Origin: Anaerolineales bacterium
GTDB lineage: Bacteria > Chloroflexota > Anaerolineae > Anaerolineales > E44-bin32
Assembly: GCA_037382465.1 (NCBI GenBank)
Contig: JARRPX010000004.1
Location: 1-64,000, forward strand
Reading direction: 5' to 3'
Length of the DNA: 64,000 nt
The number at the start of each line of letters is the position of its first letter. Position 1 is the stretch's first letter. Shown here one piece after another: positions 1 to 64,000 of the stretch. The notes beneath the pieces are model-generated. The model worked only from the letters and a program-made list of their open reading frames with translations. It searched no databases and was not told where the DNA came from. The position numbers were made by a program, and so were the translations under genes.

Positions 1-2
1 CT

Positions 3-647
3 CCTGAAGCTTTCGACGTCGAGGTCATCGACGAAGGCGGGCGCGGCTTTCTCGGATTGGGAAACCGGCAAGTAAGAGTACGGCTTACGATACGCACCTC
101 TGCGTCGCAGGAGGCGCAGGACGAGCGGCGGTCTCAAGAACCCGCCGAAGCGGTGCCCCAAATGGAAGGCGAGGATGCCGAAGTCGTGCGGGTCGCGCGC
201 GAGACGGTCGCCGAGCTGCTGCAGCGCATGGACATCCGCGGAGACGTCGAAGCCAGCTGGGGAGAATCGGACGAGGAAGGAAGGATCCGCCCACTTCTCG
301 TCGACATTCACGGCGATGACCTGAACGTTCTGATCGGCCGCCGCGGCAAGACGCTTTACGCGCTGCAGTACATCACCCGTCTGATTCTGGGCAAGGAGCT
401 CAAACGTCCGGTCGCCGTTGTGATCGACGTCGAGGGCTATCGCGCTCGTAAGGAAAAACAACTGCGCAGGCTCGCGCGCCGCATGGCACAGCAAGCGCTG
501 GAAACCGGCCGTACCATGACCCTCGAACCGATGGCGCCCAACGAGCGGCGCATCATCCACATCGAACTACGCGACGACCCGAACGTCAAGACCGTCAGCG
601 TCGGTGAAGGGGATCGTCGAAAAGTCACCATCGTTCCCGTCCGCTAG
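3..647 (+). CDS. jag: Jag/KhpB RNA-binding protein, 5' end cut by window edge
   Basis: The reading frame is open from the first full codon at position 3, so the true start lies upstream. The first visible residues (PEAFDVEVIDEGGRGFLGLG) match the end of the Jag_N domain. A charged linker follows, then a KH domain with a GxxG-type loop (LIGRRGKT) and an R3H domain with the R-x3-H pattern (ERRIIHIEL). Jag/KhpB proteins bind RNA and are usually encoded next to yidC near the origin, where they affect cell elongation and membrane-protein insertion. The sugar kinase gene starts 15 bases after the stop, which suggests co-transcription. Family assignment is secure; the cellular role here is inferred from the family. 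Confidence 0.93.
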   Translation, partial: PEAFDVEVIDEGGRGFLGLGNRQVRVRLTIRTSASQEAQDERRSQEPAEAVPQMEGEDAEVVRVARETVAELLQRMDIRGDVEASWGESDEEGRIRPLLVDIHGDDLNVLIGRRGKTLYALQYITRLILGKELKRPVAVVIDVEGYRARKEKQLRRLARRMAQQALETGRTMTLEPMAPNERRIIHIELRDDPNVKTVSVGEGDRRKVTIVPVR

Positions 648-662
648 AGAACCCGGCAAACC

Positions 663-1529
663 ATGGCATCTCTTCCGGAGATTCGTCGTTCGAGCAAACC
701 CACGCCCATCGATTACCTCGTCATCGGCCACATCGCAAAGGACCAATCCCCGCAGGGAGATGAGATCGGGGGGACTGCAGCGTATGCCGGCCGGACGGCG
801 CAGGCACACGATTTGTCTGTCGGCGTTCTGACCTCGTACGCCGGGGATCTCAACCTGAGCCCCTTAAACGGTTTGGACATCCGCAACGTTTCGTCCGCAG
901 CCACGACGACCTTCGAAAATCTTTACACCGCCCGGGGACGCGACCAGTTCTTACGCAGCGTAGCTGAACCCATTCACGCAGCTGCCGTCCCTGAGAAATG
1001 GCAGCAAACACCGCTCGTGCATCTCGGACCGATCGCCAACGAGGTGAGCCCGGATCTGATCGGATGCTTTGCGGAGGCGTTCATCGGTCTGACGCCGCAG
1101 GGCTGGCTGCGCAGATGGAACGAAGACGGAAAAATCCATCTCATGCATTGGGAGACCATTCGAGACGTCCTGCCGCTGGCCGATGCGGTCGTTCTCAGCC
1201 TGGAAGACCTCGATAACGTTCCCCAGACCGTTCCAGCCGTGGCGGAAAACTGCCGGCTGCTCGTCGTCACCGATGGACCGAACGGGGCATGGGTACATTT
1301 CAAAGGTCAGCGGCGGCATTTTCCTGCCCCGCGCATGGTGGAAGTAGATCCGACCGGCGCCGGGGATATCTTCGCCGCTGCATTTTTCATCCACGTTCAA
1401 CGCCATCGAGATCCGTGGGAAGCGGCCCGTCTGGCGACGGAATTGGCCTCTAAATCCGTCATGCGAACGGGCATCGAAAGCTCGCCGTCGCGGGAAGAAG
1501 TGCGAGCTTTGCAGGCAGAGGTGCGTTGA
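663..1529 (+). CDS. PfkB-family carbohydrate kinase
   Basis: This 288-residue protein carries the C-terminal PfkB signature DPTGAGD at residues 229-235, which holds the catalytic Asp and the anion hole, and a sugar-site-like IGGTAAYAG near residue 36. Ribokinase-family enzymes phosphorylate sugars or nucleosides with ATP in the cytoplasm. It is short for the family (usually 300-330), with a compact lid region, so the substrate cannot be read from sequence. The stop overlaps the parA start (TGATG), so the two are probably translationally coupled. A sugar kinase between jag and parAB is unusual, and its link to chromosome partition, if any, is unknown. Confidence 0.85.
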   Translation: MASLPEIRRSSKPTPIDYLVIGHIAKDQSPQGDEIGGTAAYAGRTAQAHDLSVGVLTSYAGDLNLSPLNGLDIRNVSSAATTTFENLYTARGRDQFLRSVAEPIHAAAVPEKWQQTPLVHLGPIANEVSPDLIGCFAEAFIGLTPQGWLRRWNEDGKIHLMHWETIRDVLPLADAVVLSLEDLDNVPQTVPAVAENCRLLVVTDGPNGAWVHFKGQRRHFPAPRMVEVDPTGAGDIFAAAFFIHVQRHRDPWEAARLATELASKSVMRTGIESSPSREEVRALQAEVR

Positions 1530-2326
1530 TGACTCGAATATACACCCTGGTCAACCAGAAGGGCGGCGTGGGCAAGACGACAACGGCGATCAACCTCGGC
1601 GCTTACCTGGCGAAAATGGGACAAAAAGTGCTGCTCGTGGATCTCGATCCACAAGCCAACGCCACGTCCTGCCTGGGCATCAACCACGCCGAGATCAAGG
1701 TCGGCACGTACGACGTCCTCATTGGCCGCAAACCGGCCGCTGAAAGCACGTTGATCAATCCGAAATTGAAAATGTCCTTGATGCCCTCATCCCCTGCCTT
1801 GGCGGGCGCACAAGTCGAATTGGTGGGAATCGACGGCCGGGAAAAGCTACTGCAGGAGGCCCTGGCGCCGATCACGGGTCAATACGACTACATCTTGATC
1901 GATTGCCCGCCGTCGTTGGGACTGCTGACGATCAATGGATTGATGGCCGCATCCCATGGCGTGATCATCCCCATCCAATGCGAGTATCTTGCCCTCGAAG
2001 GACTGACCCAGCTCATGAAGACGCTTCAACGTGTACGCAGCAGTCTCTTTCCCGCACTGGCAATTCGAGGTATGCTGCTGACGATGTACGACAGCCGGAC
2101 CAACCTCTCGAAGGACGTCGTCGATGAAGTGCGCCAACACTTCCCCGGCAGAGTTTTCCATGCGATCATCCCCCGCAGCATTCGTTTGGCAGAAGCGCCG
2201 TCCCATGGGGTGCCGATCCTAGCATACGATCCGGGCTCTCCCGGAGCCGCCGCCTATCAATCCCTGGCGCAGGAAATCCTGCAAGGTGACGGCGTGGACC
2301 TGCGCGAAGCCAGTAAAAAAGTGTGA
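1529..2326 (+). CDS. parA: Chromosome partitioning ATPase ParA/Soj
   Basis: The 265-residue protein has the deviant Walker A KGGVGKT at residues 11-17, the A' segment VLLVDLDPQANAT at about 34-46, and the Walker B LIDCPPSLG near residue 120. These are diagnostic of ParA/MinD-type ATPases that bind DNA non-specifically in the ATP state and move the ParB-parS complex. I chose the ATG at 1529, which overlaps the upstream stop; an in-frame TTG lies one codon earlier. parB follows directly. The chromosomal Soj type without an N-terminal HTH fits a core segregation role rather than a plasmid system. Confidence 0.96.
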   Translation: MTRIYTLVNQKGGVGKTTTAINLGAYLAKMGQKVLLVDLDPQANATSCLGINHAEIKVGTYDVLIGRKPAAESTLINPKLKMSLMPSSPALAGAQVELVGIDGREKLLQEALAPITGQYDYILIDCPPSLGLLTINGLMAASHGVIIPIQCEYLALEGLTQLMKTLQRVRSSLFPALAIRGMLLTMYDSRTNLSKDVVDEVRQHFPGRVFHAIIPRSIRLAEAPSHGVPILAYDPGSPGAAAYQSLAQEILQGDGVDLREASKKV

Positions 2327-2334
2327 GGCCTGAT

Positions 2335-3195
2335 ATGAGCCGCAAGCGAGGTCTTGGAAAAGGTCTGGACGCTCTCATTCCGACGGGCGAAGAGCAGCCG
2401 GAAGTTGAAAGCGGCGTGCTCCAGGTTCCTATCGACGACATCGTTCCCAATCCGCGCCAGCCGAGAGCGAACTTCGACGAGCAAGGCCTGCAATCCCTGG
2501 CAGACTCGATCCGGGAGCACGGTGTCCTGCAGCCTCTGATGGTCGCGAGAGGTTCCGAGGCGGAAGGTTACGTGCTGATCGCCGGTGAGCGGCGGCTGCA
2601 AGCGGCGCGAATCGCCGGTCTGGCGACAGTTCCGGTCATCGTACGCCAGGCAGACGACCAGCAAAGTCTGGAATGGGCGCTCGTCGAGAATCTGCAGCGG
2701 ACGGACCTGAATCCGCTCGAGGCGGCGCAGGGATACGAACAATTGGCCAGCGAATTCGGGCTGTCCCACGAGCAGATCGCAAAACGTGTGGGCAAGAGCC
2801 GCACGGCGATCAGCAACACCTTACGGCTGCTCAAACTCTCTCCGGCCGTGCGCAAAGCGCTGCTCGATGGAACGATACACGAAGGGCATGCCCGCGCTTT
2901 GCTGGCTCTCTCCAGCGCGCAGGCGCAATCGGCCGCGCTGCAAACGATCTTGCAAAATGACTTCAGCGTCCGTCAGGCGGAATCCCTGGTGCGCCGGCTG
3001 ACGGGGGAAAAAAAGCAATCGGCGCCGGTGAAGAAGAAAACGCCGGAGGAAACTGCCCTCGAGGATCAACTGCGCCAGGCGCTGGGCACCAAAGTGAGTC
3101 TGCAGCAAAGCAAAGGCAGCGGCAGGATCATCATCCACTTTTACTCCGACGAAGAGTTGAACGCCCTCATCGAATACCTGCTGGGATCTTCGTAG
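2335..3195 (+). CDS. parB: Chromosome partitioning protein ParB/Spo0J
   Basis: The 286-residue protein begins MSRKRGLGKGLDALI, the typical ParB N-terminus. It contains the CTP-binding GERRLQAA motif at about residues 84-91 and a central helix-turn-helix (HEQIAKRVGKSRTAISNTLRLL), followed by a charged linker and a C-terminal dimerisation region. ParB loads on parS as a CTP-dependent clamp and stimulates ParA. An upstream GTG at 2323 is possible, but the ATG at 2335 gives the family's normal start. I saw no 16-base parS consensus in the window, so the binding sites are presumably elsewhere nearby. Confidence 0.96.
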   Translation: MSRKRGLGKGLDALIPTGEEQPEVESGVLQVPIDDIVPNPRQPRANFDEQGLQSLADSIREHGVLQPLMVARGSEAEGYVLIAGERRLQAARIAGLATVPVIVRQADDQQSLEWALVENLQRTDLNPLEAAQGYEQLASEFGLSHEQIAKRVGKSRTAISNTLRLLKLSPAVRKALLDGTIHEGHARALLALSSAQAQSAALQTILQNDFSVRQAESLVRRLTGEKKQSAPVKKKTPEETALEDQLRQALGTKVSLQQSKGSGRIIIHFYSDEELNALIEYLLGSS

Positions 3196-3204
3196 GCGCT
3201 TCGC

Positions 3205-4242
3205 ATGCACTACATAATCTACGGTACGGGAGCAGTCGGCGGTCTGATTGGCGGCCGGCTTGCCTTGTCCGGCCAGCGTGTTACGTTCCTGGCGCGTCCG
3301 CACGTCGCTGAAGCGCTGCGTACAAACGGGCTGACTCTGCAGACAGACGGTACTCGCACGCGCCTGGCGCAGCCCGAAACCATCACGGAGCTGCGCGCCG
3401 CATTTTCTGATCCTCCGGCGGATCTGATCGTCCTCACCGTGAAAGCGTACGATTGCCGTTCCGCGGCGCAGGACATCCAGGCTGCCGCCGTGGCCCGAAT
3501 TCCCGTTCTTTCGATGCTCAACGGCGTTGGCAACGAGCAGACGCTGGCCGAGCTGCTCGGCGAGGACCGAGTCCTCTCGGGCACGCTGACCACTGCGGTG
3601 CAGCACCTGGAGCCGGGACTGATCCGCATCGAAAGGGAGCGCGGGGTGGGATTGGTGCAGGATCGAGCGATCGTACCGGGCATCGCAGCGGAACTGCGCC
3701 AGGCCGGATTCGACGTCCGGCTCTACCACGATCGTGCGCGCCTGAAGTGGTCCAAATTGCTGACCAACATCGTCGCCAATGCCAGTTCAGCCATCCTGGG
3801 ATGGCCGCCCGAACGCATATTCGCCCACCCCGGCCTGGCCCGGCTGGAGATCGAAGCCCTGCGAGAGACGATGCGCGTGATGCGAGGCCTGGGAATCAGC
3901 CCGCAAAATCTGCCCGGCGTACCCGTGGCCCTGCTCGGGCGGGCGATCTTCCTGCCGGCGGGGGTCATCCGTCCCGTGCTGGGGAAAGTCGTAGCAAAAG
4001 GCCGAGGGGAAAAGCTGCCGTCCTTCCACTACGACATCGGCAAAGGCCGCAGCGAAGTGGAATGGTTGAATGGCGCCGTCGTGCACCAGGGAAGCGAGCA
4101 AGGCATTGCTACACCGGCAAATCGGACGCTCACAGACGCGATGCTCGAGCTGACGAAGCACCAGACGGATCCGAAATTATTTCGGGATGACCCTGAAAGG
4201 CTGCTGAGGCGCGCCAGGGAAATTGGCGTTCCGGGTATATGA
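3205..4242 (+). CDS. panE: 2-dehydropantoate 2-reductase (ketopantoate reductase)
   Basis: A 345-residue protein with an N-terminal Rossmann nucleotide site (YGTGAVGGLIGG, residues 6-17), a second conserved block (LTVKAYD), and the C-terminal ApbA_C core with the K-x3-N type segment LKWSKLLTNIVANASSAI. The family reduces ketopantoate to pantoate with NADPH in pantothenate/CoA synthesis. It lies nine bases after parB and may be in the same transcript, though function does not link them. Some PanE paralogues act on other 2-oxo acids, so the exact substrate is a family-based inference. Confidence 0.85.
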   Translation: MHYIIYGTGAVGGLIGGRLALSGQRVTFLARPHVAEALRTNGLTLQTDGTRTRLAQPETITELRAAFSDPPADLIVLTVKAYDCRSAAQDIQAAAVARIPVLSMLNGVGNEQTLAELLGEDRVLSGTLTTAVQHLEPGLIRIERERGVGLVQDRAIVPGIAAELRQAGFDVRLYHDRARLKWSKLLTNIVANASSAILGWPPERIFAHPGLARLEIEALRETMRVMRGLGISPQNLPGVPVALLGRAIFLPAGVIRPVLGKVVAKGRGEKLPSFHYDIGKGRSEVEWLNGAVVHQGSEQGIATPANRTLTDAMLELTKHQTDPKLFRDDPERLLRRAREIGVPGI

Positions 4243-4402
4243 TTTTATAATTTACGGCCAGATGGGCTCTTGACCAGGGAATCTCTCGATTGTGGACTGA
4301 TTCTACGTAACTTGCTCACACACCAATTTAGCTCAGGAAGATTCCGCAATTGCCAGGATGCATCCGGCGTAACTCGCTTGCTCAAAGCACTCCTTCACAC
4401 GC

Positions 4403-5335
4403 TTGTCTGTGAATGAGATCGAAGATGACAATCGCTCGAGGAGGACAGCCATAAAACACACCCAACTGATCAACAATGCGTTCAAAATCATGTTACAAAA
4501 TGGATCGTTGTGGATCGTGACGGTAATTACGATCGGTACGGTGACTGTCGTTCAAACCCTGCTCGGGCAAGCCGGAATCGCGTTTGCGATCCTGACTTCA
4601 CTCCTTGCTTTTACATACACTGCGTTCTTGCCGGGAGCGCTGATTCACCTGGTCAACGCCATCGCAGAGCGGCATTCCGTGACCGTACAGGACGGATTTA
4701 CTGCCGCCATACGCAATCTCCTTCGTTTGTTGGGGCTGCGGGTCATTCTCCTGCTGCCGGTATGGATCATTTCATTCCTGGCAACCAGAACGTACGCCAG
4801 CGCGATGGGCCAGGCCGCTGGAACGGGTGAACTTCAATCGTCAGCCGCATACACGCAATCAGGAATCCTTCTGGGCATTCGCTGTTTCATCAGTTTGCTA
4901 ACCATTTTTTCAGGCGCCATCAGCGTTGGGGCCGATCGTGCAGTGGTTCTGGAAGGTATGATCGTTTTCGACGCGCTGAAGCGCGGCGTACGCATATTAT
5001 TGGATAAATTGAAGGATTTCATCGTAATTGGATTTTTACTGGGGCTGGTCATCGTCGTACCGGCAGTATTCTTGACATGTTGTCTTAGTTCAAGCATCAT
5101 TCCACTGTCGCTGCAGAATAACGCATTCCCGGATCTCGGTAATGTCCTGCGCTCGTTCCATAATGATCCATTCAGCAACCTCCCCATCTTGGCCATCAAC
5201 GTGGCCATCAGTATATTCTTTGAGTCCTTGGTGCAAATCCTGTCTTCAAGCGCCTGGACACTGGCCTTCCGCTATTGGCAGGGAATGGACCCCATCGTTC
5301 CCCAGGATCAGCCAGAAATCACTGTCGTAGAATAA
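4403..5335 (+). CDS. Polytopic membrane protein, function unknown
   Basis: A 310-residue protein with about five or six hydrophobic segments: roughly residues 37-57, 60-85, 113-130, 155-180, 210-235 and 270-290. The layout resembles glycerophosphoryl-diester-phosphodiesterase-type or DUF-type integral membrane domains, but I do not recognise a specific family. The start is ambiguous: TTG at 4403 or GTG at 4409, with no ATG in frame before the first membrane helix. It stands alone, with 160 bases before it and 220 bases after it, and no obvious operon partner. Confidence 0.7.
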   Translation: MSVNEIEDDNRSRRTAIKHTQLINNAFKIMLQNGSLWIVTVITIGTVTVVQTLLGQAGIAFAILTSLLAFTYTAFLPGALIHLVNAIAERHSVTVQDGFTAAIRNLLRLLGLRVILLLPVWIISFLATRTYASAMGQAAGTGELQSSAAYTQSGILLGIRCFISLLTIFSGAISVGADRAVVLEGMIVFDALKRGVRILLDKLKDFIVIGFLLGLVIVVPAVFLTCCLSSSIIPLSLQNNAFPDLGNVLRSFHNDPFSNLPILAINVAISIFFESLVQILSSSAWTLAFRYWQGMDPIVPQDQPEITVVE

Positions 5336-5456
5336 TTGCAGCCGGGGGAATAGCAACACTGTAGGAAAAGATATGCATGATTTTCACGATTTCACACGCA
5401 ACCAACGATCCACGAACGGGTTGCTATCGTAAAATCATATCGACACCGATACAAAG

Positions 5457-5485
5457 GGGGATATGCAGGATCGATCCATATCCCC
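5457..5485. other. 9-bp inverted repeat upstream of fabG
   Basis: GGGGATATG at 5457-5465 is perfectly complementary to CATATCCCC at 5477-5485, separated by 11 bases. It lies about 70 bases upstream of fabG. No T-run follows on either strand, so it is not a standard intrinsic terminator. It could be an operator or an mRNA leader hairpin. The role is not known. Confidence 0.45.
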
Positions 5486-5555
5486 ACATCCGAAAGCTCG
5501 CCTCGTGTCCGGCGCGGTATACTTGTGCGAGCCATGACAATCTAAGGAGATTCAC

Positions 5556-6317
5556 ATGACTGAAAAATCGGCCTCGTTCGAGGGGCAAGTTGCCATCGTT
5601 ACCGGCGGATCCGGCGGGATCGGACAATCCATCGTTCAATCGTTCGCCACGCGCGGCGTATCGGTCGCGGTTGCGGATTACGCCTTCGAAAGCGCGGTGA
5701 AAGTTGCAGCCGATATCAGCAAGTCGACGGGAGTCAAGGCGATCGCCGTCAAAGTGGACGTCTCGGATTTCGAACAGGCCAAAGCGATGGCCGAGACGGT
5801 CATCAAGGAACTCGGAAGGATCGACATCCTGGTCAACAACGCCGGCATCACGCGCGACGATCTCATCATCCGCATGCCCGTTGAGGATTGGGACGCCGTG
5901 ATCAACGTCAATCTCAAAGGCGGCTGGAATTGTTCCAAGGCCGTCGTGCGCAGCATGATGAAGCAGCGCTACGGCCGCATCGTAAACATCTCATCCGTTT
6001 CCGGACAGGTCGGACAAGCCGGGCAAACCAACTACTCGGCCTCGAAAGCCGGGTTGATCGGCTTCACCAAAGCCCTGGCGCGCGAGGTTGCCACGCGCGG
6101 CATCACCGTCAACGCCGTGGCGCCCGGATTCATCCCGACGCCGCTGACGGAAACCCTTCCACAAGAATTGATGGATTACATCCTGGGCATGACTCCCATG
6201 GGACGCATGGGCTCCACAGAAGAAATCGCCGCGGCCGTAACCTTCCTGGCCTCCCCCGAAGCATCCTACATCACCGGCCAGGTTCTGGGTGTGGATGGCG
6301 GTATGGCGATGATGTAG
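5556..6317 (+). CDS. fabG: 3-oxoacyl-ACP reductase FabG (SDR family)
   Basis: A 253-residue classical short-chain dehydrogenase with the cofactor motif TGGSGGIG at residues 16-23, NNAG at 94-97, and a catalytic set of Ser147, Tyr160 and Lys164 (NISSVSG, NYSASKAG). The sequence continues with the typical VNAVAPGFI segment. FabG reduces 3-oxoacyl-ACP with NADPH in fatty acid elongation. The start is supported by AAGGAG seven bases upstream of the ATG. There is no acpP or fabF next to it, so a specialised SDR role cannot be excluded, but the motif set is FabG-like throughout. Confidence 0.88.
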   Translation: MTEKSASFEGQVAIVTGGSGGIGQSIVQSFATRGVSVAVADYAFESAVKVAADISKSTGVKAIAVKVDVSDFEQAKAMAETVIKELGRIDILVNNAGITRDDLIIRMPVEDWDAVINVNLKGGWNCSKAVVRSMMKQRYGRIVNISSVSGQVGQAGQTNYSASKAGLIGFTKALAREVATRGITVNAVAPGFIPTPLTETLPQELMDYILGMTPMGRMGSTEEIAAAVTFLASPEASYITGQVLGVDGGMAMM

Positions 6318-6353
6318 GTAGAATATATTTAACAACATTGCAGGCGGATTTTC

Positions 6354-6369
6354 TCGTTCTCGAGAACGA
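6354..6369. promoter_or_regulatory. 16-bp perfect palindrome, candidate operator
   Basis: TCGTTCTCGAGAACGA is a perfect palindrome in the 270-base gap between fabG and the Asp23-like gene. It is too tight to form an RNA hairpin loop comfortably, so a dimeric protein binding site is more likely. No regulator gene lies next to it, and its target is unknown. Confidence 0.4.
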
Positions 6370-6586
6370 AAGCACATAACCCGAACGGAGGAAACCGCCT
6401 CCAGTGTGTCAAGCCGTTCACGTTTCTTTTGGCGTACGCACAAGATCTATCCATGAGGTATGCTGAAGTCGGAGCGGACGAGGCTTACGACACGATGCCG
6501 CCGCCCGTGTTTGCGGGAAATCGTGTCTCGAATTCGGTAAAATAGCAGTCGATATCTGCGTCAAACGAACCAGGGAGTGAAAAGAC

Positions 6587-6940
6587 ATGGCTGCGAAAGA
6601 AAAGGATGCCGCACGAGCGCCCGGCGCGACGACGATCGCCCCAAACGTGCTCGTTACAACTGCAAGGCTGGCCGCACTGGGTGTTCAGGGAGTCGCTGCA
6701 GTCGCTCCAGGCCCCAGCAGTGTAAACCGGCTCTTCCGCCGCGGATCCGGCGAAGGCGTCCGTATCGAAATCGACAACGAAGCGGTGTCTGTTGATCTGC
6801 ACCTCGTACTAGAAAAAGACACCAACGTCCGAGACGTGAGCCGCAAGGTCCAGGAAAATGTCGCCCGAGCGATCGAAGACATCGTTGGAATGCAGGTTAC
6901 GCGCATCGATGTACACATCGAAGACATCGATTACACCTAA
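6587..6940 (+). CDS. Asp23/Gls24-family envelope stress protein
   Basis: A 117-residue protein matching the Asp23/Gls24 pattern: IAPNVLVTTARLAALGVQGV at residues 17-36, then VSVDLHLVLEKDTNVRDVSRKVQENVARAIEDIVGMQVTRIDVHIEDI. These small proteins are membrane-associated or cytoplasmic in Gram-positives and relatives and are linked to envelope stress. The copy directly upstream of nusB is a common arrangement (YqhY-like). GGAGTG upstream of the ATG serves as ribosome binding site. nusB follows after 20 bases. The family is clear; the molecular function is poorly known in general. Confidence 0.88.
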   Translation: MAAKEKDAARAPGATTIAPNVLVTTARLAALGVQGVAAVAPGPSSVNRLFRRGSGEGVRIEIDNEAVSVDLHLVLEKDTNVRDVSRKVQENVARAIEDIVGMQVTRIDVHIEDIDYT

Positions 6941-6960
6941 CCCCGGCCGATGCGCGCGTC

Positions 6961-7377
6961 ATGAAGCGTGAAAGGCGGCGCGCGCGAAGTCTGGCGCTGC
7001 AGATACTCTATGAAGTCGACTGCGTCGGGCATCCATTGGAGGAAGTCCTGGCCGGCCGCCTGGAGAGGAGCAGCGATCTCGAGGAGGAAACAGCGGCATT
7101 TCTCCGTCAAATGGTATTGGGTGCGTTCGAGCATGCAGAAGAATTGGACGCCATGATCGCCAGCTGCGCACCGGATTGGCCGGTGGATGAGCTGGCGATT
7201 TTAGACCGGAACATCCTGAGAATCGCACTGTGGGAGATCAAGATTTACACAAAAACTCCGGTGAAGGTTGCCATCAATGAAGCCGTGGAACTGGCAAAAC
7301 GTTTCAGCTCCGATAACGCCCCTCGATTCATCAACGGCGTTCTGGGCACCTTGATTCGGGAAGATGAAGAGTCTTGA
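6961..7377 (+). CDS. nusB: Transcription antitermination factor NusB
   Basis: A 138-residue helical protein of normal NusB length. It begins MKRERRRARSLALQILYEVD, the typical N-terminus, and contains the conserved C-terminal core PVKVAINEAVELAKRFSSDNAPRFINGVLG. NusB pairs with NusE (S10) on boxA RNA to promote rRNA antitermination. It follows the Asp23-like gene and precedes tatA, so a small housekeeping operon is likely. Confidence 0.96.
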   Translation: MKRERRRARSLALQILYEVDCVGHPLEEVLAGRLERSSDLEEETAAFLRQMVLGAFEHAEELDAMIASCAPDWPVDELAILDRNILRIALWEIKIYTKTPVKVAINEAVELAKRFSSDNAPRFINGVLGTLIREDEES

Positions 7378-7410
7378 TCTTTGACAAATAGGAAAACCGA
7401 GTAAAGACGC

Positions 7411-7878
7411 ATGAACATATTTGGCGTGGGTACGCTTGAAATCATTTTCATCTTGATCATCGCCCTCATCTTCATCGGCCCGGAAGACATTGGAAAGTAT
7501 GCCCGCTCAGCAGGACGTTTCTTAAACCGTTTCTACCGTTCGGATACCTGGCGACTATTTCGCGAAACCTCGCGCAACATACGCTCCTTGCCCAACCGAT
7601 TGGCGCGTGAAGCCGCGCTCGAGGAGTTGGAAGAGATCAAGCGTACGATCGAAGATACGGCGGAAGAATTGAACGAGGTGCAGGATGAATTGGATGAAAC
7701 GGAAAAGGAACTCACCGAATCATCAAAACCTGCCGGTAAGAAAGAATCTCCCAGTCTGCAGGAATCGCAAGGACTCGAGGATGGTCTGAAAGCCTGGACG
7801 CCGCAAGAAAAGGAAACCAAATCCAACGATACCACCGCTCCAGCGAAAGATGCGCAAAACGCTGAAGGCGATCAATAA
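7411..7878 (+). CDS. tatA: Sec-independent translocase subunit TatA/TatB
   Basis: A 155-residue protein with a single N-terminal membrane helix (about residues 5-24, GTLEIIFILIIALIFIGPEDI), an amphipathic helix and a long acidic coiled-coil tail (EEIKRTIEDTAEELNEVQDELDETEKEL). The Pro-containing hinge FIGPEDI matches the TatA/B family. It forms part of the twin-arginine export pore or receptor. The long tail is more TatB-like than TatA-like, and only one such gene is present here. tatC starts 12 bases later. Confidence 0.88.
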   Translation: MNIFGVGTLEIIFILIIALIFIGPEDIGKYARSAGRFLNRFYRSDTWRLFRETSRNIRSLPNRLAREAALEELEEIKRTIEDTAEELNEVQDELDETEKELTESSKPAGKKESPSLQESQGLEDGLKAWTPQEKETKSNDTTAPAKDAQNAEGDQ

Positions 7879-7889
7879 CGAGTGCTTCT

Positions 7890-8753
7890 ATGAGACGCAG
7901 ATTTCTAGACAAGGTCCGCCACATACTCGGGTTTCCATTTCGCTTGATCTCGAAACCCTTCCGCGCATTCAGGGAGTTCATCGAATACGAGCCGGAGGAC
8001 ACTCCCCTCGGCGATGCACTCACCAAGGCAGTCGAGCAGCCGTCCGCTTTGCTCGAACACCTCGAAGCGCTGCGAGGTCACATCATCCGCTCGGTCATCG
8101 TTCTCGTGATCATGATCATCGTGAGTATGACCTTTGCCAGCAAGGTCCTCGACTGGCTGGCCAAACCGATCGGCGGGATCGCCAACCTCCAAGCGATCGA
8201 AGTGACCGAATCCATAGGCGCCTTTATGCGCGTTTCGCTGCTGACGGGATTCGCCATGGCACTGCCCTACATCAGCGCCGAGATATTCGCCTACGTGAAT
8301 CCGGGGCTGAAACCTCGTGAGCGCAAGTCGTTATTGGCCATCACGCCTTTCGCCACGGTGCTTTTCCTGATGGGCATGGCCTTTGCTTACTACATCATGC
8401 TCCCGGCCGCGCTGCCCTTCATGTTGGGTTTCATCGGCATCAACACTGTGCCGCGTCCCTCGAACTACATCCGTTTCGTCACCGGCGTGATGTTCTGGAT
8501 CGGAGTCGCCTTCCAATTCCCGCTCGTCATCTACAGCATGGCGAGACTGGGTATCGTCCAGGCCAAAACGTTGGCTCAAGGTTGGCGCGTGGCGATTGTG
8601 GCCATCGCCGTTGTGGCGGCCGTCGTGACCCCGACGATCGATCCGGTAAACATGGCCATCGTCATGGTGCCGATGATCCTGCTTTACTTCATCAGCATCG
8701 CTGCGGCTGCGATCGCACAACGCCGGCTTGCCGCCTCCCAATTGAAGTCATAA
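7890..8753 (+). CDS. tatC: Sec-independent translocase subunit TatC
   Basis: A 287-residue protein with six predicted membrane helices. Conserved TatC features are LLEHLEALRGHIIRS near residues 53-67 and the segment ISAEIFAYVNPGLKPRERK, which precedes the third helix. TatC binds the twin-arginine signal peptide. The N-terminus carries about 50 extra residues compared with E. coli TatC. The adjacent tatA makes a functional Tat pair likely. Confidence 0.95.
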   Translation: MRRRFLDKVRHILGFPFRLISKPFRAFREFIEYEPEDTPLGDALTKAVEQPSALLEHLEALRGHIIRSVIVLVIMIIVSMTFASKVLDWLAKPIGGIANLQAIEVTESIGAFMRVSLLTGFAMALPYISAEIFAYVNPGLKPRERKSLLAITPFATVLFLMGMAFAYYIMLPAALPFMLGFIGINTVPRPSNYIRFVTGVMFWIGVAFQFPLVIYSMARLGIVQAKTLAQGWRVAIVAIAVVAAVVTPTIDPVNMAIVMVPMILLYFISIAAAAIAQRRLAASQLKS

Positions 8754-8991
8754 TTCACACACGCAAGCTGTTCATCGTCTTTGCCCTCCTTTCTCTCGTG
8801 CGGTAGAATTCGTGCGCTCCCGAATCCCTGGAATCCGGCACCCTCGCCCTGCTGTAAAGACGTAAGATGAATTGGATTCGTCGAGCGCAGCGGAGAAGTT
8901 GCGTTATCGGTACGACGATCGCCCAGTATGCATGGCCGCCGCAGTACATGGGTAAACGGCGAATTCGCAGCCATCGAGGTTTGAAAGGCCG

Positions 8992-9801
8992 ATGGACAGA
9001 GCTTTCGTAGAATCCGCACCCCGGGAATTTGGCTCCGTGATCAGCACTCACGGATTGCGTCGAGAGTATCGCACGCTCGGCGTTTCGTTGACCGTGATCG
9101 GACTCTGCACGGCCTTCCTCAGCGCGGCAATCGGAATCTACCGCTGGTACTTCGCCTATCGCCATTTCGGACCCGCTGCTGTAGCACGCTGGTCCGGACC
9201 GGCCCTCGGGATCAGTTTCGCTTCCGCCATGCTGGGTCTCATCGGTCTGGCGTATTTATTGCACCTACGGGGAGCGTACACAAAAGTTTACGCCGGAGGC
9301 ATCTTGATCAGCCGGAGAGGGAAATTCGAAAGAATCCCATGGGATCAAATTCAAGCCATCTCGACGTCGTCGGTGCGCTACGGCCTGCCCTGGTTTTCCT
9401 GGGGCAGGAGTTCGAAGATTACGATTCATCTCAAACCAAAGGGAAAGCGTTCCTTGAGCCAGTCGCTTACGAACCTGGATCAACTGGCGATCACGGCGAA
9501 AAAGTACGTCTATCCGGGATTGCTGGAACAATATCGCCAAGCACTGCAGCAAGGAGATGCAGTACAATTCGGTTCCATAGAAATCACGAGAAGAGAACTC
9601 CTTCACGGCAAGCGGAAGTATCCGTGGGCCGAAATCAACAAGGTCAAATTAGACAGGGGTTTTCTGATCATCGAAAAACAATCCGCCCACTGGAAGCGGA
9701 GAATGCGGCTGTCTGCACAGCGCATCCCGAACATCGATCTTTGCTTCCAGCTCATACAACATTTCCTCACGGAGGAAAAAACGAGACATCAGGGTGCCTG
9801 A
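8992..9801 (+). CDS. Membrane protein with PH-like domain, unknown function
   Basis: A 269-residue protein with two N-terminal membrane helices (about residues 28-50 and 62-88). Two similar cytosolic halves follow: KVYAGGILISRRGKFERIPWDQIQAIS and QFGSIEITRRELLHGKRKYPWAEINKVKLDRGFL. Each looks like a bacterial pleckstrin-homology-type strand set (gene product, then W, then D/E-I). I infer a duplicated PH-like module; no enzyme motif is visible. The stop overlaps an alternative upstream start of the following lipoprotein gene, which suggests coupling. Confidence 0.65.
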   Translation: MDRAFVESAPREFGSVISTHGLRREYRTLGVSLTVIGLCTAFLSAAIGIYRWYFAYRHFGPAAVARWSGPALGISFASAMLGLIGLAYLLHLRGAYTKVYAGGILISRRGKFERIPWDQIQAISTSSVRYGLPWFSWGRSSKITIHLKPKGKRSLSQSLTNLDQLAITAKKYVYPGLLEQYRQALQQGDAVQFGSIEITRRELLHGKRKYPWAEINKVKLDRGFLIIEKQSAHWKRRMRLSAQRIPNIDLCFQLIQHFLTEEKTRHQGA

Positions 9802-9847
9802 CAGAATGCAAAGCGGAAAGCTAACCCACAATCCATTAATAAACTCG

Positions 9848-12328
9848 ATGAGCAAACACCGATCGATGTACTTGCTTCTCGTGATACTCTTGATTCCGCT
9901 CGTATCGGGCTGTTCGCTCACCGACATGTTCTCGGGCAGCAGCGGCCCCACGTCCAGAGTGATTCCCACGGCCACACCGCTGCCGGCCGCGGAGGTCGTC
10001 TTCAGTGCATCCCCGCCCGCGGACACGACCTCGAAATCCGACCTGGCGCTCGTCGTCGTCGACGAAGTGACCGGTCTCGACTATAACACCGTTACGCATG
10101 AAATGAAGCGCCAAAAGGATGGACACTGGGAAGTCCATGTCGCCGTGCCCGTCAGCTCAGTGCTGCACTACCGCTACACTCGCCAGTCGCCGTCGCCCGC
10201 GGACGAGGCGGACACCATGGGAAATCCCATCGAATATCGCCTGGCGAAAATCGATGGTCCAACCCGGATCGATGATGTCATTGCCACCTGGAGCGACGCT
10301 GCCTATCAAGGACCCGTAGGCAGGATTATCGGTCAGCTCACCGATCAAGCCGATGGATCGCCGCTTGCGGAGATGGTCGTGGTCGTTGCGGGCGTTCGCA
10401 CGTTCAGCGACGGGGAGGGAAATTTCCGCATCGAAGGTCTTCAACCCGGTTTGCACCAACTCGTGGTCTTCAGCCCGACCGGCGCGTACCAAACCGTGCA
10501 GCAAGGCGCGCTGATTGCCGCAGACAGCACGACTCCCATTGCGCTGCAGCTCTCGGCTGCGCAACGGGTTCAAGTTACTTTTGAGATCTCCGTTCCGGAA
10601 GACACGATCCCCGGCATACCGCTGCGCATCGCCGGCAACGTACAGCAAATGGGCAACGTCTTCAGCCCGCTTTCCGGCGGCGTAAATCTGAGTGTGGCCA
10701 AGATGCCCGAAGCCCTTCTGGTGACTCCTACCGATTACATCTCCGTCGTGACGCTCTACAGCGGCACAGACCTGCGTTACAAATACACGCTCGGGGACGG
10801 CTTCTGGAACGCCGAGCGCGATCCGGATGGCTATTTCCTGACGCGGCAATTAATCGTCCCGGACTACGACATCATCTTAAAAGACGCCGTAGCAACGTGG
10901 CACGGCGGATCGAAGGGCAGCGTGCAATTCAACGTCACCGTGCCTGCGGATACACCGCCCGGCGAGCAGATCAGCCTGCAGCTCAACCCGTACACGTGGT
11001 TCGAGCCGATCCCGATGTGGCCCCAGGACGAAAACCAATGGTTCTACGTCTTGCACGGCCCCCTCGATTTCAGCGGAACGATCGGCTACCGCTACTGCCG
11101 CAATGGCCAATGTGGCAGCGCCGACGACATCGAGACGGCCGGCTCGAATTCCATGGGTCGTCCACTCACCCCCTCACGAGACATGCAACAGCTCCACGAT
11201 GAGGTGACAGCGTGGTGGTGGTTGTCCGCCGATTCGCCCTCGACGACCATCATCGCTCCGGCGATCGAAGCCCGCAATGATTACGAGGTCGGTGTGGAAT
11301 TGGTGTCCGGTTACCATCCGAATCTTCAAGCTCTGACCACTGCGATGCTCGGCAGTGTCGTAGATCTCGGATCCAACGCCATCGTGTTGACGCCCAGTTG
11401 GGTGCTCGAGGAGAACGAACCCACGCCGAACATCGCTTTCGATCCGGCACGCGCCCCCTTTGCGGCCGACCTGGAAAACACGATCCGTGAAGCGACAAAA
11501 CGAGGCCTCGAGATCTCCCTTCGACCAACGTTGTCCGTTGAGGACGGCAGCCTGCAGAATTGGTGGCTGACGGCGCCCCGCGATTCGGCCTGGTGGGATG
11601 TGTGGTTTGAAGAATACAGATCGTTCATACTCACCTACGCACGGCTGGCCGAACGGAATGACGTATCCCGTCTGGTCCTCGGCGGAGTCGAGACGATGCC
11701 TGCCCTGCCCGGCGGATTGATCGCAGGCGACATTTCTTCCGAAGTGCCGATGGACGCAGAACATCGCTGGCTGGAGCTCATCACGGAGATCGGCGAAATA
11801 TACGACGGCGAGCTCGCCTTTCAGATCGAGCTGTCGGATGAACTGGAGGCGATTCCCAATTTCATGGTCGCCTGCGATGCAGTGTATGTGTATTGGCATG
11901 CCCCGTTGGCCACCACGGAGGAAGCTTCGCCCGCAGAAATGCAATCTGCGGCGAGCTCGCTGCTGGACACCGTGCTGCTCGCCGATCCGAGGCTTTCGAA
12001 CGTTCCCATCTATCTGAGTGTGGAATACCTTTCCATCGAGGGCTCGGCGAGCGCGTGCGCCAAAGCGCCGGACGAAACGTGCAGAGACAACACCGAGTTC
12101 GAGCAGGGCGCCATCGTCGACCCGGATTTGGGAGTCGATTTACTCGCACAAGCGCAGGCGCTCAATGCGGTGCTTCTGGAAGCTACCGTTCGAGATGAGA
12201 TCCAGGGCTTCTTCGTACGTGGCTATAATCCCAGCGTAGTGCTGCAAGACAAATCAGCTTCTATCTATGGGAAACCGGGACGTGATGTAATCTGGTACTG
12301 GTACTCCCGCCTCACCGGTGTCCAATAG
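9848..12328 (+). CDS. Lipoprotein with carbohydrate-binding-like domains and a GH-like TIM barrel
   Basis: An 826-residue protein beginning with a lipoprotein signal (MSKHRSMYLLLVILLIPLVSGC), so it is anchored outside the cytoplasmic membrane. After a Pro/Thr linker comes a starch-binding-like region, a carboxypeptidase-regulatory-like fold (GEGNFRIEGLQPGLHQLVVF), two repeated CBM20-like segments (LRYKYTLGDGFWNAERDPDG and IGYRYCRNGQCGSADD), and a C-terminal half from about residue 480 resembling a TIM-barrel glycoside hydrolase. Its closing SIYGKPGRDVIWYWY is typical of such barrels. The catalytic Glu residues cannot be fixed by eye. I chose the ATG at 9848 because it places the lipobox at a normal distance; earlier starts at 9794 and 9806 exist. 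Confidence 0.65.
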   Translation: MSKHRSMYLLLVILLIPLVSGCSLTDMFSGSSGPTSRVIPTATPLPAAEVVFSASPPADTTSKSDLALVVVDEVTGLDYNTVTHEMKRQKDGHWEVHVAVPVSSVLHYRYTRQSPSPADEADTMGNPIEYRLAKIDGPTRIDDVIATWSDAAYQGPVGRIIGQLTDQADGSPLAEMVVVVAGVRTFSDGEGNFRIEGLQPGLHQLVVFSPTGAYQTVQQGALIAADSTTPIALQLSAAQRVQVTFEISVPEDTIPGIPLRIAGNVQQMGNVFSPLSGGVNLSVAKMPEALLVTPTDYISVVTLYSGTDLRYKYTLGDGFWNAERDPDGYFLTRQLIVPDYDIILKDAVATWHGGSKGSVQFNVTVPADTPPGEQISLQLNPYTWFEPIPMWPQDENQWFYVLHGPLDFSGTIGYRYCRNGQCGSADDIETAGSNSMGRPLTPSRDMQQLHDEVTAWWWLSADSPSTTIIAPAIEARNDYEVGVELVSGYHPNLQALTTAMLGSVVDLGSNAIVLTPSWVLEENEPTPNIAFDPARAPFAADLENTIREATKRGLEISLRPTLSVEDGSLQNWWLTAPRDSAWWDVWFEEYRSFILTYARLAERNDVSRLVLGGVETMPALPGGLIAGDISSEVPMDAEHRWLELITEIGEIYDGELAFQIELSDELEAIPNFMVACDAVYVYWHAPLATTEEASPAEMQSAASSLLDTVLLADPRLSNVPIYLSVEYLSIEGSASACAKAPDETCRDNTEFEQGAIVDPDLGVDLLAQAQALNAVLLEATVRDEIQGFFVRGYNPSVVLQDKSASIYGKPGRDVIWYWYSRLTGVQ

Positions 12329-12420
12329 AAGACAATACGGATCAAAACCCCTCCCTGTTCGCCAGGTAACGATGAATGTATTACGAGCCTCTAAATAGGG
12401 GAAGGTTAAATGCAAAGCGT

Positions 12421-12437
12421 GCCGAGTGTGCCTCGGC
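12421..12437. terminator. Weak hairpin, possible terminator
   Basis: GCCGAG (12421-12426) pairs with CTCGGC (12432-12437). It lies 45 bases beyond the stop of the small minus-strand membrane gene. Only a loose T-rich stretch follows on the minus strand, so termination is uncertain. Confidence 0.3.
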
Positions 12438-12482
12438 GAGATCCGTGGTTAATGAGATTATGAATCTCTATCGCTAACCGGA

Positions 12483-12698
12483 TTATTGACGGCGAAGCCA
12501 CCATAAATAGCCGACGTACCAAACGATACAGGCTACTCCAATAATGCCCCAGATCGGAAAGCCGGCTTTGAGCGCTGCGACCCAATCTGACCCGGTAAAT
12601 AGCCCGATATACATCGTTATCGAAGCCCACACGATGACGAAAGTGCCAAAGAGCCAGAATCGCATAACTTTCAAACGCTTGACCTTGTCCTCATCCAT
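12483..12698 (-). CDS. Small two-helix membrane protein
   Basis: A 71-residue protein with two hydrophobic helices (about residues 14-34 and 46-66) separated by a short loop and ending in RR-Q. GGGAGG lies eight bases upstream of the ATG, which supports translation. It follows the thioredoxin-like lipoprotein gene by about 107 bases on the same strand and may share its transcript. I recognise no family. The Trp-rich second helix and basic ends suggest an inner-membrane orientation only. Confidence 0.65.
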   Translation of the reverse strand: MDEDKVKRLKVMRFWLFGTFVIVWASITMYIGLFTGSDWVAALKAGFPIWGIIGVACIVWYVGYLWWLRRQ

Positions 12699-12805
12699 TT
12701 GTAATCCTCCCGAAAGGTAAGGTCTGATGCTCCCAAGATTCTAGATAAAAAGCATCATGGGCGCAACAAGATACCCATCAAATTGGCTCATCTGGAGCGA
12801 AGCTC

Positions 12806-13360
12806 TCACTTTAAGGCCTCGTTGAATGCCGCCTCCAGATCTTCGGCCTCAACGTAACCCAACCATTGATGGATCACCGTCCCGTCCTCATCTACGAGGA
12901 AAAGATGCGGCTGGACCCGGTAACCCAGCTCTCGCTTGAAAGAGTCCGTACGGGGATCGTCGATGTCGAGATAAACGAAGTCGATGTCTTCCTGCCACTT
13001 TGCTTCGAGCCCGTGCACGACGGGCGCCAATCGCTGGCAGGTCGGTCACCAGAAAGCAAAGAACTCGACCAGAGTCACCCTGCCGGAGCCCAGCTTCACG
13101 CGGCCCGGATTCGTCGCCGTTAATTCCGTACGCGGCTCCGGATGTGGTCCTGCTGCCGCTGGTTCTTCAGCTGCCGAGGCATCAGACGCTTGCGCCTGAT
13201 TCGACTCTCCTACTTCCGATCCCTCGTCCGCCGAAGAACCGGATGTTTGCGGCTGGTTTCCTTCAGCGACGCTGGAAGCAGGGCTGCCCGCCTGACAAGA
13301 TACCAAAAGGAAGGCAACCAGGAGCAATCCCATCAACACGCGAAACCTTCGCGAAGTCAT
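12806..13360 (-). CDS. Thioredoxin-fold lipoprotein, candidate selenoprotein with in-frame UGA
   Basis: Read through one TGA (13048-13046), this frame gives 184 residues. The first part is a lipoprotein signal (LLLVAFLLVSC), a Ser/Glu/Ala-rich linker and then VTLVEFFAFW-U-PTCQRLAPVVHGLE. UGA is residue 105 and falls exactly where thioredoxins have the first Cys of WCxxC; the second Cys is residue 108. Downstream the fold is complete, with VYLDIDD and the substrate-facing YRVQPHLFLVDEDGTV strand. GGAGGA precedes the ATG at 13360. Selenocysteine at this position (UxxC) is known in several redox families. The alternative is a nonsense mutation or sequence error. An extracytoplasmic thiol/disulphide role is inferred from fold and anchor. 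Confidence 0.75.
13009..13025 (-). promoter_or_regulatory. Candidate bacterial SECIS hairpin
   Basis: On the coding strand, a perfect 6-bp stem GCCCGT/ACGGGC closes a five-base loop CGTGC. The loop starts 26 bases after the in-frame TGA. Bacterial SECIS elements lie within the coding sequence shortly downstream of the UGA and commonly have a G among the first loop bases, which fits. A second small stem (GCCA/TGGC) lies between the TGA and this hairpin. Its function depends on SelB in the same genome, which cannot be seen here. Confidence 0.55.
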
Positions 13361-13555
13361 TATTCCTCCATCCAGAAGCGAAAAATCCGGCAACGGCCAA
13401 AACCCAGGCATCAATGCCAAGCTATCTACATTCTATCGCGTGATTCCCAAACGCTCGTTGAGGTCCGAAGTCGAGATCGACCAAATCGATTATCCGGTGG
13501 CAGTAACCCATCAACCGCAGTCAGGCTATAATGGAAGCAGAACAGGGAGGCCGTA

Positions 13556-14476
13556 ATGCCCCAAAGGATCGTGGAATGTGTTCCGAACTTCTCCGAGGGC
13601 CGGCGCACGAACGTAATCCGAGCGATCGAGCAGGTCATTTCAAACGTTTCCGGCGTCTTCGTGCTCGACCGCCACAGCGACGAGGATCACAATCGTACGG
13701 TGATCACCTTCGCGGGAACACCGGCCGCCGTTTCGGAGGCAGCTTTTCGAGCGATCGAAAAAGCTGCCGGGACGATCGACCTCGATAAACACCGTGGAGC
13801 GCATCCCCGCTTGGGCGCCACCGACGTGGTTCCCTTCGTCCCCCTCTCCGGCATCGAGATGGATGAATGCGTCGAACTGGCCCGGTCGTTGGGGAAACGA
13901 GTGGGACAGGAACTGGGCATTCCGGTTTACTTATACGAGCGCGCCGCGCTCCGTCCACAGCGCGTTCAACTCGAAGATGTCCGCCGGGGAGAATATGAAG
14001 CGTTGAGGGAGTCACTGGGCAAGGACCCCGAACGCGATCCGGATTTCGGACCCAAAACACTAGGTCCGGCAGGCGCCACGATCATCGGCGCCCGTCCGCC
14101 GCTGATCGCCTACAACGTCTATTTATCCACCGACGATGTGACAGTTGCGAAAAAGATCGCCCGCATCGTACGCCAATCCTCCGGCGGTTTACCCAACGTG
14201 AAAGCGATCGGATTGCTGGTCGGGGGACAGGCCCAGGTGTCGATGAATCTGACCGACTTTAACGTCACCCCGATCGCCCGCGTCCAGGAGATGATCCGCA
14301 GCGAAGCCAAGCGCTGCGGCACATCGATCCATCACGCGGAGTTGGTCGGTTTGGTTCCGCAGGCCGCAATCACCGCTGCCGCAAGCTGGTATCTGCAGCT
14401 CAATCCCCTGGCCCCCGAGCAGATTCTGGAAACGCAGTTGTTCCACGCCATGTCCACTGACGCAGAAGACGCTTAG
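13556..14476 (+). CDS. ftcD: Glutamate formimidoyltransferase
   Basis: A 306-residue protein beginning MPQRIVECVPNFSEGRR, the signature start of the FTCD N-terminal domain, with DRHSDEDHNRTVITFAG and HRGAHPRLGATDVVPFVPL further on. These hold conserved substrate- and folate-binding residues, including the His of the active site. The enzyme moves a formimino group from N-formimino-glutamate to tetrahydrofolate in histidine breakdown. The cyclodeaminase half found in the bifunctional enzyme is absent. No hut genes are adjacent, so its pathway partners lie elsewhere. Confidence 0.92.
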   Translation: MPQRIVECVPNFSEGRRTNVIRAIEQVISNVSGVFVLDRHSDEDHNRTVITFAGTPAAVSEAAFRAIEKAAGTIDLDKHRGAHPRLGATDVVPFVPLSGIEMDECVELARSLGKRVGQELGIPVYLYERAALRPQRVQLEDVRRGEYEALRESLGKDPERDPDFGPKTLGPAGATIIGARPPLIAYNVYLSTDDVTVAKKIARIVRQSSGGLPNVKAIGLLVGGQAQVSMNLTDFNVTPIARVQEMIRSEAKRCGTSIHHAELVGLVPQAAITAAASWYLQLNPLAPEQILETQLFHAMSTDAEDA

Positions 14477-14509
14477 CTTCGACTGGAAAGGCCGGCGATA
14501 GGCGATAGG

Positions 14510-16183
14510 CTACCAGAGGCTTCTGGCAAAAATATCGGCGAGAAACGCAAGGCGCTCTTCAGCCGTCATCGGACGCGGTTGGGCGTAATCCTCGAGCAGC
14601 GCCGTTCGCAGCTCCGTGCTGATGTGACGGCCATCGTAGACGACGTAAAAATCGATGAACTCCTGGCGCAGTGCCAGAGACTGCATTTGATCGAAAAACA
14701 GATTTCCCAAACCGTAGTGTATGAACCCGCCGTTGTAAAATTCAAACCCTAGCGGCTGATGCGCTTGGCTTCCGCTGACGATATTTGCACCGGCATCGAC
14801 CGCCTCTCGAAAAGCATCCCGTTGTGGCGGCAGCAAAGAGGCTCCTTCGAACCATTGGAAGGTGAAAACCACGAGGTATCCATCCGACCGCAGACGTTCG
14901 ATCTCGGCGTATAACGTTTCCGTATCACAAGGAGCCGCGCCCGGAGAATCCTCCGTCGCCCAGGCGTGCGCCGGACCGGCAGCGTTGCATCCCAAAAAGG
15001 CGAGGTGATTGCCGTTATGATCGATGGTCACCGCACGCAAGGCTTCGTCCAGATTTCGTCCACCACCGAACGTCTGCCAGTTCCGCGCCTGGTACAGATC
15101 CAGGGTGTAGAGCAGAGCGTCCTCCCCCCAATCATTCACGTGATTGCCGGTGAGTTCCACAAGGTCCACACCGACATCTTCGAGCAGGGCAATGTTCTTC
15201 GGCGCGCTGCAGAAGCGCATGTCCGCGGTGAGAGGATCGGGCGTCGGACAGGATTCGGCGAAAGACACTTCGTTGCTGACGTGGGTCAGGTCCGCGTCGC
15301 GCAGCCAATCCCCGATCAACAGACCCGGATAGTCCACGCCGTGGGAGTCCATCCTCGCCGCCGTGCCGCGCGTCAAGGCGGTAACGCCGGTCATGGCCAG
15401 GATCGTCATGCGTGCAGGATCCCGATTTGTCGCCGGCCAATCCACCAACCGCAGGAATTGCTCGATCGCCTGAGAAGATCCGCTTAGCCCAAAGCTCACC
15501 CGGAGCAGGTAATTGTCCCCATCAAAATCGTTTCGGATGGGAGATTTCTCATCCACTTCCAACACCTTCCAGCGCGGTTCGAGCTCGTCGAAGGGGACGA
15601 TGGCATAGGCAGGTCGATCGGCCCAGGCCACATCGGCCAGGGTCTGCGGAGAGACGCCGACGACTTTCGCCTCGTCCGCGGCGCCGAACAGCCCTTCGAA
15701 GGCCATCAGTGTGGTGTTGGAGGCATAGATTTTTCCCTCGAAGTCACCGCTTCCGGCCCAGATCGCCTGCAGATCCGTCCCGGCCACACCGTCCTGCAGC
15801 GTGGGGAACGGCGCCGCAAGTGCATAGATCCACTCCACAGGTCGAAATTCAGCGTTCGCCTGAATCTTCAACTGGGCGTCCGCTTCGTCGCTGATGCGGA
15901 TCGATGCTGCATTGGTCCGGACGGCGCCGTCTATGCGTTCTCTCAAACCCATCGGCACCGCAGGTGATATCCACACGTTCAACGGCTCCGGTGTAGGCGT
16001 GACAGTGAGCGGCTGGAAGGCAGTCGGACTGGGCGAAGATGGAGCAGGCAGCGATGGGGAAGCAAATGGGAAGTGACAGGATTGAAGCACCGCAGAGACG
16101 GCGAGGGATAACGCCGAAAGACAGAGAATCAAGGAGTATCTTGACGGGAGAATGCGTTTTCGAAGCCCCATGCAGGGGATCAT
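14510..16183 (-). CDS. CapA-family lipoprotein (poly-gamma-glutamate synthesis-like metallophosphoesterase)
   Basis: A 557-residue protein with a lipoprotein-like signal (LCLSALSLAVSAVLQSC) and a Pro/Thr linker. The N-terminal half is of unknown type. The C-terminal half, from about residue 270, shows the CapA pattern: MTILAMTGVTALTRG, a D-x-T/S-N-E block (DADLTHVSNEVSF), LTGNHVNDWG, and VSGSQAHQPLGFEFYNGGFIHYGLGNLFFDQ. The conserved His/Asn/Asp residues resemble calcineurin-like metal sites. The normal first block GDxML is replaced by TGVTAL, so activity may be altered. Starts at 16183 or 16171 are both possible, and ribosome binding sites are weak. It follows the ABC ATPase gene. Confidence 0.75.
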   Translation of the reverse strand: MIPCMGLRKRILPSRYSLILCLSALSLAVSAVLQSCHFPFASPSLPAPSSPSPTAFQPLTVTPTPEPLNVWISPAVPMGLRERIDGAVRTNAASIRISDEADAQLKIQANAEFRPVEWIYALAAPFPTLQDGVAGTDLQAIWAGSGDFEGKIYASNTTLMAFEGLFGAADEAKVVGVSPQTLADVAWADRPAYAIVPFDELEPRWKVLEVDEKSPIRNDFDGDNYLLRVSFGLSGSSQAIEQFLRLVDWPATNRDPARMTILAMTGVTALTRGTAARMDSHGVDYPGLLIGDWLRDADLTHVSNEVSFAESCPTPDPLTADMRFCSAPKNIALLEDVGVDLVELTGNHVNDWGEDALLYTLDLYQARNWQTFGGGRNLDEALRAVTIDHNGNHLAFLGCNAAGPAHAWATEDSPGAAPCDTETLYAEIERLRSDGYLVVFTFQWFEGASLLPPQRDAFREAVDAGANIVSGSQAHQPLGFEFYNGGFIHYGLGNLFFDQMQSLALRQEFIDFYVVYDGRHISTELRTALLEDYAQPRPMTAEERLAFLADIFARSLW

Positions 16184-16253
16184 TATCCCACGCCTGGCGC
16201 CGGGATGCCAAGGAATCGGCAGACGTAAAAATGCTTCCCGTACAGACGCCCGT

Positions 16254-17168
16254 TCAGGTTCCCAACAGCGCCAGGAAGACATCCTCGAGCGAAGGTTCGA
16301 CCACGGCGATACGTGAGATCTGCACCGCAGCCTGCGATAACGCCCGCTGCAAATCCGCTTCACGGACATCGGCGGGCGCGATCACGCGCAGATGGTCGCC
16401 CGCCAATCCGGCCCGGGTTACGTGCGGATCATCTGCAAGCGCCTTTAACGCTTCCAGCATCGGTTCCGCAAAAACGTCCCAGGCGGTGCCCGGGAGCGCC
16501 TCGCGTTTGAGTTCCGACGGCGTGCCCATGGCCATCAAACGGCCGCGGTGCATGATGCCCACGCGTCCGCAGTATTCCGCTTCGTCCATGTAATGCGTGG
16601 TCACCAGGGCCGTCACGCCTTCATCCGACAGGGCGTAGATCAAATCCCAGAAATCCCTGCGGGCGACGGGATCGACACCGCTGGTAGGTTCGTCCAGGAA
16701 GAGCAGCCTGGGTTGATGAATGATCGCGGTGGCCAGAGCCAGCCGCTGCCGCCAGCCGATGGGCAGCGACCCGGCGCGTTCCCCTACCATGTCGTTCAGA
16801 CCCAAGCGGTCCAACACCTCACGCAGGCGCGCAGGGTCGTGCATACCGTACACACCGGCGTAAAAAGTGAGGTTTTCCAACCCCGTCAACTCGTCATACA
16901 GGGCGAATTTCTGCGACATGTAACCCACGCGAGCCCGGATGGCTTCCGCTTCACTACGCGAATCAAAGCCTAACACCTTCGCCCAGCCCCCACTCGGCAG
17001 CAGCAGTCCCAGCAACATGCGGATCGTGGTCGTTTTTCCGGCGCCGTTGGGTCCCAGATAGCCCACCACTTCACCGCGCCGCACCTCGAACGATACCCTG
17101 TCGACGGCGATGAAATCTCCAAACTTCTTGCTGAGTTCCTCGGTCTGGACAACGACATCGTCAGGCAT
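16254..17168 (-). CDS. ABC exporter ATP-binding protein (second of two)
   Basis: A 304-residue ATPase with Walker A GPNGAGKTT near residue 40, a signature-like region around LPIGWRQRLALATA (in place of LSGGQ), Walker B LLFLDEPTSGVD and the switch TTHYMDEAEYC. It belongs to the drug/daunorubicin (DrrA/CcmA) group that powers ABC-2 exporters. The ATG at 17168 overlaps the end of the preceding ATPase gene by eight bases, a sign of translational coupling. In E. coli YbhF, two such domains occur in one chain; here they are separate proteins. Confidence 0.93.
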   Translation of the reverse strand: MPDDVVVQTEELSKKFGDFIAVDRVSFEVRRGEVVGYLGPNGAGKTTTIRMLLGLLLPSGGWAKVLGFDSRSEAEAIRARVGYMSQKFALYDELTGLENLTFYAGVYGMHDPARLREVLDRLGLNDMVGERAGSLPIGWRQRLALATAIIHQPRLLFLDEPTSGVDPVARRDFWDLIYALSDEGVTALVTTHYMDEAEYCGRVGIMHRGRLMAMGTPSELKREALPGTAWDVFAEPMLEALKALADDPHVTRAGLAGDHLRVIAPADVREADLQRALSQAAVQISRIAVVEPSLEDVFLALLGT

Positions 17169-18105
17169 CGGCGTTATCATCCTGGGTCAGCAATTCGATG
17201 AAGACGTCCTCCAACCCGGGAGGTGTTTCGGTCAGCCGCGTGACCGTGCCCCCCATTTTCTCTATGCCGGTTTTCAAACGCCGGATCACACTCCCGTTCT
17301 CCCCGGCTTTCACACGGATGTGCCAGCGGTCTCCGAAGGCGCGCACGCCTTCGATCTGCGGGATATCGTCTGCCACGCGTTCGACGATCCGTCTGGGGCC
17401 GCCGTACAAGGCGAGGATACGTCCCGCCAGCCGCTGTGTGATCTCCCCCGGCGATCCTTCCAACAAGAGTCTGCCATCCGAAAGAAAACCGACCTTGTTG
17501 CAGCGGGAGGCTTCGTCCATGTAAGGCGTGCTGATCAATACGGCGACGCCATCGCGCAGGAGTTCGATCAGCAGCTGCCAGAACATCTGCCGGGTGAGTG
17601 CATCGACCCCACCGGTGGGTTCGTCGAGCAGCAGCACTCGCGGTTTGTGGACCAACGCCGCCGCCAATCCCAGTTTTTGTTTCATTCCGCCGGAGAGCGC
17701 ATCCGCCCTTCGGTTCACGAAGTCTTTCAGCCCCACGAAATCCAGAATTTCTTCGCAACGCGGACGCCACTCGGACGGTGAAATCCCGCGCACCTCGGCG
17801 AAGAAACGCAGGTTCTCCAACACGGTCAAATCCCCGTACAGGCTAAAACGCTGCGGTAAATAGCCGATCTGCGCCCTCGCCCGCTCCGTCTGCTCCCACA
17901 GGTCGATCCCAGCCAGCCTGACCGACCCTGAATCCGGGGTATACGCACCGCACAACAAGCGCATGGTGGTGGTCTTTCCCGCGCCATCCGGCCCGACCAG
18001 GGCATAGATCTCGCCTGCTCGCACGCGCAAAGAGAGACCGTTCACGGCGGTGCGCGCAGCGAAGCTCTTACGCAGATCATCGGCCTGGATCAAGGTCTCC
18101 AACAC
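17161..18105 (-). CDS. ABC exporter ATP-binding protein (first of two)
   Basis: A 314-residue ATPase with Walker A GPDGAGKTTTMRLLCG near residue 40, signature LSGGMKQKLGLAAALVH, Walker B VLLLDEPTGGVD and the switch TPYMDEASRCNKVGF. The usual switch His after the D-loop is Thr/Pro here (ISTPYMDEA), as occurs in some DrrA-like ATPases. It lies between the HlyD gene and the second ATPase and overlaps the latter. The four genes together form an export system for a hydrophobic compound; the substrate is unknown. Confidence 0.93.
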   Translation of the reverse strand: MLETLIQADDLRKSFAARTAVNGLSLRVRAGEIYALVGPDGAGKTTTMRLLCGAYTPDSGSVRLAGIDLWEQTERARAQIGYLPQRFSLYGDLTVLENLRFFAEVRGISPSEWRPRCEEILDFVGLKDFVNRRADALSGGMKQKLGLAAALVHKPRVLLLDEPTGGVDALTRQMFWQLLIELLRDGVAVLISTPYMDEASRCNKVGFLSDGRLLLEGSPGEITQRLAGRILALYGGPRRIVERVADDIPQIEGVRAFGDRWHIRVKAGENGSVIRRLKTGIEKMGGTVTRLTETPPGLEDVFIELLTQDDNADA

Positions 18106-18161
18106 GCGCCCTCCTCACCTATGCCCGAGTTTTCGACAGGAATCGGCCGGCCGTAGGTCCC

Positions 18162-19508
18162 TCATTCGACGAACTCCACGTCCGCCGGCATGCCCGGCTT
18201 CAAGCGTCCGGTAGGATCGTTCAGCTCCAGTTTGATGGCGAAAACCGTCACCCGGCGTCCTTCTTTGGTCTGCACGTTTCGCGGGGTGAATTCTGCCCGG
18301 TCGGCAATGCGCGTCACCGTGGCGTTGAAGGTTTCATCGGGAAACGAGTCCACGGTAACGATCGCTGCCTGGCCCAGATGAATCTGCCCGTATCGATCTT
18401 CCTCGATGAAAACCGTGATGGTCAGGTCGTCCAGTTGAGCGAGCGTCAAGGCGACTGCACCGGGCTGGAGCACTTCGCCCGGTTCTACGTTGCGCGTGAT
18501 CACGACGCCCGAGATCGGGGCGGATACCTCCATTTTTCCCAATTGCAGGTCGATCACGTCCAATTCGGCCTGCGCCTGCGACAATCCGGCGTTCGCCTGA
18601 TCGACAGCCGCCTGGGCCTGATCGAGATTTCGTTCGGCGATGCGCACCTGAAGCGCGTAATCTCCGCTCTGCAGCGCCGCCAGATGGTCGCGTGCCGAGT
18701 CGTAGCGCTCCTGGGCGACGGCCAAACGCGCCCGCGCTTCGAGAACGTCCTCGGCGTCCTTCCCGGACAGCAGTTGATCGTAATCCGACTGCGCCGCTTC
18801 GAGTTCGGCTTTCGCGGCATCGTATCGATCCTCGGCGTATTGTTCGAGATCCGCATCGTCGCGCGCGCGGCGGGCGCGATCCAGGACTTCCTTTGCGACC
18901 CTGAAACTGATGCGTGCGTCGGCGAGGCGGTCTGCGGCTTGCTGCAAGTCTTCCATAGTGGAGGCTTCGAGCAGCGTATCGAAGCGCGATTGTTCGTCCT
19001 GCAGTGCAGCCTGGGCGAGATCGACCTCTTTTTGGGCGGCGTCGATCTCTTCCGACTGGTCGAAATACCAGACCGGCAGATCAAACTCCGAGGGCATTGT
19101 GGTCCGCCAGCGGTCCTCCCGATTGGGCTGGTCGGTCTGACGCTGCATGCGGCGCGTGAGATCGGCCTGCAGCGTCAGCAAATCCAGGTTGATCTGAGCG
19201 CTGTTGAGCGTCGCCCTGGCCGTTTGGACCGCCGCCTGTGTTTGCTCCCGCTGCGCCTGCAGCAGTTCGTCGTCGAGACGAAGCAGCAAATCGCCGACTT
19301 CAACGTGATCCCCTTCGTCGACGAGCACGACATCGATTCGTCCCGCCACTTCCGGCGAGATCGTCACCTCCAGCGCCTCGACCGTACCGGAGGCCTGGAT
19401 ACCCGCTTCCGTCTCCTTCGAGACGTTGGCCAGATATACGATCGAGATCACGATCAACAAGGGGATCAGCAGTAAAAGAACTGCTCTGCGGATACGTTCG
19501 ACTGTCAT
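18162..19508 (-). CDS. HlyD-family membrane fusion protein
   Basis: A 448-residue protein with one N-terminal membrane helix (about residues 10-28), a biotinyl-lipoyl-like strand (VTISPEVAGRIDVVLVDEGDHVEVGDLLLRLD), a long alpha-helical coiled coil rich in Ala/Gln/Glu (about residues 75-300), and a closing lipoyl half (VSAPISGVVITRNVEPGEVLQPGAV). This is the adaptor of an ABC exporter of the YbhG type. The ATG at 19508 is preceded by GGGAGG at the right distance; an upstream in-frame start lacks one. The periplasmic-hairpin length suggests the partner spans a cell-envelope gap. Confidence 0.92.
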   Translation of the reverse strand: MTVERIRRAVLLLLIPLLIVISIVYLANVSKETEAGIQASGTVEALEVTISPEVAGRIDVVLVDEGDHVEVGDLLLRLDDELLQAQREQTQAAVQTARATLNSAQINLDLLTLQADLTRRMQRQTDQPNREDRWRTTMPSEFDLPVWYFDQSEEIDAAQKEVDLAQAALQDEQSRFDTLLEASTMEDLQQAADRLADARISFRVAKEVLDRARRARDDADLEQYAEDRYDAAKAELEAAQSDYDQLLSGKDAEDVLEARARLAVAQERYDSARDHLAALQSGDYALQVRIAERNLDQAQAAVDQANAGLSQAQAELDVIDLQLGKMEVSAPISGVVITRNVEPGEVLQPGAVALTLAQLDDLTITVFIEEDRYGQIHLGQAAIVTVDSFPDETFNATVTRIADRAEFTPRNVQTKEGRRVTVFAIKLELNDPTGRLKPGMPADVEFVE

Positions 19509-19575
19509 GCTAACCTCCCAATTCACCCGCTATCCTTTCCAGCGGATGGAAAACGTTCAAAACGGAAACACGCCC

Positions 19576-20709
19576 TCAATCGAGGCGTTTACGAAAACGC
19601 AGGGCCGCCAGAGTCATCATCACCCCACCGAAGAGGAGCAAGGCCAATATCTCATCCCGCAGGGCGCTTATGCCCACACCCTTGATCAGTAAAGAACGGA
19701 TGACGACCAGGTAGTAGCGCAGTGGAATGATCGTCGAAATCCACTGCAGCACCTTGGGCATGGCTTCGATGGGGAAGAAAAAGCCCGAGAGGAAAATGCT
19801 CGGCAAGTAGGTGAAAAATGCCCCGAGCATCGCCTCCTGCTGCGTGTTCGATATGGTCGAAACCAGCAGCCCTACGCCCAACCCCGAGAGCAGGAACAGA
19901 CCGGAAAGGAGCAGGATGAGGCTCAGGTTGCTGCGAATGGGGACGTGGAAGAGCAGGGACCCGATTGCCAGAACCTCCAGGGTGTTGATCAACGCCAGAA
20001 ACACGTACGGCAGAATCTTACCGACGACCAATTCCCAGGGCCGGATGGGCGTGACGATGAGCTGCTCGATCGTGCCGCGTTCGCGCTCGCGCACGACGGC
20101 CGTGGCGGTGAGAGTGGACGTCAGTGCATACAGGATCGTGCCGATCACCCCGGGTACCATGAAATAGGCATCGATCATGTCCGGGTTGTACCAGACCTGG
20201 GTATGCAGTTCCAACGGGGCTTCCGGAACGGCGGAGATGCTGAAGCGTGCGCTCTGGTCGAGCAGCACCTGCGTTGCATACGCCTGGGCGATCAATTTGG
20301 CCGCAGAGAGCGACGTCGAAGCGATCGTCGGATCGCTTCCGTCGAGGACGAAGACCGCGCTCGCCGAACCTTGCCCTGTCAAGCGCCGGCTGTAATCCGG
20401 CGGGATGATCAGGCCCACTTTGGCATCTCCATCATCGATCGTCTCCCGCAATTCGTCCTCGGAATCGACCTCGATCACGATCTGGAAGTAGTCCGCGGCA
20501 CGGTACGCGTCCAGCAATTGCCTGGCCGAGGCGCTGCGATCCTGGTCCAGAACCGCCATGGGGATGTTGCGCACGTCTGTCGTTGCGGCGTATCCCATGA
20601 GCAGGATCTGCGTGACCGGTATGGCGATGACCAGCAGCAAGGTGCGCGGATCGCGCCAGATTTGGATGAACTCTTTACGGATTAGCGACATCAAGCGGTT
20701 GTTTAGCAT
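19576..20709 (-). CDS. ABC-2 type transporter permease
   Basis: A 377-residue permease beginning with an N-terminal helix (LLLVIAIPVTQILLMGYA), a large extracytoplasmic domain (about residues 45-165), and five C-terminal helices that include the family segment RERERGTIEQLIVTPIRPWELVVGKILPY. It closely follows the YbhR/YbhS pattern. Systems of this kind usually have two permease genes. Only one is complete here, so the protein probably acts as a homodimer or the second gene was lost. Confidence 0.93.
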   Translation of the reverse strand: MLNNRLMSLIRKEFIQIWRDPRTLLLVIAIPVTQILLMGYAATTDVRNIPMAVLDQDRSASARQLLDAYRAADYFQIVIEVDSEDELRETIDDGDAKVGLIIPPDYSRRLTGQGSASAVFVLDGSDPTIASTSLSAAKLIAQAYATQVLLDQSARFSISAVPEAPLELHTQVWYNPDMIDAYFMVPGVIGTILYALTSTLTATAVVRERERGTIEQLIVTPIRPWELVVGKILPYVFLALINTLEVLAIGSLLFHVPIRSNLSLILLLSGLFLLSGLGVGLLVSTISNTQQEAMLGAFFTYLPSIFLSGFFFPIEAMPKVLQWISTIIPLRYYLVVIRSLLIKGVGISALRDEILALLLFGGVMMTLAALRFRKRLD

Positions 20710-20773
20710 GTCCGTCCTGCCCTGTCAGACCTTGGCGAAGATCAATTTATAGGAGAACCAATTCCCGGCCCGT

Positions 20774-20872
20774 CTATCGAGCTTGAAACCTGGGCTCCAG
20801 ACGCACCAACGTGTGCAGTCCGATGTCGAGCAGCAGGATCAACATAACCCGCTGCAAGATCTCGGCGGCCAT
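20774..20872 (-). CDS. Small 32-residue ORF, possible permease remnant
   Basis: MAAEILQRVMLILLLDIGLHTLVRLEPRFQAR is preceded by GGAGG, eight bases before the ATG and inside the 3' end of the TetR gene. The pattern of a hydrophobic helix followed by RFQAR resembles the C-terminal end of ABC-2 permeases (helix then RFRKR). It may be a remnant of a lost second permease gene or a small leader peptide. Nothing else supports expression. Confidence 0.35.
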   Translation of the reverse strand: MAAEILQRVMLILLLDIGLHTLVRLEPRFQAR

Positions 20873-20875
20873 CTC

Positions 20876-21466
20876 TCAGTCCTCCGTGACGATTCCTTGT
20901 AAAAAGATATCGACGGTATAGTCCAGCGCGTCGGCTCGCATTTCGAACGGGAATCCCTCGCCGAGGAATTTTTCGATCAGGAAGTAAGCGTAGAAATTCG
21001 CCAGGAAAACGCGCACGATGATCGGGATCGGTATCGGGCGGATGTTGTCCTTCATCTCAGCGAATTCCTGCACGATGCTCAAGACCTGCGGAATGAAATG
21101 CGACATCAAATCGGGAAGGTGCCGGCTCTTGAACTCGACGATCTCGATCAGCATCAGGTTGAGGAAATCCGGACGCCGGTCCAGCACTGCGATCATGCCC
21201 TCTGCCACGTGTTTGACGAATTCTTCCACCGAATCGCCGGTTGCGGCGCGTACGATGGGCACGATCTCGTGGTAAGGATGGAACCGCTGCATGACCTTGA
21301 CGAAGATGTCTTCCTTGTTGTTGAAATGATTGTAGATGCCGCTCAAGGCGATGCCGGCTTCCTGGGCGATCTGGCGCATGGACGTACCGTGATAACCCTG
21401 CTGTTCGAACAGCAAGCGGGCCGCTTCGACGATGCGGGTGCTGGTCTTCTCGCCCTTTGCGATCAT
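20876..21466 (-). CDS. TetR-family transcriptional regulator
   Basis: A 196-residue protein with an N-terminal helix-turn-helix (STRIVEAARLLFEQQGYHGTSMRQIAQEAGIALSGIYNHFNNKEDIF), characteristic of TetR/AcrR proteins. The C-terminal part is an all-helical ligand domain with no recognisable specificity. It is the first gene of the export operon, and a perfect palindrome 34 bases upstream of its start is the likely operator. The inference is repression of itself and the ABC system, relieved by the exported compound. Confidence 0.93.
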   Translation of the reverse strand: MIAKGEKTSTRIVEAARLLFEQQGYHGTSMRQIAQEAGIALSGIYNHFNNKEDIFVKVMQRFHPYHEIVPIVRAATGDSVEEFVKHVAEGMIAVLDRRPDFLNLMLIEIVEFKSRHLPDLMSHFIPQVLSIVQEFAEMKDNIRPIPIPIIVRVFLANFYAYFLIEKFLGEGFPFEMRADALDYTVDIFLQGIVTED

Positions 21467-21490
21467 CAGTGTTTTCTCAGTTACTTACTT

Positions 21491-21527
21491 GATTATATGA
21501 ACGAACGTTCGTTTCTATATTAATCAA
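21491..21527. promoter_or_regulatory. TetR operator candidate
   Basis: AACGAACGTTCGTT at 21500-21513 is a perfect 14-bp palindrome, flanked by a looser outer repeat (TTGATTA on the left, TTAATCAA on the right). It lies just upstream of the TetR gene on the minus strand, in an AT-rich stretch that would hold its promoter. Palindromes of this size are typical TetR-family binding sites. Confidence 0.65.
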
Positions 21528-21665
21528 TATAGGGACATCTGTCAAGAGCGACGAACGCCAACGAAATCCCGGGAGGGAACGAACGGAGTTGAATCAAGAA
21601 GTGGAAAAAGAAAACCTACGCATGCTCCAGCCGGATGGAAAACATCTCCTCACATCGACCGGTGC

Positions 21666-22565
21666 TCAAGCGTGGTCGAATGCATTTTCGTTGCACATCA
21701 GGACGATCTCCCCCACCGCACAGCCCAAACCTCTGGCAATCACCGGGCATTTTGCCATGAACAGAAAATAGACCGGGCGGCGTACGTCCGACAAGGTCTC
21801 ATAATTTCCCTGTCCCTTGCTGATGACCAAATCAGCCTCGTCGAAGATGGCGATAAACTCTTGCGAGCACGACTCAAGAATCGTCCCCGGGGCTTCCGAT
21901 CCACTCGAGATGACTTCCGCAACCCGGTCGATTCCGGCCGCAAGCGCATCTTCTCTCGTGGCGTCGTTGATGATCGGTTTCTCCCGAACCGCATAAAGGA
22001 TCTCTTTTACGGGGTCGATGCGTTTGATTTCTTCCATGAGCACTCGATCAAAAACGGTCTCACCAACGTTATCGCCGAGATAGAGAATGGTCCCGGCCTC
22101 AGCGAGCGCGTTTCGGAAAGATCGAACGTCGAAGAGTGACTCTCTTTCCGCCGCGATGGCCTTCTGTTCTTTCTGCAGGATTTTGTCGAGCTCGTTTTCC
22201 ACAACGAGCGAGTTCTCGGTGCCGTAATCGATGATGTTTCCTGCGATGGCCAACTCTACCGCCATACGCAGTCCATCTTCCGCAATCTCGACTTTCTGCT
22301 TCAGGTCCGGATAGATCGCCAATGTCTGCTCTGTCGCTCTGTGCTTCAGGTCACGATAGGGGTCGGGATTTCCGCTCATCCGTTTGACGATGTCGTGAAT
22401 CGTTTTCCCCATCTCGGGAGGTGTAGACGACAGGCGGAATCCCGGAATCGATCTTGCGACCTCATCGAGGATTCTCTTTTTGGTTTTCACGTCCGCGCCG
22501 GTTATTCTGGCGGCCTCAAGCGCCTGCCGGAAGAAGCACGGTATGCATTCAAGATAGGTTTTCAT
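21666..22565 (-). CDS. DUF89 / damage-control phosphatase family protein
   Basis: A 299-residue protein with the N-terminal CIPCFFRQALEAAR motif (CxxC, residues 8-11) and the conserved block GTILYLGDNVGETVFDRVLMEEI, followed by KGQGNYETL. These are typical of prokaryotic DUF89 (subfamily I) proteins. Members of this group are metal-dependent phosphatases proposed to remove damaged sugar phosphates. The Asp and Asn in GDNVGE and the Asp in FDEADLVISKGQGNYE are likely metal ligands. The gene stands alone. The substrate is unknown. Confidence 0.88.
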   Translation of the reverse strand: MKTYLECIPCFFRQALEAARITGADVKTKKRILDEVARSIPGFRLSSTPPEMGKTIHDIVKRMSGNPDPYRDLKHRATEQTLAIYPDLKQKVEIAEDGLRMAVELAIAGNIIDYGTENSLVVENELDKILQKEQKAIAAERESLFDVRSFRNALAEAGTILYLGDNVGETVFDRVLMEEIKRIDPVKEILYAVREKPIINDATREDALAAGIDRVAEVISSGSEAPGTILESCSQEFIAIFDEADLVISKGQGNYETLSDVRRPVYFLFMAKCPVIARGLGCAVGEIVLMCNENAFDHA

Positions 22566-22689
22566 GTCATTGTTGAAATGTGTCTCACACGCGCAACCGC
22601 GGCAACGCCGTCTCGCGCGCCTGACGAAAATCAGGCGGTGTTTATGTTCGAGGAATCCTCACGAACGCAGCTTGCCGTTTACCCCTGCT

Positions 22690-22884
22690 CTATTTGGCGA
22701 TCTGACGCAGTAAACCCAGCAGTGCCATGCCGATCTTCATACCCTCGCTGGTGCCGAGCTTCGGCCTTTCGCCCTGCTGTTCCGCCCGCCGCACGAGCAG
22801 CACGGCCATCATCAGGCCAGTGATTGTGCCGATCACACCGCCCATGATCAGGGTTCGAGTTCTCCAGTTCTCGTCATCATTCAT
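22690..22884 (-). CDS. Small single-helix membrane protein
   Basis: A 64-residue protein with one glycine-rich membrane helix (TLIMGGVIGTITGLMMAVLLV) flanked by acidic N-terminal and basic C-terminal residues. GAGGG lies nine bases upstream of the chosen ATG. The gene overlaps the end of the preceding membrane-protein gene by eight bases, which implies coupling. The glycine pattern resembles YtxH-like small proteins, though I cannot assign a family firmly. Confidence 0.65.
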   Translation of the reverse strand: MNDDENWRTRTLIMGGVIGTITGLMMAVLLVRRAEQQGERPKLGTSEGMKIGMALLGLLRQIAK

Positions 22885-23326
22885 ATAGATTTCCCTCATC
22901 GGAACGAAAGATCGAGGCTACACCGTGGAAGAATGCCTTGATTCCCGCCCAGGCGGACAGCGTGCTGATCATCGGTTTAGCCGCCAGATCGCCGCTGTGC
23001 TTCGCTGTACGTTCCAGTCGTTCCAAAAAACGATACGCTTTCCTGAAAGGAGCCGGCAGCAACCGGATCAGCTTCTCCGTCGCAAACACGGCGAAACCCA
23101 GGATCACCACGGCCAACACACCGAAGAGCAGGATCGGCAGCGCCAGGCAAACCACGGACACGTCCGCGAAAATGCCGGGATTGCTGTCCTCCGGCCAGAG
23201 AAAGATCGCGAGCCCCGCGATCAAGAGCACAGCAAACAGCAACGGCAGGTAGATCTCCCTGCGGATTTGCCGCCGCGTGCTCGGTCGTAATCCAACTTTC
23301 TCCTGGCGGTGATCTCTCGGATTCAT
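22877..23326 (-). CDS. Membrane protein, unknown function
   Basis: A 149-residue protein with two strong helices (about residues 26-45 and 55-85) and an amphipathic C-terminal region. Basic residues at both ends suggest the ends are cytoplasmic. No motif identifies a function. It is translated just before the 64-residue membrane protein, so the two may act together in the membrane. Confidence 0.65.
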   Translation of the reverse strand: MNPRDHRQEKVGLRPSTRRQIRREIYLPLLFAVLLIAGLAIFLWPEDSNPGIFADVSVVCLALPILLFGVLAVVILGFAVFATEKLIRLLPAPFRKAYRFLERLERTAKHSGDLAAKPMISTLSAWAGIKAFFHGVASIFRSDEGNLYE

Positions 23327-23489
23327 CTCTATCTGATCCTCGTGATTATGCGCTATTGTAGCACGTCCAGCGGATGCTCAGGGAGGAGGATCACCAGCGC
23401 GATTCCATCCAGCCTCCCAGCGGTTGTTCCGATCCACTGTTCCAACGCATCGGGATGCGATAGAATTCTAGCGCAGTAAGGAGGAACAC

Positions 23490-24689
23490 ATGGCAGATTT
23501 TTCCGGCAAAGGCCTCGTAGCGGCCGTGAAGACGTCGCCCGAGACCATCTTGGAAGACATCGACAAGGTCATGCGCCTGGCGCATTTCGAATCCGCCCTG
23601 CCCAAAGGCAACCGCACTGGCTTGAAAATCAACATCTCCTGGCAAACCTGGTATCCCGCCTGCTCCACCGAGCCCTGGCAGCTCGAAGGCGTGATCCAGA
23701 CCTTGCGCGGCAGCGGCTACGACGACCTGGTCGGCGTACATAACGACACCGTGGTCGTCGATACCCGCGTCGGAGAGTTCAACAACAAACACCGCTTCGT
23801 GACCGACAAACACAACGTGCCCTGCATCTACCTCTACGAAGAGGATTTCGAGTGGTTCGAGTACAAACCCAAGAAACCCTTCCTCGTACTCGACAAGGTC
23901 TATCCGGACGGGGTCTTCATACCCAAGGCGCTCGTCGGCTTGAACATCGTGCAGCTGCCCACGGTCAAGACCCACGTCTTCACCACCATCACCGGCGCCA
24001 TGAAAAACGCCTTCGGCGGATTGCTGCATCGCAACCGCCACTGGACCCACGCCGTGATCCACGACACGCTCGTCGACCTGCTCATGATCCAGCAGGACAT
24101 CCACCCCGGACTGTTTGCCATGATGGACGGCACCTTCGCCGGCGACGGACCCGGTCCTCGCGCCATGCACTGGCACGAGAAGGACATACTGCTCGCCTCC
24201 GCAGACCAGGTGGCCATCGACGCCGTGTCCGCCAAACTGCAGGGATTCGATCCCATGAAACTGCGTTTCATCCGCCGCGCCCACGAACTCGATCTGGGCA
24301 TCGGCGACCCCTCGCAGATCGAAATCGCCGGGTACGACATCGAGCAGGAAGAGCCCTGGGAGTTTGAGAAAGGAGACACCTTCGCCAGCCGCGGCCAGAA
24401 AATGATCTACCATGGACCACTCAAGCCCTTCGAAAAAGTCCTCCTGCAAAGTCCGTTGGTGCCCTGGTCGTATTTCGCCAGCAACTTCTACCACAACGTT
24501 TACTGGTATCCCTTCATCGGACGAAAGCGCGTCGCCGCCGCCCTGAAGACCCGCTGGGGACAGCTCTTCAAGCGTTACGGCGATGGCAACGTGGTCATGC
24601 CCGGGATGGAACCGAAAACGGTAATTCAGGCCATCGTCGGCCTGGCCGTGCTCGCAGCGGTCGTTCTGGGCTTCTTCCTGTTGCGTTGA
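23490..24689 (+). CDS. DUF362 domain-containing protein
   Basis: A 399-residue protein with the DUF362 pattern. An early LKINISWQTWYPACSTEPWQLEGVIQTLRGSGYDDLVGV is followed by LVGLNIVQLPTVKTHVFTTITGAMKNAFGGLL and LLASADQVAIDAVSAKLQGFDP. It ends in one C-terminal membrane helix. DUF362 proteins sometimes accompany ferredoxin domains, but no Cys cluster is present here. AAGGAGG precedes the ATG by eight bases. The stop overlaps the start region of the next membrane gene (TTGATG), so they are coupled. The reaction is unknown. Confidence 0.85.
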   Translation: MADFSGKGLVAAVKTSPETILEDIDKVMRLAHFESALPKGNRTGLKINISWQTWYPACSTEPWQLEGVIQTLRGSGYDDLVGVHNDTVVVDTRVGEFNNKHRFVTDKHNVPCIYLYEEDFEWFEYKPKKPFLVLDKVYPDGVFIPKALVGLNIVQLPTVKTHVFTTITGAMKNAFGGLLHRNRHWTHAVIHDTLVDLLMIQQDIHPGLFAMMDGTFAGDGPGPRAMHWHEKDILLASADQVAIDAVSAKLQGFDPMKLRFIRRAHELDLGIGDPSQIEIAGYDIEQEEPWEFEKGDTFASRGQKMIYHGPLKPFEKVLLQSPLVPWSYFASNFYHNVYWYPFIGRKRVAAALKTRWGQLFKRYGDGNVVMPGMEPKTVIQAIVGLAVLAAVVLGFFLLR

Positions 24690-25681
24690 TGCGCTTGAAA
24701 TCGATCCGCCGGCGCCTCGCCGTCGGCCTGATCTTCGGCTTTCTGGTCTTCCTCGGACTGGGGCTGATCGGCGATATCCGCCAGGTCGGTGCCCAGTTCG
24801 CCAATTTTAAATGGACCTACACACCCCTCATCCTGGCCGGCACGCTGTTCAATTACATCCTGCGCTTTTTCAAGTGGCACTTCTACCTGGGTCAGATCGG
24901 CGAGCACAATCTTTCACTGCGTCAAAGCGCCAGGCTCTTCGTCGCCGGTTTCCCACTCGCCGTGACCCCCGGCAAGGTGGGCGAAGCGCTCAAGGCGGTC
25001 TGGCTGCAGAATAAAACCGGCATCCCCACGGCGCGCGGCGTAACCGTGGTGCTCGCCGAACGTATCAGCGACGGCCTGGCCGTCCTGGCGCTCTCCACGC
25101 TGGGCGTGATCGCCTATCCCCGCTACTGGCCGGCCTTCGCCGTCGTGCTGGGTATCTTGCTGGCGGGCATCATCATATCCCAGATCCGGCCGCTGGCGCT
25201 GGCCCTGCTCGGCTTCGCCGAACGCCTGCCTTTGATCCAGCGCCTGGCGCACCACCTGCACGAATTCTACGAGGGCATCTACGCCCTCTTCCGCCCGCGC
25301 GCCACAATCACTGCCATCGTGCTGGGCAGCGCCGCCTGGCTGGGGGAAGGTCTGGCGATGTACATCGTGCTTGTGGGCCTGGGAGTTCCGGGCGGATGGG
25401 AGACGCTCTCCGTGGCGGTCTTCGTGCTCTCGTTTTCAACGGTGATCGGCGCCGTCTCGGCCTTGCCGGGAGGGCTGGGCGCCTTCGAAGCCAGCGCCGC
25501 CGGCATGCTCACGCTGCTCCTGGACATCCCCGCCAGCACCGCCGCTGCAGCCACGCTGCTGATTCGCTTCGCCACGCTCTGGTTCGGCGTGACGCTGGGA
25601 TTGATCGTCTGGTCGCGTTCGGCGGATCTGCTCTATCTGCAGACGGACGCCGAAGAAAAAGGTGCAGCCCGCAGCGCGTAG
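24689..25681 (+). CDS. Lysylphosphatidylglycerol synthase-like membrane protein (UPF0104)
   Basis: A 330-residue protein with about eight membrane helices and the family motif ARLFVAGFPLAVTPGKVGEALKA, followed by the RFATLWFGVTLGLIVW end. It matches the flippase-like half of MprF-type proteins without the synthase domain. Members are thought to move lipids or glycolipids across the membrane. It is coupled to the DUF362 gene. The stop codon lies inside a repeat element described separately. Confidence 0.88.
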   Translation: MRLKSIRRRLAVGLIFGFLVFLGLGLIGDIRQVGAQFANFKWTYTPLILAGTLFNYILRFFKWHFYLGQIGEHNLSLRQSARLFVAGFPLAVTPGKVGEALKAVWLQNKTGIPTARGVTVVLAERISDGLAVLALSTLGVIAYPRYWPAFAVVLGILLAGIIISQIRPLALALLGFAERLPLIQRLAHHLHEFYEGIYALFRPRATITAIVLGSAAWLGEGLAMYIVLVGLGVPGGWETLSVAVFVLSFSTVIGAVSALPGGLGAFEASAAGMLTLLLDIPASTAAAATLLIRFATLWFGVTLGLIVWSRSADLLYLQTDAEEKGAARSA

Positions 25682-25710
25682 GTCGGGTTGAGGGAACCGA
25701 AACCCAACAT
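25678..25710. repeat. Intergenic repeat, copy 1
   Basis: The stretch GTAGGTCGGGTTGAGGGAAC, continuing CCGAAACCCAAC, holds an imperfect inverted repeat (GGGTT with AACCC) around a GGGAACCGA core. A degenerate copy occurs at 51012-51045. It lies at the end of the upstream membrane gene and supplies its TAG stop. Similar CGGGTTGAGG-type repeats are widespread in environmental bacterial genomes. Confidence 0.5.
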
Positions 25711-25727
25711 CAAGCAGCCCGCCTGCC

Positions 25728-27239
25728 CTACTCCCGGTCCTTGCTGCGCAGGTGCGGGAAGAGGATCACCTCGCGGATCGACGATTTGTCGCTCAGCAGC
25801 ATGGTCAGGCGGTCGACGCCCATGCCGAATCCCCCGCAGGGCGGCATGCCATAAGCCATCGCCCGCAGGTAATCCTCGTCCATGGGATGACGTTCCTCGT
25901 CACCGGCGGCGTAGATGCGGCCCATCTCGAGGAAACGCTGTTCCTGATCCATAGGATCGTTCAACTCGGTGAACGCGTTGCACAACTCCATGCCGCCTGC
26001 GAAGCCCTCGAAGCGCTCGACGGTCTGCGGATCGCCGGGTATCGATTTCGCCAGCGGCGAGATGTCCCGCGGGTAATCGTAGATGAAAGTCGGCTGGATC
26101 AAATTGGGTTCCACGTACTTGCTCAGCAGCGCTTCGATCAATTTGCCGCGCGAAGAGGTCTTCGACGGCTCGTGACCGCGGGCTTCCATCGCCTTTCGCA
26201 GACTCTGCGCATCGACGTGTTTGGCGATGTCGATTTCGGCCGCGTCGATCAACGCCTGACGCAGTTCGATGCGCTTCCAGGGCGGGTTTAAATCGATCGC
26301 TTCACCTTTGTACTCGATCTGCGCTGATCCCGTCGCCCGTTCGGCGGTGAAAGCCACCATCCGCTCGGTAAGCTCCATCACGTCCTTGTAATCGGCGTAG
26401 GCCATGTAGAACTCGAGCTGCGTGAATTCGGGATTGTGCTTGAAAGACACGCCCTCGTTGCGGAAATCGCGTCCGATCTCGTAGACACGCTCGAACCCCC
26501 CGACGAGCAGGCGTTTGAGATACAGCTCGAAAGAAATGCGCAGGAAGAGATCCTGATGCAGCTGGTTGTGGTGCGTCATGAAAGGCTGCGCCGCTGCGCC
26601 GCCGTAGATCGGCTGCAGGATGGGCGTCTCGACCTCGAGGAAACCATGCTCGTCGAGAAACTGCTGCAGGGCGCGCACGATTCGCATGCGCAAGTGGAAG
26701 ATCTCGCGCACCTCGGGATTGACCACCAGATCGGCGTAGCGCTCCCGATAGCGCGCCTCCGTATCGGAAAAGGCGCTATGGACCACGCGCTCACCGTCGA
26801 CCTCTTCTTCCTTCGTCGCCGGCAGCGGCGTGATTCCCTTGGCCAGCATGCGGTAGCCGTCGACGCGCAGAGTTACCTCCCCCGTGCGTGTGCGGAACAG
26901 CTTTCCGTGCGCCTGGATGAAATCGCCCAGATCGAATTCGTCGTTGAAACGGTCGAACACTTCCGCGCCCAGCTCGTCTGCGCGCAGATAGAGCTGCAGC
27001 CTGCCGGCGCCGTCCTCGATGTGGGCGAAGGTCGACTTGCCCATGGCGCGGATCGAACGCAGCCTGCCGACCACCGTGGCTTCGACGGTTTCGTCCTCGT
27101 CCGCGGCCTCGAAGGCCTGAATCGCTTCCGCCGTGGTGTGCGTGCGTTCGACTCGGTTGGGATACGGCTCCATACCCGCCTCCCGCAGGCGTTCCAGCTT
27201 CTCCAGGCGAACCCGTTCGAGATCGTTCCATTTCGTCAT
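25728..27239 (-). CDS. lysS: Lysyl-tRNA synthetase, class II
   Basis: A 503-residue enzyme with an N-terminal OB-fold anticodon-binding domain (about residues 55-150) and the class II catalytic core. Visible are motif 2 (VYEIGRDFRNEGVSFKHNPEFTQLEFYMAYADY) and the closing motif 3 GMPPCGGFGMGVDRLTMLL. It charges tRNA-Lys with lysine. I chose the ATG at 27239, the start that aligns with the family; an earlier in-frame start adds a basic tail of unlikely value. It follows greA, a common pairing. An intrinsic terminator between the two suggests partial attenuation or separate promoters. Confidence 0.97.
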   Translation of the reverse strand: MTKWNDLERVRLEKLERLREAGMEPYPNRVERTHTTAEAIQAFEAADEDETVEATVVGRLRSIRAMGKSTFAHIEDGAGRLQLYLRADELGAEVFDRFNDEFDLGDFIQAHGKLFRTRTGEVTLRVDGYRMLAKGITPLPATKEEEVDGERVVHSAFSDTEARYRERYADLVVNPEVREIFHLRMRIVRALQQFLDEHGFLEVETPILQPIYGGAAAQPFMTHHNQLHQDLFLRISFELYLKRLLVGGFERVYEIGRDFRNEGVSFKHNPEFTQLEFYMAYADYKDVMELTERMVAFTAERATGSAQIEYKGEAIDLNPPWKRIELRQALIDAAEIDIAKHVDAQSLRKAMEARGHEPSKTSSRGKLIEALLSKYVEPNLIQPTFIYDYPRDISPLAKSIPGDPQTVERFEGFAGGMELCNAFTELNDPMDQEQRFLEMGRIYAAGDEERHPMDEDYLRAMAYGMPPCGGFGMGVDRLTMLLSDKSSIREVILFPHLRSKDRE

Positions 27240-27309
27240 GCTTAAAATCATCCTTCTTCTACGCCCCGAACGCACCCGCTCGGGATCCATTCCAGGCTAA
27301 GTGTACACG

Positions 27310-27345
27310 AAAAAACGCCCCGCACGGCAAACCAGACGCGGGGCG
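27310..27345 (-). terminator. Intrinsic terminator after greA
   Basis: CGCCCCGC (27316-27323) pairs perfectly with GCGGGGCG (27338-27345). On the minus strand the stem is followed by six T residues. It lies 18 bases past the greA stop and about 80 bases before lysS. Confidence 0.85.
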
Positions 27346-27363
27346 CTTGGGGAAATCACCAGA

Positions 27364-27831
27364 TTACTTGATTTTTTCGATGCGGAAGGACAGCGTGCCG
27401 GCCGGCGCCTGCACTTCGATCTCATCCCCCACGGCCTGGTCCAACAACGCTTGCCCCAGGGGAGATTCGTTGGAGATCAACCCGTCTTTTGGGTTGGCTT
27501 CCGCCACCCCGACGATCGTGTACGTTTCGCTCTTCTCTCCGTCCTGTTTGACCACGACGGTGCTGCCGATTTGTACAACGTCCTTTTTCTTGGACGGTTT
27601 GATCAACTGTGCCTTGGCGAGCATGCGCTCAAGCTCGAGTATGCGGCCTTCGATGAAGGCCTGTTCGTTTTTGGCGGCTTCGTACTCTGCGTTTTCGATC
27701 AACTCGCCGTCTTCCATGGCTTCGTGCAGCCGATGTGCCACTTCATGGCGCTTGACCGTGCGCAGATGTTCGAGTTCATCCTCGAGCTTCTTCTGTCCTT
27801 CGGACGTAAGATAGACTGCGGAATTCGCCAT
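27364..27831 (-). CDS. greA: Transcription elongation factor GreA
   Basis: A 155-residue protein of standard GreA length. It has an N-terminal coiled coil carrying the acidic tip block LIENAEYEAAKNEQAFIEGRI, where D/E residues reach the RNA polymerase active site, and a C-terminal FKBP-like domain with the typical ISNESPLGQALLDQAVGDEIEV. GreA rescues backtracked RNA polymerase by transcript cleavage. The ATG at 27831 is preceded by a GGAAG-type ribosome binding site; an earlier in-frame ATG adds a poorly conserved tail. Confidence 0.97.
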   Translation of the reverse strand: MANSAVYLTSEGQKKLEDELEHLRTVKRHEVAHRLHEAMEDGELIENAEYEAAKNEQAFIEGRILELERMLAKAQLIKPSKKKDVVQIGSTVVVKQDGEKSETYTIVGVAEANPKDGLISNESPLGQALLDQAVGDEIEVQAPAGTLSFRIEKIK

Positions 27832-27884
27832 CGTTCTTCCTACCTCAAACGTTACGACCTGCCTCGCGGGGCAGGACACGGTTA

Positions 27885-27913
27885 GAATAAAAGAACTGAG
27901 AGGATACTCTCAG
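27885..27913 (-). terminator. Intrinsic terminator after the PIG-L gene
   Basis: On the minus strand CTGAGAG-TATC-CTCTCAG forms a 7-bp perfect stem (27896-27913), followed by TTCTTTTATT. It lies about 110 bases after the deacetylase stop and upstream of greA. Confidence 0.75.
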
Positions 27914-28022
27914 CCCGAATCTATTTCTCTTGCGGCAGGATAATAGCATAACTTGGGTCTACTGTCCAGCAAGTTAAAAGTCACGAAACCCACAAACCTG
28001 GTCGAATTATGCACTTTAAGCG

Positions 28023-28799
28023 CTAGCGGCGCTGGACGATGAGCTGCAGCCCACGATTCCGGGCCGTAAACCCGGTCAGCTCGGCGCGCAGCTCGTTTTC
28101 GTCCGCCCAAAAGGTCGAAAGCTGCGATCGATACGCGGCGCTCGCCGCCACCCAGGCCTCGATGTCCCCCGATTCGAGCTCGAAAACTTGCTTCTTCCCC
28201 TGCGGCGGACCCAACTCGTCCGGCAGAAGCTCGCCGCGGGCGGCGTAGGGAAAATCGGCGTAATAACGCATCGCCCGTTTCAAGCTTTCCGCGGCGCGGC
28301 GGGTGAGACGGTGATCGACGTGGCCGCCGAACCCCGACGGGCAGTAGAGATACGCACCGGCAGGGACGTGACGCGCCAGTTTCCCCGCCAATTCATCGAC
28401 CAGATCGCTTTCAATCTCGTGCAGCGCGCCGAAGATGAATGCTTCAGCGGGATACAGCGGCGTGCCGTTTGGAGCCTTACGATAGATCGCGTCGGGGATT
28501 TCGAGGTGGATCGACCCGGCACACAGGCGTTCGCATGCGGCCAGATCCTCCGACCGCCGTACGTCGATGGGCGCCCGGTCCGCATTCCAGCGCGCGTGCA
28601 GCTGCCGTGCGAAGGGAGAGAGTTCCCCCGGCGGCGGACCGCCGGCGCAGACGGTGAGCACCGTGACCGATTCGCCGGCCGATGTCTGGCAGGCGATCAG
28701 CCCGCCGCAGGAAAACACGGCGTCGTCCAGGTGGGGCGAGAGGTAGACGTGTCGTGCCACGTGCGCATTATAGCCCGCTTCTGCGAGGGATGTTGACAA
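28023..28799 (-). CDS. PIG-L/LmbE-family deacetylase
   Basis: A 258-residue protein with the family's zinc motif HVYLSPHLDDAVFSCGG (PHxDD, near residue 23) and the third ligand His in GGHVDHRLTRR. The family removes acetyl groups from N-acetylglucosaminyl lipids or related thiol and sugar precursors. Chloroflexota members have no fixed substrate. The start may instead be GTG at 28760, which begins at MARHVYLSPHLDD; the longer form adds 13 poorly conserved residues. The gene ends with a clear terminator. Confidence 0.88.
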   Translation of the reverse strand: MSTSLAEAGYNAHVARHVYLSPHLDDAVFSCGGLIACQTSAGESVTVLTVCAGGPPPGELSPFARQLHARWNADRAPIDVRRSEDLAACERLCAGSIHLEIPDAIYRKAPNGTPLYPAEAFIFGALHEIESDLVDELAGKLARHVPAGAYLYCPSGFGGHVDHRLTRRAAESLKRAMRYYADFPYAARGELLPDELGPPQGKKQVFELESGDIEAWVAASAAYRSQLSTFWADENELRAELTGFTARNRGLQLIVQRR

Positions 28800-28865
28800 G
28801 TCCCGCGAATTTCCCTATCGTAGGTACGTCCGCGCATTCTCGAATCCAGTGAAAGGAAGGTGGGC

Positions 28866-29618
28866 ATGTCCACCTTATCCGCAGTGCGTACGCATCGGCT
28901 TTGCAAACGCGTCGGCTTTTTGTTCCTCATCGGAATACTGATCATCTCCTGCAGCATCCAGAAGGCCGCAGGAACCCAGAGCGCAGTGGATGAGGGAGAT
29001 GGAGGATCGGATTCCTCAGATTCGGAGGAAGCCGGGGATGAGAATATTGAAGGATACGATTTTACGAGCTACTTCCCCTGTCCGGATACCCCGCGCGCAT
29101 TCGCCTTGTTCGTCGACTTCTCGCTCTACGTCGAAGACGAGGAGGGGCGTCATTACACCCAGCACACGCAAAACGAGGGGGATTTGAATTTGAATTATGT
29201 GGTATTGAATATCTCCAAGTCGGGTGTGGAACAAGTTTACGATGCCATCGTCCCGATCGTCATCGAAGGAGAGAGTGACGATTGCTTCATCACCGGCGAC
29301 GGCGCCATCCGGCTGGAAGTCGGAGGCACATGCCGAGGCGAGAAAGCCTACCTCGAAGTCCTGGGAACGTACGAAAGCTGGTCGCAGACCATCAAATGTC
29401 CCGGACAGGCGCCGATTACGAGATCCGACGCAGATTTCCCGGCGCCCAGCCTGGACGGCGAATTCCTCCTATCCACGGCAGGCGACCTGGTTACGGAGGG
29501 AATGAACCTGGAACAGATACGCTATGCATTCCGCTGGACCTTGAAAGCATATTCGGGCGACGAAGGACCGGACGAAAGACCGGAACCTCCGGAACCTCTC
29601 CCACCGATATCAGAATAA
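28866..29618 (+). CDS. Small lipoprotein, family copy 1
   Basis: A 250-residue protein with a lipoprotein signal (FLFLIGILIISC), an acidic Ser/Glu linker and a domain with regularly placed Cys (CPDTPRAF, DDCFITG, GTCRGEKA, IKCPGQAPI), probably two disulphides. The segment CPGQAPITRSDADFPAPS matches the neighbour at 29991 (CPGKAPITYTDSAFPAPS), so the two are paralogues. AAGGAAGG precedes the ATG. The fold looks all-beta; the function is unknown. Confidence 0.75.
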   Translation: MSTLSAVRTHRLCKRVGFLFLIGILIISCSIQKAAGTQSAVDEGDGGSDSSDSEEAGDENIEGYDFTSYFPCPDTPRAFALFVDFSLYVEDEEGRHYTQHTQNEGDLNLNYVVLNISKSGVEQVYDAIVPIVIEGESDDCFITGDGAIRLEVGGTCRGEKAYLEVLGTYESWSQTIKCPGQAPITRSDADFPAPSLDGEFLLSTAGDLVTEGMNLEQIRYAFRWTLKAYSGDEGPDERPEPPEPLPPISE

Positions 29619-29690
29619 CATCGCTCAGACGTCGTCGAGAACCATGCCGCACGTCGATGGCTGCATGCGGCTGATATTCCAAGCGGGCCT

Positions 29691-29747
29691 GGTCAACGCA
29701 ATTGGCAGACTTGTAAGCCCGGGCAACTCGGATTCGATTCTCATACA
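29691..29747 (+). pseudogene. tRNA relic (Thr-like anticodon loop)
   Basis: A truncated tRNA-like stretch with part of a D-arm (CAATTGGCAGA), an anticodon loop of the form CTTGTAA (TGT would read Thr), and a T-arm like GATTCGATTC. The acceptor stem does not close. It matches the relic at 30789 in order and content. Confidence 0.5.
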
Positions 29748-29796
29748 CAGAACAAATTCCCCCTCACCACGAAGCGTAAAGTGAGACTGCTCCTGG

Positions 29797-29826
29797 TTGA
29801 CGCGGTAAAAACGCCGGTGTTACAAT
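29797..29826 (+). promoter_or_regulatory. Duplicated tRNA promoter
   Basis: TTGACG (29797-29802) and TACAAT (29821-29826) are separated by 18 bases. The same promoter with the same spacer length stands before the intact tRNA-Lys at 30891. Here it drives a decayed tRNA. Confidence 0.65.
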
Positions 29827-29828
29827 CG

Positions 29829-29903
29829 GGTATGGTTAACTCAATCGGCAGAGCAGGGGCTTTTAAGCCCAGGCAACGCAGGTTCGAGTCCTGGATCGTG
29901 CCT
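29829..29903 (+). pseudogene. tRNA-Lys pseudogene
   Basis: This closely resembles the intact tRNA-Lys at 30931, but the anticodon loop has lost one C (GGGGCTTTTAAGCCC, six-base loop), the D-stem has an A-C mismatch, and the acceptor stem relies on G-U pairs. The T-arm CAGGTTCGAGTCCTG is intact. A functional product is unlikely but not excluded. Confidence 0.6.
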
Positions 29904-29990
29904 CAGACACCCCGCAAATGACGGGCATTTCTCCGGCTCCCCTTACCCTACTCCGCTTGATTAGCGGATGGACAGACAGGAGGCAAACGG

Positions 29991-30728
29991 ATGAAACAAC
30001 ATCGGACCCTATTCGTGCTCGTTCTCGTTCTGATCGCCAGCCTGGCGCTGGTCGTAGGATGTTCTACCCAGTCGGCCAGAGAGGGCCAGGGTTCCGATCA
30101 GGCAGGCGGGGAAGGAGAAGGCGGAGCGTTGGACGAAATCGACCTCTCCGGAGCCTCCGATCAGGCGGGTGAAGAAGGAGCCTTGGACGAGATCGACCTG
30201 CGCACCTTCGTCGATTGCCCCGACGAGCCTACGTTGTTCAATCTGGAGGTCGTCTACACCATGACCGCCGAAGACGACAAGGGCAAGTACACCGAAAGGA
30301 TAAAAAGTGAAGAGGGCGCCAACGTGATCCCCTTCGTCATCAGCAAAGATGGCGTGCTTTCGGCTTCGGATGTTCTCCCCTATGTGATCGAGGGGAAGAG
30401 CGGATCATGCACGATATCCGGCTGGGGAGATATTTCCGTTCATGTGACGGGGACCTGCAGCGGCGATACCGCTTCACTGAGCATCGTTGAGGAGTTCGAG
30501 TACTACACCCGCTCGACCGAATGCCCCGGCAAAGCGCCGATCACATACACCGACTCGGCCTTCCCGGCACCCAGCATCGACTGGGACTTCAAGTTGACCA
30601 AGAACGGCGACAAGGCCGGAACCACCGTTAATCTGGCGCAGTTCAAGGCGGAGTACAGTTGGACGTTGAAGCTTGTCGGTCCCATGGGAGAAGATGCAGA
30701 CCTCGAGCCGAAACCACTGACGGAGTAA
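29991..30728 (+). CDS. Small lipoprotein, family copy 2
   Basis: A 245-residue paralogue of the lipoprotein at 28866 with a signal ending VVGC. The linker holds a direct internal duplication of SDQAGxEGALDEIDL. The Cys-containing beta domain keeps CPDEPTLF, GSCTISG, GTCSGDTA and TECPGKAPITYTD. GGAGG precedes the ATG by eight bases. It is the second member of a tandem array in which each lipoprotein gene is followed by tRNA-like sequence. Confidence 0.78.
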   Translation: MKQHRTLFVLVLVLIASLALVVGCSTQSAREGQGSDQAGGEGEGGALDEIDLSGASDQAGEEGALDEIDLRTFVDCPDEPTLFNLEVVYTMTAEDDKGKYTERIKSEEGANVIPFVISKDGVLSASDVLPYVIEGKSGSCTISGWGDISVHVTGTCSGDTASLSIVEEFEYYTRSTECPGKAPITYTDSAFPAPSIDWDFKLTKNGDKAGTTVNLAQFKAEYSWTLKLVGPMGEDADLEPKPLTE

Positions 30729-30788
30729 GCCGGGCGGTTCACAAATTGACGGGCTGCGGCCGGTCGACAAACCGGCCGCAACTCGCGT

Positions 30789-30840
30789 CGGCTCGATCGG
30801 CGGCGCGTGTAAGCCCAAGCAACTCAGGTTCGATCCCAGT
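30789..30840 (+). pseudogene. tRNA relic, second copy
   Basis: A partial tRNA: D-arm piece GCTCGATCGGC, anticodon region GTGTAAGCCC and T-arm CAGGTTCGATCCC without a matching acceptor stem. It occupies the same position after the lipoprotein gene as the relic at 29691 and shares TGTAAGCCC and GCAACTC with it. Confidence 0.5.
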
Positions 30841-30890
30841 AAAAAGAAATTCCCTCCCCCGTATACAGCAATACGAGAAATTATTTTTGG

Positions 30891-30920
30891 TTGACGCGGT
30901 GAAAACGGCGGTGTTACAAT
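30891..30920 (+). promoter_or_regulatory. Promoter of tRNA-Lys
   Basis: TTGACG (30891-30896) and TACAAT (30915-30920) with an 18-base spacer, ending ten bases before the tRNA. It is a near match to a sigma-70 promoter and is duplicated at 29797. Confidence 0.75.
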
Positions 30921-30930
30921 CGAGCACAGC

Positions 30931-31003
30931 GCGCCGTTAGCTCAATTGGCAGAGCAGGGGCCTTTTAAGCCCAAGGTTACAGGTTCGATTCCTGTACGGC
31001 GCA
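30931..31003 (+). tRNA. tRNA-Lys (TTT)
   Basis: A complete cloverleaf of 73 bases. The acceptor stem is GCGCCGT with ACGGCGC, the D-arm GCTCAATTGGCAGAGC, the anticodon loop CTTTTAA with TTT at 30964-30966, and the T-arm ACAGGTTCGATTCCTGT. The discriminator base is A, and CCA is not encoded. A T-rich stretch follows directly and may terminate transcription. Confidence 0.95.
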
Positions 31004-31047
31004 CTTTTATATTTCCTGTTCTTTCCCATTCTCAGAGGCATTTCCTG

Positions 31048-31082
31048 CCCAAGCAACTCAGGTTCGATTCCTGTACGGCGCA
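31048..31082 (+). pseudogene. 3' tRNA-Lys fragment
   Basis: CAGGTTCGATTCCTGTACGG plus CGCA is identical to the last 24 bases of the intact tRNA-Lys 80 bases upstream. The bases before it (CCCAAGCAACT) match the relic at 30789, so it is a hybrid duplicate. It could also mark a past integration event at the tRNA end. Confidence 0.6.
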
Positions 31083-31175
31083 TCTTGGTGAATGATAGAA
31101 TCCCGCCAAGTCCGGCGGGATTTTCAATTGCCCGGCGGAGAACACGCAAAATGATGAACGCGGAACAATGACCCT

Positions 31176-31658
31176 ATGAATACACTCGTGGTATACGACT
31201 CCCAATTCGGTAACACACAGCGCGTCGCCCAGGCCATCGGCGAGGCGCTGGAAACGTCCGGAGCGGTGCATGTCCTGCACGTTGCGGATGTCACCCCGCA
31301 GCATTTCGAAAATCTCGACACCCTCATCGCCGGCTCGCCCACGCAGCGCTTCCGCCCCACCCTGCCCATCACTACTTTCCTCAAATCGCTCCCCGCCGGA
31401 AGTCTCGAAGGCGTACGCGCGGCGGCCTTCGACACGCGCCTGACGCTCGAGGAGATCGAGTCGCACGGCGTGCTGGCCTTCTTCGTACGCATCTTTGGCT
31501 ACGCCGCCAAACCCATCGGCCGGATGTTATCCAGAAAAGGTGGAAAGATGGTCCTGCCGCCCGAAGGTTTCTACGTAGAGGGTATGGAAGGACCGCTGGT
31601 GGAGGGCGAACTCGAACGCGCCAGAGAATGGGCGCGGCGGATCCCGGATCGCACGTAA
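31176..31658 (+). CDS. Flavodoxin-family protein
   Basis: A 160-residue protein with the FMN phosphate-binding loop at the N-terminus (VVYDSQFGNTQRVAQAI; the usual T/S-x-T-G-N-T appears as SQFGNT), followed by a Rossmann-like core including IAGSPTQRFRPT. Flavodoxins carry electrons between redox enzymes. The second FMN loop (Trp/Tyr) is not obvious. No redox partner is adjacent. Confidence 0.85.
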   Translation: MNTLVVYDSQFGNTQRVAQAIGEALETSGAVHVLHVADVTPQHFENLDTLIAGSPTQRFRPTLPITTFLKSLPAGSLEGVRAAAFDTRLTLEEIESHGVLAFFVRIFGYAAKPIGRMLSRKGGKMVLPPEGFYVEGMEGPLVEGELERAREWARRIPDRT

Positions 31659-31797
31659 GCAGCCCCCCGGAATAGCAAGCTTGTCCTCATGCGGATGCCC
31701 GTCCAGGTCGACCGGATTGTTCCCGCGCCGAAAAGGGTTTATGATAAACAACGGGTGTTCCGAAGCAACGAGAAATTGAACATCCTGGGAGGTCCGC

Positions 31798-32577
31798 ATG
31801 AAGTCCGCATTCCGTCCCGCACGAACCGCGCTGCTTACGGCCATCTGCCTCGTCCTGATGCTGGCGCTCAGCGCATGTGAATTCCCCGGAGTGGCCGCCC
31901 AGTCTGAAGGGTCGGGCTCGAACCTGGCCACGCAGGAACAACCGCTTGGCGGTTCCGGCGGCGGCACGTCGGGCGCGGGAGAAGCCGGCGGCCGGGATTT
32001 TCCTTCCTTGATCTGCCCCACCGGCGAAGAATCGAAAGACGATCGCGCCGCCTTCGAAGTCGACTACAATCTCACATGGTCGCCGCCGCAGGGTCCGCAT
32101 ATCACGCTGCGGCAAAACTTCGTGTTCACCGCCGCGTACACACCCTCGGAAGACGTCGGGACGGATACACTCACCGGGACGTTGAAGTTCGAAAACCTCG
32201 GGCCGCAAAACGCGACCTTCACGATCGTGTGGCCGGAGTGCATGAAGGACGATGAGCCGGTCAGCCAAAAATTCAGTTTCACACCGACGATCACGGGCTC
32301 CTGCGCAGGCGGCGTGATCACCATCGCCTACACGGAGAAATGGGAATCGGGACAAATGCTGATCCCGTGCAAAAAGGGGTCTCGCATCTGCGGCGATTCC
32401 GACGATTGCAAGCCGGTTCCCTGGTACATGCCATTCGGCATGGGTCCCGCCGGCAGGCTGGAACGCGATTTTACGATCGACAGGCGGTTTACTGTGGTAC
32501 CACCCAGTTATCCGGTACCCTTTTTAGGTCTGGGAGGTTCTGGAGGTCGGACGGTCAAGCTGGAGTGGCTGCCGTAG
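31798..32577 (+). CDS. Small lipoprotein, divergent family member
   Basis: A 259-residue lipoprotein (signal ending LSAC) with a glycine-rich linker and a beta-type domain opening LICPTGEE and continuing with FTIVWPECMKDD, TGSCAGG, LIPCKKGSRICGDSDDC. Overall order and Cys placement resemble the two upstream lipoproteins, though sequence identity is low. It has extra Cys residues near the C-terminus. GGGAGG lies just upstream of the ATG. The function is unknown. Confidence 0.7.
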   Translation: MKSAFRPARTALLTAICLVLMLALSACEFPGVAAQSEGSGSNLATQEQPLGGSGGGTSGAGEAGGRDFPSLICPTGEESKDDRAAFEVDYNLTWSPPQGPHITLRQNFVFTAAYTPSEDVGTDTLTGTLKFENLGPQNATFTIVWPECMKDDEPVSQKFSFTPTITGSCAGGVITIAYTEKWESGQMLIPCKKGSRICGDSDDCKPVPWYMPFGMGPAGRLERDFTIDRRFTVVPPSYPVPFLGLGGSGGRTVKLEWLP

Positions 32578-32691
32578 TCACCGATCATCCACACCAACTG
32601 AACGATTCGTCTGTCATGTCCCGCGAAAACCGTCGAATCATAGTTTATTTCTCAGAGTTGAGATCGACTGACGTCCGGAGCCCTTGAGCTT

Positions 32692-33741
32692 ATGACCCGT
32701 TCACGAGCCCGTTTCCTACGCGCCCAACTGCGCGACGCCAGCGTGCTCTTCCAGGAGTTCCGCGGCTCGCTGCTGTTCTTCGCGCTCATCGTCTTCGGCG
32801 GCGGTCTGCTGCTGCACCTCTTCTACACCTACCCGGACAGCGGGCAGCACCCGGAGTTCAGCCGGGCGCTGTACGCCGCTTTCTCCATGATCTTCTTCGA
32901 CATCCAGCTTCCCTATCCCCGGCAAACGGCGCTGCAGGCGCTCTACTTCATCATTCCCATCCTCGGCCTGGCGGTCGCCGCGGACGGCGTGCTGCGCTTC
33001 AGCGGCGCCCTGCTCAGCAAACAAGCCCGAGGGCAGAAATGGCAAACAGCGATGGCATCTACCTATAAGAACCACATCATCGTTTGCGGCATCGGCAAGG
33101 TCGGCTACCGCGTGATCCTCGAACTGCAGAAATTCGGCCGCGATATCGTGGCCATCGAGATCGATCCCGAAGGGCGCTTCGTCGAAAAAGTGAAGCGCCT
33201 CGGTGTGCCGCTCATCATCGCCAACGCGCGCCGCTCCGAGAACATTCGCCAGGCCGGCGTGGAGCGGGCGCAGGCCATCATCGCCTGTACCAACGACGAG
33301 CTGACCAATCTGGACATCGCCCTCGATGCCCGCGAGATCAATCCCGAGATCATCATTGTGGTGCGCATGTTCGACAGCGACCTGGCGCGGCGCATCGAGA
33401 GCGGCTTCGGTATCCAAACCGCCATCAGCACCTCGGCGCTTACCGCACCGATCTTCGCCTCCGCCGCCATGGGCTTGAACGTGCGCCACAGTTTCTACGT
33501 CGGCGAGGAACTGCTGCATCTCTGTGAATTCGCCATCCAGCCCGGAGCGGCGCTCGCGGGCTGGGACGTCTCCCATCTTGAAAGCGAATTGAATCTCTCC
33601 GTCATCAGCTACGAGACGGACGGCAGCTCCTGCTTCCATCCCGACGACTCACAAGCGCTCGAAGCCGGCAGCCGCATCCTGGTGCTCGCCTCGCTCGAGA
33701 CGCTGCGCAAACTGCGCGCGCTGAACGCCCCCGGAGGATGA
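32692..33741 (+). CDS. TrkA-N/RCK-domain membrane protein without visible K+ filter
   Basis: A 349-residue protein with two membrane helices (about residues 24-46 and 82-104), an RCK_N nucleotide-binding domain (NHIIVCGIGKVGYRVILEL, near residue 123) and a C-terminal TrkA_C domain. The arrangement equals that of ion channels of the MthK type. The pore segment between the helices reads YAAFSMIFFDIQLPYPRQ and has no TVGYGD filter. It may pass another ion, lack conduction or serve as a sensor. A membrane protein follows after six bases. Confidence 0.82.
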   Translation: MTRSRARFLRAQLRDASVLFQEFRGSLLFFALIVFGGGLLLHLFYTYPDSGQHPEFSRALYAAFSMIFFDIQLPYPRQTALQALYFIIPILGLAVAADGVLRFSGALLSKQARGQKWQTAMASTYKNHIIVCGIGKVGYRVILELQKFGRDIVAIEIDPEGRFVEKVKRLGVPLIIANARRSENIRQAGVERAQAIIACTNDELTNLDIALDAREINPEIIIVVRMFDSDLARRIESGFGIQTAISTSALTAPIFASAAMGLNVRHSFYVGEELLHLCEFAIQPGAALAGWDVSHLESELNLSVISYETDGSSCFHPDDSQALEAGSRILVLASLETLRKLRALNAPGG

Positions 33742-33747
33742 CCATCC

Positions 33748-34149
33748 ATGCCCCACATCGATTGTTCCATCGCTGCGCTTCACGACCTGGCTGAGATCGA
33801 CTGGAACACGCTGCTGCAGTTCTTCCTGATCGCGATCGCCGCCGGATCGATCCTCACCGTACTGCTCGCCGCCTGGATTCTGCGCAGCGTACGCCGCATC
33901 TCCCTCCCCCCGGATGCGGATTTCTTCACAGCCCTGCGCGCCACACCTCTGACCGTGGTGCTCATGCTCGATCTGCTCGACTTCAGCCTGGATTTCCTCT
34001 CGGCGCCCATCGCCTGGCCGCTGCTGGGCCGGCTCGGCCTCACCCCGCTGCGCCAGGTGACCGTCATCGAGGAGTTGATCCCCGGGACGCAGGTCATCCC
34101 CACCATGACTCTTGCCTGGCTCGCGGCGCGCCTCATTCGCCGCGGATGA
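33748..34149 (+). CDS. Small membrane protein, unknown function
   Basis: A 133-residue protein with a strong helix (about residues 23-48), a second hydrophobic stretch (about 65-90) and a weaker third one near the C-terminus. It follows the RCK protein by six bases, and its stop overlaps the next start (ATGA), so the three genes form an operon. Similar small proteins occur next to channel genes in relatives, but I cannot name a family. Confidence 0.7.
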   Translation: MPHIDCSIAALHDLAEIDWNTLLQFFLIAIAAGSILTVLLAAWILRSVRRISLPPDADFFTALRATPLTVVLMLDLLDFSLDFLSAPIAWPLLGRLGLTPLRQVTVIEELIPGTQVIPTMTLAWLAARLIRRG

Positions 34150-35612
34150 AGCGCCAGATGCGCTTGCAGTCCCATCGCATCTACTTTAGTCTGTTGCTGC
34201 TGCTCTTGCTCAGCGCCTGCGCACCTGAAGCGCAATCTCCGGCGCCCGCAGCGACCGTAAGCCCGACCTTTGCCCGTGCACCCACCACCAGCGCCACGAT
34301 CCCACCCACGCCGGCGGTCGCCGAAACGCCCACACGTACGCAGTACGATCTGTCCGTCGTTTTCGACGTCGAAAACAAGCACGTGGATGTCGGCGAACGG
34401 GTGACCTACGTCAACCGCAGCGGCGTCTTCTTGAGCGACCTGCTCTTCGTGGTGGAACCCCTGCGTTGGGAAGGAGCGTTTCAATTGAACGACATCCGCT
34501 GGGCGGACGGCGCGCCGCTGTCCGGGCTGCGTTTGGAAGGGATTGGGCTGCGCCTGCCGCTGCGTGAAGCGCTCGCGCCGGGCAGAAGCGTCGGGCTGCA
34601 GATGCGCTTCGAACTGAACCTGCCCGAACCGGCCGGCGCCTTCGGTTTCACGGGGCGCCAATTCAACTTCACCGACTGGTATCCCTACCTGCCGGCATAC
34701 GACCCGCAGCAGGGATGGCTCGTCCACACGCCGGCCTACGTCGGAGAACACCAGGCCTACGACGTGGCCGACTACCACGTCGAATGGGCCTGGGCCGACC
34801 CGGTGCATGCGTTGATCCTGGCCGCCAGCGCCGCGCCGCAGGAGATCGGCGGCGAACTGCACTTCGAGCTACGGGCCGCCCGCTGCTTCAGCCTCTCGGC
34901 CAGCGAGGAATATGAAGTCATCTCGGCGCAGGAAGGTCCCTGGAACGTACGCGCCTACGTCTTCCCCGAACACGCTGCGGCAGGCGAAACCGCCGTCAAG
35001 GTGGCCGTCGAAGCGCTGACGCTGTTCGACGAGATTCTCACGCCCTACCCCTACGACGGCCTGACCATCGTCGAGGCCGATTTCTTCGACGGGCTGGAAA
35101 CCAGCGGTCTCTTCTTCCTCGACCAGACCTACTTCGACAGCTACGACGAGTATCCCACGGGCTGGTTGACCACCCTGGTGGCGCACGAGACTTCGCACCA
35201 GTGGTGGCACACCCTGGTCGGCAGCGATCAGGCCGCGGAACCCTGGCTCGACGAAGCCCTGGCTACGTACAGCGAACGCCTGTTTTACGAGTTCCGCCAC
35301 CCCGAATGGCTCGATTGGTGGTGGTACCGCCGGGTGGATATCTTCCACCCGCAAGGCATGATCGACGGCCGCGTGTATGACTACGAGGATTTCCGCGACT
35401 ACGTCGACGCGGTGTACCTCCGCGGCGTGAGGTTCCTCGAAGGCCTGCGCATGCGCATCGGCGACGAAGCGTTTTTCAAATTTTTAAAGGCTTACGCGCA
35501 ATTTGGCGATGGCAAGCTGCTCACGGCGCGGGATTTCTTCCAGGTCCTCGCCGGAATCAGCGATGAAGATATCTCGGAGATCACACTCGAGTATTTCGAC
35601 TCCGCCCCTTGA
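34146..35612 (+). CDS. M1-family metallopeptidase lipoprotein
   Basis: A 488-residue protein with a lipoprotein signal (LLLLLLLSAC), a Thr/Pro linker and a gluzincin core: VAHETSHQWWHTLVGSDQAAEPWLDE holds HExxH-x18-E. The exopeptidase GAMEN motif is replaced by GLETSGL. It is therefore zinc-dependent and extracytoplasmic, but probably not a standard aminopeptidase. It is co-translated with the membrane protein and the RCK protein upstream. Confidence 0.88.
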   Translation: MKRQMRLQSHRIYFSLLLLLLLSACAPEAQSPAPAATVSPTFARAPTTSATIPPTPAVAETPTRTQYDLSVVFDVENKHVDVGERVTYVNRSGVFLSDLLFVVEPLRWEGAFQLNDIRWADGAPLSGLRLEGIGLRLPLREALAPGRSVGLQMRFELNLPEPAGAFGFTGRQFNFTDWYPYLPAYDPQQGWLVHTPAYVGEHQAYDVADYHVEWAWADPVHALILAASAAPQEIGGELHFELRAARCFSLSASEEYEVISAQEGPWNVRAYVFPEHAAAGETAVKVAVEALTLFDEILTPYPYDGLTIVEADFFDGLETSGLFFLDQTYFDSYDEYPTGWLTTLVAHETSHQWWHTLVGSDQAAEPWLDEALATYSERLFYEFRHPEWLDWWWYRRVDIFHPQGMIDGRVYDYEDFRDYVDAVYLRGVRFLEGLRMRIGDEAFFKFLKAYAQFGDGKLLTARDFFQVLAGISDEDISEITLEYFDSAP

Positions 35613-35653
35613 GCCCGTTGTAATGAAGCGCCCTTCTCGTCCGGAGTAATAAA

Positions 35654-35690
35654 GCAGGATCCCGGTCGTGTCTACGACGCAGGATCCTGC
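35654..35690 (-). terminator. Intrinsic terminator after the PspC gene
   Basis: GCAGGATCC (35654-35662) pairs with GGATCCTGC (35682-35690), and an inner GTCGT/ACGAC extends the stem. On the minus strand TTTATT follows. It lies about 50 bases past the PspC-like stop and may also stop the M1 gene from the other side. Confidence 0.6.
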
Positions 35691-35737
35691 CGGGGATTGT
35701 CCGCACTTTCCTCGATCAGGTCCGCCGCGGCAGCGGC

Positions 35738-35956
35738 TCAGTTAACCGGCGATTCTTCGACCGGCGCTTCCGGCACGACGGCCATCATGACCCCGTAGGT
35801 CAACGCCGCCGCTGGTGCGTTGGCAAAGAGTCCGACCACGGCCAACAATCGGATCAGGGTCGGATCGGATTCGAAATAATTGGCCACTCCAGCGCAAACG
35901 CCTGCAATCATACGGTCATCTCTGGATCGATACAGTCGCTTATATTCACCCGACAT
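35738..35956 (-). CDS. PspC-domain protein
   Basis: A 72-residue protein matching the PspC pattern: YRSRDDRMIAGVCAGVANYFESDPTLIRLLAVVGLFANAPAAALTYGVMMAVVPEAP. It has one or two short membrane helices. PspC proteins take part in envelope-stress signalling, though single-domain copies like this are poorly understood. It is monocistronic and flanked by a terminator. Confidence 0.9.
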   Translation of the reverse strand: MSGEYKRLYRSRDDRMIAGVCAGVANYFESDPTLIRLLAVVGLFANAPAAALTYGVMMAVVPEAPVEESPVN

Positions 35957-36130
35957 AGCGTCCCTCCTTGAAATTTACGTTCTGATTCACTATACGCAGA
36001 TCGCACGGCAAGGTTGCAATCTGCATGTGCGCGCATCAAGAAGGACTCGGCCTGGTGATTGAATTTCAACCGTGCGAAATCGTTCAGTGGAAAGGGTATT
36101 GATACGGTACGGGAGATCGCCCGAGTCGTG

Positions 36131-36805
36131 CTAAAGATAAGCTTTACGCGCCCAGGCCAGATCGTAATCGAGCTGCCAGTGCAGGATTTCGACGTAGTCG
36201 AGGCCAAGTCTCTTCAGTACGCCGGCGAAGTCGCTGCTTGGGTAGGTGTGCCCCACAATCCACGGCGCTTCCCATCCTACGCGGTTGGTCACCACGACCC
36301 ACCCACCAGGTTGAGTCACGCGCACCATCTCGGCCAACGTCTCCAGCGGCTGCGGCGTGAACTCGAGCATCTCCAGACTCACGACCATGTCGAAGACGCC
36401 GTCCGGGAACGGCAGCGGAACGGACCAGGCCTGCATCCAGCAGGCTCGATGGTCGTCCGTCAGTTGGCGTCCCTGGGCGATCATTCTGCGGGAGGCATCG
36501 AGGCAGACGATCGAGCCCTGGAAGGAGCCGAGTGGAAGCACCCGGCGCGCCAGGCGGCCAGTGCCTGCGCCCACATCCAGGATCTTCGCGTCCTGCAATG
36601 ACCGCAGCGTCCCGACGACCGGCTCTCCCAGAAATCGCTTTTCCCAATCGGGGTCGAATTCCTTGATCTGTTCGTAGCGGGTGGCCGCCAGATCGTAGAG
36701 GAAAACCACGAAGCGCCGCCCAAGGTGCACGCCCTCGCAAATCCAGATCTCCCACACCAGGAGGGCGATCAGCAGAGCAAGCAGAACCAGGAGCAGCCAG
36801 AGCAT
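36131..36805 (-). CDS. Class I SAM-dependent methyltransferase with membrane anchor
   Basis: A 224-residue protein with an N-terminal hydrophobic helix (LLLVLLALLIALLVWEIWI) and a methyltransferase core: motif I ILDVGAGTGRLARRVL, then CLDASRRMIAQ, VVSLEMLEFTPQP and VTQPGGWVVVTNR. It is a UbiE-like fold. The ATG at 36805 is the first start that leaves the membrane helix intact. It lies downstream of the RpiR regulator on the same strand, about 70 bases apart. Confidence 0.8.
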   Translation of the reverse strand: MLWLLLVLLALLIALLVWEIWICEGVHLGRRFVVFLYDLAATRYEQIKEFDPDWEKRFLGEPVVGTLRSLQDAKILDVGAGTGRLARRVLPLGSFQGSIVCLDASRRMIAQGRQLTDDHRACWMQAWSVPLPFPDGVFDMVVSLEMLEFTPQPLETLAEMVRVTQPGGWVVVTNRVGWEAPWIVGHTYPSSDFAGVLKRLGLDYVEILHWQLDYDLAWARKAYL

Positions 36806-36876
36806 GTTACGGAAAACGTCGGCCCCCGTGCCGACGCCATTTCCAGGAAGAAAAATCCAGCCTACAGGACATGGAT

Positions 36877-37737
36877 TCAGGTGGTCTTGTTTCCGACGAG
36901 ACGCTCGGTCATGGCCTGGACTCGTTCCTCGGCTCTCCGAAAGCGCGCCGGGCGGGCGTGTGCGAGCATGCGGATCAGCGCATAGACCATGCTTTCCAGG
37001 ACGATCTGCCCCACTCCGGGGTCGGGATGGGCGAATCCCGAAAGGACGAGGTCCGCGGAGACAGCAGCTTCCGCAGAAGGAATAGCCACGAGGCTGACCG
37101 TGCGGGCGCCGGCATCTTTCGCGCCGGCGAGCGCTGCGGCGATGAAGGGCGTTTCGTCGCAGACGCAGACTGCCAGCGCCAGGTCCCGCTTGCGGGCGCC
37201 GGCGACCGCGCGCGCCAATCCCGCCGGGCTGCCGTTCGAGCAATGGACCGTATATCCGGCGGCTTCCAGGTAAGTAGCCAGGGTGTTGGCCGGAGGATGG
37301 GCGTGCTCGTCGGTCAGCAAGATGATCCGCTCCACTTCATCCAGCAGGGAAATGAATTTGTTGGCCAGCTCGACCGGAAAACTGCGCTGCACGGCTTTCA
37401 GGGTTTGAACTACCTCGTCCAGCGCCTTGGCGGCCGCTTCGGAAGGGGTATTCGATTCGGTGGTCAGATCGAGGAAGCATTCCCGCCGGACGCGATCACG
37501 GATTTCGGCCTGCAGTTCCGGATAGCCTCGATAGCCGAGATGCTGCGAGAATCGCACCACCGTGCCCGGGTCGATGTCGATGAGATGCGCCAGCTCTGTG
37601 GCCGTGAGAAAAGCCGATTCGGTGTACGAGTCGAGCAGGAAGTTGGCCAGGCGCAAAAAACTCGGTGAGAACCCGGATCGAGCCTCACGAATGCGGTTTT
37701 CGTACGAGAATGCAGAGTCAGTTTGCAGATTGGTCAC
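36877..37737 (-). CDS. RpiR-family transcriptional regulator (HTH + SIS)
   Basis: A 286-residue protein with an N-terminal HTH_6 domain (FLTATELAHLIDIDPGTVVRFSQHLGYRGYPELQAEI) and a C-terminal sugar-isomerase (SIS) domain (RIILLTDEHAHPPANTLATYLEAAGYTVH). RpiR proteins sense phosphosugars. I chose GTG at 37737 because the -10 box TATAGT lies just upstream. The serines typical of the SIS phosphate loop are partly replaced (LTDEHAHPP), so ligand binding may differ. The partner genes are unclear. Confidence 0.85.
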   Translation of the reverse strand: MTNLQTDSAFSYENRIREARSGFSPSFLRLANFLLDSYTESAFLTATELAHLIDIDPGTVVRFSQHLGYRGYPELQAEIRDRVRRECFLDLTTESNTPSEAAAKALDEVVQTLKAVQRSFPVELANKFISLLDEVERIILLTDEHAHPPANTLATYLEAAGYTVHCSNGSPAGLARAVAGARKRDLALAVCVCDETPFIAAALAGAKDAGARTVSLVAIPSAEAAVSADLVLSGFAHPDPGVGQIVLESMVYALIRMLAHARPARFRRAEERVQAMTERLVGNKTT

Positions 37738-37773
37738 GGTTCGAGCACCATACTTCCACGAGAAAGTGCGGAA

Positions 37774-37802
37774 ACTATAGCACAAGGCGGGTTTACAGGC
37801 AA
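37774..37802 (-). promoter_or_regulatory. Promoter of the RpiR-family gene
   Basis: On the minus strand TTGCCT (37802-37797) and TATAGT (37779-37774) are separated by 17 bases. It lies about 35 bases before the GTG start. Confidence 0.6.
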
Positions 37803-37918
37803 AGCCGCAAGGCGTAATGCAAGATTTGTTGAATCCGCCTTGACGTGTTCCAACTGACAGTGGAAAGTGTCCTCGATCTGGAAATGAGGCCTTGCGAGCG
37901 TTTTATTTTGATCGCGCG

Positions 37919-37947
37919 TTGACCCTGTGCAGGGCACGAGCTATAAT
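37919..37947 (+). promoter_or_regulatory. Promoter of tRNA-Val
   Basis: TTGACC (37919-37924) and TATAAT (37942-37947) with a 17-base spacer, ending nine bases before the tRNA. It is an almost ideal sigma-70 promoter. Confidence 0.85.
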
Positions 37948-37956
37948 TTGAGGTCC

Positions 37957-38033
37957 GGGCGGATAGCTCAGTTGGTTAGAGCGCTTCTCTTACACAGAAG
38001 AGGTCGCAGGTTCGAGTCCTGTTCCGCCCACCA
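37957..38033 (+). tRNA. tRNA-Val (TAC)
   Basis: A complete cloverleaf with acceptor GGGCGGA and TCCGCCC, D-arm GCTCAGTTGGTTAGAGC, anticodon loop CTTACAC (TAC, reading GTA) and T-arm GCAGGTTCGAGTCCTGT. The 3' CCA is encoded, unlike in the tRNA-Lys of this window. Confidence 0.96.
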
Positions 38034-38040
38034 GGCCACA

Positions 38041-38070
38041 GCCGTCTGCCGTCAGCGTCAGGCGGTTTTT
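38041..38070 (+). terminator. Intrinsic terminator after tRNA-Val
   Basis: CCGTCTG (38042-38048) pairs with CAGGCGG (38059-38065), with one G-U pair, followed by five T residues. It lies eight bases past the tRNA. Confidence 0.7.
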
Positions 38071-38225
38071 CGACCAACTTCCTTCCACCGCTTTATCATC
38101 GCAGCTCACAGCCGATCCAGCACTACAAAATGTACTTGAACGAACAGCCGAGAAACCGTAGTCGTTGAACCAGCGATCCGCTTGCGGTGCTCCCGCTTAG
38201 GAGCTCGAAGAAATAGGAGTGCGTC

Positions 38226-39473
38226 ATGCCCACACTCAGCCATTGGGAACTGACCGGCCTGTTCCTCATCATCATCGCCTGTATTTGCATCATTCAATAC
38301 CTTCACATTCGACGCTACGTGCTCAAACCGCTCGCCCACCTCGAGGAACGCTATCGCCAGATATTCAACAACTCCCTGAACGGCATCGCTTATCACGAGG
38401 TCGTCTGCGACGATGAAAACGGCGAAATCGATTATCGATTCGTCGAAGTAAATCCCGCCTTCGAAGAACTCACGGGGCTTAAAGCATCCGAAGTCGTCGG
38501 TAAACGCAATCGCGAAGTGCTCCCAGAGGCGGAGCAGACGATCTTCGAACAAATATACTGCCAGGTTGCGGAAACCGGAGAACCCGATCGGCAAGAGATC
38601 TACTCTTCCACCCTGGAACGCTGTTTTCAGGTCGCCGCCTTCTCGCCCATACCCAACTTTTATGCCGCCATCTTTACCGACATTACCAAGCAGAAGAAAT
38701 ACGAACAATCACTGAAGGACCAATCCGCCTGGCTCGAGACGCTCATCGAGGAACGCACGGAAGAACTCAGTGAAACGCAGGCGAAATTGATCCAGCGCGA
38801 GAAGATGGCCCAACTCGGACAGCTGGCTCGAGGAATCGCACACGAACTACGCAACCCGCTGGGCGTGATCTCCAATGCCGTCTATTATCTAAAAACCCCG
38901 CACGCGCAAAATGAAGGCACGACGAGAGAATATCTCAACATCATCGAGATCGAAGTCAATCGATCCGAGAAGACCATCACTGACTTGTTGGAGTACTCCC
39001 GAGAGCCGGTGCCTATCTTCGAGAAAACCGATATCGGCGAGCTGCTGCAAGAAATTCTCGGAGGGCTCCCGACACCGGATTCGATACGAATCACCACCAA
39101 GGTCGACGGTTCGGCGCCGGCCGCACAAATCGACAGCCGACAAATCGGAATGGTGCTGAACAACCTGCTCACCAATGCGTATCAAGCGATGCCCGAAGGG
39201 GGAAACCTGGACATCGAGATATCCCAACTGGATGATCACGTTCGGCTCGCCATTCACGACACAGGATCGGGGATCGCCGCGCAGAACATACAGACAATAT
39301 TCGAACCGTTCTTCACCACCAAGCCGAAGGGGATCGGCCTGGGGCTGGCGATTTCGAAGACACTCGCAGAGGTAAACGGCGGGGAAATCAGCGTGGAAAG
39401 CGCCGAAAATAAAGGATCGACGTTCACCCTCATCCTTCCCCGGGCCAAAGAAACAGCCGCTCCAACAGATTGA
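38226..39473 (+). CDS. PAS-domain sensor histidine kinase
   Basis: A 415-residue protein with one N-terminal membrane helix (about residues 9-27), a PAS domain (about 40-155), a coiled coil, a HisKA domain with the phosphorylated His in RGIAHELRNPLGVISNAVYYL, and a HATPase_c domain (LLTNAYQAMPEGG, DTGSGI, KGIGLGLAISKTLAEVNGG). No response-regulator gene is adjacent, so it is an orphan kinase. The PAS ligand is unknown. Confidence 0.95.
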   Translation: MPTLSHWELTGLFLIIIACICIIQYLHIRRYVLKPLAHLEERYRQIFNNSLNGIAYHEVVCDDENGEIDYRFVEVNPAFEELTGLKASEVVGKRNREVLPEAEQTIFEQIYCQVAETGEPDRQEIYSSTLERCFQVAAFSPIPNFYAAIFTDITKQKKYEQSLKDQSAWLETLIEERTEELSETQAKLIQREKMAQLGQLARGIAHELRNPLGVISNAVYYLKTPHAQNEGTTREYLNIIEIEVNRSEKTITDLLEYSREPVPIFEKTDIGELLQEILGGLPTPDSIRITTKVDGSAPAAQIDSRQIGMVLNNLLTNAYQAMPEGGNLDIEISQLDDHVRLAIHDTGSGIAAQNIQTIFEPFFTTKPKGIGLGLAISKTLAEVNGGEISVESAENKGSTFTLILPRAKETAAPTD

Positions 39474-39522
39474 AAATCAGGCCAAAACCACTACAATACC
39501 ACTTCCACGGTGGAGGTGGGCA

Positions 39523-41100
39523 ATGTCGCGACGTTATCGATTCATCGTATTGGTTTTACTCGTCCACCTAACCGCCTGCAGCCGGATCGGGGATTTCGGA
39601 AATGTTCTCCACAGAGCAACCGAAACGCCTCTTGCGACGCGTTCGCTTCCAGCCACGTACACCCCGACCGCCTCTCCGACTGCGATCCCTTCGATCCCGG
39701 CGACTCCGACGATTTCCGAACATACGCAGCAATCCGCACTGCTGCCCGAGTTCGTCAGCGACGCTGACGTTTTCCCCGATGCCACACGTTACGACATCGA
39801 GCTGGATGTCGATTTCCAACCCGGATCGACCGAAGCCCACATCGAAGGAATCGCCCGCATCCGCTATGTCAATCCCCTCGAGAAAAACCTTTCCAACATC
39901 GTGTTGATGCTCTGGCCCAATGACGAGCAGTACCAGGCGCAGATGCAGGCCGGGACGGCCATGATCGACGGAGAACTCACCATCCCGCAAGCCATTATGG
40001 ACGGAAAAGCGTTGCGCATTGATTTGCGCCCGTCCCTCGCAGGAGGTGAAAGCGTCGACTTGACCATTCCCTTCTCCCTCGAAGTTGATTCCTTCCACGA
40101 AGGATCGCCCAGACGTATGGGGATCACGGAAGGTGTGCTCCTCGCACCGACGTTCTACCCCATGATCCCCAGGCTCGTGGACGGCGAATGGGATGCGATC
40201 GATGCGCCGTCCGCCGGAGACACGACCAGTTCAGAAACTGCCTTTTACGCCGTAAACATCACGACGCCCGTGGGCCAAATCGTAGTCGCTACCGGGGTTG
40301 AGATTTCGAGCACAACGACACCGGATGGGAAACAACGCTTCGAATACATCAGCGGTCCGGTGCGTGACTTTGCCTTCGCCATCGGGCAATGGGAGAAAAC
40401 CAGCGGCACTTCTGGTGAGGTGACTTTAAACGTGTGGGCACTCCCCCAACACGCAGCGAGCGCACAGACTGCGCTACGAGCGGCCCGGATTCAAGTAAAT
40501 CTGCTGAGTGAAATCGTCGGGCCATATCCCTACCCAGAGCTCGATCTCGTCGACGCGCCCTACGCTTTCGGGGGAATCGAATATCCCGGCCTGGTATTCA
40601 TCGGGACCATGGGAACAGATTGGGTTACTGTGCCCACGGTTCACGAAGTTGCGCACCAGTGGTTCTACGCGCTGCTTGGAAACGATCAGATTCGTGAACC
40701 CTGGCTGGACGAAGCCATGGCTTCGTTTGCGGAGGCGCTCTACTACGAGCGCGCGTATGGTTTGGGCCAGGGAACCGGCTACCTGAGTGACATCCGCGCC
40801 AGGCTGCGTGCCGTTCCCGACGCCACACAACCCATTGGTCTCGCTGTCGGGGAATACGCGAGTGAAAGCGATTACTTTATCTTCGTCTACCAAAAGGGAA
40901 CCCTGTTCCTCGAAGCGCTGCGCAACAAATTGGGAACCAATCGCTTCAACGACTTCCTTGCCGCCGTCTACGCACAGTATCGCTACGGTTTCATGCACGC
41001 CGAAGAATTCCAAAACGCCGCAGAAGCGGTCTGCGCCTGCGATCTCCAGGATTTCTTCGACCTCTGGGTTTATGAAGGCGGCGAAATATTTCCCCCTTGA
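39523..41100 (+). CDS. M1-family metallopeptidase lipoprotein, second copy
   Basis: A 525-residue lipoprotein (signal ending LTAC) with a Thr/Pro linker and the core VHEVAHQWFYALLGNDQIREPWLDE, giving HExxH-x18-E. GGIEYPGL replaces GAMEN, a form seen in M1-like gluzincins. It is distantly related to the 34146 protein. GGAGGTGGG stands before the ATG. Extracytoplasmic peptide processing is likely, but the substrate is unknown. Confidence 0.88.
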   Translation: MSRRYRFIVLVLLVHLTACSRIGDFGNVLHRATETPLATRSLPATYTPTASPTAIPSIPATPTISEHTQQSALLPEFVSDADVFPDATRYDIELDVDFQPGSTEAHIEGIARIRYVNPLEKNLSNIVLMLWPNDEQYQAQMQAGTAMIDGELTIPQAIMDGKALRIDLRPSLAGGESVDLTIPFSLEVDSFHEGSPRRMGITEGVLLAPTFYPMIPRLVDGEWDAIDAPSAGDTTSSETAFYAVNITTPVGQIVVATGVEISSTTTPDGKQRFEYISGPVRDFAFAIGQWEKTSGTSGEVTLNVWALPQHAASAQTALRAARIQVNLLSEIVGPYPYPELDLVDAPYAFGGIEYPGLVFIGTMGTDWVTVPTVHEVAHQWFYALLGNDQIREPWLDEAMASFAEALYYERAYGLGQGTGYLSDIRARLRAVPDATQPIGLAVGEYASESDYFIFVYQKGTLFLEALRNKLGTNRFNDFLAAVYAQYRYGFMHAEEFQNAAEAVCACDLQDFFDLWVYEGGEIFPP

Positions 41101-41139
41101 TTAGAACATCGATCCAATTCCAAGGTAGCTTAAAAGCGG

Positions 41140-41165
41140 AGAGCCTCATCCATGGACGAGGCTCT
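41140..41165. terminator. Bidirectional hairpin between convergent genes
   Basis: AGAGCCTC (41140-41147) pairs perfectly with GAGGCTCT (41158-41165). It lies between the M1 gene (plus) and the pilin gene (minus). On the minus strand CTTTTAA follows closely. Confidence 0.6.
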
Positions 41166-41195
41166 ACAGCTATAACAATATTGCGACGGTATCAA

Positions 41196-41342
41196 TTAGA
41201 TATTGCTGACGATGTTGCTGAATACGTTTCCGATGGCAGGTCCGAGCAACGCCAGGATCACAATCACGACAACGGCGATCAGAACCAGGATCAACGCATA
41301 CTCTACCAGGCCCTGCCCTCTTTCTTTCGGAGCGAATAGCAT
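41196..41342 (-). CDS. Flp/Fap-type pilin
   Basis: A 48-residue protein MLFAPKERGQGLVEYALILV, followed by LIAVVVIVILALLGPAIGNV and FSNIVSNI. The prepilin cleavage region KERGQG then LVEYALIL, with the conserved Glu5 of the mature form, identifies a Flp pilin. Such pilins form tight-adherence pili built by Tad proteins. No tad genes or prepilin peptidase are near, so it is an orphan here. GGTGGTG lies upstream of the ATG. Confidence 0.9.
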   Translation of the reverse strand: MLFAPKERGQGLVEYALILVLIAVVVIVILALLGPAIGNVFSNIVSNI

Positions 41343-41574
41343 CTACATTCACCACCTTTCTTTTCGAGGATCACAATTGTTGTACTGGGTATACGGATTT
41401 ACGAATTCACAATTGTGCATGATGCTGAATTCAGAATAACACAGGAAGCATGTCCGTATACCTTACAGAGTCCTAACGATGTACCAACGATGCAAGAAGC
41501 AGACCAAAATGAAATCACCTCATAGAACATGATTTCAATTGACTCGTCTCATCGATCTTTCCCATACGATCGGC

Positions 41575-41667
41575 CTATAGCGCCAGCCGTTCAGCTACGC
41601 GCAACCATACATGATAACCTTCCGCCAGGAAAAACGTTACACCGGCGGCCAGGTTGAAGGGCGGCAC
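41575..41667 (-). CDS. Doubtful small ORF
   Basis: From a GTG, 30 residues read VPPFNLAAGVTFFLAEGYHV then WLRVAERLAL. The composition looks protein-like, and the frame is open for another 50 bases upstream without a better start. No ribosome binding site is seen. The rest of 41343-41719 shows nothing I can name. It may be a remnant. Confidence 0.2.
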   Translation of the reverse strand: MPPFNLAAGVTFFLAEGYHVWLRVAERLAL

Positions 41668-41719
41668 GATTCTATTTGCGAGAATGCGAAATCCTCTTAT
41701 CTGGGTGTTGATTGGGCTG

Positions 41720-41854
41720 TTAAGTTATCAATTGGATTACCATCGTTAGGATCATCAGCACCCCCATGATCGCAAACAGGATTTGTCCAATACGCATTCG
41801 CCGCTTCTGATCGCGGCTCATCTGCGGTTTCTTGTTGTTTCGTTTCTTTGCCAT
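41720..41854 (-). CDS. 44-residue basic single-helix membrane protein
   Basis: MAKKRNNKKPQMSRDQKRRM is followed by a membrane helix (IGQILFAIMGVLMILTMVIQLIT). GGAG lies at a workable distance before the ATG. The basic head and single helix resemble small conserved proteins of unknown function in related genomes, though I cannot confirm that without a search. It is too short to be conspicuous. Confidence 0.6.
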   Translation of the reverse strand: MAKKRNNKKPQMSRDQKRRMRIGQILFAIMGVLMILTMVIQLIT

Positions 41855-42339
41855 CAGACGCTCCAACATTCATCATACCATGCGGCCATACAGTCGTCCA
41901 GACGGGGCTCATCGGCGGCGATCTGCTCACTTCAAAATCTGGCATTCGCCGCCAGAACATCGCCTGCATACATCCAGAATCCAATCGGAAATCTGACTCA
42001 CCGCGTTGATTTTACGTTGAGTCCGATAGGCTATCATGTTGAGACGACGGCGTAAGCCATCTTCTGAACACATCCTAGATCGGACCGGCATAAAACCCTG
42101 TGATGGAGGTTTTCCATTATGGGGCTGGCTGACTCGATGTGTTGACGATACTCTATTCGAAGTTATCAGGGGGTCGACGACCCAGGCTTCGATGGAAGTC
42201 AAACGAGTATCAAACGCCAGTTTGAAATACTCAATCCGGATTCATAATGAAGGAGGTGAGGCTCAAATTTAAGCATGATCTCGATCATCAACACCCAGCA
42301 TGAAAGAGTTCTGGCTACATTCTAATGAGGAGGAAACCC
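41855..42339. other. Intergenic region, no gene recognised
   Basis: These 485 bases before the metalloprotease gene show no convincing coding frame. A strong ribosome-binding-like AAGGAGGTGAG at about 42250 is followed by a 16-codon frame (ATG at 42279, stop before the protease start). It could encode a leader peptide, but the spacing is long. The real protease start has its own AGGAGG. Confidence 0.4.
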
Positions 42340-44388
42340 ATGAAACGTTACTCAGTGATCGGTTTGTTGGCATTACTTCTAGGTTTGATCGCCGGTGTTT
42401 TACCTGTTGGTGCAGCACCCGGAATCGATTATCGACCCGTGGATGTCGGCCCGGAAATTCGGGAATGGGAACCGACCCAGGCGCGGCTTGAAGGATCACC
42501 CGCAGCAGCGGAAGCCGAGGCCGAGGCAGGCGCAAATGCCGCCTCCAGCGTGGATGAATGTATTCTGGATGAGAAAGATTGGTTATCCATGGATTCCGTC
42601 GCCGGATCCTACTTCTTCACCACGTTCTACCTGGTAGCCGTGGGCACGGATTCCGAGCTTTGGGTGCAGGCAGACACGAGCTGGCCCGAAGGAGATACCC
42701 GGGAGACTCCGGAGATCACCTGCGAGCAAGCCAGCTACATGGTCTCGGAATTCGACAACAACATGCTCCCGAAGGAAAGTGATTTCTTCGGTGTGGCGGA
42801 CTTCCACGACGGTTCGGCCTCGCTGCTCGAGGCCTGGGAAATCGTCCCACCGGGATACTACACCGACCCGGACGGCAAGCAGGTCATCCTGGTCTCGAAC
42901 GTACGCGATGAAAACTACTACGATCCGAACTACCCGCTGTATATCGCCGGATTTTACTCCCCGTCCCTCGAAGCGTATTTCGATCGCAACGTTATGACCA
43001 TCGACGCCTACGACTGGGCGGATCGCGTAGGGCCGGATGTGGAACGACCCCATCTTTACGAGGGGGTATTCGCCCACGAGTATCAACACTTGCTGCATGA
43101 CGACTACGATCCCGACGAAGTGAATTTCGTAAACGAGGGTTTGTCGATGTACGCCGAATACCTCACCGGGTACGCTTCGGGCGAGGAGCAGTACGGCGGC
43201 TTCCTGACCAATCCCGAGAACTCTCTCGTCGTCTGGGAAGATCAAGGAAATATCGAAGTGCTGTCGGATTACGGCCAGGCCTACCTGTTCCAGTTTTACA
43301 TGATGGAACAATTCGGCAGCGCCTTCCTGCAAGCCGAGTTCAGAAACCCCGAGAATGGGATAAGCGGCATCAATTCGACGCTCGATTCCCGCCACATTCA
43401 CCGCGACTTCGATGACATCTACCACGACTTTTCCGTCGCCGTGTTGATCGATTCCCGCCAAAATCGCTACCGCTACGGCTTCAAGAAGCTCGACCTGGCC
43501 ATCGATATCGGCACCGTGGACGACCCCAATCCGGAAGCTTACGATATGCCCGGTGCACCGCCCTGGGGCACGGACTACATCTGGCTCTCCCGGGAACCCA
43601 AGAAATTGGGGATGTTCACCTTCAACGGACAGGATTATTCGATCTTCCCCTCCGCTTGGACTTCCGATGGCGAGGTGCTCTGGGGCGGCAGTGGTGACCT
43701 GATCGACAACTGGGCGATCTTCGAAGCCACGGGTGGCGGCACACTGACCTTCGACACCTACGTCGACATCGAAGACTACTGGGATTTCGGCTTCGTGCAG
43801 GTCTCCACAGACGGCGGCCAGACATGGACCAGCCTGGCCAACGAATACACCACGAGCGATCACGATCCCGACGCGCATCCGAAGGTGGTCGAGAATCTGC
43901 CCGGCCTGACAGGTTGGAGCGAAGACTGGATTACGATGAGTTTCGACCTGAGTGCCTACCCGGGTGACATCCTGCTCGCCTTCCGTTACATCACCGATTG
44001 GGCCACGACCTACGAAGGCTGGTTCATCGACAACGTCTACGTCGACGACGTGCTCATCTCGGATGGTTCCGATGCTTCGGTTTTCAAGGACATCACGGAG
44101 CTGTTCCCCATCGATAACGACTTCACCGTGATCTTTGTGGGCATCCGAAACCTTCGAGGCAAACCGATATACCAGGTGATCAAGATGCGCTTGAACGAGG
44201 AGACCGAAGAAGGCTTCATTCAGCTTCGCAGGTTGCTCGGCCGATCCAACAAGGCCGTGATGCTCGTCACTTTCGACGCGCCCGAGGGCCATTCGAAGTA
44301 TGCAGATTACGAATACGGTTTCACGTATTTCGATCAAGGTCCACGGAAACCGCGCTTGCCGAATCGACATCCCTGGCGTCGACGCTAA
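42340..44388 (+). CDS. Secreted HExxH metalloprotease, immune-inhibitor-A-like
   Basis: A 682-residue secreted protein with a signal peptide (VIGLLALLLGLIAGVLPVGA). The zinc motif is GVFAHEYQHLLHDDYDPDEVNFVNEGLSMYAEYL, with HEYQH and a downstream Glu. The C-terminal half contains a beta domain (FGFVQVSTDGGQTWTSL then SYRYITDWATTYEGWFIDNVYVDDV), as in M6-like proteases. The ATG at 42340 is preceded by AGGAGG. It probably degrades extracellular proteins; the closest match is the M6 group, but the exact family is not certain. Confidence 0.82.
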   Translation: MKRYSVIGLLALLLGLIAGVLPVGAAPGIDYRPVDVGPEIREWEPTQARLEGSPAAAEAEAEAGANAASSVDECILDEKDWLSMDSVAGSYFFTTFYLVAVGTDSELWVQADTSWPEGDTRETPEITCEQASYMVSEFDNNMLPKESDFFGVADFHDGSASLLEAWEIVPPGYYTDPDGKQVILVSNVRDENYYDPNYPLYIAGFYSPSLEAYFDRNVMTIDAYDWADRVGPDVERPHLYEGVFAHEYQHLLHDDYDPDEVNFVNEGLSMYAEYLTGYASGEEQYGGFLTNPENSLVVWEDQGNIEVLSDYGQAYLFQFYMMEQFGSAFLQAEFRNPENGISGINSTLDSRHIHRDFDDIYHDFSVAVLIDSRQNRYRYGFKKLDLAIDIGTVDDPNPEAYDMPGAPPWGTDYIWLSREPKKLGMFTFNGQDYSIFPSAWTSDGEVLWGGSGDLIDNWAIFEATGGGTLTFDTYVDIEDYWDFGFVQVSTDGGQTWTSLANEYTTSDHDPDAHPKVVENLPGLTGWSEDWITMSFDLSAYPGDILLAFRYITDWATTYEGWFIDNVYVDDVLISDGSDASVFKDITELFPIDNDFTVIFVGIRNLRGKPIYQVIKMRLNEETEEGFIQLRRLLGRSNKAVMLVTFDAPEGHSKYADYEYGFTYFDQGPRKPRLPNRHPWRRR

Positions 44389-44402
44389 CCTCATGAACAA
44401 AT

Positions 44403-44430
44403 CGAGCCCGCCGTTATATTGGCGGGCTCG
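44403..44430. terminator. Strong hairpin between convergent genes
   Basis: CGAGCCCGCC (44403-44412) pairs perfectly with GGCGGGCTCG (44421-44430) across an eight-base loop. It lies 15 bases after the protease stop and before the end of the convergent lipoprotein gene. Only weak T content follows on the plus strand. Confidence 0.7.
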
Positions 44431-44471
44431 ACCTCTTATTACGCAAAGGTTTGGTTATCGGCTGATCTTCG

Positions 44472-45002
44472 TCAATCCACTGGCACCCAGGGGGAGCCAT
44501 CCTGGATCTTCTCGCCCGGTTGAATCGGGATCGGCAAAACTTCCGGTGTGCCATCCTCACCACACAGCACCATGAGCAGTCCTTCATCGCTGTGATAGCT
44601 GTATACGTCATCATCGACCTGCAGGGTAACCTCGTATCCCGGGGTAATCACCTGGGCGTAATCCATCTCCTCCGCGGGGCAGCCCAGGCTCGAATCGGAC
44701 CACTCCACCTCTTCCACACTCACGACCTGGACGTCATCTTCCGAAACGCCCAATCGCTGCGCGAGGTCGGAAACTGCCCGATCGACGATGTACGCTTCGC
44801 CTCGCATCGGCGCCGGGGTTTTAATCTCTCCTACAAACGATTGCTCCGTGGCTTCCTGCGGCTGCGGCGTCGCAGCAGGCTGCTCTTTTCCTTCCGTCGA
44901 AGAAGCAGAGACGTTCTTCTCTCCCGCAACGCTTCTCGCCTGGCAGCCCACGAGCGTCAACGCGATTACCAGCATCAATCCGATAAGCCTACGTTTCTTC
45001 AT
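44472..45002 (-). CDS. Lipoprotein, unknown function
   Basis: A 176-residue protein with a lipoprotein signal (LMLVIALTLVGC), a Gln/Pro/Thr linker, and a small domain with VSDLAQRLGVSEDDVQVVSVEEVEWSDSSLGCPAEEMDYAQVITPGYEVTLQVDDDVYSYHSDE. That pattern (helix, then W-D-SLGCP) recurs in many bacterial secreted proteins of unknown function. Two Cys in the domain may pair. The function is not known. Confidence 0.75.
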   Translation of the reverse strand: MKKRRLIGLMLVIALTLVGCQARSVAGEKNVSASSTEGKEQPAATPQPQEATEQSFVGEIKTPAPMRGEAYIVDRAVSDLAQRLGVSEDDVQVVSVEEVEWSDSSLGCPAEEMDYAQVITPGYEVTLQVDDDVYSYHSDEGLLMVLCGEDGTPEVLPIPIQPGEKIQDGSPWVPVD

Positions 45003-45171
45003 TGCAACCTCCCTTACGTATCAGTATATCCATCCGTAATGCTTATGACGACTCTCAGGTCCGTTTTGTTCCTGCGCCCACGCGGCTCGAATTCAGGCCA
45101 CAAGAACGCATACCGCACGTGCCTTCCGCATTGCACCCAGGTGTTTGCAGCCAGAGAAGGAAAACGATACC

Positions 45172-46875
45172 ATGATCCCGAAACCCCACAAGGATAAAAA
45201 CATGGCAGAAGAAAAAGAAAAAACAGACGGCGGCAGCGAGGAGCAGGGACAGAAACCGACTTTCCGTTCGCCGCGTTCACTCAGCTTGATGGCGATCATT
45301 CTGGGAGTTCTCTTCGAGATCCTCTTCGACGGCCACCCTACCGGCATTTCTTTTCCCATCTGGATCACTGCCTGTTTGCTTGCCCTCGTCGGAATGGCAC
45401 AGAATGAAGGAATCCAGCCGGCAAAACCCGAATATCTTCTTTCGATTCCCATCGTCGTGCTTTCTGTATTCACCTGTTTTCGGTTGGAACCCATGACGGG
45501 CATATTGAGCATGTTAATCACGCTTCTCATCTTTGCGGTCTGGATATTCGCCTTCCGCATTGGTCGGGTGCTCGAGTTTCGCTGGGTGGATTTCATCGTC
45601 GCCACCATACGCACTCCATTGGAGTGTTTATTCGGATGGGGTCCTGTTGCTGCTGCAGCCGTACGGCAGACGATCGGCGCTCGCGCCACGAAAAATAAAC
45701 TGATTGCGATCCTGCGGGGATTGCTGCTTGCGCTTCCAGTCTTTTTCCTCTTCCTGGCGTTGCTGGCGAGTGCCGACCTGGTATTCGCCGACTACGTGCG
45801 GAAGGCCTTCCAATGGCTTGACCTTGATCGACTGATACAGATCCTGCGGCGGTTATTCATTATCCTTTTCGCCACGGCACTCTCACTCGGTGCCCTCGTC
45901 ATGGCGCTTCGAAAACGGGAAGAAAACATCGCCGGGCACGCGCAAAAGTCTTCGTCACAAATTCTGGGAATCATCGAAGGCGCCGTCGTCCTGATCGTGA
46001 TCGACCTGCTTTTTGGCGCCTTCGTCGCCATCCAATTTGCTTATCTATTCGGCGGAGAAGCCAACATCACCGCAGCCGGCTACAACTACTCGGAATATGC
46101 CCGTAGAGGCTTTTTCGAGTTGACCGTGCTGGCAGTGCTGAGCCTTGGTTTCATCATCGGCTTGAGTCGTTGGACGAAACGCGAAAGCACCTCGGAGAAG
46201 AACTGGTTTACTGCGCTGAGTACCTGTCTGGTGGCTTTGATGGGCGTCATTCTGGCTTCCGCAGTCAAGCGGCTGCTGCTGTATGAGGACGCCTACGGAT
46301 TCACCCGCCTGCGTACTTACACTCACGTGGCAATCGCCTGGATGGGCGTCATGTTCGCCGTCTTCCTCGTCCTGCTCTATCGGGAACGCCTGCGTCGCTT
46401 CGCCCCCGTCGCTGCACTTGGGGTGCTCGGTTTCACGCTGACGCTGAATGTGCTGAACGTCGATGCCTTCATCGTGCGTCAAAATATTAAACGGTACACA
46501 GATCGCGAAAATACCGAAATCGTCCGAGAAGGCATCACACGGGTCGGTGCCGGATCAGCGGAACTCGATTTGCGCTATCTGTTCGATCTTTCTTACGACG
46601 GCGTCCCTGGTCTAGTCGATTTCGCCGATGCGGCGCAGGGAGAAATCCGCACGGAACTCCTCTCTCAATTGGCTTGCGAACGAGGCAAGCTGAATGCGCG
46701 TATGGAAAGCCTGAAATGGCCTTCGTTGCACTTTTCCCGGCTGGGCGCGCAAAAGGCGCTCGACGGCATCGCCGATCTACTCGACGAATACCCGGTCACG
46801 CACAGCAGAACCGACTGGGTGGTGGAAGTGAACGGCGAGTATGAAGCATGTTATCGTGATTTTGATTGGGATTGA
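45172..46875 (+). CDS. DUF4173/DUF4153-like membrane protein
   Basis: A 567-residue protein with about 10-12 membrane helices. The central segment LLASADLVFADYVRKAFQWLDLDRLIQILRRLFIILFATALSLGALVMALRK and the later NYSEYARRGFFELTVLAVLSLGFIIG resemble the DUF4173 family. The last 100 residues are soluble (ELDLRYLFDLSYDGVPGLVDFADAA). I chose ATG at 45172; an earlier TTG adds nine residues. The function is unknown. Confidence 0.7.
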   Translation: MIPKPHKDKNMAEEKEKTDGGSEEQGQKPTFRSPRSLSLMAIILGVLFEILFDGHPTGISFPIWITACLLALVGMAQNEGIQPAKPEYLLSIPIVVLSVFTCFRLEPMTGILSMLITLLIFAVWIFAFRIGRVLEFRWVDFIVATIRTPLECLFGWGPVAAAAVRQTIGARATKNKLIAILRGLLLALPVFFLFLALLASADLVFADYVRKAFQWLDLDRLIQILRRLFIILFATALSLGALVMALRKREENIAGHAQKSSSQILGIIEGAVVLIVIDLLFGAFVAIQFAYLFGGEANITAAGYNYSEYARRGFFELTVLAVLSLGFIIGLSRWTKRESTSEKNWFTALSTCLVALMGVILASAVKRLLLYEDAYGFTRLRTYTHVAIAWMGVMFAVFLVLLYRERLRRFAPVAALGVLGFTLTLNVLNVDAFIVRQNIKRYTDRENTEIVREGITRVGAGSAELDLRYLFDLSYDGVPGLVDFADAAQGEIRTELLSQLACERGKLNARMESLKWPSLHFSRLGAQKALDGIADLLDEYPVTHSRTDWVVEVNGEYEACYRDFDWD

Positions 46876-46908
46876 AACAAAGTGATCCAGCACACTTGAT
46901 TGAACCAC

Positions 46909-46935
46909 AAAAGCCTCCCTTGCGAATCGGGAGGC
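46909..46935 (-). terminator. Intrinsic terminator after the methyltransferase gene
   Basis: GCCTCCC (46913-46919) pairs with GGGAGGC (46929-46935). On the minus strand TTTTG follows. It lies about 20 bases past the methyltransferase stop. Confidence 0.7.
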
Positions 46936-46953
46936 CTTCGGATTACGGAATGG

Positions 46954-47529
46954 CTAACGGAGTTCCTTCTCGGCCACGATCCAAACCGTCGCACCGTCGC
47001 GGATGACACGGGTCCTGGCGCCAAAACCCGCCAACTTCTTTGCGATCTTCTCCGCCAGTACGAAATGGCTGCGGAACAAAGCGAGTTTCTCCGCCAAAGC
47101 GAGCAGCTTCACGCCGAAGCGGCGGATGTCCGGCTCTTCGATGACCAAACGTCCACCGGGCGCAAGAACGCGCCAGAACTCTCGCAGACTGAGTTCCTGA
47201 TCCAGTAAATGGTGGTAGGCATCCACAACGATCACCCGTTCGAAGCTCGCATCCGCAAAGGCCAATTTCTCGGTCTCAGAACCGACGGCACAGCACAGCC
47301 CGTCCTTCTGCCGGGACTGGCGGAGCATGTTGAAGGAAACATCGCTGATGACCACCAGGCCCGCTCTATCGACAAGCTGCTGGGCGATGCGCCCCGTCCC
47401 ACCCGCGGCGTCCAGCAGGCGACCGGCGACCGGCAAACCGACCACCTGCGCCAGCCGGTCGTTCTCCGGGATGCGGATCAAACGATCGTAGAGGGGTGCG
47501 AGGATGTCGAAATGATCGAATATCGGCAT
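46954..47529 (-). CDS. SAM-dependent methyltransferase
   Basis: A 191-residue UbiE-type methyltransferase with motif I GRLLDAAGGTGRIAQQL, the acidic strand end VISDVSFNML, and VIVVDAYHHLLDQELSLREFWRVLAPGGRLVIEEPD. It lacks a distinct substrate domain. The ATG at 47529 has GGAGAT five bases upstream; a longer frame from 47568 is unlikely. The substrate is unknown. Confidence 0.85.
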   Translation of the reverse strand: MPIFDHFDILAPLYDRLIRIPENDRLAQVVGLPVAGRLLDAAGGTGRIAQQLVDRAGLVVISDVSFNMLRQSRQKDGLCCAVGSETEKLAFADASFERVIVVDAYHHLLDQELSLREFWRVLAPGGRLVIEEPDIRRFGVKLLALAEKLALFRSHFVLAEKIAKKLAGFGARTRVIRDGATVWIVAEKELR

Positions 47530-47616
47530 ACCATCTCCGAGGCAGATTATAATGGGATATCTTACCATCCAGATGGTGCAGGCGTGGAGTCAAATCGCGC
47601 CCGCGAACGGACAAAG

Positions 47617-48117
47617 ATGTCGGGAATTTTCATCCGCAAAAAGACGGAAACGGATCGAGCCTGGTGCAGCAGTTTGCTTCGCGACCAATGGGGGTCTGCG
47701 CGAGTCGTCAGCCGCGGCCGTCTTCACCACGCCGAATTGCTCCCGGGATTGATCGCCGAACTGCGAGGTGAACCCGCTGGCCTCTTGACCTACCGCGTCG
47801 AAAACGCAGAGTGTGAAATCGTCACGCTCAACAGTCTGCTGGAGCAGCACGGCGTTGCCACGGCGCTGCTGGAGGCCATCTCTGAGGCAGCCGTTTCGGA
47901 CGGCTGCCGCCGGTTGTGGCTGATCACCACCAACGACAACATCCCCGCTCTGCGTTTCTATCAGAAGCAGGGATTCACGCTGGCCGCGATCTATCCGGAT
48001 TCAATCCGGCAAGCCAGAAAACTCAACCCGGAGATACCCGAACTCGGTTGGGAAGACATCCCCATCCGGGACGAGATCGAATTCGAAAGAAACCTGCAAC
48101 CATCCGGCAGCGCATAA
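47617..48117 (+). CDS. GNAT-family acetyltransferase
   Basis: A 166-residue protein with the GNAT fold: EIVTLNSLLEQHGVATALLEAISEAAVSDGCRRLWLITTNDNIPALRFYQKQGFTLAAIYPDSI. The NIPALRFYQKQGF segment is the conserved acetyl-CoA helix region. It moves an acetyl group to an amine of unknown identity. The start at 47617 begins with MSGIFIRKKTETDRAW. It is divergent from the methyltransferase gene. Confidence 0.85.
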   Translation: MSGIFIRKKTETDRAWCSSLLRDQWGSARVVSRGRLHHAELLPGLIAELRGEPAGLLTYRVENAECEIVTLNSLLEQHGVATALLEAISEAAVSDGCRRLWLITTNDNIPALRFYQKQGFTLAAIYPDSIRQARKLNPEIPELGWEDIPIRDEIEFERNLQPSGSA

Positions 48118-48265
48118 TGCGGCGCTTCCGGCCAGCATCGTGTGTCAGTCTGCCGAGTTTATGGTACGATGCTGTGTTGAACGTTCGGCCGGAGTTTACT
48201 CAGCGGGCCGCTCCGCACGAAAACCGCCGGCCAGCCGGTTATCAAATCGACACGGGCGCAAGCAC

Positions 48266-48937
48266 ATGCGAAAAGCCACGCTGGCGATCGACTCCATCCA
48301 TTTGCTTCCACCGATTTCTCCGGGGAAGATCGTTTGTGTGGGCCGCAATTACGTCGCCCACGCCGAAGAGCACCACGCCGAAGTGCCCGATCTGCCCCTG
48401 CTCTTTCTCAAACCACCCTCGGCGGTCATCGGCCCCGGCGAACCCATCGTACTGCCCCCACAATCGAACCAGGTCGAACATGAAGCGGAACTCGCCGTCG
48501 TGATCTCCCAGCGCGGCCGCTGGATACGTGCAGAAGATGCCGGTAATTTTATCCTCGGCTATACGGCGGCGAACGACGTGACCGCACGGGACCTGCAGCA
48601 GCGGGACGGCCAATGGACCCGCAGCAAGGGCTTCGACACCTTCTGCCCGCTTGGCCCCTGGATCGAGACGGATCTCGACTCTTCGGACGTGTTGATCACT
48701 TGTTCGGTGAACGGACAGATGCGCCAGATGGCGTCCACGCGCGACATGGTGTTCACCGTTCCTCAACTCATCGCCTTCGTCTCCTCGATCATGACCCTCG
48801 ATCCCGGCGACTTGATCCTCACGGGAACCCCCGCCGGCGTCGGAATCCTCGGTGACGGCGACGAGGTGACTGTAGACATTGAAGGCGTCGGCACGCTGCG
48901 GAACCCGGTGCGCGGCCAACCGAGAGACGAAGGATAA
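48266..48937 (+). CDS. Fumarylacetoacetate hydrolase-family protein
   Basis: A 223-residue protein of the short FAH type with the sequence [51 protein letters not shown] and [31 protein letters not shown]. The E-x-E and Asp metal ligands are present. Family members cleave C-C bonds or decarboxylate oxaloacetate-like acids; the substrate cannot be set here. dcd follows. Confidence 0.9.
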
Positions 48938-48962
48938 TCCACCCACACTCAGGAGGCGTTTC

Positions 48963-49517
48963 ATGGGTCTCAAACCCGATCATTGGATTGCGAAAATGGC
49001 TCGTGAAGAAAAAATGATCGATCCCTTTGCCGCGGAGCAAGTCCGCGATGGCGTCATTTCGTACGGCGTCTCGTCCTACGGGTACGATATCCGCGTGGCA
49101 GACGAATTCAAGATCTTCACCAACGTGTATTCGGCCGTCGTCGATCCGAAACAATTCGACAAGGCGTCGATGGTCGATCTCAAGTCAGACGTCTGCATCA
49201 TTCCCCCGAATTCGTTTGCGCTGGCGCGAACCGTGGAATACTTTCGCATCCCCCGCGGTGTACTCACGATCTGTGTGGGCAAGTCGACCTACGCGCGCTG
49301 CGGCATCATCGTTAACGTGACCCCCTTCGAACCCGAATGGGAAGGCTTCGTCACCCTGGAGATTTCCAACACAACCCCTCTCCCGGCGAAGATCTACGCC
49401 AACGAAGGCATCGCCCAGGTGCTTTTCTTCGAAGCCGACGATGAATGCCTCCAATCCTACGCGGACAAAAAAGGAAAGTATCAGAAGCAGAAAGAAATCG
49501 TGCTTCCCCGGATGTAG
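48963..49517 (+). CDS. dcd: dCTP deaminase
   Basis: A 184-residue enzyme with the family core [55 protein letters not shown]. The catalytic Glu and the nucleotide loop are in this block. It converts dCTP to dUTP, feeding thymidylate synthesis. AGGAGG precedes the ATG at 48963. The downstream terminator shows that it ends its transcript. Confidence 0.95.
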
Positions 49518-49571
49518 CACTCGAAATCCGGCGTCGAGAGCATTCGAGTGCACTTGCACAGCAACGAACGA

Positions 49572-49601
49572 GCCGCCGGGACCAAAACCGGCGGCTTTTT
49601 T
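49572..49601 (+). terminator. Intrinsic terminator after dcd
   Basis: GCCGCCGG (49572-49579) pairs with CCGGCGGC (49588-49595), followed by six T residues. It also lies just before the end of the convergent aminopeptidase gene. Confidence 0.9.
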
Positions 49602-49622
49602 ACTTCTATCCAGGCGGAGCGC

Positions 49623-50747
49623 CTAAATCTGGAATTCTCCGGACCGGTAGAACAGCTCCCCATCGACGATGATCTCTCCCCCGTCACGCATTTCGCAAAT
49701 CATGTCCCAATGGATGGCGCTCTCGTTGCTCGATCCTGTTTCCGGATATCCGGCGCCGAGCGCCATGTGGATCGTGCCGCCGATTTTCTCATCGAAGAGG
49801 ATGTTCTTGATGAAGCGGTTGATGCGTTTGTTGGTTCCCATAGCGAATTCGCCCACGTATTTCGCGCCGGCGTCGGTTTCCAGCATGCGCAGAAGAAACT
49901 CTTCGTTCTTCTTCGCGCTGGCCTTCACCACTTTGCCGGCTTCAAAATGAAGCTCGACTCCAGCGACCTCACGGCCGCTGTATATCGCCGGATAGGTAAA
50001 TCGAATCCAGCCGTCGAGCGAATCCTCCACCGGGCCGGTGAATATCTCCCCGCTGGGCATGTTGTACGTGCCGTCGGAATTGATGAACTTGCGGCCGTCG
50101 ATCGAAAGCTTGAGTTCTACGTTCGGCCCACGTACTTCGACGCTGCGCTTGCCGGCCAACCAATCCACCAAACGCTGCTGCTCGTCGTGGACGGCTTGCC
50201 ACGCCGCGACCGGGTCATCCTGGTCGGCGAAGGTGGTGCCGTATACGAAGTCCTCGAATTCGGATAAATTCATGTCCGCGTCCTGGGCGTAGGCTTCGGT
50301 CGGGAAGAGGCTGATCACCCAGCGCAGATCCTTGGATGCCGAACGCTGCATGAAAATTTTCGTCAATTCGGCGTGCGCCCTCGAACGCAGGCTCTGTTTG
50401 GCCGGGTCTACGTTGCTCAGGACGCGCGTGTTCGACGAGCTGTCGATGTTGATCATTACGTCGAACTCCGAGCGGACGATTTTCTCGAAGCGGTGCACGC
50501 GCTGCAGCTGATCCTCGTTTCCCTCGGTGAAGAGGATGTAAGCCAGATCCTCGACTTCGACACGCGAACGCAGCAATCCGAGCAGAACGTACGGATACGC
50601 CCCGGCGCGGATGACTTCACGGTAAATCTCCCGAACCAGCGGCATCCCCGCCGGCTGGTGGTAAATCGCCACTACGTCCTTCGGCCGCACCTTGGTCGAA
50701 TACTGCACCAGAATCTTCGCCAGATTCACCACGCGCGCATCTGCCAT
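49623..50747 (-). CDS. M29-family aminopeptidase
   Basis: A 374-residue protein with the M29 pattern: VELHFEAGKVVKASAKKNEEFL, AKYVGEFAMGTN and IGGTIHMALGAGYPETGSSNESAIHWDMI. Glu, His, Tyr and Asp residues in these blocks bind two metal ions. The family includes aminopeptidase T-type enzymes that remove N-terminal residues in the cytoplasm. The ATG at 50747 follows AAAGGA; an earlier ATG three codons upstream is possible. Confidence 0.93.
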   Translation of the reverse strand: MADARVVNLAKILVQYSTKVRPKDVVAIYHQPAGMPLVREIYREVIRAGAYPYVLLGLLRSRVEVEDLAYILFTEGNEDQLQRVHRFEKIVRSEFDVMINIDSSSNTRVLSNVDPAKQSLRSRAHAELTKIFMQRSASKDLRWVISLFPTEAYAQDADMNLSEFEDFVYGTTFADQDDPVAAWQAVHDEQQRLVDWLAGKRSVEVRGPNVELKLSIDGRKFINSDGTYNMPSGEIFTGPVEDSLDGWIRFTYPAIYSGREVAGVELHFEAGKVVKASAKKNEEFLLRMLETDAGAKYVGEFAMGTNKRINRFIKNILFDEKIGGTIHMALGAGYPETGSSNESAIHWDMICEMRDGGEIIVDGELFYRSGEFQI

Positions 50748-50916
50748 GGAACACATCCTTTCTCGGCGATATTTTCCTTGATTATATCAACGCTATCGTT
50801 ATCTAGAATTAATGATATGTCCGTGAAAAGCGTTGAATGTATGAATGAGTGTGTTTGCACGATTGATTGCCTCATTCAACGAAACCATGCCTCGATTTGC
50901 ACACACATCATTCGTA

Positions 50917-51100
50917 GGGCCGGCCAGTGTGCCGGCCCAATTTCACATCGTTTTTTTGGGCGCACACATGGGTGCACCCCAATATTGATGGAATTGATCC
51001 CATGAAAGTCCGCAGGTCGTATTGAAGGGAACCGAAATCCAAACCTCTCACAATTACGAGCGAGAGTTCTTGTAGGGGTGGGTTTGAAACCCGTCCCTGC
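50917..51100. repeat. Cluster of palindromic intergenic repeats
   Basis: The 500-base gap before the kinase gene holds three palindromes: GGGCCGGC/GCCGGCCC (50917-50938), GGGCGCAC/GTGCACCC (50958-50979, one mismatch) and GTAGGGGTGGGTTTGAAACC, continuing CGTCCCTGC (51072-51100). A degenerate copy of the 25678 repeat sits between them (51012-51045). These resemble abundant mobile-like intergenic repeats. No gene is seen here. Confidence 0.55.
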
Positions 51101-51267
51101 CGGGCTGTCTGGTTTCAAGTGGGTGTTCGCGTGGGGGTGTTCAGAAATTGATGAATTCGAATTCAAGGAAAATCAAGACTGCTTGTCTGCAGCCATCGAT
51201 CCAGGACCCTGAAAGGTATCGCTGCCTGACGTCGGTTGCTAATAAAATCGAAGTACTCGAGTTCGAT

Positions 51268-52809
51268 TCAACGCCACGCGCCGCTCAGCGTGCAGCCGGC
51301 GTCAAATTCGAGGGCGAGCAGGTAATCCGTCTGCGCAGGATTTCCCCAGTGGAAGTTGAGCGCGATGACGACCACCTGGTCCTGGGGAATGGTCTTGTTG
51401 GCATCCGCCGACATCTCGAGAACGATGCCGTTCTGCAGGTCTTCCAGCCCGATTTCCCCCTGCCAGAGAACGTCATCCCCCAGGCGAATGTGCTGCAGCA
51501 CACCCTTCACCGTTGCGTCCCAACTCAACTCTCGCACACTCACGAGGTTCACACTCCGGCCGCTCTGATTGTCGACGATCCACTCGGCGTCGTTTCCCTG
51601 TTCCCCCAGATATTGAAGCCGGAGGCCCGGGCAGGCATCCGAGGTTACCGGCTCAGGTGTGGGAGAAGCGGCGAGAACGACAACCTGCTCCGTCGCAGTG
51701 GGTGCAATGTCGATCACGGCTGCCGTCCGGGACGGCGTCGAGGTCACCATGGCAGTCGTTCCGAACCCGGAAAAATAATCCCGCAGCAGCAGCGTTGCCG
51801 CAACCCCGGCGAAGATCACCAGCGTCAGCGGCACGACCCAAAGCGAACCCCTCCGCTGCGAGGCCGGTGTAGATGCGGCCGACGACGAGGGATCCATTTC
51901 GCCAACGCCCGTCTGATTCACCACGTCGAGCGCCAATCTAACTTGCGGAGAAGTTTCTGGAGGCAATCGAAATTGCGGCAGCGGTTTCCCGTCCAACGCA
52001 GCCAGATAGGCCTCCTTCATGAGGCGAATGCTCGGAAATCGATCCTCGCGTCGTTTGGCCAGGGATTTGAGAATCACCCGTTCTTCGTCCGGTGGAATTT
52101 GCGGGTTGAAGCGTCTCGGGCGGGGAACCGGTTCGTTGATGTGCGCCAGGACGCTCGCCATGGGTTTATCGGATTCGAAGGGCAGCCGTCCGGTTGCCAT
52201 GCGGTAGAGTATTACGCCCAATGAATACTGATCCGAACGGGCATCGATTTTCTCGCCGCGCCCCTGTTCGGGAGAGATGTATGCCGGTGTGCCCATCAAC
52301 ATCGACCCCGTGAGCGTGTCCGAACCTTCGATCTGGCGCGCCAGGCCAAAGTCGGTCAGCAAGGCGTTGCCCTTCTCGTCGATCATCACGTTGGAAGGTT
52401 TGATATCGCGGTGAATGATGCCCTTGTCGTGCGCCAGGGAAAGCGCGTCGGAAATCTGCTGCACCCAACGCTTGCATTCCTGTTTGGAAATACTGCCGTG
52501 CTCCATGCGCTCCTGCAGCGTTTCGCCGCGCACGAAGGGCATGACGAGATAGATGTAGCCCTGCGTCTGTCCGTAATCGATGACCGGAACGATGGATGGA
52601 TGCGTGAGATGCTGCTTGACCAACTGGGCTTCGCGTCGAAAGCGTTTCAAGAACATGCGGTCGGCGCTCATCGCCGGGGACAACACTTTCAAGGCCACCT
52701 CGTGCATGCTGCGCGTGTCGACGGCCCGATAGACCGTCGCCATGCCCCCCTGGCCGACGAGCTCGCGAAGATGGTAGTGATCGAGCATTTTTCCAACCAA
52801 CACACTCAT
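51268..52809 (-). CDS. PknB-type Ser/Thr protein kinase with extracellular domain
   Basis: A 513-residue protein with an N-terminal kinase domain (GQGGMATVYRA glycine loop, ALKVL lysine, HRDIKPSNV catalytic loop, DFGLA, GTPAYISPEQ), a membrane helix near residues 320-345 (VVPLTLVIFAGVAATLLL), a Thr/Pro linker and an extracellular C-terminal domain of about 110 residues opening CPGLRLQYLG and ending GCTLSGAW. The two Cys probably pair. It lacks PASTA repeats. The outside domain resembles that of the next kinase. Confidence 0.93.
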   Translation of the reverse strand: MSVLVGKMLDHYHLRELVGQGGMATVYRAVDTRSMHEVALKVLSPAMSADRMFLKRFRREAQLVKQHLTHPSIVPVIDYGQTQGYIYLVMPFVRGETLQERMEHGSISKQECKRWVQQISDALSLAHDKGIIHRDIKPSNVMIDEKGNALLTDFGLARQIEGSDTLTGSMLMGTPAYISPEQGRGEKIDARSDQYSLGVILYRMATGRLPFESDKPMASVLAHINEPVPRPRRFNPQIPPDEERVILKSLAKRREDRFPSIRLMKEAYLAALDGKPLPQFRLPPETSPQVRLALDVVNQTGVGEMDPSSSAASTPASQRRGSLWVVPLTLVIFAGVAATLLLRDYFSGFGTTAMVTSTPSRTAAVIDIAPTATEQVVVLAASPTPEPVTSDACPGLRLQYLGEQGNDAEWIVDNQSGRSVNLVSVRELSWDATVKGVLQHIRLGDDVLWQGEIGLEDLQNGIVLEMSADANKTIPQDQVVVIALNFHWGNPAQTDYLLALEFDAGCTLSGAWR

Positions 52810-53086
52810 AATGCTACCTCTGCTGCAGGGTTCGATGTGCACAGCAACCAAGGGTTTACACTACAGGGACATTTGTGTCAAGCGGAGCGAGTTCGAGAAT
52901 GGATGTATGCGGCAGTTCTCCTGCTATGCCTCGCGTGGTTCCATGATCGACTCCAAAGCTGCATAACAAACGATCCAAAAGAACGGTCCGCTACAAACGC
53001 AGAATTCACACAAACCTTGAGGGCGCACATTAAGCAGGTTATCATCATTCGAATTCCAACGCAGGCACACTGCGAAAGGTGACCCG

Positions 53087-53794
53087 ATGAAGACGACCGC
53101 ACGTGCGGAATGGTTTGCCGGAGTACGGGCGCAGCTCCCCATCCTTCTCGGCGTCGTGCCGTTTGGGGTGATCTTTGGCGCCCTGGCGCTCTCCGCCGGG
53201 ATTCCCCCATTGGAAACTCAAGCGTTTTCACTCTTCGTCTTTGCCGGCAGCGCACAGTTCATCTCCGCCGGATTGATCGCAGAGGGCACTCCGGCGCTCA
53301 TCGTGGTGCTCACCATTTTCGTCGTCAATCTACGTCACGCGCTGTACAGCGCAAGTATTTCCCAGTACACCCAGCATCTCCCCAAACGCTGGAAAGCCGT
53401 CCTCGCCTGGCTGCTCACGGATGAAGCCTTCGTCGTCGCTTCCGTGCGCTATCGAGAACGAAATAACGCGCATTCCCATTGGTATACCCTGGGGACAGGG
53501 CTGACGCTGTGGGCCTCCTGGCAAGCGAGTACGGCCGTAGGCATAGCGCTCGGCAAGGTGATTCCGGAAAACAGTTGGCTCGATTTCGCCCTGCCGTTGA
53601 CCTTTGTCGCACTGCTCGTGCCGCTGTTGATCGACCGCCCGACCTGGATTGCGGCCGCAGTCTCCGGATGTTCGGCGGTGATCCTTTCCGGGCTACCGTA
53701 TAAACTCTGGATTCTGATCGCCGCCACGCTTGGCGTCGCCGCCGGCATGCTCGCCGAAATGCGGCTTGCGCGAGTTAAGGACCTCCCGCAATGA
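53087..53794 (+). CDS. azlC: Branched-chain amino acid exporter, large subunit AzlC
   Basis: A 235-residue membrane protein with about six helices and the conserved VVPFGVIFGALALSAGIPPLETQAFSLFVFAGSAQFISAGL. AzlC and AzlD together export branched-chain amino acids or analogues. AAAGGTGA precedes the ATG, and the stop overlaps the azlD start (ATGA). Confidence 0.93.
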   Translation: MKTTARAEWFAGVRAQLPILLGVVPFGVIFGALALSAGIPPLETQAFSLFVFAGSAQFISAGLIAEGTPALIVVLTIFVVNLRHALYSASISQYTQHLPKRWKAVLAWLLTDEAFVVASVRYRERNNAHSHWYTLGTGLTLWASWQASTAVGIALGKVIPENSWLDFALPLTFVALLVPLLIDRPTWIAAAVSGCSAVILSGLPYKLWILIAATLGVAAGMLAEMRLARVKDLPQ

Positions 53795-54120
53795 AATCCG
53801 CCAGCGCGCTTTACCTGTGGACGATCATCATCGGCGGCATGCTGGTTACCTACGCCACGAGATTGTCCTTCATCCTGCTGGTCCCGCAGGAACGGGTGCC
53901 CACGTTGATGAAACAAGCCCTGCGCTACGTGCCGCCGGCCGTTCTGGCCGCACTGATTCTCCCGGATTTGCTGTTATCGGATGGCAGCTTTCAGCTCGAT
54001 CTTCAGAATTACCGGCTGTTTGCCGGCTTGCTGGCCGCTCTCGTGTCCTGGCGGACGAAAAACACCTGGCTCACCATCGGCGTCGGCATGGGCGCGCTGT
54101 GGCTGCTCTCCTCACTGTAG
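53791..54120 (+). CDS. azlD: Branched-chain amino acid exporter, small subunit AzlD
   Basis: A 109-residue membrane protein with three or four helices and the AzlD pattern GGMLVTYATRLSFILLV, followed by LRYVPPAVLAALILPDLL. It is coupled to azlC by overlap and works as its partner. No regulator is adjacent. Confidence 0.92.
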   Translation: MKSASALYLWTIIIGGMLVTYATRLSFILLVPQERVPTLMKQALRYVPPAVLAALILPDLLLSDGSFQLDLQNYRLFAGLLAALVSWRTKNTWLTIGVGMGALWLLSSL

Positions 54121-54202
54121 ATTAACTGTTGGTATATCAAGTCGAAAAAATCGTCGTTTAGCAAGGGTATCGAGGATGTAATCGGGGATCACACAGGGGG
54201 GA

Positions 54203-56074
54203 TCAATGCAGCGAACAGCCGTACGTCGTATTCACCGTGACCGAATAGGAAGTAGCCTGCCCATTACTCTCGAATTGGAACTGTAACAAAATGCTACCAC
54301 CTGCGGCGACACTTACTGAGACAGGAGCCGAAGATGGCGAGTCAGGATCATTAACCGGATTGTTACTGCCACCCACTTTAATAAACTTCAATATATTATC
54401 ATCACCTGGCCACGATAAGGCAACGTAGTTGATCGTCACACTGCTGCTGCTGTTGTTATTAAAATTCCAGGATACTATTTTATGATTGACAGATTTCCCG
54501 CTCAAGCTGAGGCTGTCACACACGTTCTGCGTTGCCGTCGGGGTGTTCGTCGGAGGCTGCGTCGCCGTAGGTGTGTTTGTGGGAGGCGTCGTCGCTGTCG
54601 CCGTCAACGTCAGTGTTAAGGTTGGTGTTGGCGTGCTCGTCGGTCCTGCTGTGAGGGTTGAAGTGGGCGTCGTACCTGCAGGCGGAGTCGAGGCCGAGGT
54701 TTGGGTCCTGGTAGGCGTGGCACTGGGAACCGCAGGTCCTCCACCGGATGACGAGGTCGAAGTCAGCGTCGCCGTTGTCGTCAGATCTTCGGTTGCGCTC
54801 GCCGCGAGTGGGTCTTCCGTTCCGCTGTCGGTCACGGCTGATTCACCTCCCGCAGCCGGCGTGGCGCTGGCTTGTGCCGTCAGGGTGGCATCCAACATTG
54901 CGCGGATTTCCTCCTCCGATAAAGCATCTCCCTCGAGCGCCACCATTTCCGTGGCGAAGGCATTCAACGTCGCCTGGACGTCAATCGTCTCCGCAGCGGC
55001 GATGACCACACCTCTGTCTCCGCCGAACAGATCCGGGAAAAGTGCGTTGGTTCCGATAATCGAAAGCGGACAGAGAAGCAGGAGCAGCAAAGCAACCACA
55101 AGGACAGCCCGCCGGCGGTACCAGGGTTCCTTTTCATCCTTCCGTTCGCCGCCGGTTGGGGACTTCTCGCCCACACGTACGGTGGATTCGAGGGGAACGT
55201 GGAAAGCCTCAGTCGGAATTTCATCGGTGATGCCGTTGCGGATACGCGCGACCGCTTCCCGGATGGCTTGATGGAAAGCCTGATTGAAATCGCTGATCGT
55301 CGGATAGCGCTTGCTCGGATCCTTGGAGAGTGCCTTGATCAGGACGCGCTCGATGGGTTCGGGAAGATTGGGATTGAGGTAGCGCGGCCGGGGCAGCGGC
55401 TCCGTGGCATGCTTCAATGCGATAGCGATGGGAGTCTCGGCATCGAAAGGCAGATAGCCGGTGCTCATACGGTACAGCACCACCCCGAGGGCATATTGAT
55501 CCGATAGCGGAGTTACTTCGCCTTCCTGGAGCTGCTCGGGCGCCATGTATGCCGGCGTACCGATGACCGCCGATCCGGTCAAACTCACCGAGGCTTCGTC
55601 GACGTGGGCGAACCCAAAATCCGAGAGATAACAGTTGCCTTCGTCGTCCAGCAGGATATTGGAAGGCTTCACATCTCGATGAACCACGCCGCGATCGTGA
55701 GCATACTGCAATGCCGAACATATCTGATCGACGATCCGCATCGCCTCTTTGACGTTCATCGGCTTCTTCTGCATGCGAAGATGCAGACCGCCGTACTTCA
55801 TGTACGGCATCACGAAGAACAGCAGGCCATCGACTTCGCCGTAATCGATGACCGGAATGATATTGGGGTGATCGAGCTGACTGAGAACCTGGGCTTCGCG
55901 AATGAAGCGCGACTTGAATTTCTCGTCCAGGTTCAGATGGGGGGCGAGAATTTTCACCGCAACAATCCGATCGTTGACAAGGTCTTGCGCCTTGTAAACG
56001 TTCGACATGCCACCGCGACCGGCTTTTTCGATAAGATGGTAGTTCCCGAAGGTCCTACCTTCTAATTCAGGCAT
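54203..56074 (-). CDS. PknB-type Ser/Thr protein kinase with Thr/Pro linker and extracellular domain
   Basis: A 623-residue kinase with GRGGMSNVYKA, AVKIL, HRDVKPSNI, DFGFA and GTPAYMAPEQ motifs, a membrane helix near residues 325-345 (VLVVALLLLLLCPLSII), a long linker with tandem TPTNTPTATQ-type repeats (54530-54610), and a C-terminal domain from CDSLSLSG to GCSLH. That domain is similar in length and in Cys placement to the one of the first kinase. I chose the ATG at 56074 (MPELEGRTFG). Confidence 0.93.
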   Translation of the reverse strand: MPELEGRTFGNYHLIEKAGRGGMSNVYKAQDLVNDRIVAVKILAPHLNLDEKFKSRFIREAQVLSQLDHPNIIPVIDYGEVDGLLFFVMPYMKYGGLHLRMQKKPMNVKEAMRIVDQICSALQYAHDRGVVHRDVKPSNILLDDEGNCYLSDFGFAHVDEASVSLTGSAVIGTPAYMAPEQLQEGEVTPLSDQYALGVVLYRMSTGYLPFDAETPIAIALKHATEPLPRPRYLNPNLPEPIERVLIKALSKDPSKRYPTISDFNQAFHQAIREAVARIRNGITDEIPTEAFHVPLESTVRVGEKSPTGGERKDEKEPWYRRRAVLVVALLLLLLCPLSIIGTNALFPDLFGGDRGVVIAAAETIDVQATLNAFATEMVALEGDALSEEEIRAMLDATLTAQASATPAAGGESAVTDSGTEDPLAASATEDLTTTATLTSTSSSGGGPAVPSATPTRTQTSASTPPAGTTPTSTLTAGPTSTPTPTLTLTLTATATTPPTNTPTATQPPTNTPTATQNVCDSLSLSGKSVNHKIVSWNFNNNSSSSVTINYVALSWPGDDNILKFIKVGGSNNPVNDPDSPSSAPVSVSVAAGGSILLQFQFESNGQATSYSVTVNTTYGCSLH

Positions 56075-56116
56075 AACTCGATTCCCACCCGCACCTATCC
56101 AACCCGGGACAATCAA

Positions 56117-56468
56117 CGCCCAGGATGGTTAAGAGGTACCCAATGACAAATTGTGGATCGGCATCCAAGGGCGAAGCCTTTACAAGCCGATCCACCTCCC
56201 CTGGCGCCCGATTAACAATCTACCGAGCATGATAGATCATCGACAGGATTGTGATAGCGATTCTATCACCCGTAATCAACGGCCCCGTTGTTTGCCGGTA
56301 AATTCCCACAATGAAGATTATCACAGAGAGAGGCAATTTGTGGATGGGAATGTGGCACCATATCTTAGCACAAATAAAAGTTGGGCTTCAATTCGGATTG
56401 GATGCGGACATCACAAAAAAAGGCTCGATTTTCGATGCGCTGGTTGGAAAGTATAGGAGAAGAGACGG
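56117..56468. other. Intergenic region with a long hairpin
   Basis: GTGGATCGGC (56153-56162) pairs perfectly with GCCGATCCAC (56186-56195), with an inner AAGGGC/GCCTT stem. It may end the upstream nucleoside kinase transcript, but no T-run follows. Nothing else in these 350 bases looks like a gene. Confidence 0.45.
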
Positions 56469-58196
56469 TCAATCCAGGTCAGGCGGAGGCCAGGGGACGA
56501 AATCGCGCAAGATGGAACCGCCAATAAATTCACGAATCATGGAGTTATCGGGAATGAGATCGCTGTCGATCGGTAGAAACCAATCCAGAAAAGCCAACAA
56601 CCGCTTCGCCTCAACATGTTCGTCCGTGCCGAAGGGCACCTGGCGCAAGAGAGGTTCCGCCAGCGAAGCCAATACTGCGCCCTCGTAAACCAGAGCCGAG
56701 TTGAACATCGCATCTGCGTTTTCCTGATAAGGAAAGATGTATTTCCGTTCCCCGCGCCGCACGGACTCCCAGCGGCGGATGGTTTCCTGCGCCGTGTATC
56801 CTCGCTGTGCCGCATCGCGCACGATGCGACGAATAAGGCGCGTATCGGTGGTCGAGACGCGGTTAAAACGGTCCAGGTTTAACTGCGTCAACGCAGAGAC
56901 GTAAATGCGAAAGGTGGTTTCGGTGGGGATTTCGGGCAGCAGTTCCGGATTGAGGCCGTGAATGCCTTCGAGGATGATGATTTGATCCGGGGCCAGTTGA
57001 ATGAATTCCCCCTCGACTTGTTTGCCCTGAAGGAAATCGTAGCGCGGGAGGCGGACCACCTCTCCGGCGATCATGCGCTTGATATCCTGATTGAGGCGCG
57101 CGAGGTCCAGCACATGAAGCGATTCGTAATCGTATTCCCCATATTCATCCAGGGGAGTCTTTTCGCGATCGATGAAGTAATTGTCCAGGCCGATCGGGTA
57201 CGGCGCGAGACCGCGCGCCAGCAGTTGAATCGAGAGCCGTTTCGAAAATGTCGTTTTACCAGACGAAGACGGACCGGCCGTCAGCACGACGCGCATTCGA
57301 TCCCGTCGTTCCGCAATCAAGGCGGCAATCTCTGCGATCCTTCTCTCGTGGAGAGCCTCTGAAACGAGCACGATTTCCCGCGCCCGGCCGGCGCTGATCG
57401 CCTCGTTCAATGCGCCCACATCCGGAACTCCGATGGTGTCGATCCAATCCCCGTACTGTAAAAAAGTTTCGAGAAGGATGCGGAATTCCGGCACAGGAAG
57501 CAATTCGGTAGGCCGGTGCCGCCTGGGGAAGCGCAGCGTGAATCCCTCACCGGCGGCTTGCAGCGCAAACCATCGCAGGTAGCCGGTCGAAGGAACCATG
57601 TATCCATGGTGATAATCCCGAAAGTTATTGAGCTGGTAAACAACCAATTGGGGTTTTTTGCGGTGTTTCAACAAGCGCTCCTTGTCTTTATAGCCTCGCT
57701 TGCTGAAATACTCGATCGCAGCCTCGATCGGAAGATGGCTCTTGGCGAAAGGCAGGTCCTGATTGACCAACTCTTGCATGCGCGCCTGTAATCTTGCAAG
57801 CTCGTCGCTGCTCAACGCATGACGTCCATCCACCTCACAGAAGTATCCGCCGGAGGCGATGGAGTGATCGACGGTAAGTTCGGCGTCCGGGAAAAGTTCC
57901 TCGAACGCGGCCGCCAACAGAAAGGTCAGAGAACGGCGGTAGATACGCATACCGTCGGCCGACGCCATGGTAATTGGACACACCCTGGCGTCCATTTCGA
58001 TGGTATAGGTCAACTCTCGCAGTTCACCGTTTACGATACCGCCCACGATGGGAGCTTCCGGAGATTCGACGACCTTCAGGAAGTCCTCCAACTGGCTGCC
58101 TCGTGCACCCTCGAGAACGCGTTCGTCAGGAAGATGAACCTGCACCGTCGCCCGCGGTTGTGTCTCGTGAATTTTATGATTGGGCTTTGCTGCCAT
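56469..58196 (-). CDS. Nucleoside kinase with TGS- and SAD-like N-terminal domains
   Basis: A 575-residue protein. The first 60 residues resemble a TGS domain, and the next part resembles the second additional domain of threonyl-tRNA synthetase (VDHSIASGGYF). From about residue 290 comes a uridine-kinase-like P-loop domain (LTAGPSSSGKTTFSKRL, then IGLDNYFIDREKTP and ILEGIHGLNPEL). The family (phosphoribulokinase/uridine kinase superfamily) phosphorylates a nucleoside. The fused domains hint at a role tied to tRNA or nucleotide sensing, which is only an inference. Confidence 0.88.
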   Translation of the reverse strand: MAAKPNHKIHETQPRATVQVHLPDERVLEGARGSQLEDFLKVVESPEAPIVGGIVNGELRELTYTIEMDARVCPITMASADGMRIYRRSLTFLLAAAFEELFPDAELTVDHSIASGGYFCEVDGRHALSSDELARLQARMQELVNQDLPFAKSHLPIEAAIEYFSKRGYKDKERLLKHRKKPQLVVYQLNNFRDYHHGYMVPSTGYLRWFALQAAGEGFTLRFPRRHRPTELLPVPEFRILLETFLQYGDWIDTIGVPDVGALNEAISAGRAREIVLVSEALHERRIAEIAALIAERRDRMRVVLTAGPSSSGKTTFSKRLSIQLLARGLAPYPIGLDNYFIDREKTPLDEYGEYDYESLHVLDLARLNQDIKRMIAGEVVRLPRYDFLQGKQVEGEFIQLAPDQIIILEGIHGLNPELLPEIPTETTFRIYVSALTQLNLDRFNRVSTTDTRLIRRIVRDAAQRGYTAQETIRRWESVRRGERKYIFPYQENADAMFNSALVYEGAVLASLAEPLLRQVPFGTDEHVEAKRLLAFLDWFLPIDSDLIPDNSMIREFIGGSILRDFVPWPPPDLD

Positions 58197-58399
58197 ACCG
58201 ACACGGCCTCCACGAAACTTCATTCTACCCTATTTTTGATTCACCCATTTGCTCGCAAGCAAGAGCTTCTAAAATAGATCGTCGCATTACGCGAAAAAAA
58301 CGTTCAGAATCTATTGAGTCCTGTGAGGTAGACTTTAACCATCCTCAGAAACTAGGCCCCGGATGCAAGGGGACCCGGGGCAAATGTTTTCCTTATCTT

Positions 58400-58432
58400 C
58401 GGAGCGATTGAGCCTGATCTTCAATCGCTCCG
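58400..58432. terminator. 12-bp perfect hairpin downstream of gcvPB
   Basis: CGGAGCGATTGA (58400-58411) pairs with TCAATCGCTCCG (58421-58432). It lies about 120 bases past the gcvPB stop. A second hairpin, GCCCCGG/CCGGGGC, lies at 58356-58381. T-runs are poor. Either could end the gcv transcript or the transcript from the right. No gene is visible in 58197-58553. Confidence 0.5.
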
Positions 58433-58553
58433 ATCTGTTGATGCCGATCCTGAACCATTGGAAGCACGCTGTGACGAAAGCTCTTACACGAGCAAGCCTT
58501 TGCCGATCGCAGCTTCGGATCGCATTCCTTCGCCAGTTCCAGGACGGCCTACT

Positions 58554-60014
58554 TCACTCATCAACCGGCCAACAACACAGCACCAACTGCTTTGCTGCCC
58601 TGACCTCATCCATACGTCCGAAGGGCGTCTTGTGCGGCGCAGTGGTCAGGATCTCGGGATCCTCATGCGCTTCGCGAGCGATTTGCTGCATCGCCGCCAC
58701 AAAGGCATCCAGGGTTTGTTTGCTTTCGGTTTCCGTGGGCTCGATCATCAACGCTTCCGGCACGATGAGCGGGAAATAATTCGTCGGTGGGTGAAAGCCG
58801 AAGTCCATCAGCCGCTTTGCGATGTCTAGCGCGTGCACGCCCGGCGCATCGTCCCATTTGCCTTCCGCCACGAATTCGTGCATGCAGATCCGATCGTAGG
58901 GAATCCTGTACACATCCTGCAGTTTCACGCGTAAGTAGTTGGCGTTCAAAACGGCATGGTCGGCGACGTCCCGCAGCCCCTCGTTGCCCTGCATGCGCAT
59001 GTAGGTATAGGCGCGCACCAGGACTCCGAAGTGTCCGTGAAAGAGTTTCATCCTGCCGATGCTCTTCGCCGGTTCCACCAGCCCGTACAACGGAGGCACG
59101 TTTTCATCGCCCACCTCGACGATGTCGACGAGGGGACTCGGGAGAAAATCCGCGAGATGGGCCGCAACGCCGACCGGACCCGCTCCGGGCCCACCGCCGC
59201 CGTGAGGGGTAGAGAACGTCTTGTGCAGGTTGTAATGCAGGATGTCGAATCCCAGATCGCCGGGACGCACCACCCCCAGCAGCGCATTCATGTTCGCGCC
59301 GTCTCCATACACCAGTCCGCCGCAACCGTGGACCAGTTGGATAACTTCTTGCACGTGCTCCTCGAACAAACCCAGCGTGTTCGGATTGGTCAGCATCAAA
59401 CCGGCGACCGTATCGCCACACTGACTGCGCAGCGCTTCGATGTCGATGTTGCCGCGCGGATCCGAGGGGACTTCGACCACCTCCATCCCGCTCATCGCGA
59501 TCGAGGCGGGGTTGGTCCCGTGTGCGGAATCGGGAACCAGAATGCGGTTGCGCTTCGTGTCGCCGCGATCTTCGTGATAGGCGCGGATGATGAGAATCCC
59601 GGTGAGTTCGCCCTGGGCGCCTGCAGCCGGCTGCAGGCTGACGGCGCGGAACCCGCCGATCTCCATCAGCCATTGCTGCACGGCGTACATCAAAGCCAGA
59701 TTTCCTTGCAGGAGCGCCGGATCCTGAAGCGGATGAGTAAGGGCGAAACCCGGCAGGCGGGCGACTTCCTCGTTGATCTTGGGATTGTATTTCATCGTGC
59801 ACGATCCGAGCGGGTAAAAACCGGTGTCTACGCCGTGGTTGAGCTGCGACAAGCGCGTGAAATGGCGCACGACGTCGATCTCGGATAGTTCCGGCAAAGG
59901 TAATTCCTCACGTTCGAGCGATGCGGGAATTTCCGCTTTCTCAACTTCCGGCGCGGGCATTTCGATCGCCGTTCTGCCCGAAGACGAGAGTTCGTAAATC
60001 AAGGGCTCAGTCAT
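58554..60014 (-). CDS. gcvPB: Glycine dehydrogenase (decarboxylating) subunit 2
   Basis: A 486-residue PLP enzyme half with the conserved [17 protein letters not shown] block, [11 protein letters not shown] and the PLP-lysine segment [19 protein letters not shown]. Together with subunit 1 it forms the P-protein that decarboxylates glycine and moves the aminomethyl group to lipoyl-GcvH. Its start overlaps the end of gcvPA. This two-subunit form is common in Chloroflexota and Gram-positives. Confidence 0.97.
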
Positions 60015-61350
60015 GGCTCACCGCCTTCAGCGCAGCGGCCAGATCGTCGATTTCCGCTTCGCTGACCATCTCCGTTACGGCGATCAACATATGCTGTTCC
60101 AGCTCCGAATAGTCCCGGCCCAGATCGTAACCTCCGATGATGTCCAACTCGAGCAATCGCTCGTTGATCGTCTTCACATCCCGTGGACACTCGATCACGA
60201 ATTCATGGAAGAAATCTCCCGTGTTCCACAGACGATACCCATCCAAAGCAGCGATTCTCTTCGCTGCGGCGTGCGCCTTGTGGAAACAAAGTTCGGCGAC
60301 GCTGCGTAATCCCTGTTTGCCCATAAGAGAGAGATAAACCGTAGCGGCCAGCGCCATGAGGCCTTGATTGGTGCAGATGTTGGAAGTCGCCTTCTCGCGG
60401 CGGATATGTTGTTCACGCGGCGCCAGGGTCAAAACGTAACCCCGCTGGCCGCGGCTGTCTACGGTCTCGCCGACCAGACGGCCCGCCATCTTGCGCACGT
60501 ACTTATCGCGCGTGGTAAATATACCCAATGAAGGTCCCCCGAATGAAAGCGGGATTCCCAGCGGTTGGCCATCCCCGACCACGATGTCGGCGCCGAAGGC
60601 GCCTGGAGGCTTGAGCAATCCCAACGCGAGCGGATTGACGACCACGCAGAACAAGGCACCCACCTCGTGGGCCGCTTCGCCCAGCGCCGTCCAATCTTGA
60701 ATGCAGCCGAAGAAATCCGGATACTGAACCGCAACGAGTGCGGTGCTTTCATCCAGCATCTCGATCAACGCTTGTGCATCGTTTTCGATGGCCCCATCGC
60801 CGACCAGGGTCAAGCCCACGCCGCGTGTATACGTGCGAACGACCTGGCGATATTGCGGATGGATCGCCGCGGAAAGGACCACCTTCTTTCGTTTTCCATG
60901 ATGGACGTTGAGCGCCATGATGACCCCTTCCGCAAACGCCGTGGCGCCGTCGTAATGGGAGGCGTTTGAAACGTCCATGCCGGTCAGGTTGACCATCAAG
61001 CTTTGATATTCGAAAATGGTCTGCAGCGTACCCTGGGAAATTTCAGGCTGATAGGGCGTGTATGCCGTGTAGAATTCGTTCCTGCGCAGGATTTCATCCA
61101 CCGCAGCGGGTATGAAATGGTTGTAAGCTCCGGCGCCGAGGAAACAAGCAACGTGATGCATGTTGAGATTGACCTCCGCCAACGCTTGCAGCTCGGCAGC
61201 GATCTCCATCTCCGTCACTGCGCCGGGAAGGTCAAAATCCGGAAAACGAACGTTTTCCGGAATGATCTGGTAGAAATCCTCGAAGCCCTCGACTCCGATC
61301 GCCTCGAACATCGCTCGTCGTTCTTCATCCGTATGGGGAATAAACGCCAT
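60007..61350 (-). CDS. gcvPA: Glycine dehydrogenase (decarboxylating) subunit 1
   Basis: A 447-residue protein beginning [20 protein letters not shown] and containing [50 protein letters not shown], diagnostic of subunit 1. The PLP Lys is in subunit 2. It overlaps gcvPB by eight bases and follows gcvH in one operon under a glycine riboswitch. Confidence 0.97.
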
Positions 61351-61433
61351 GTGCCGTGACCTCCGATCGAATCAGAACATCGTTGCGAATCGACGGGATG
61401 GACGATGTGGGAGATTTCGATTCCGCTCGATGG

Positions 61434-61826
61434 TCAATGCTCGCGATCCTGACAATATTCCTCGTATGCTGCGGCATCCATCAAGTCTTCGAGTTGGGCC
61501 GGGTCTTTGATCTCGAGTTGGACCAACCACCCATCGCCGTAGGGGTCACTGTTGATGACTTCTGGTTCATCGACGATGCTCCCGTTGACCTGGGTGATCT
61601 TCCCATCAACGGGAAGATAGATTTCAGCCGCCGCCTTCACGGATTCGATCTCCCCCAGTTCATCACCCCGCGAAAACTCGTCTCCTTCCGAAGCCGAAAT
61701 TTCAAGGAATACAATGTCAGAAAGTTGATCTTGGGCGTAGTCCGTGATCCCGACCGTACCAACGCCGTCTTGCACGCGAATCCATTCGTCATTCTTCGTG
61801 TACTTCAGTTCCGCTGGAAAGGACAT
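61434..61826 (-). CDS. gcvH: Glycine cleavage system H protein
   Basis: A 130-residue protein with the lipoylation site GDELGEIESVKAAAEIYLPVDGKI, where the Lys in ESVKA carries lipoate. It shuttles the aminomethyl group between P, T and L proteins. It is the first gene after the riboswitch. gcvT and a lipoyl ligase are absent from the window. The ATG at 61826 follows GGAG. Confidence 0.97.
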   Translation of the reverse strand: MSFPAELKYTKNDEWIRVQDGVGTVGITDYAQDQLSDIVFLEISASEGDEFSRGDELGEIESVKAAAEIYLPVDGKITQVNGSIVDEPEVINSDPYGDGWLVQLEIKDPAQLEDLMDAAAYEEYCQDREH

Positions 61827-61878
61827 CGCAGACTCCTTTATCATTCACTCGGTTGCGTCGAATATACATAATAACAAA

Positions 61879-61903
61879 GACGCACGCCATAAAGGTGTGC
61901 GTC
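61879..61903 (-). terminator. Riboswitch expression-platform terminator
   Basis: GACGCAC (61879-61885) pairs with GTGCGTC (61897-61903); on the minus strand TTTGTTATT follows. The 5' side overlaps the last stem of the second aptamer, so glycine binding probably prevents this terminator from forming. Confidence 0.7.
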
Positions 61904-62085
61904 CTCTGTCGATAACCTGAGAGATTCACTGCACGAATGCAGTTTGCCCCTTCGGTGTCTTTCGACTTTCCAGAGGAACGACCGGAGAGGGTCCCTTTAC
62001 CTGAGAGTTTCACCCGGCGTCTGCACGCTTTCGCAGGGTTTGCCCCTTCGGTGTCCGCCCGAGGCGGATCTCTCCCCTATCCGGA
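61900..62085 (-). promoter_or_regulatory. Tandem glycine riboswitch
   Basis: On the minus strand two copies of the glycine aptamer core appear, each with CACCGAAGGGGCAAAC and a later CTCTCAGGT. Aptamer 1 covers about 62085-61985 and aptamer 2 about 61978-61902, with a short linker. It lies about 75 bases before gcvH. Glycine riboswitches usually activate gcv genes when glycine is plentiful. Confidence 0.93.
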
Positions 62086-62278
62086 CTCGTTTTCCGATTC
62101 AATTCTACGAATAGCGATCTAAAAAGTCAAGGAGCACCGCTTTTCGCAACCACTGTTACGCAAGTAGCGGTTGCGCATCCATCCCCGGCAGCGACTCAGA
62201 ACGAACGGGCCAAGTTGTCTTCGATCGAATATCAAGCATACAATAGAGTATCAAGACGGTACATACCGAGGAGGTCAG

Positions 62279-63298
62279 ATGCGCAGAGAAGTCGTGTTGA
62301 TCACCGGCGCGAGCGGCGAAGTCGGCCACGATCTGATCACCCGACTCAGCCAGCGAGGCGTCGTCGATATCGTCGCTCTCGACATCAAAGCGTTGGACGA
62401 AGACCTGCGCAGCCGCTGTCACGAGTTCATTCAAGGTGACATCCTCGATAAAACCGTCCTGGGGCGGATCGTCCTGCGTTACGAAATCCACGCCATCTAC
62501 CACCTCGCCACCATCCTGTCCACCAGCGCAGAGTACAACCCACAAGGCGCCCATCGTGTGAACGTGGACGGCACGCTGAAACTGCTCAATCTGGCCCTCG
62601 AACAGGCCCGTTGGCAGGGTCGATCGATCAAGTTCATCTTCCCCAGCTCGATTGCCGCCTATGGCATTCCCGATCTGGAAACGAAAAACTCCACCGGCAA
62701 GATCAAAGAAAATGAATACGGCCAACCCTTCACGATGTACGGCTGCAACAAGCTTTACTGCGAGCACCTGGGACGTTACTATGCCGACCATTACCAGCAG
62801 TTGGCTGCGGATCGCGAACCCCACAGCGTGGATTTCCGAAGCGTTCGCTTCCCGGGTCTGATCAGCGCAGAAACAGTCCCTTCGGGCGGCACGAGCGATT
62901 TCGGTCCGGAGATGGTCCATCACGCCGCGCAAGGAAAAGCCTATGCATGTTTCGTGCGTGAAGACACGCGCCTGCCGTTCATGGTGATGCCCGACGCGAT
63001 CAAAGCCTTAACCACAATCGCGAACGCAGAACAAGACGCTCTCTCCCGCCGCGTGTACAACGCCACCAGTTTCAGTATCTCAGCGGGTCATTTTCTGGAT
63101 CGCGTGAAACACGCCTTTCCCCAGGCGAAAATCACCTTCGAACCCGACCGGGCTCGGCAGAAGATCGTGGACAGCTGGCCTGCCGATCTCGACGATGCGG
63201 CAGCCAGAAAGGACTGGGACTGGTCGCCGGATTACGACCTCGATCAGGCCTTCGACGAGTATCTCATCCCGACGATTCGAAATAAGTACCAGAAATAA
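62279..63298 (+). CDS. NAD-dependent epimerase-type protein, probable L-threonine 3-dehydrogenase
   Basis: A 339-residue SDR-extended protein with cofactor motif TGASGEVGHDL (residues 9-19), catalytic YGCNKLYCE (Tyr-x3-Lys), and the block VRFPGLISAETVPSGGTSDFGPEMVHHAAQGKAYACFVREDTRLPFMVMPDAIKALTTIAN, which closely follows the short-chain type of L-threonine 3-dehydrogenase. That enzyme makes 2-amino-3-oxobutyrate, which yields glycine. Lying beside the glycine cleavage operon, it fits threonine breakdown. GAGGAGGT precedes the ATG. Other GalE-like roles are possible. Confidence 0.85.
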   Translation: MRREVVLITGASGEVGHDLITRLSQRGVVDIVALDIKALDEDLRSRCHEFIQGDILDKTVLGRIVLRYEIHAIYHLATILSTSAEYNPQGAHRVNVDGTLKLLNLALEQARWQGRSIKFIFPSSIAAYGIPDLETKNSTGKIKENEYGQPFTMYGCNKLYCEHLGRYYADHYQQLAADREPHSVDFRSVRFPGLISAETVPSGGTSDFGPEMVHHAAQGKAYACFVREDTRLPFMVMPDAIKALTTIANAEQDALSRRVYNATSFSISAGHFLDRVKHAFPQAKITFEPDRARQKIVDSWPADLDDAAARKDWDWSPDYDLDQAFDEYLIPTIRNKYQK

Positions 63299-63302
63299 AA
63301 AA

Positions 63303-63333
63303 ACACCCCGCAGATGGAAAGCCTGCGGGGTGT
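63303..63333 (-). terminator. Intrinsic terminator after alr
   Basis: ACACCCCGCAG (63303-63313) pairs with CTGCGGGGTGT (63323-63333), an 11-bp perfect stem. On the minus strand a run of T residues follows. It may also stop the convergent dehydrogenase gene. Confidence 0.9.
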
Positions 63334-63350
63334 CCCGATTCAATAATGCC

Positions 63351-64000
63351 TTATATGTAATGGCGCGGCACACGCGCACTCAAACCACAAACCACTTCGT
63401 AGTTGAACGTGTTCCAGTGGGATGCGAGTTCCTCGGCTGTGATGCGTTCGGAGCCTTGCTCGCCGATCAGGACCACTTCGTCAACAATCTCCGCCTCGGG
63501 CACCTCATCCAGGCGGACCATCAATTGATCCATACACACTCGCCCGACAACAGGCACCCGCCGGCCGTGAACGAGGACGATATTGCCCTGTTCGCGACGG
63601 TATCCATCACCATATCCCACAGGCACGACGCCGATGCGCTCGTTTCCTTGCGTGGTATAGAGGTGACCGTAGCTGATGCCGCTGCCCTGTGGATAAACAT
63701 TTATGTGGCTCAGGCGTGCGTGCCAGGAAAGCGCCGGGTGCATGCCTTCGAGAAGCTCCACTTCAGCGGATGGCGCCAGGCCGTACAGGGCGATGCCAAC
63801 CCGCACCATGTCGAAATTCGCACCTGGCCGGGTGAGCGCCGCTGCGGAATTGGCTGCATGCGCGATCGACGGGCGTAGACCGGCTGATTCGATTTCGGCC
63901 AGCAGGTCGGTGAACCTGCGCAGTTGCCATTCCGTCGTGGGCGCGTAGCGTTCATCGGCACGTGCGAAGTGGGTGAAGATTCCTTCCACCTCGACGTTTT
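63351..64000 (-). CDS. alr: Alanine racemase, 5' end cut by window edge
   Basis: The frame stays open to the right edge, so the start is outside. Visible are the C-terminal half of the PLP barrel (FDMVRVGIALYGLAPS) and the beta domain with the catalytic Tyr in GSGISYGHLYTT and the substrate block VPVVGRVCMDQLMVRLDE. The enzyme makes D-alanine for peptidoglycan. The PLP-binding Lys lies beyond the window. It ends in a strong terminator. Confidence 0.95.
   Translation of the reverse strand, partial: NVEVEGIFTHFARADERYAPTTEWQLRRFTDLLAEIESAGLRPSIAHAANSAAALTRPGANFDMVRVGIALYGLAPSAEVELLEGMHPALSWHARLSHINVYPQGSGISYGHLYTTQGNERIGVVPVGYGDGYRREQGNIVLVHGRRVPVVGRVCMDQLMVRLDEVPEAEIVDEVVLIGEQGSERITAEELASHWNTFNYEVVCGLSARVPRHYI

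Follow-up and report, generated by a model that had tools for sequence, protein, structure and literature searches.

A selenocysteine-containing thioredoxin-like lipoprotein of Anaerolineales with a covarying SECIS-like hairpin

The 64,000-nucleotide stretch of DNA analysed here (the window) carries, on its minus strand, a gene whose product is, with high confidence, an exported thioredoxin-like selenolipoprotein: the genome has the machinery for selenocysteine (Sec) insertion, and the UGA at the active site would be read as Sec by way of a hairpin just beyond it. This supports the original prediction of a selenoprotein, and the covariation of the hairpin provides evidence independent of that on which the prediction was based. 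What the protein does at the cell surface is considered below with more reserve.

The gene and its product

The reading frame begins at an ATG (13360-13358) and ends at a TGA (12808-12806), and when TGA is translated as U it specifies 184 amino acids, passing from MTSRRFRVLMGLLLVAFLLVSC through VEFFAFW-U-PTC to a C-terminal EALK (Table 1). The limits 12806-13360 had been given correctly in the original prediction, in which the strand was unstated; it is the minus strand, the plus-strand reading of the same interval being nonsense. The gene has a single in-frame UGA (13048-13046, minus strand), at which table-11 gene calling duly cuts it into two ORFs, 13420-13046 and 13030-12806, as had been foreseen for standard gene finders. 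The claim that no second gene of this kind lies in the window agrees with a crude scan in which an in-frame UGA, a redox motif and a SECIS-like hairpin were required together: of eight raw matches, only that at 13048 looked credible as a gene.

Table 1. Features of the selenoprotein locus (window coordinates)
Feature	Coordinates	Strand	Basis
Complete selenoprotein gene	12806..13360	-	Translation with TGA as U; full-length orthologues
Shine-Dalgarno-like GGAGG upstream of the ATG	13365..13369	-	Direct reading
Predicted lipoprotein signal peptide MTSRRFRVLMGLLLVAFLLVSC, lipobox LVSC	13295..13360	-	Translation; strict lipobox test in orthologues
Low-complexity linker rich in Ser, Ala, Glu and Pro, from anchor to catalytic domain	13124..13294	-	Translation
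Thioredoxin-fold domain	12809..13123	-	Pfam, AlphaFold2, Foldseek
UGA read as selenocysteine codon, first position of UPTC	13046..13048	-	Translation and orthologues
Resolving Cys of the UxxC motif	13037..13039	-	Translation; invariant column C30, alignment A1
SECIS-like hairpin GCCCGU(CGUGC)ACGGGC, loop 13015-13019	13009..13025	-	26 nt after UGA
71-aa hydrophobic protein directly downstream of the selenoprotein gene	12483..12698	-	Conserved there in six genomes of the same family

The N terminus combines a signal sequence with a lipobox Cys (LLVAFLLVSC), the predicted lipidated Cys being encoded at 13297-13295. A strict lipobox pattern was found in 63 of 96 orthologues, and many of the others are cut upstream or deviate from the strict pattern. 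Two orthologues (L112 and L114) have an apparent transmembrane anchor without a lipobox Cys. The catalytic domain matches PF00085 (42.9 bits; cut-off 23.5), is modelled by AlphaFold2 with a pLDDT of 96.4, and has thioredoxins as its best Foldseek matches (E about 1e-8, TM about 0.75-0.85). The thioredoxin fold is thus confidently modelled, and is carried on a predicted lipoprotein anchor.

Selenocysteine machinery and the identity of the UGA codon

The source genome (a single assembly of 3.73 Mb, 95% complete) contains selA, selB, selC and selD, a search for which had been proposed as a check on the prediction. SelA scores 456 bits, SelB 357 bits and SelD 342 bits, the last in its own frame with one in-frame TGA and with a hairpin that has GU in its loop; the tRNA-Sec scores 75 bits, above cut-off, and is called by ARAGORN as tRNA-SeC with anticodon tca. 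Searches for SelB, SelD and tRNA-Sec give weak relatives in all of the control genomes; in the source genome one match for each lies above the curated cut-off.

Fifteen close orthologues, counting the gene in the window, were found in genomes of the same taxonomic family: 14 have exactly one in-frame TGA, and the remaining one has none, with TGC at the site. At a threshold of E <= 1e-30, 157 of the 400 genomes sampled from the order have an orthologue, mostly in the Sec form, and in 122 of the 400 the listed orthologue has exactly one in-frame TGA. Ninety-six orthologues were read in detail, 64 of them with TGA at the site, 28 with TGT or TGC, and four degenerate there. The original placing of the UGA exactly at the first Cys of the thioredoxin site holds for every one of the 64 UGA forms, in which the same codon occupies the first position of UxxC; alignment of homologues, the other proposed check, puts Cys, encoded by TGT or TGC, precisely at the UGA position. 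Residues downstream of the UGA are conserved, with the resolving Cys column (C30 of alignment A1) invariant.

These observations bear on two explanations that do without Sec. Reliance on one assembly of this genome leaves room for a sequencing or assembly error at a true TGC or TGT codon, or for a recent nonsense mutation in what would now be a pseudogene, but the recurrence of the TGA in the orthologues, at the same codon in 64 and singly in those of 122 genomes, together with the intact frame, active-site Cys and downstream domain and the conserved downstream residues, makes this exceedingly improbable. A conserved gene interrupted by UGA could also be explained by reassignment of that codon, for instance to Trp, or by readthrough without selenium. 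This, too, is very improbable, given that the gene's own terminator is TGA, so that TGA serves as a stop, that Trp occupies the UGA column in none of the 96 homologues read, and that the genome has the full Sec machinery, with a covarying hairpin at the place expected for a SECIS. This leaves practically no room for a pseudogene, a sequencing error or a reassigned code.

A covarying hairpin downstream of the UGA

In the published bacterial SECIS model the stem has 4-16 bp and the loop 3-9 nt, with a G in the first two loop bases, the element lies 16-37 nt after the UGA, and its minimum free energy is at most -7.5 (PMC13188914). The hairpin in the window falls within all of these limits (stem 6, loop 5 [CGUGC], spacing 26, -9.0 kcal/mol). 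Its folding energy alone is usual for such GC-rich sequence (z 0.2 against shuffles), and the case for the hairpin is therefore built on covariation and constraint.

Among the UGA forms the hairpin has 6 bp and a loop of the form xGUxx, at a spacing of 26 nt from the UGA. It is complete in 58 of 63 distinct Sec forms, 62 of which have the inner five pairs, and the 5-nt loop is CGUGC, GGUUC, GGUGC or AGUUC. Over these 63 sequences 98.7% of cells are paired (92.0% when shuffled) and 38 are doubly changed (12.5 when shuffled), with double, compensatory changes at four of the six stem pairs; none of 500 shuffles gave a covariation score as high, and RNAalifold, unaided, recovered the same hairpin. 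One pair is AU in 36 Sec sequences and GC in the other 27, and the codons follow it without exception: Ile or Met (ATN) goes with His-CAT in the 36, and Val (GTN) with His-CAC in the 27. In another in-step change Pro-CCC with GGG becomes CCT with AGG, even where this turns Gly into Arg. The hairpin thus varies as RNA, not as protein. The ratio of observed to expected codon homozygosity is 2.3-3.6 at codons +7 to +10 and +12, is raised less strongly at +1, +2 and +4, and stays near 1 at most others; variation in the His codon at +11 reflects its covariation with codon +9. In the Cys forms (22 sequences), by contrast, 52.3% of cells are paired, which is the shuffled level.

The covariation argues strongly that this hairpin would recruit SelB with its Sec-tRNA, leading to the decoding of the UGA as selenocysteine. 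One Cys form (L141, 476-529; TGT at the site) still has the SECIS-like hairpin intact, and looks like a recent Sec-to-Cys replacement.

Distribution and evolution of Sec and Cys forms

In a sample of 400 genomes from the phylum (E <= 1e-25), matches were confined to the same order and a single genome elsewhere in the class, and the public records among the relatives are of Anaerolineae/Anaerolineales. SelA is present in 116 of 122 Sec-form genomes and in 11 of 23 Cys-form genomes (Fisher p 1.4e-7, uncorrected for relatedness); it is thus absent from six of the former, probably through incompleteness of the bins, and from 12 of the latter, many of which belong to one genus. On a tree that is unrooted and, having few columns, weakly resolved, Sec forms are scattered throughout and the number of Sec/Cys switches is roughly five to six, a pattern that would suit ancestral Sec with several losses.

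The four degenerate sites read SGPS (L116 and L140), DGAC (L133) and DGAS (L137), and to judge from these residues their owners are probably redox-dead members of the family. In one genome (G137) a second copy of the domain lies directly upstream of the seleno gene (L166:8267-8527), possibly beginning just after a UGA.

Relationship to known selenoproteins

A literature search found no description of a selenolipoprotein. Nor is the family listed separately in a 2026 catalogue that covers 119 families of prokaryotic selenoproteins (PMC13188914), although its members might be counted there with Trx (PF00085, UxxC). As no NCBIfam model was reached above its cut-off by the window protein and there is no separate catalogue entry, this is apparently an uncatalogued family of selenothioredoxin-like lipoproteins. 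The TrxA equivalog TIGR01068 was among the models tried and rejected (45.2 bits, against a cut-off of 96.8).

The original description of such exported lipoproteins as uncommon was right only in part. NCBI already has such a family, NF041057, the Rcas_1661 family thioredoxin-like (seleno)lipoproteins (named after a Roseiflexus locus), which likewise join a lipoprotein signal to a thioredoxin-like domain, with UxxC in the Sec form; but the window protein, at 23.2 bits against a cut-off of 190, belongs to a different family, and the source genome has separate relatives of NF041057, which lack an in-frame stop. NF041057 is entered in the catalogue as a DsbG-like protein (PMC13188914). The selenocysteine-containing thioredoxin listed there (PF00085, UxxC; Table 1 of PMC13188914, WP_010956703.1) has the same fold, with Sec at the first position of UxxC, whereas the window protein has, ahead of the domain, a lipoprotein signal followed by a long linker. 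The thiol:disulfide interchange selenoprotein of the same table (PF13098, UxxC) was compared by Pfam score only: PF13098 does match the window protein (33.3 bits; cut-off 27), but PF00085 matches it better.

The source genome encodes a second thioredoxin-like UGA protein (L047:1312-1785; G000:C4:185088-185360), with the motif RF-U-IAC. Its hairpin, CCCAU(CGUGG)AUGGG, has GU in the loop and the same 26-nt spacing as that of the window gene; the protein differs in having an apparent membrane anchor in place of a lipobox, and shows 30% identity to the window protein over 91 residues.

Genomic neighbourhood and possible role

In the window's own taxonomic family the constant neighbours are the 71-aa hydrophobic protein (which has no Pfam match, probably has two transmembrane segments as judged by reading its sequence, and is a possible partner of the selenoprotein), a formiminotransferase and a PGA_cap protein. 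At most loci read in two other families, genes for CsoR, a CopZ-like protein and a copper-type P-ATPase come after the gene, and beyond them lie those for an L,D-transpeptidase and, in several loci, CcdA; this copper cluster stands beside both Sec and Cys versions. (Examples of the conserved cluster from the lipoprotein to the L,D-transpeptidase, several of them with CcdA, are L160, L164, L166, L168 and L170.) Genes for prolipoprotein diacylglyceryl transferase and TlpA-like proteins are nearby in some loci. The window's own family does not have the copper cluster next to the gene, and the protein may serve another purpose there.

How might the protein act? The signal sequence and lipobox suggest that it would be exported and anchored as a lipoprotein on the outer side of the membrane. 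Following the chemistry of the thioredoxin family, the selenolate of U-P-T-C would attack a disulfide in the substrate (or else an oxidised thiol or metal-thiol species of a related kind), and the adduct would be resolved by Cys108. The resulting selenenylsulfide could then be re-reduced, as in outside reductases that work like TlpA/ResA, via a membrane electron carrier of the CcdA/DsbD type, two CcdA-type genes being present in the source genome, elsewhere from the selenoprotein gene. Selenolates favour reduction. The best-supported role would be that of a thiol-disulfide reductase that faces outwards and is itself re-reduced by CcdA, to which we would give roughly an even chance. The sequence is compatible with either direction of the reaction, reductase or oxidase/isomerase, and it is possible, if somewhat unlikely, that the selenoprotein is an outside-facing oxidase or isomerase (DsbA/DsbC-like), or a peroxidase or methionine-sulfoxide-type reductant: selenoproteins of the DsbA-like, DsbG-like and Prx-like types have UxxC sites (PMC13188914) and there is a Pfam match of Redoxin type as well, but the fold and the best sequence matches are those of thioredoxin, and in several relatives the same cluster includes CcdA, a reductant carrier.

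From the occurrence of the CsoR-CopZ-Cu-ATPase cluster and CcdA beside the gene in two related families, we infer that part of the role of the CcdA-fed reductase is probably the protection or re-reduction of cell-surface thiols under copper or oxidative stress, though we would rate this a little short of evenly balanced. The copper link is suggestive, and applies to part of the family only.

Significance

A broader picture may be offered tentatively, as possible rather than probable: that this mostly order-confined and ancestrally Sec-containing family provides a relay for selenium-based redox chemistry at the outer membrane surface, linked to CcdA and to copper handling, in which Sec has repeatedly been replaced by Cys and from which paralogues lacking the redox motif have arisen. 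The selenoproteome of Chloroflexota gains a widespread, apparently uncatalogued family, whose genes are cut in two by standard ORF calling. With the hairpin kept in the Sec forms and lost in the Cys forms, the family also provides a clean natural series for Sec-to-Cys replacement and for the SelB recognition element.
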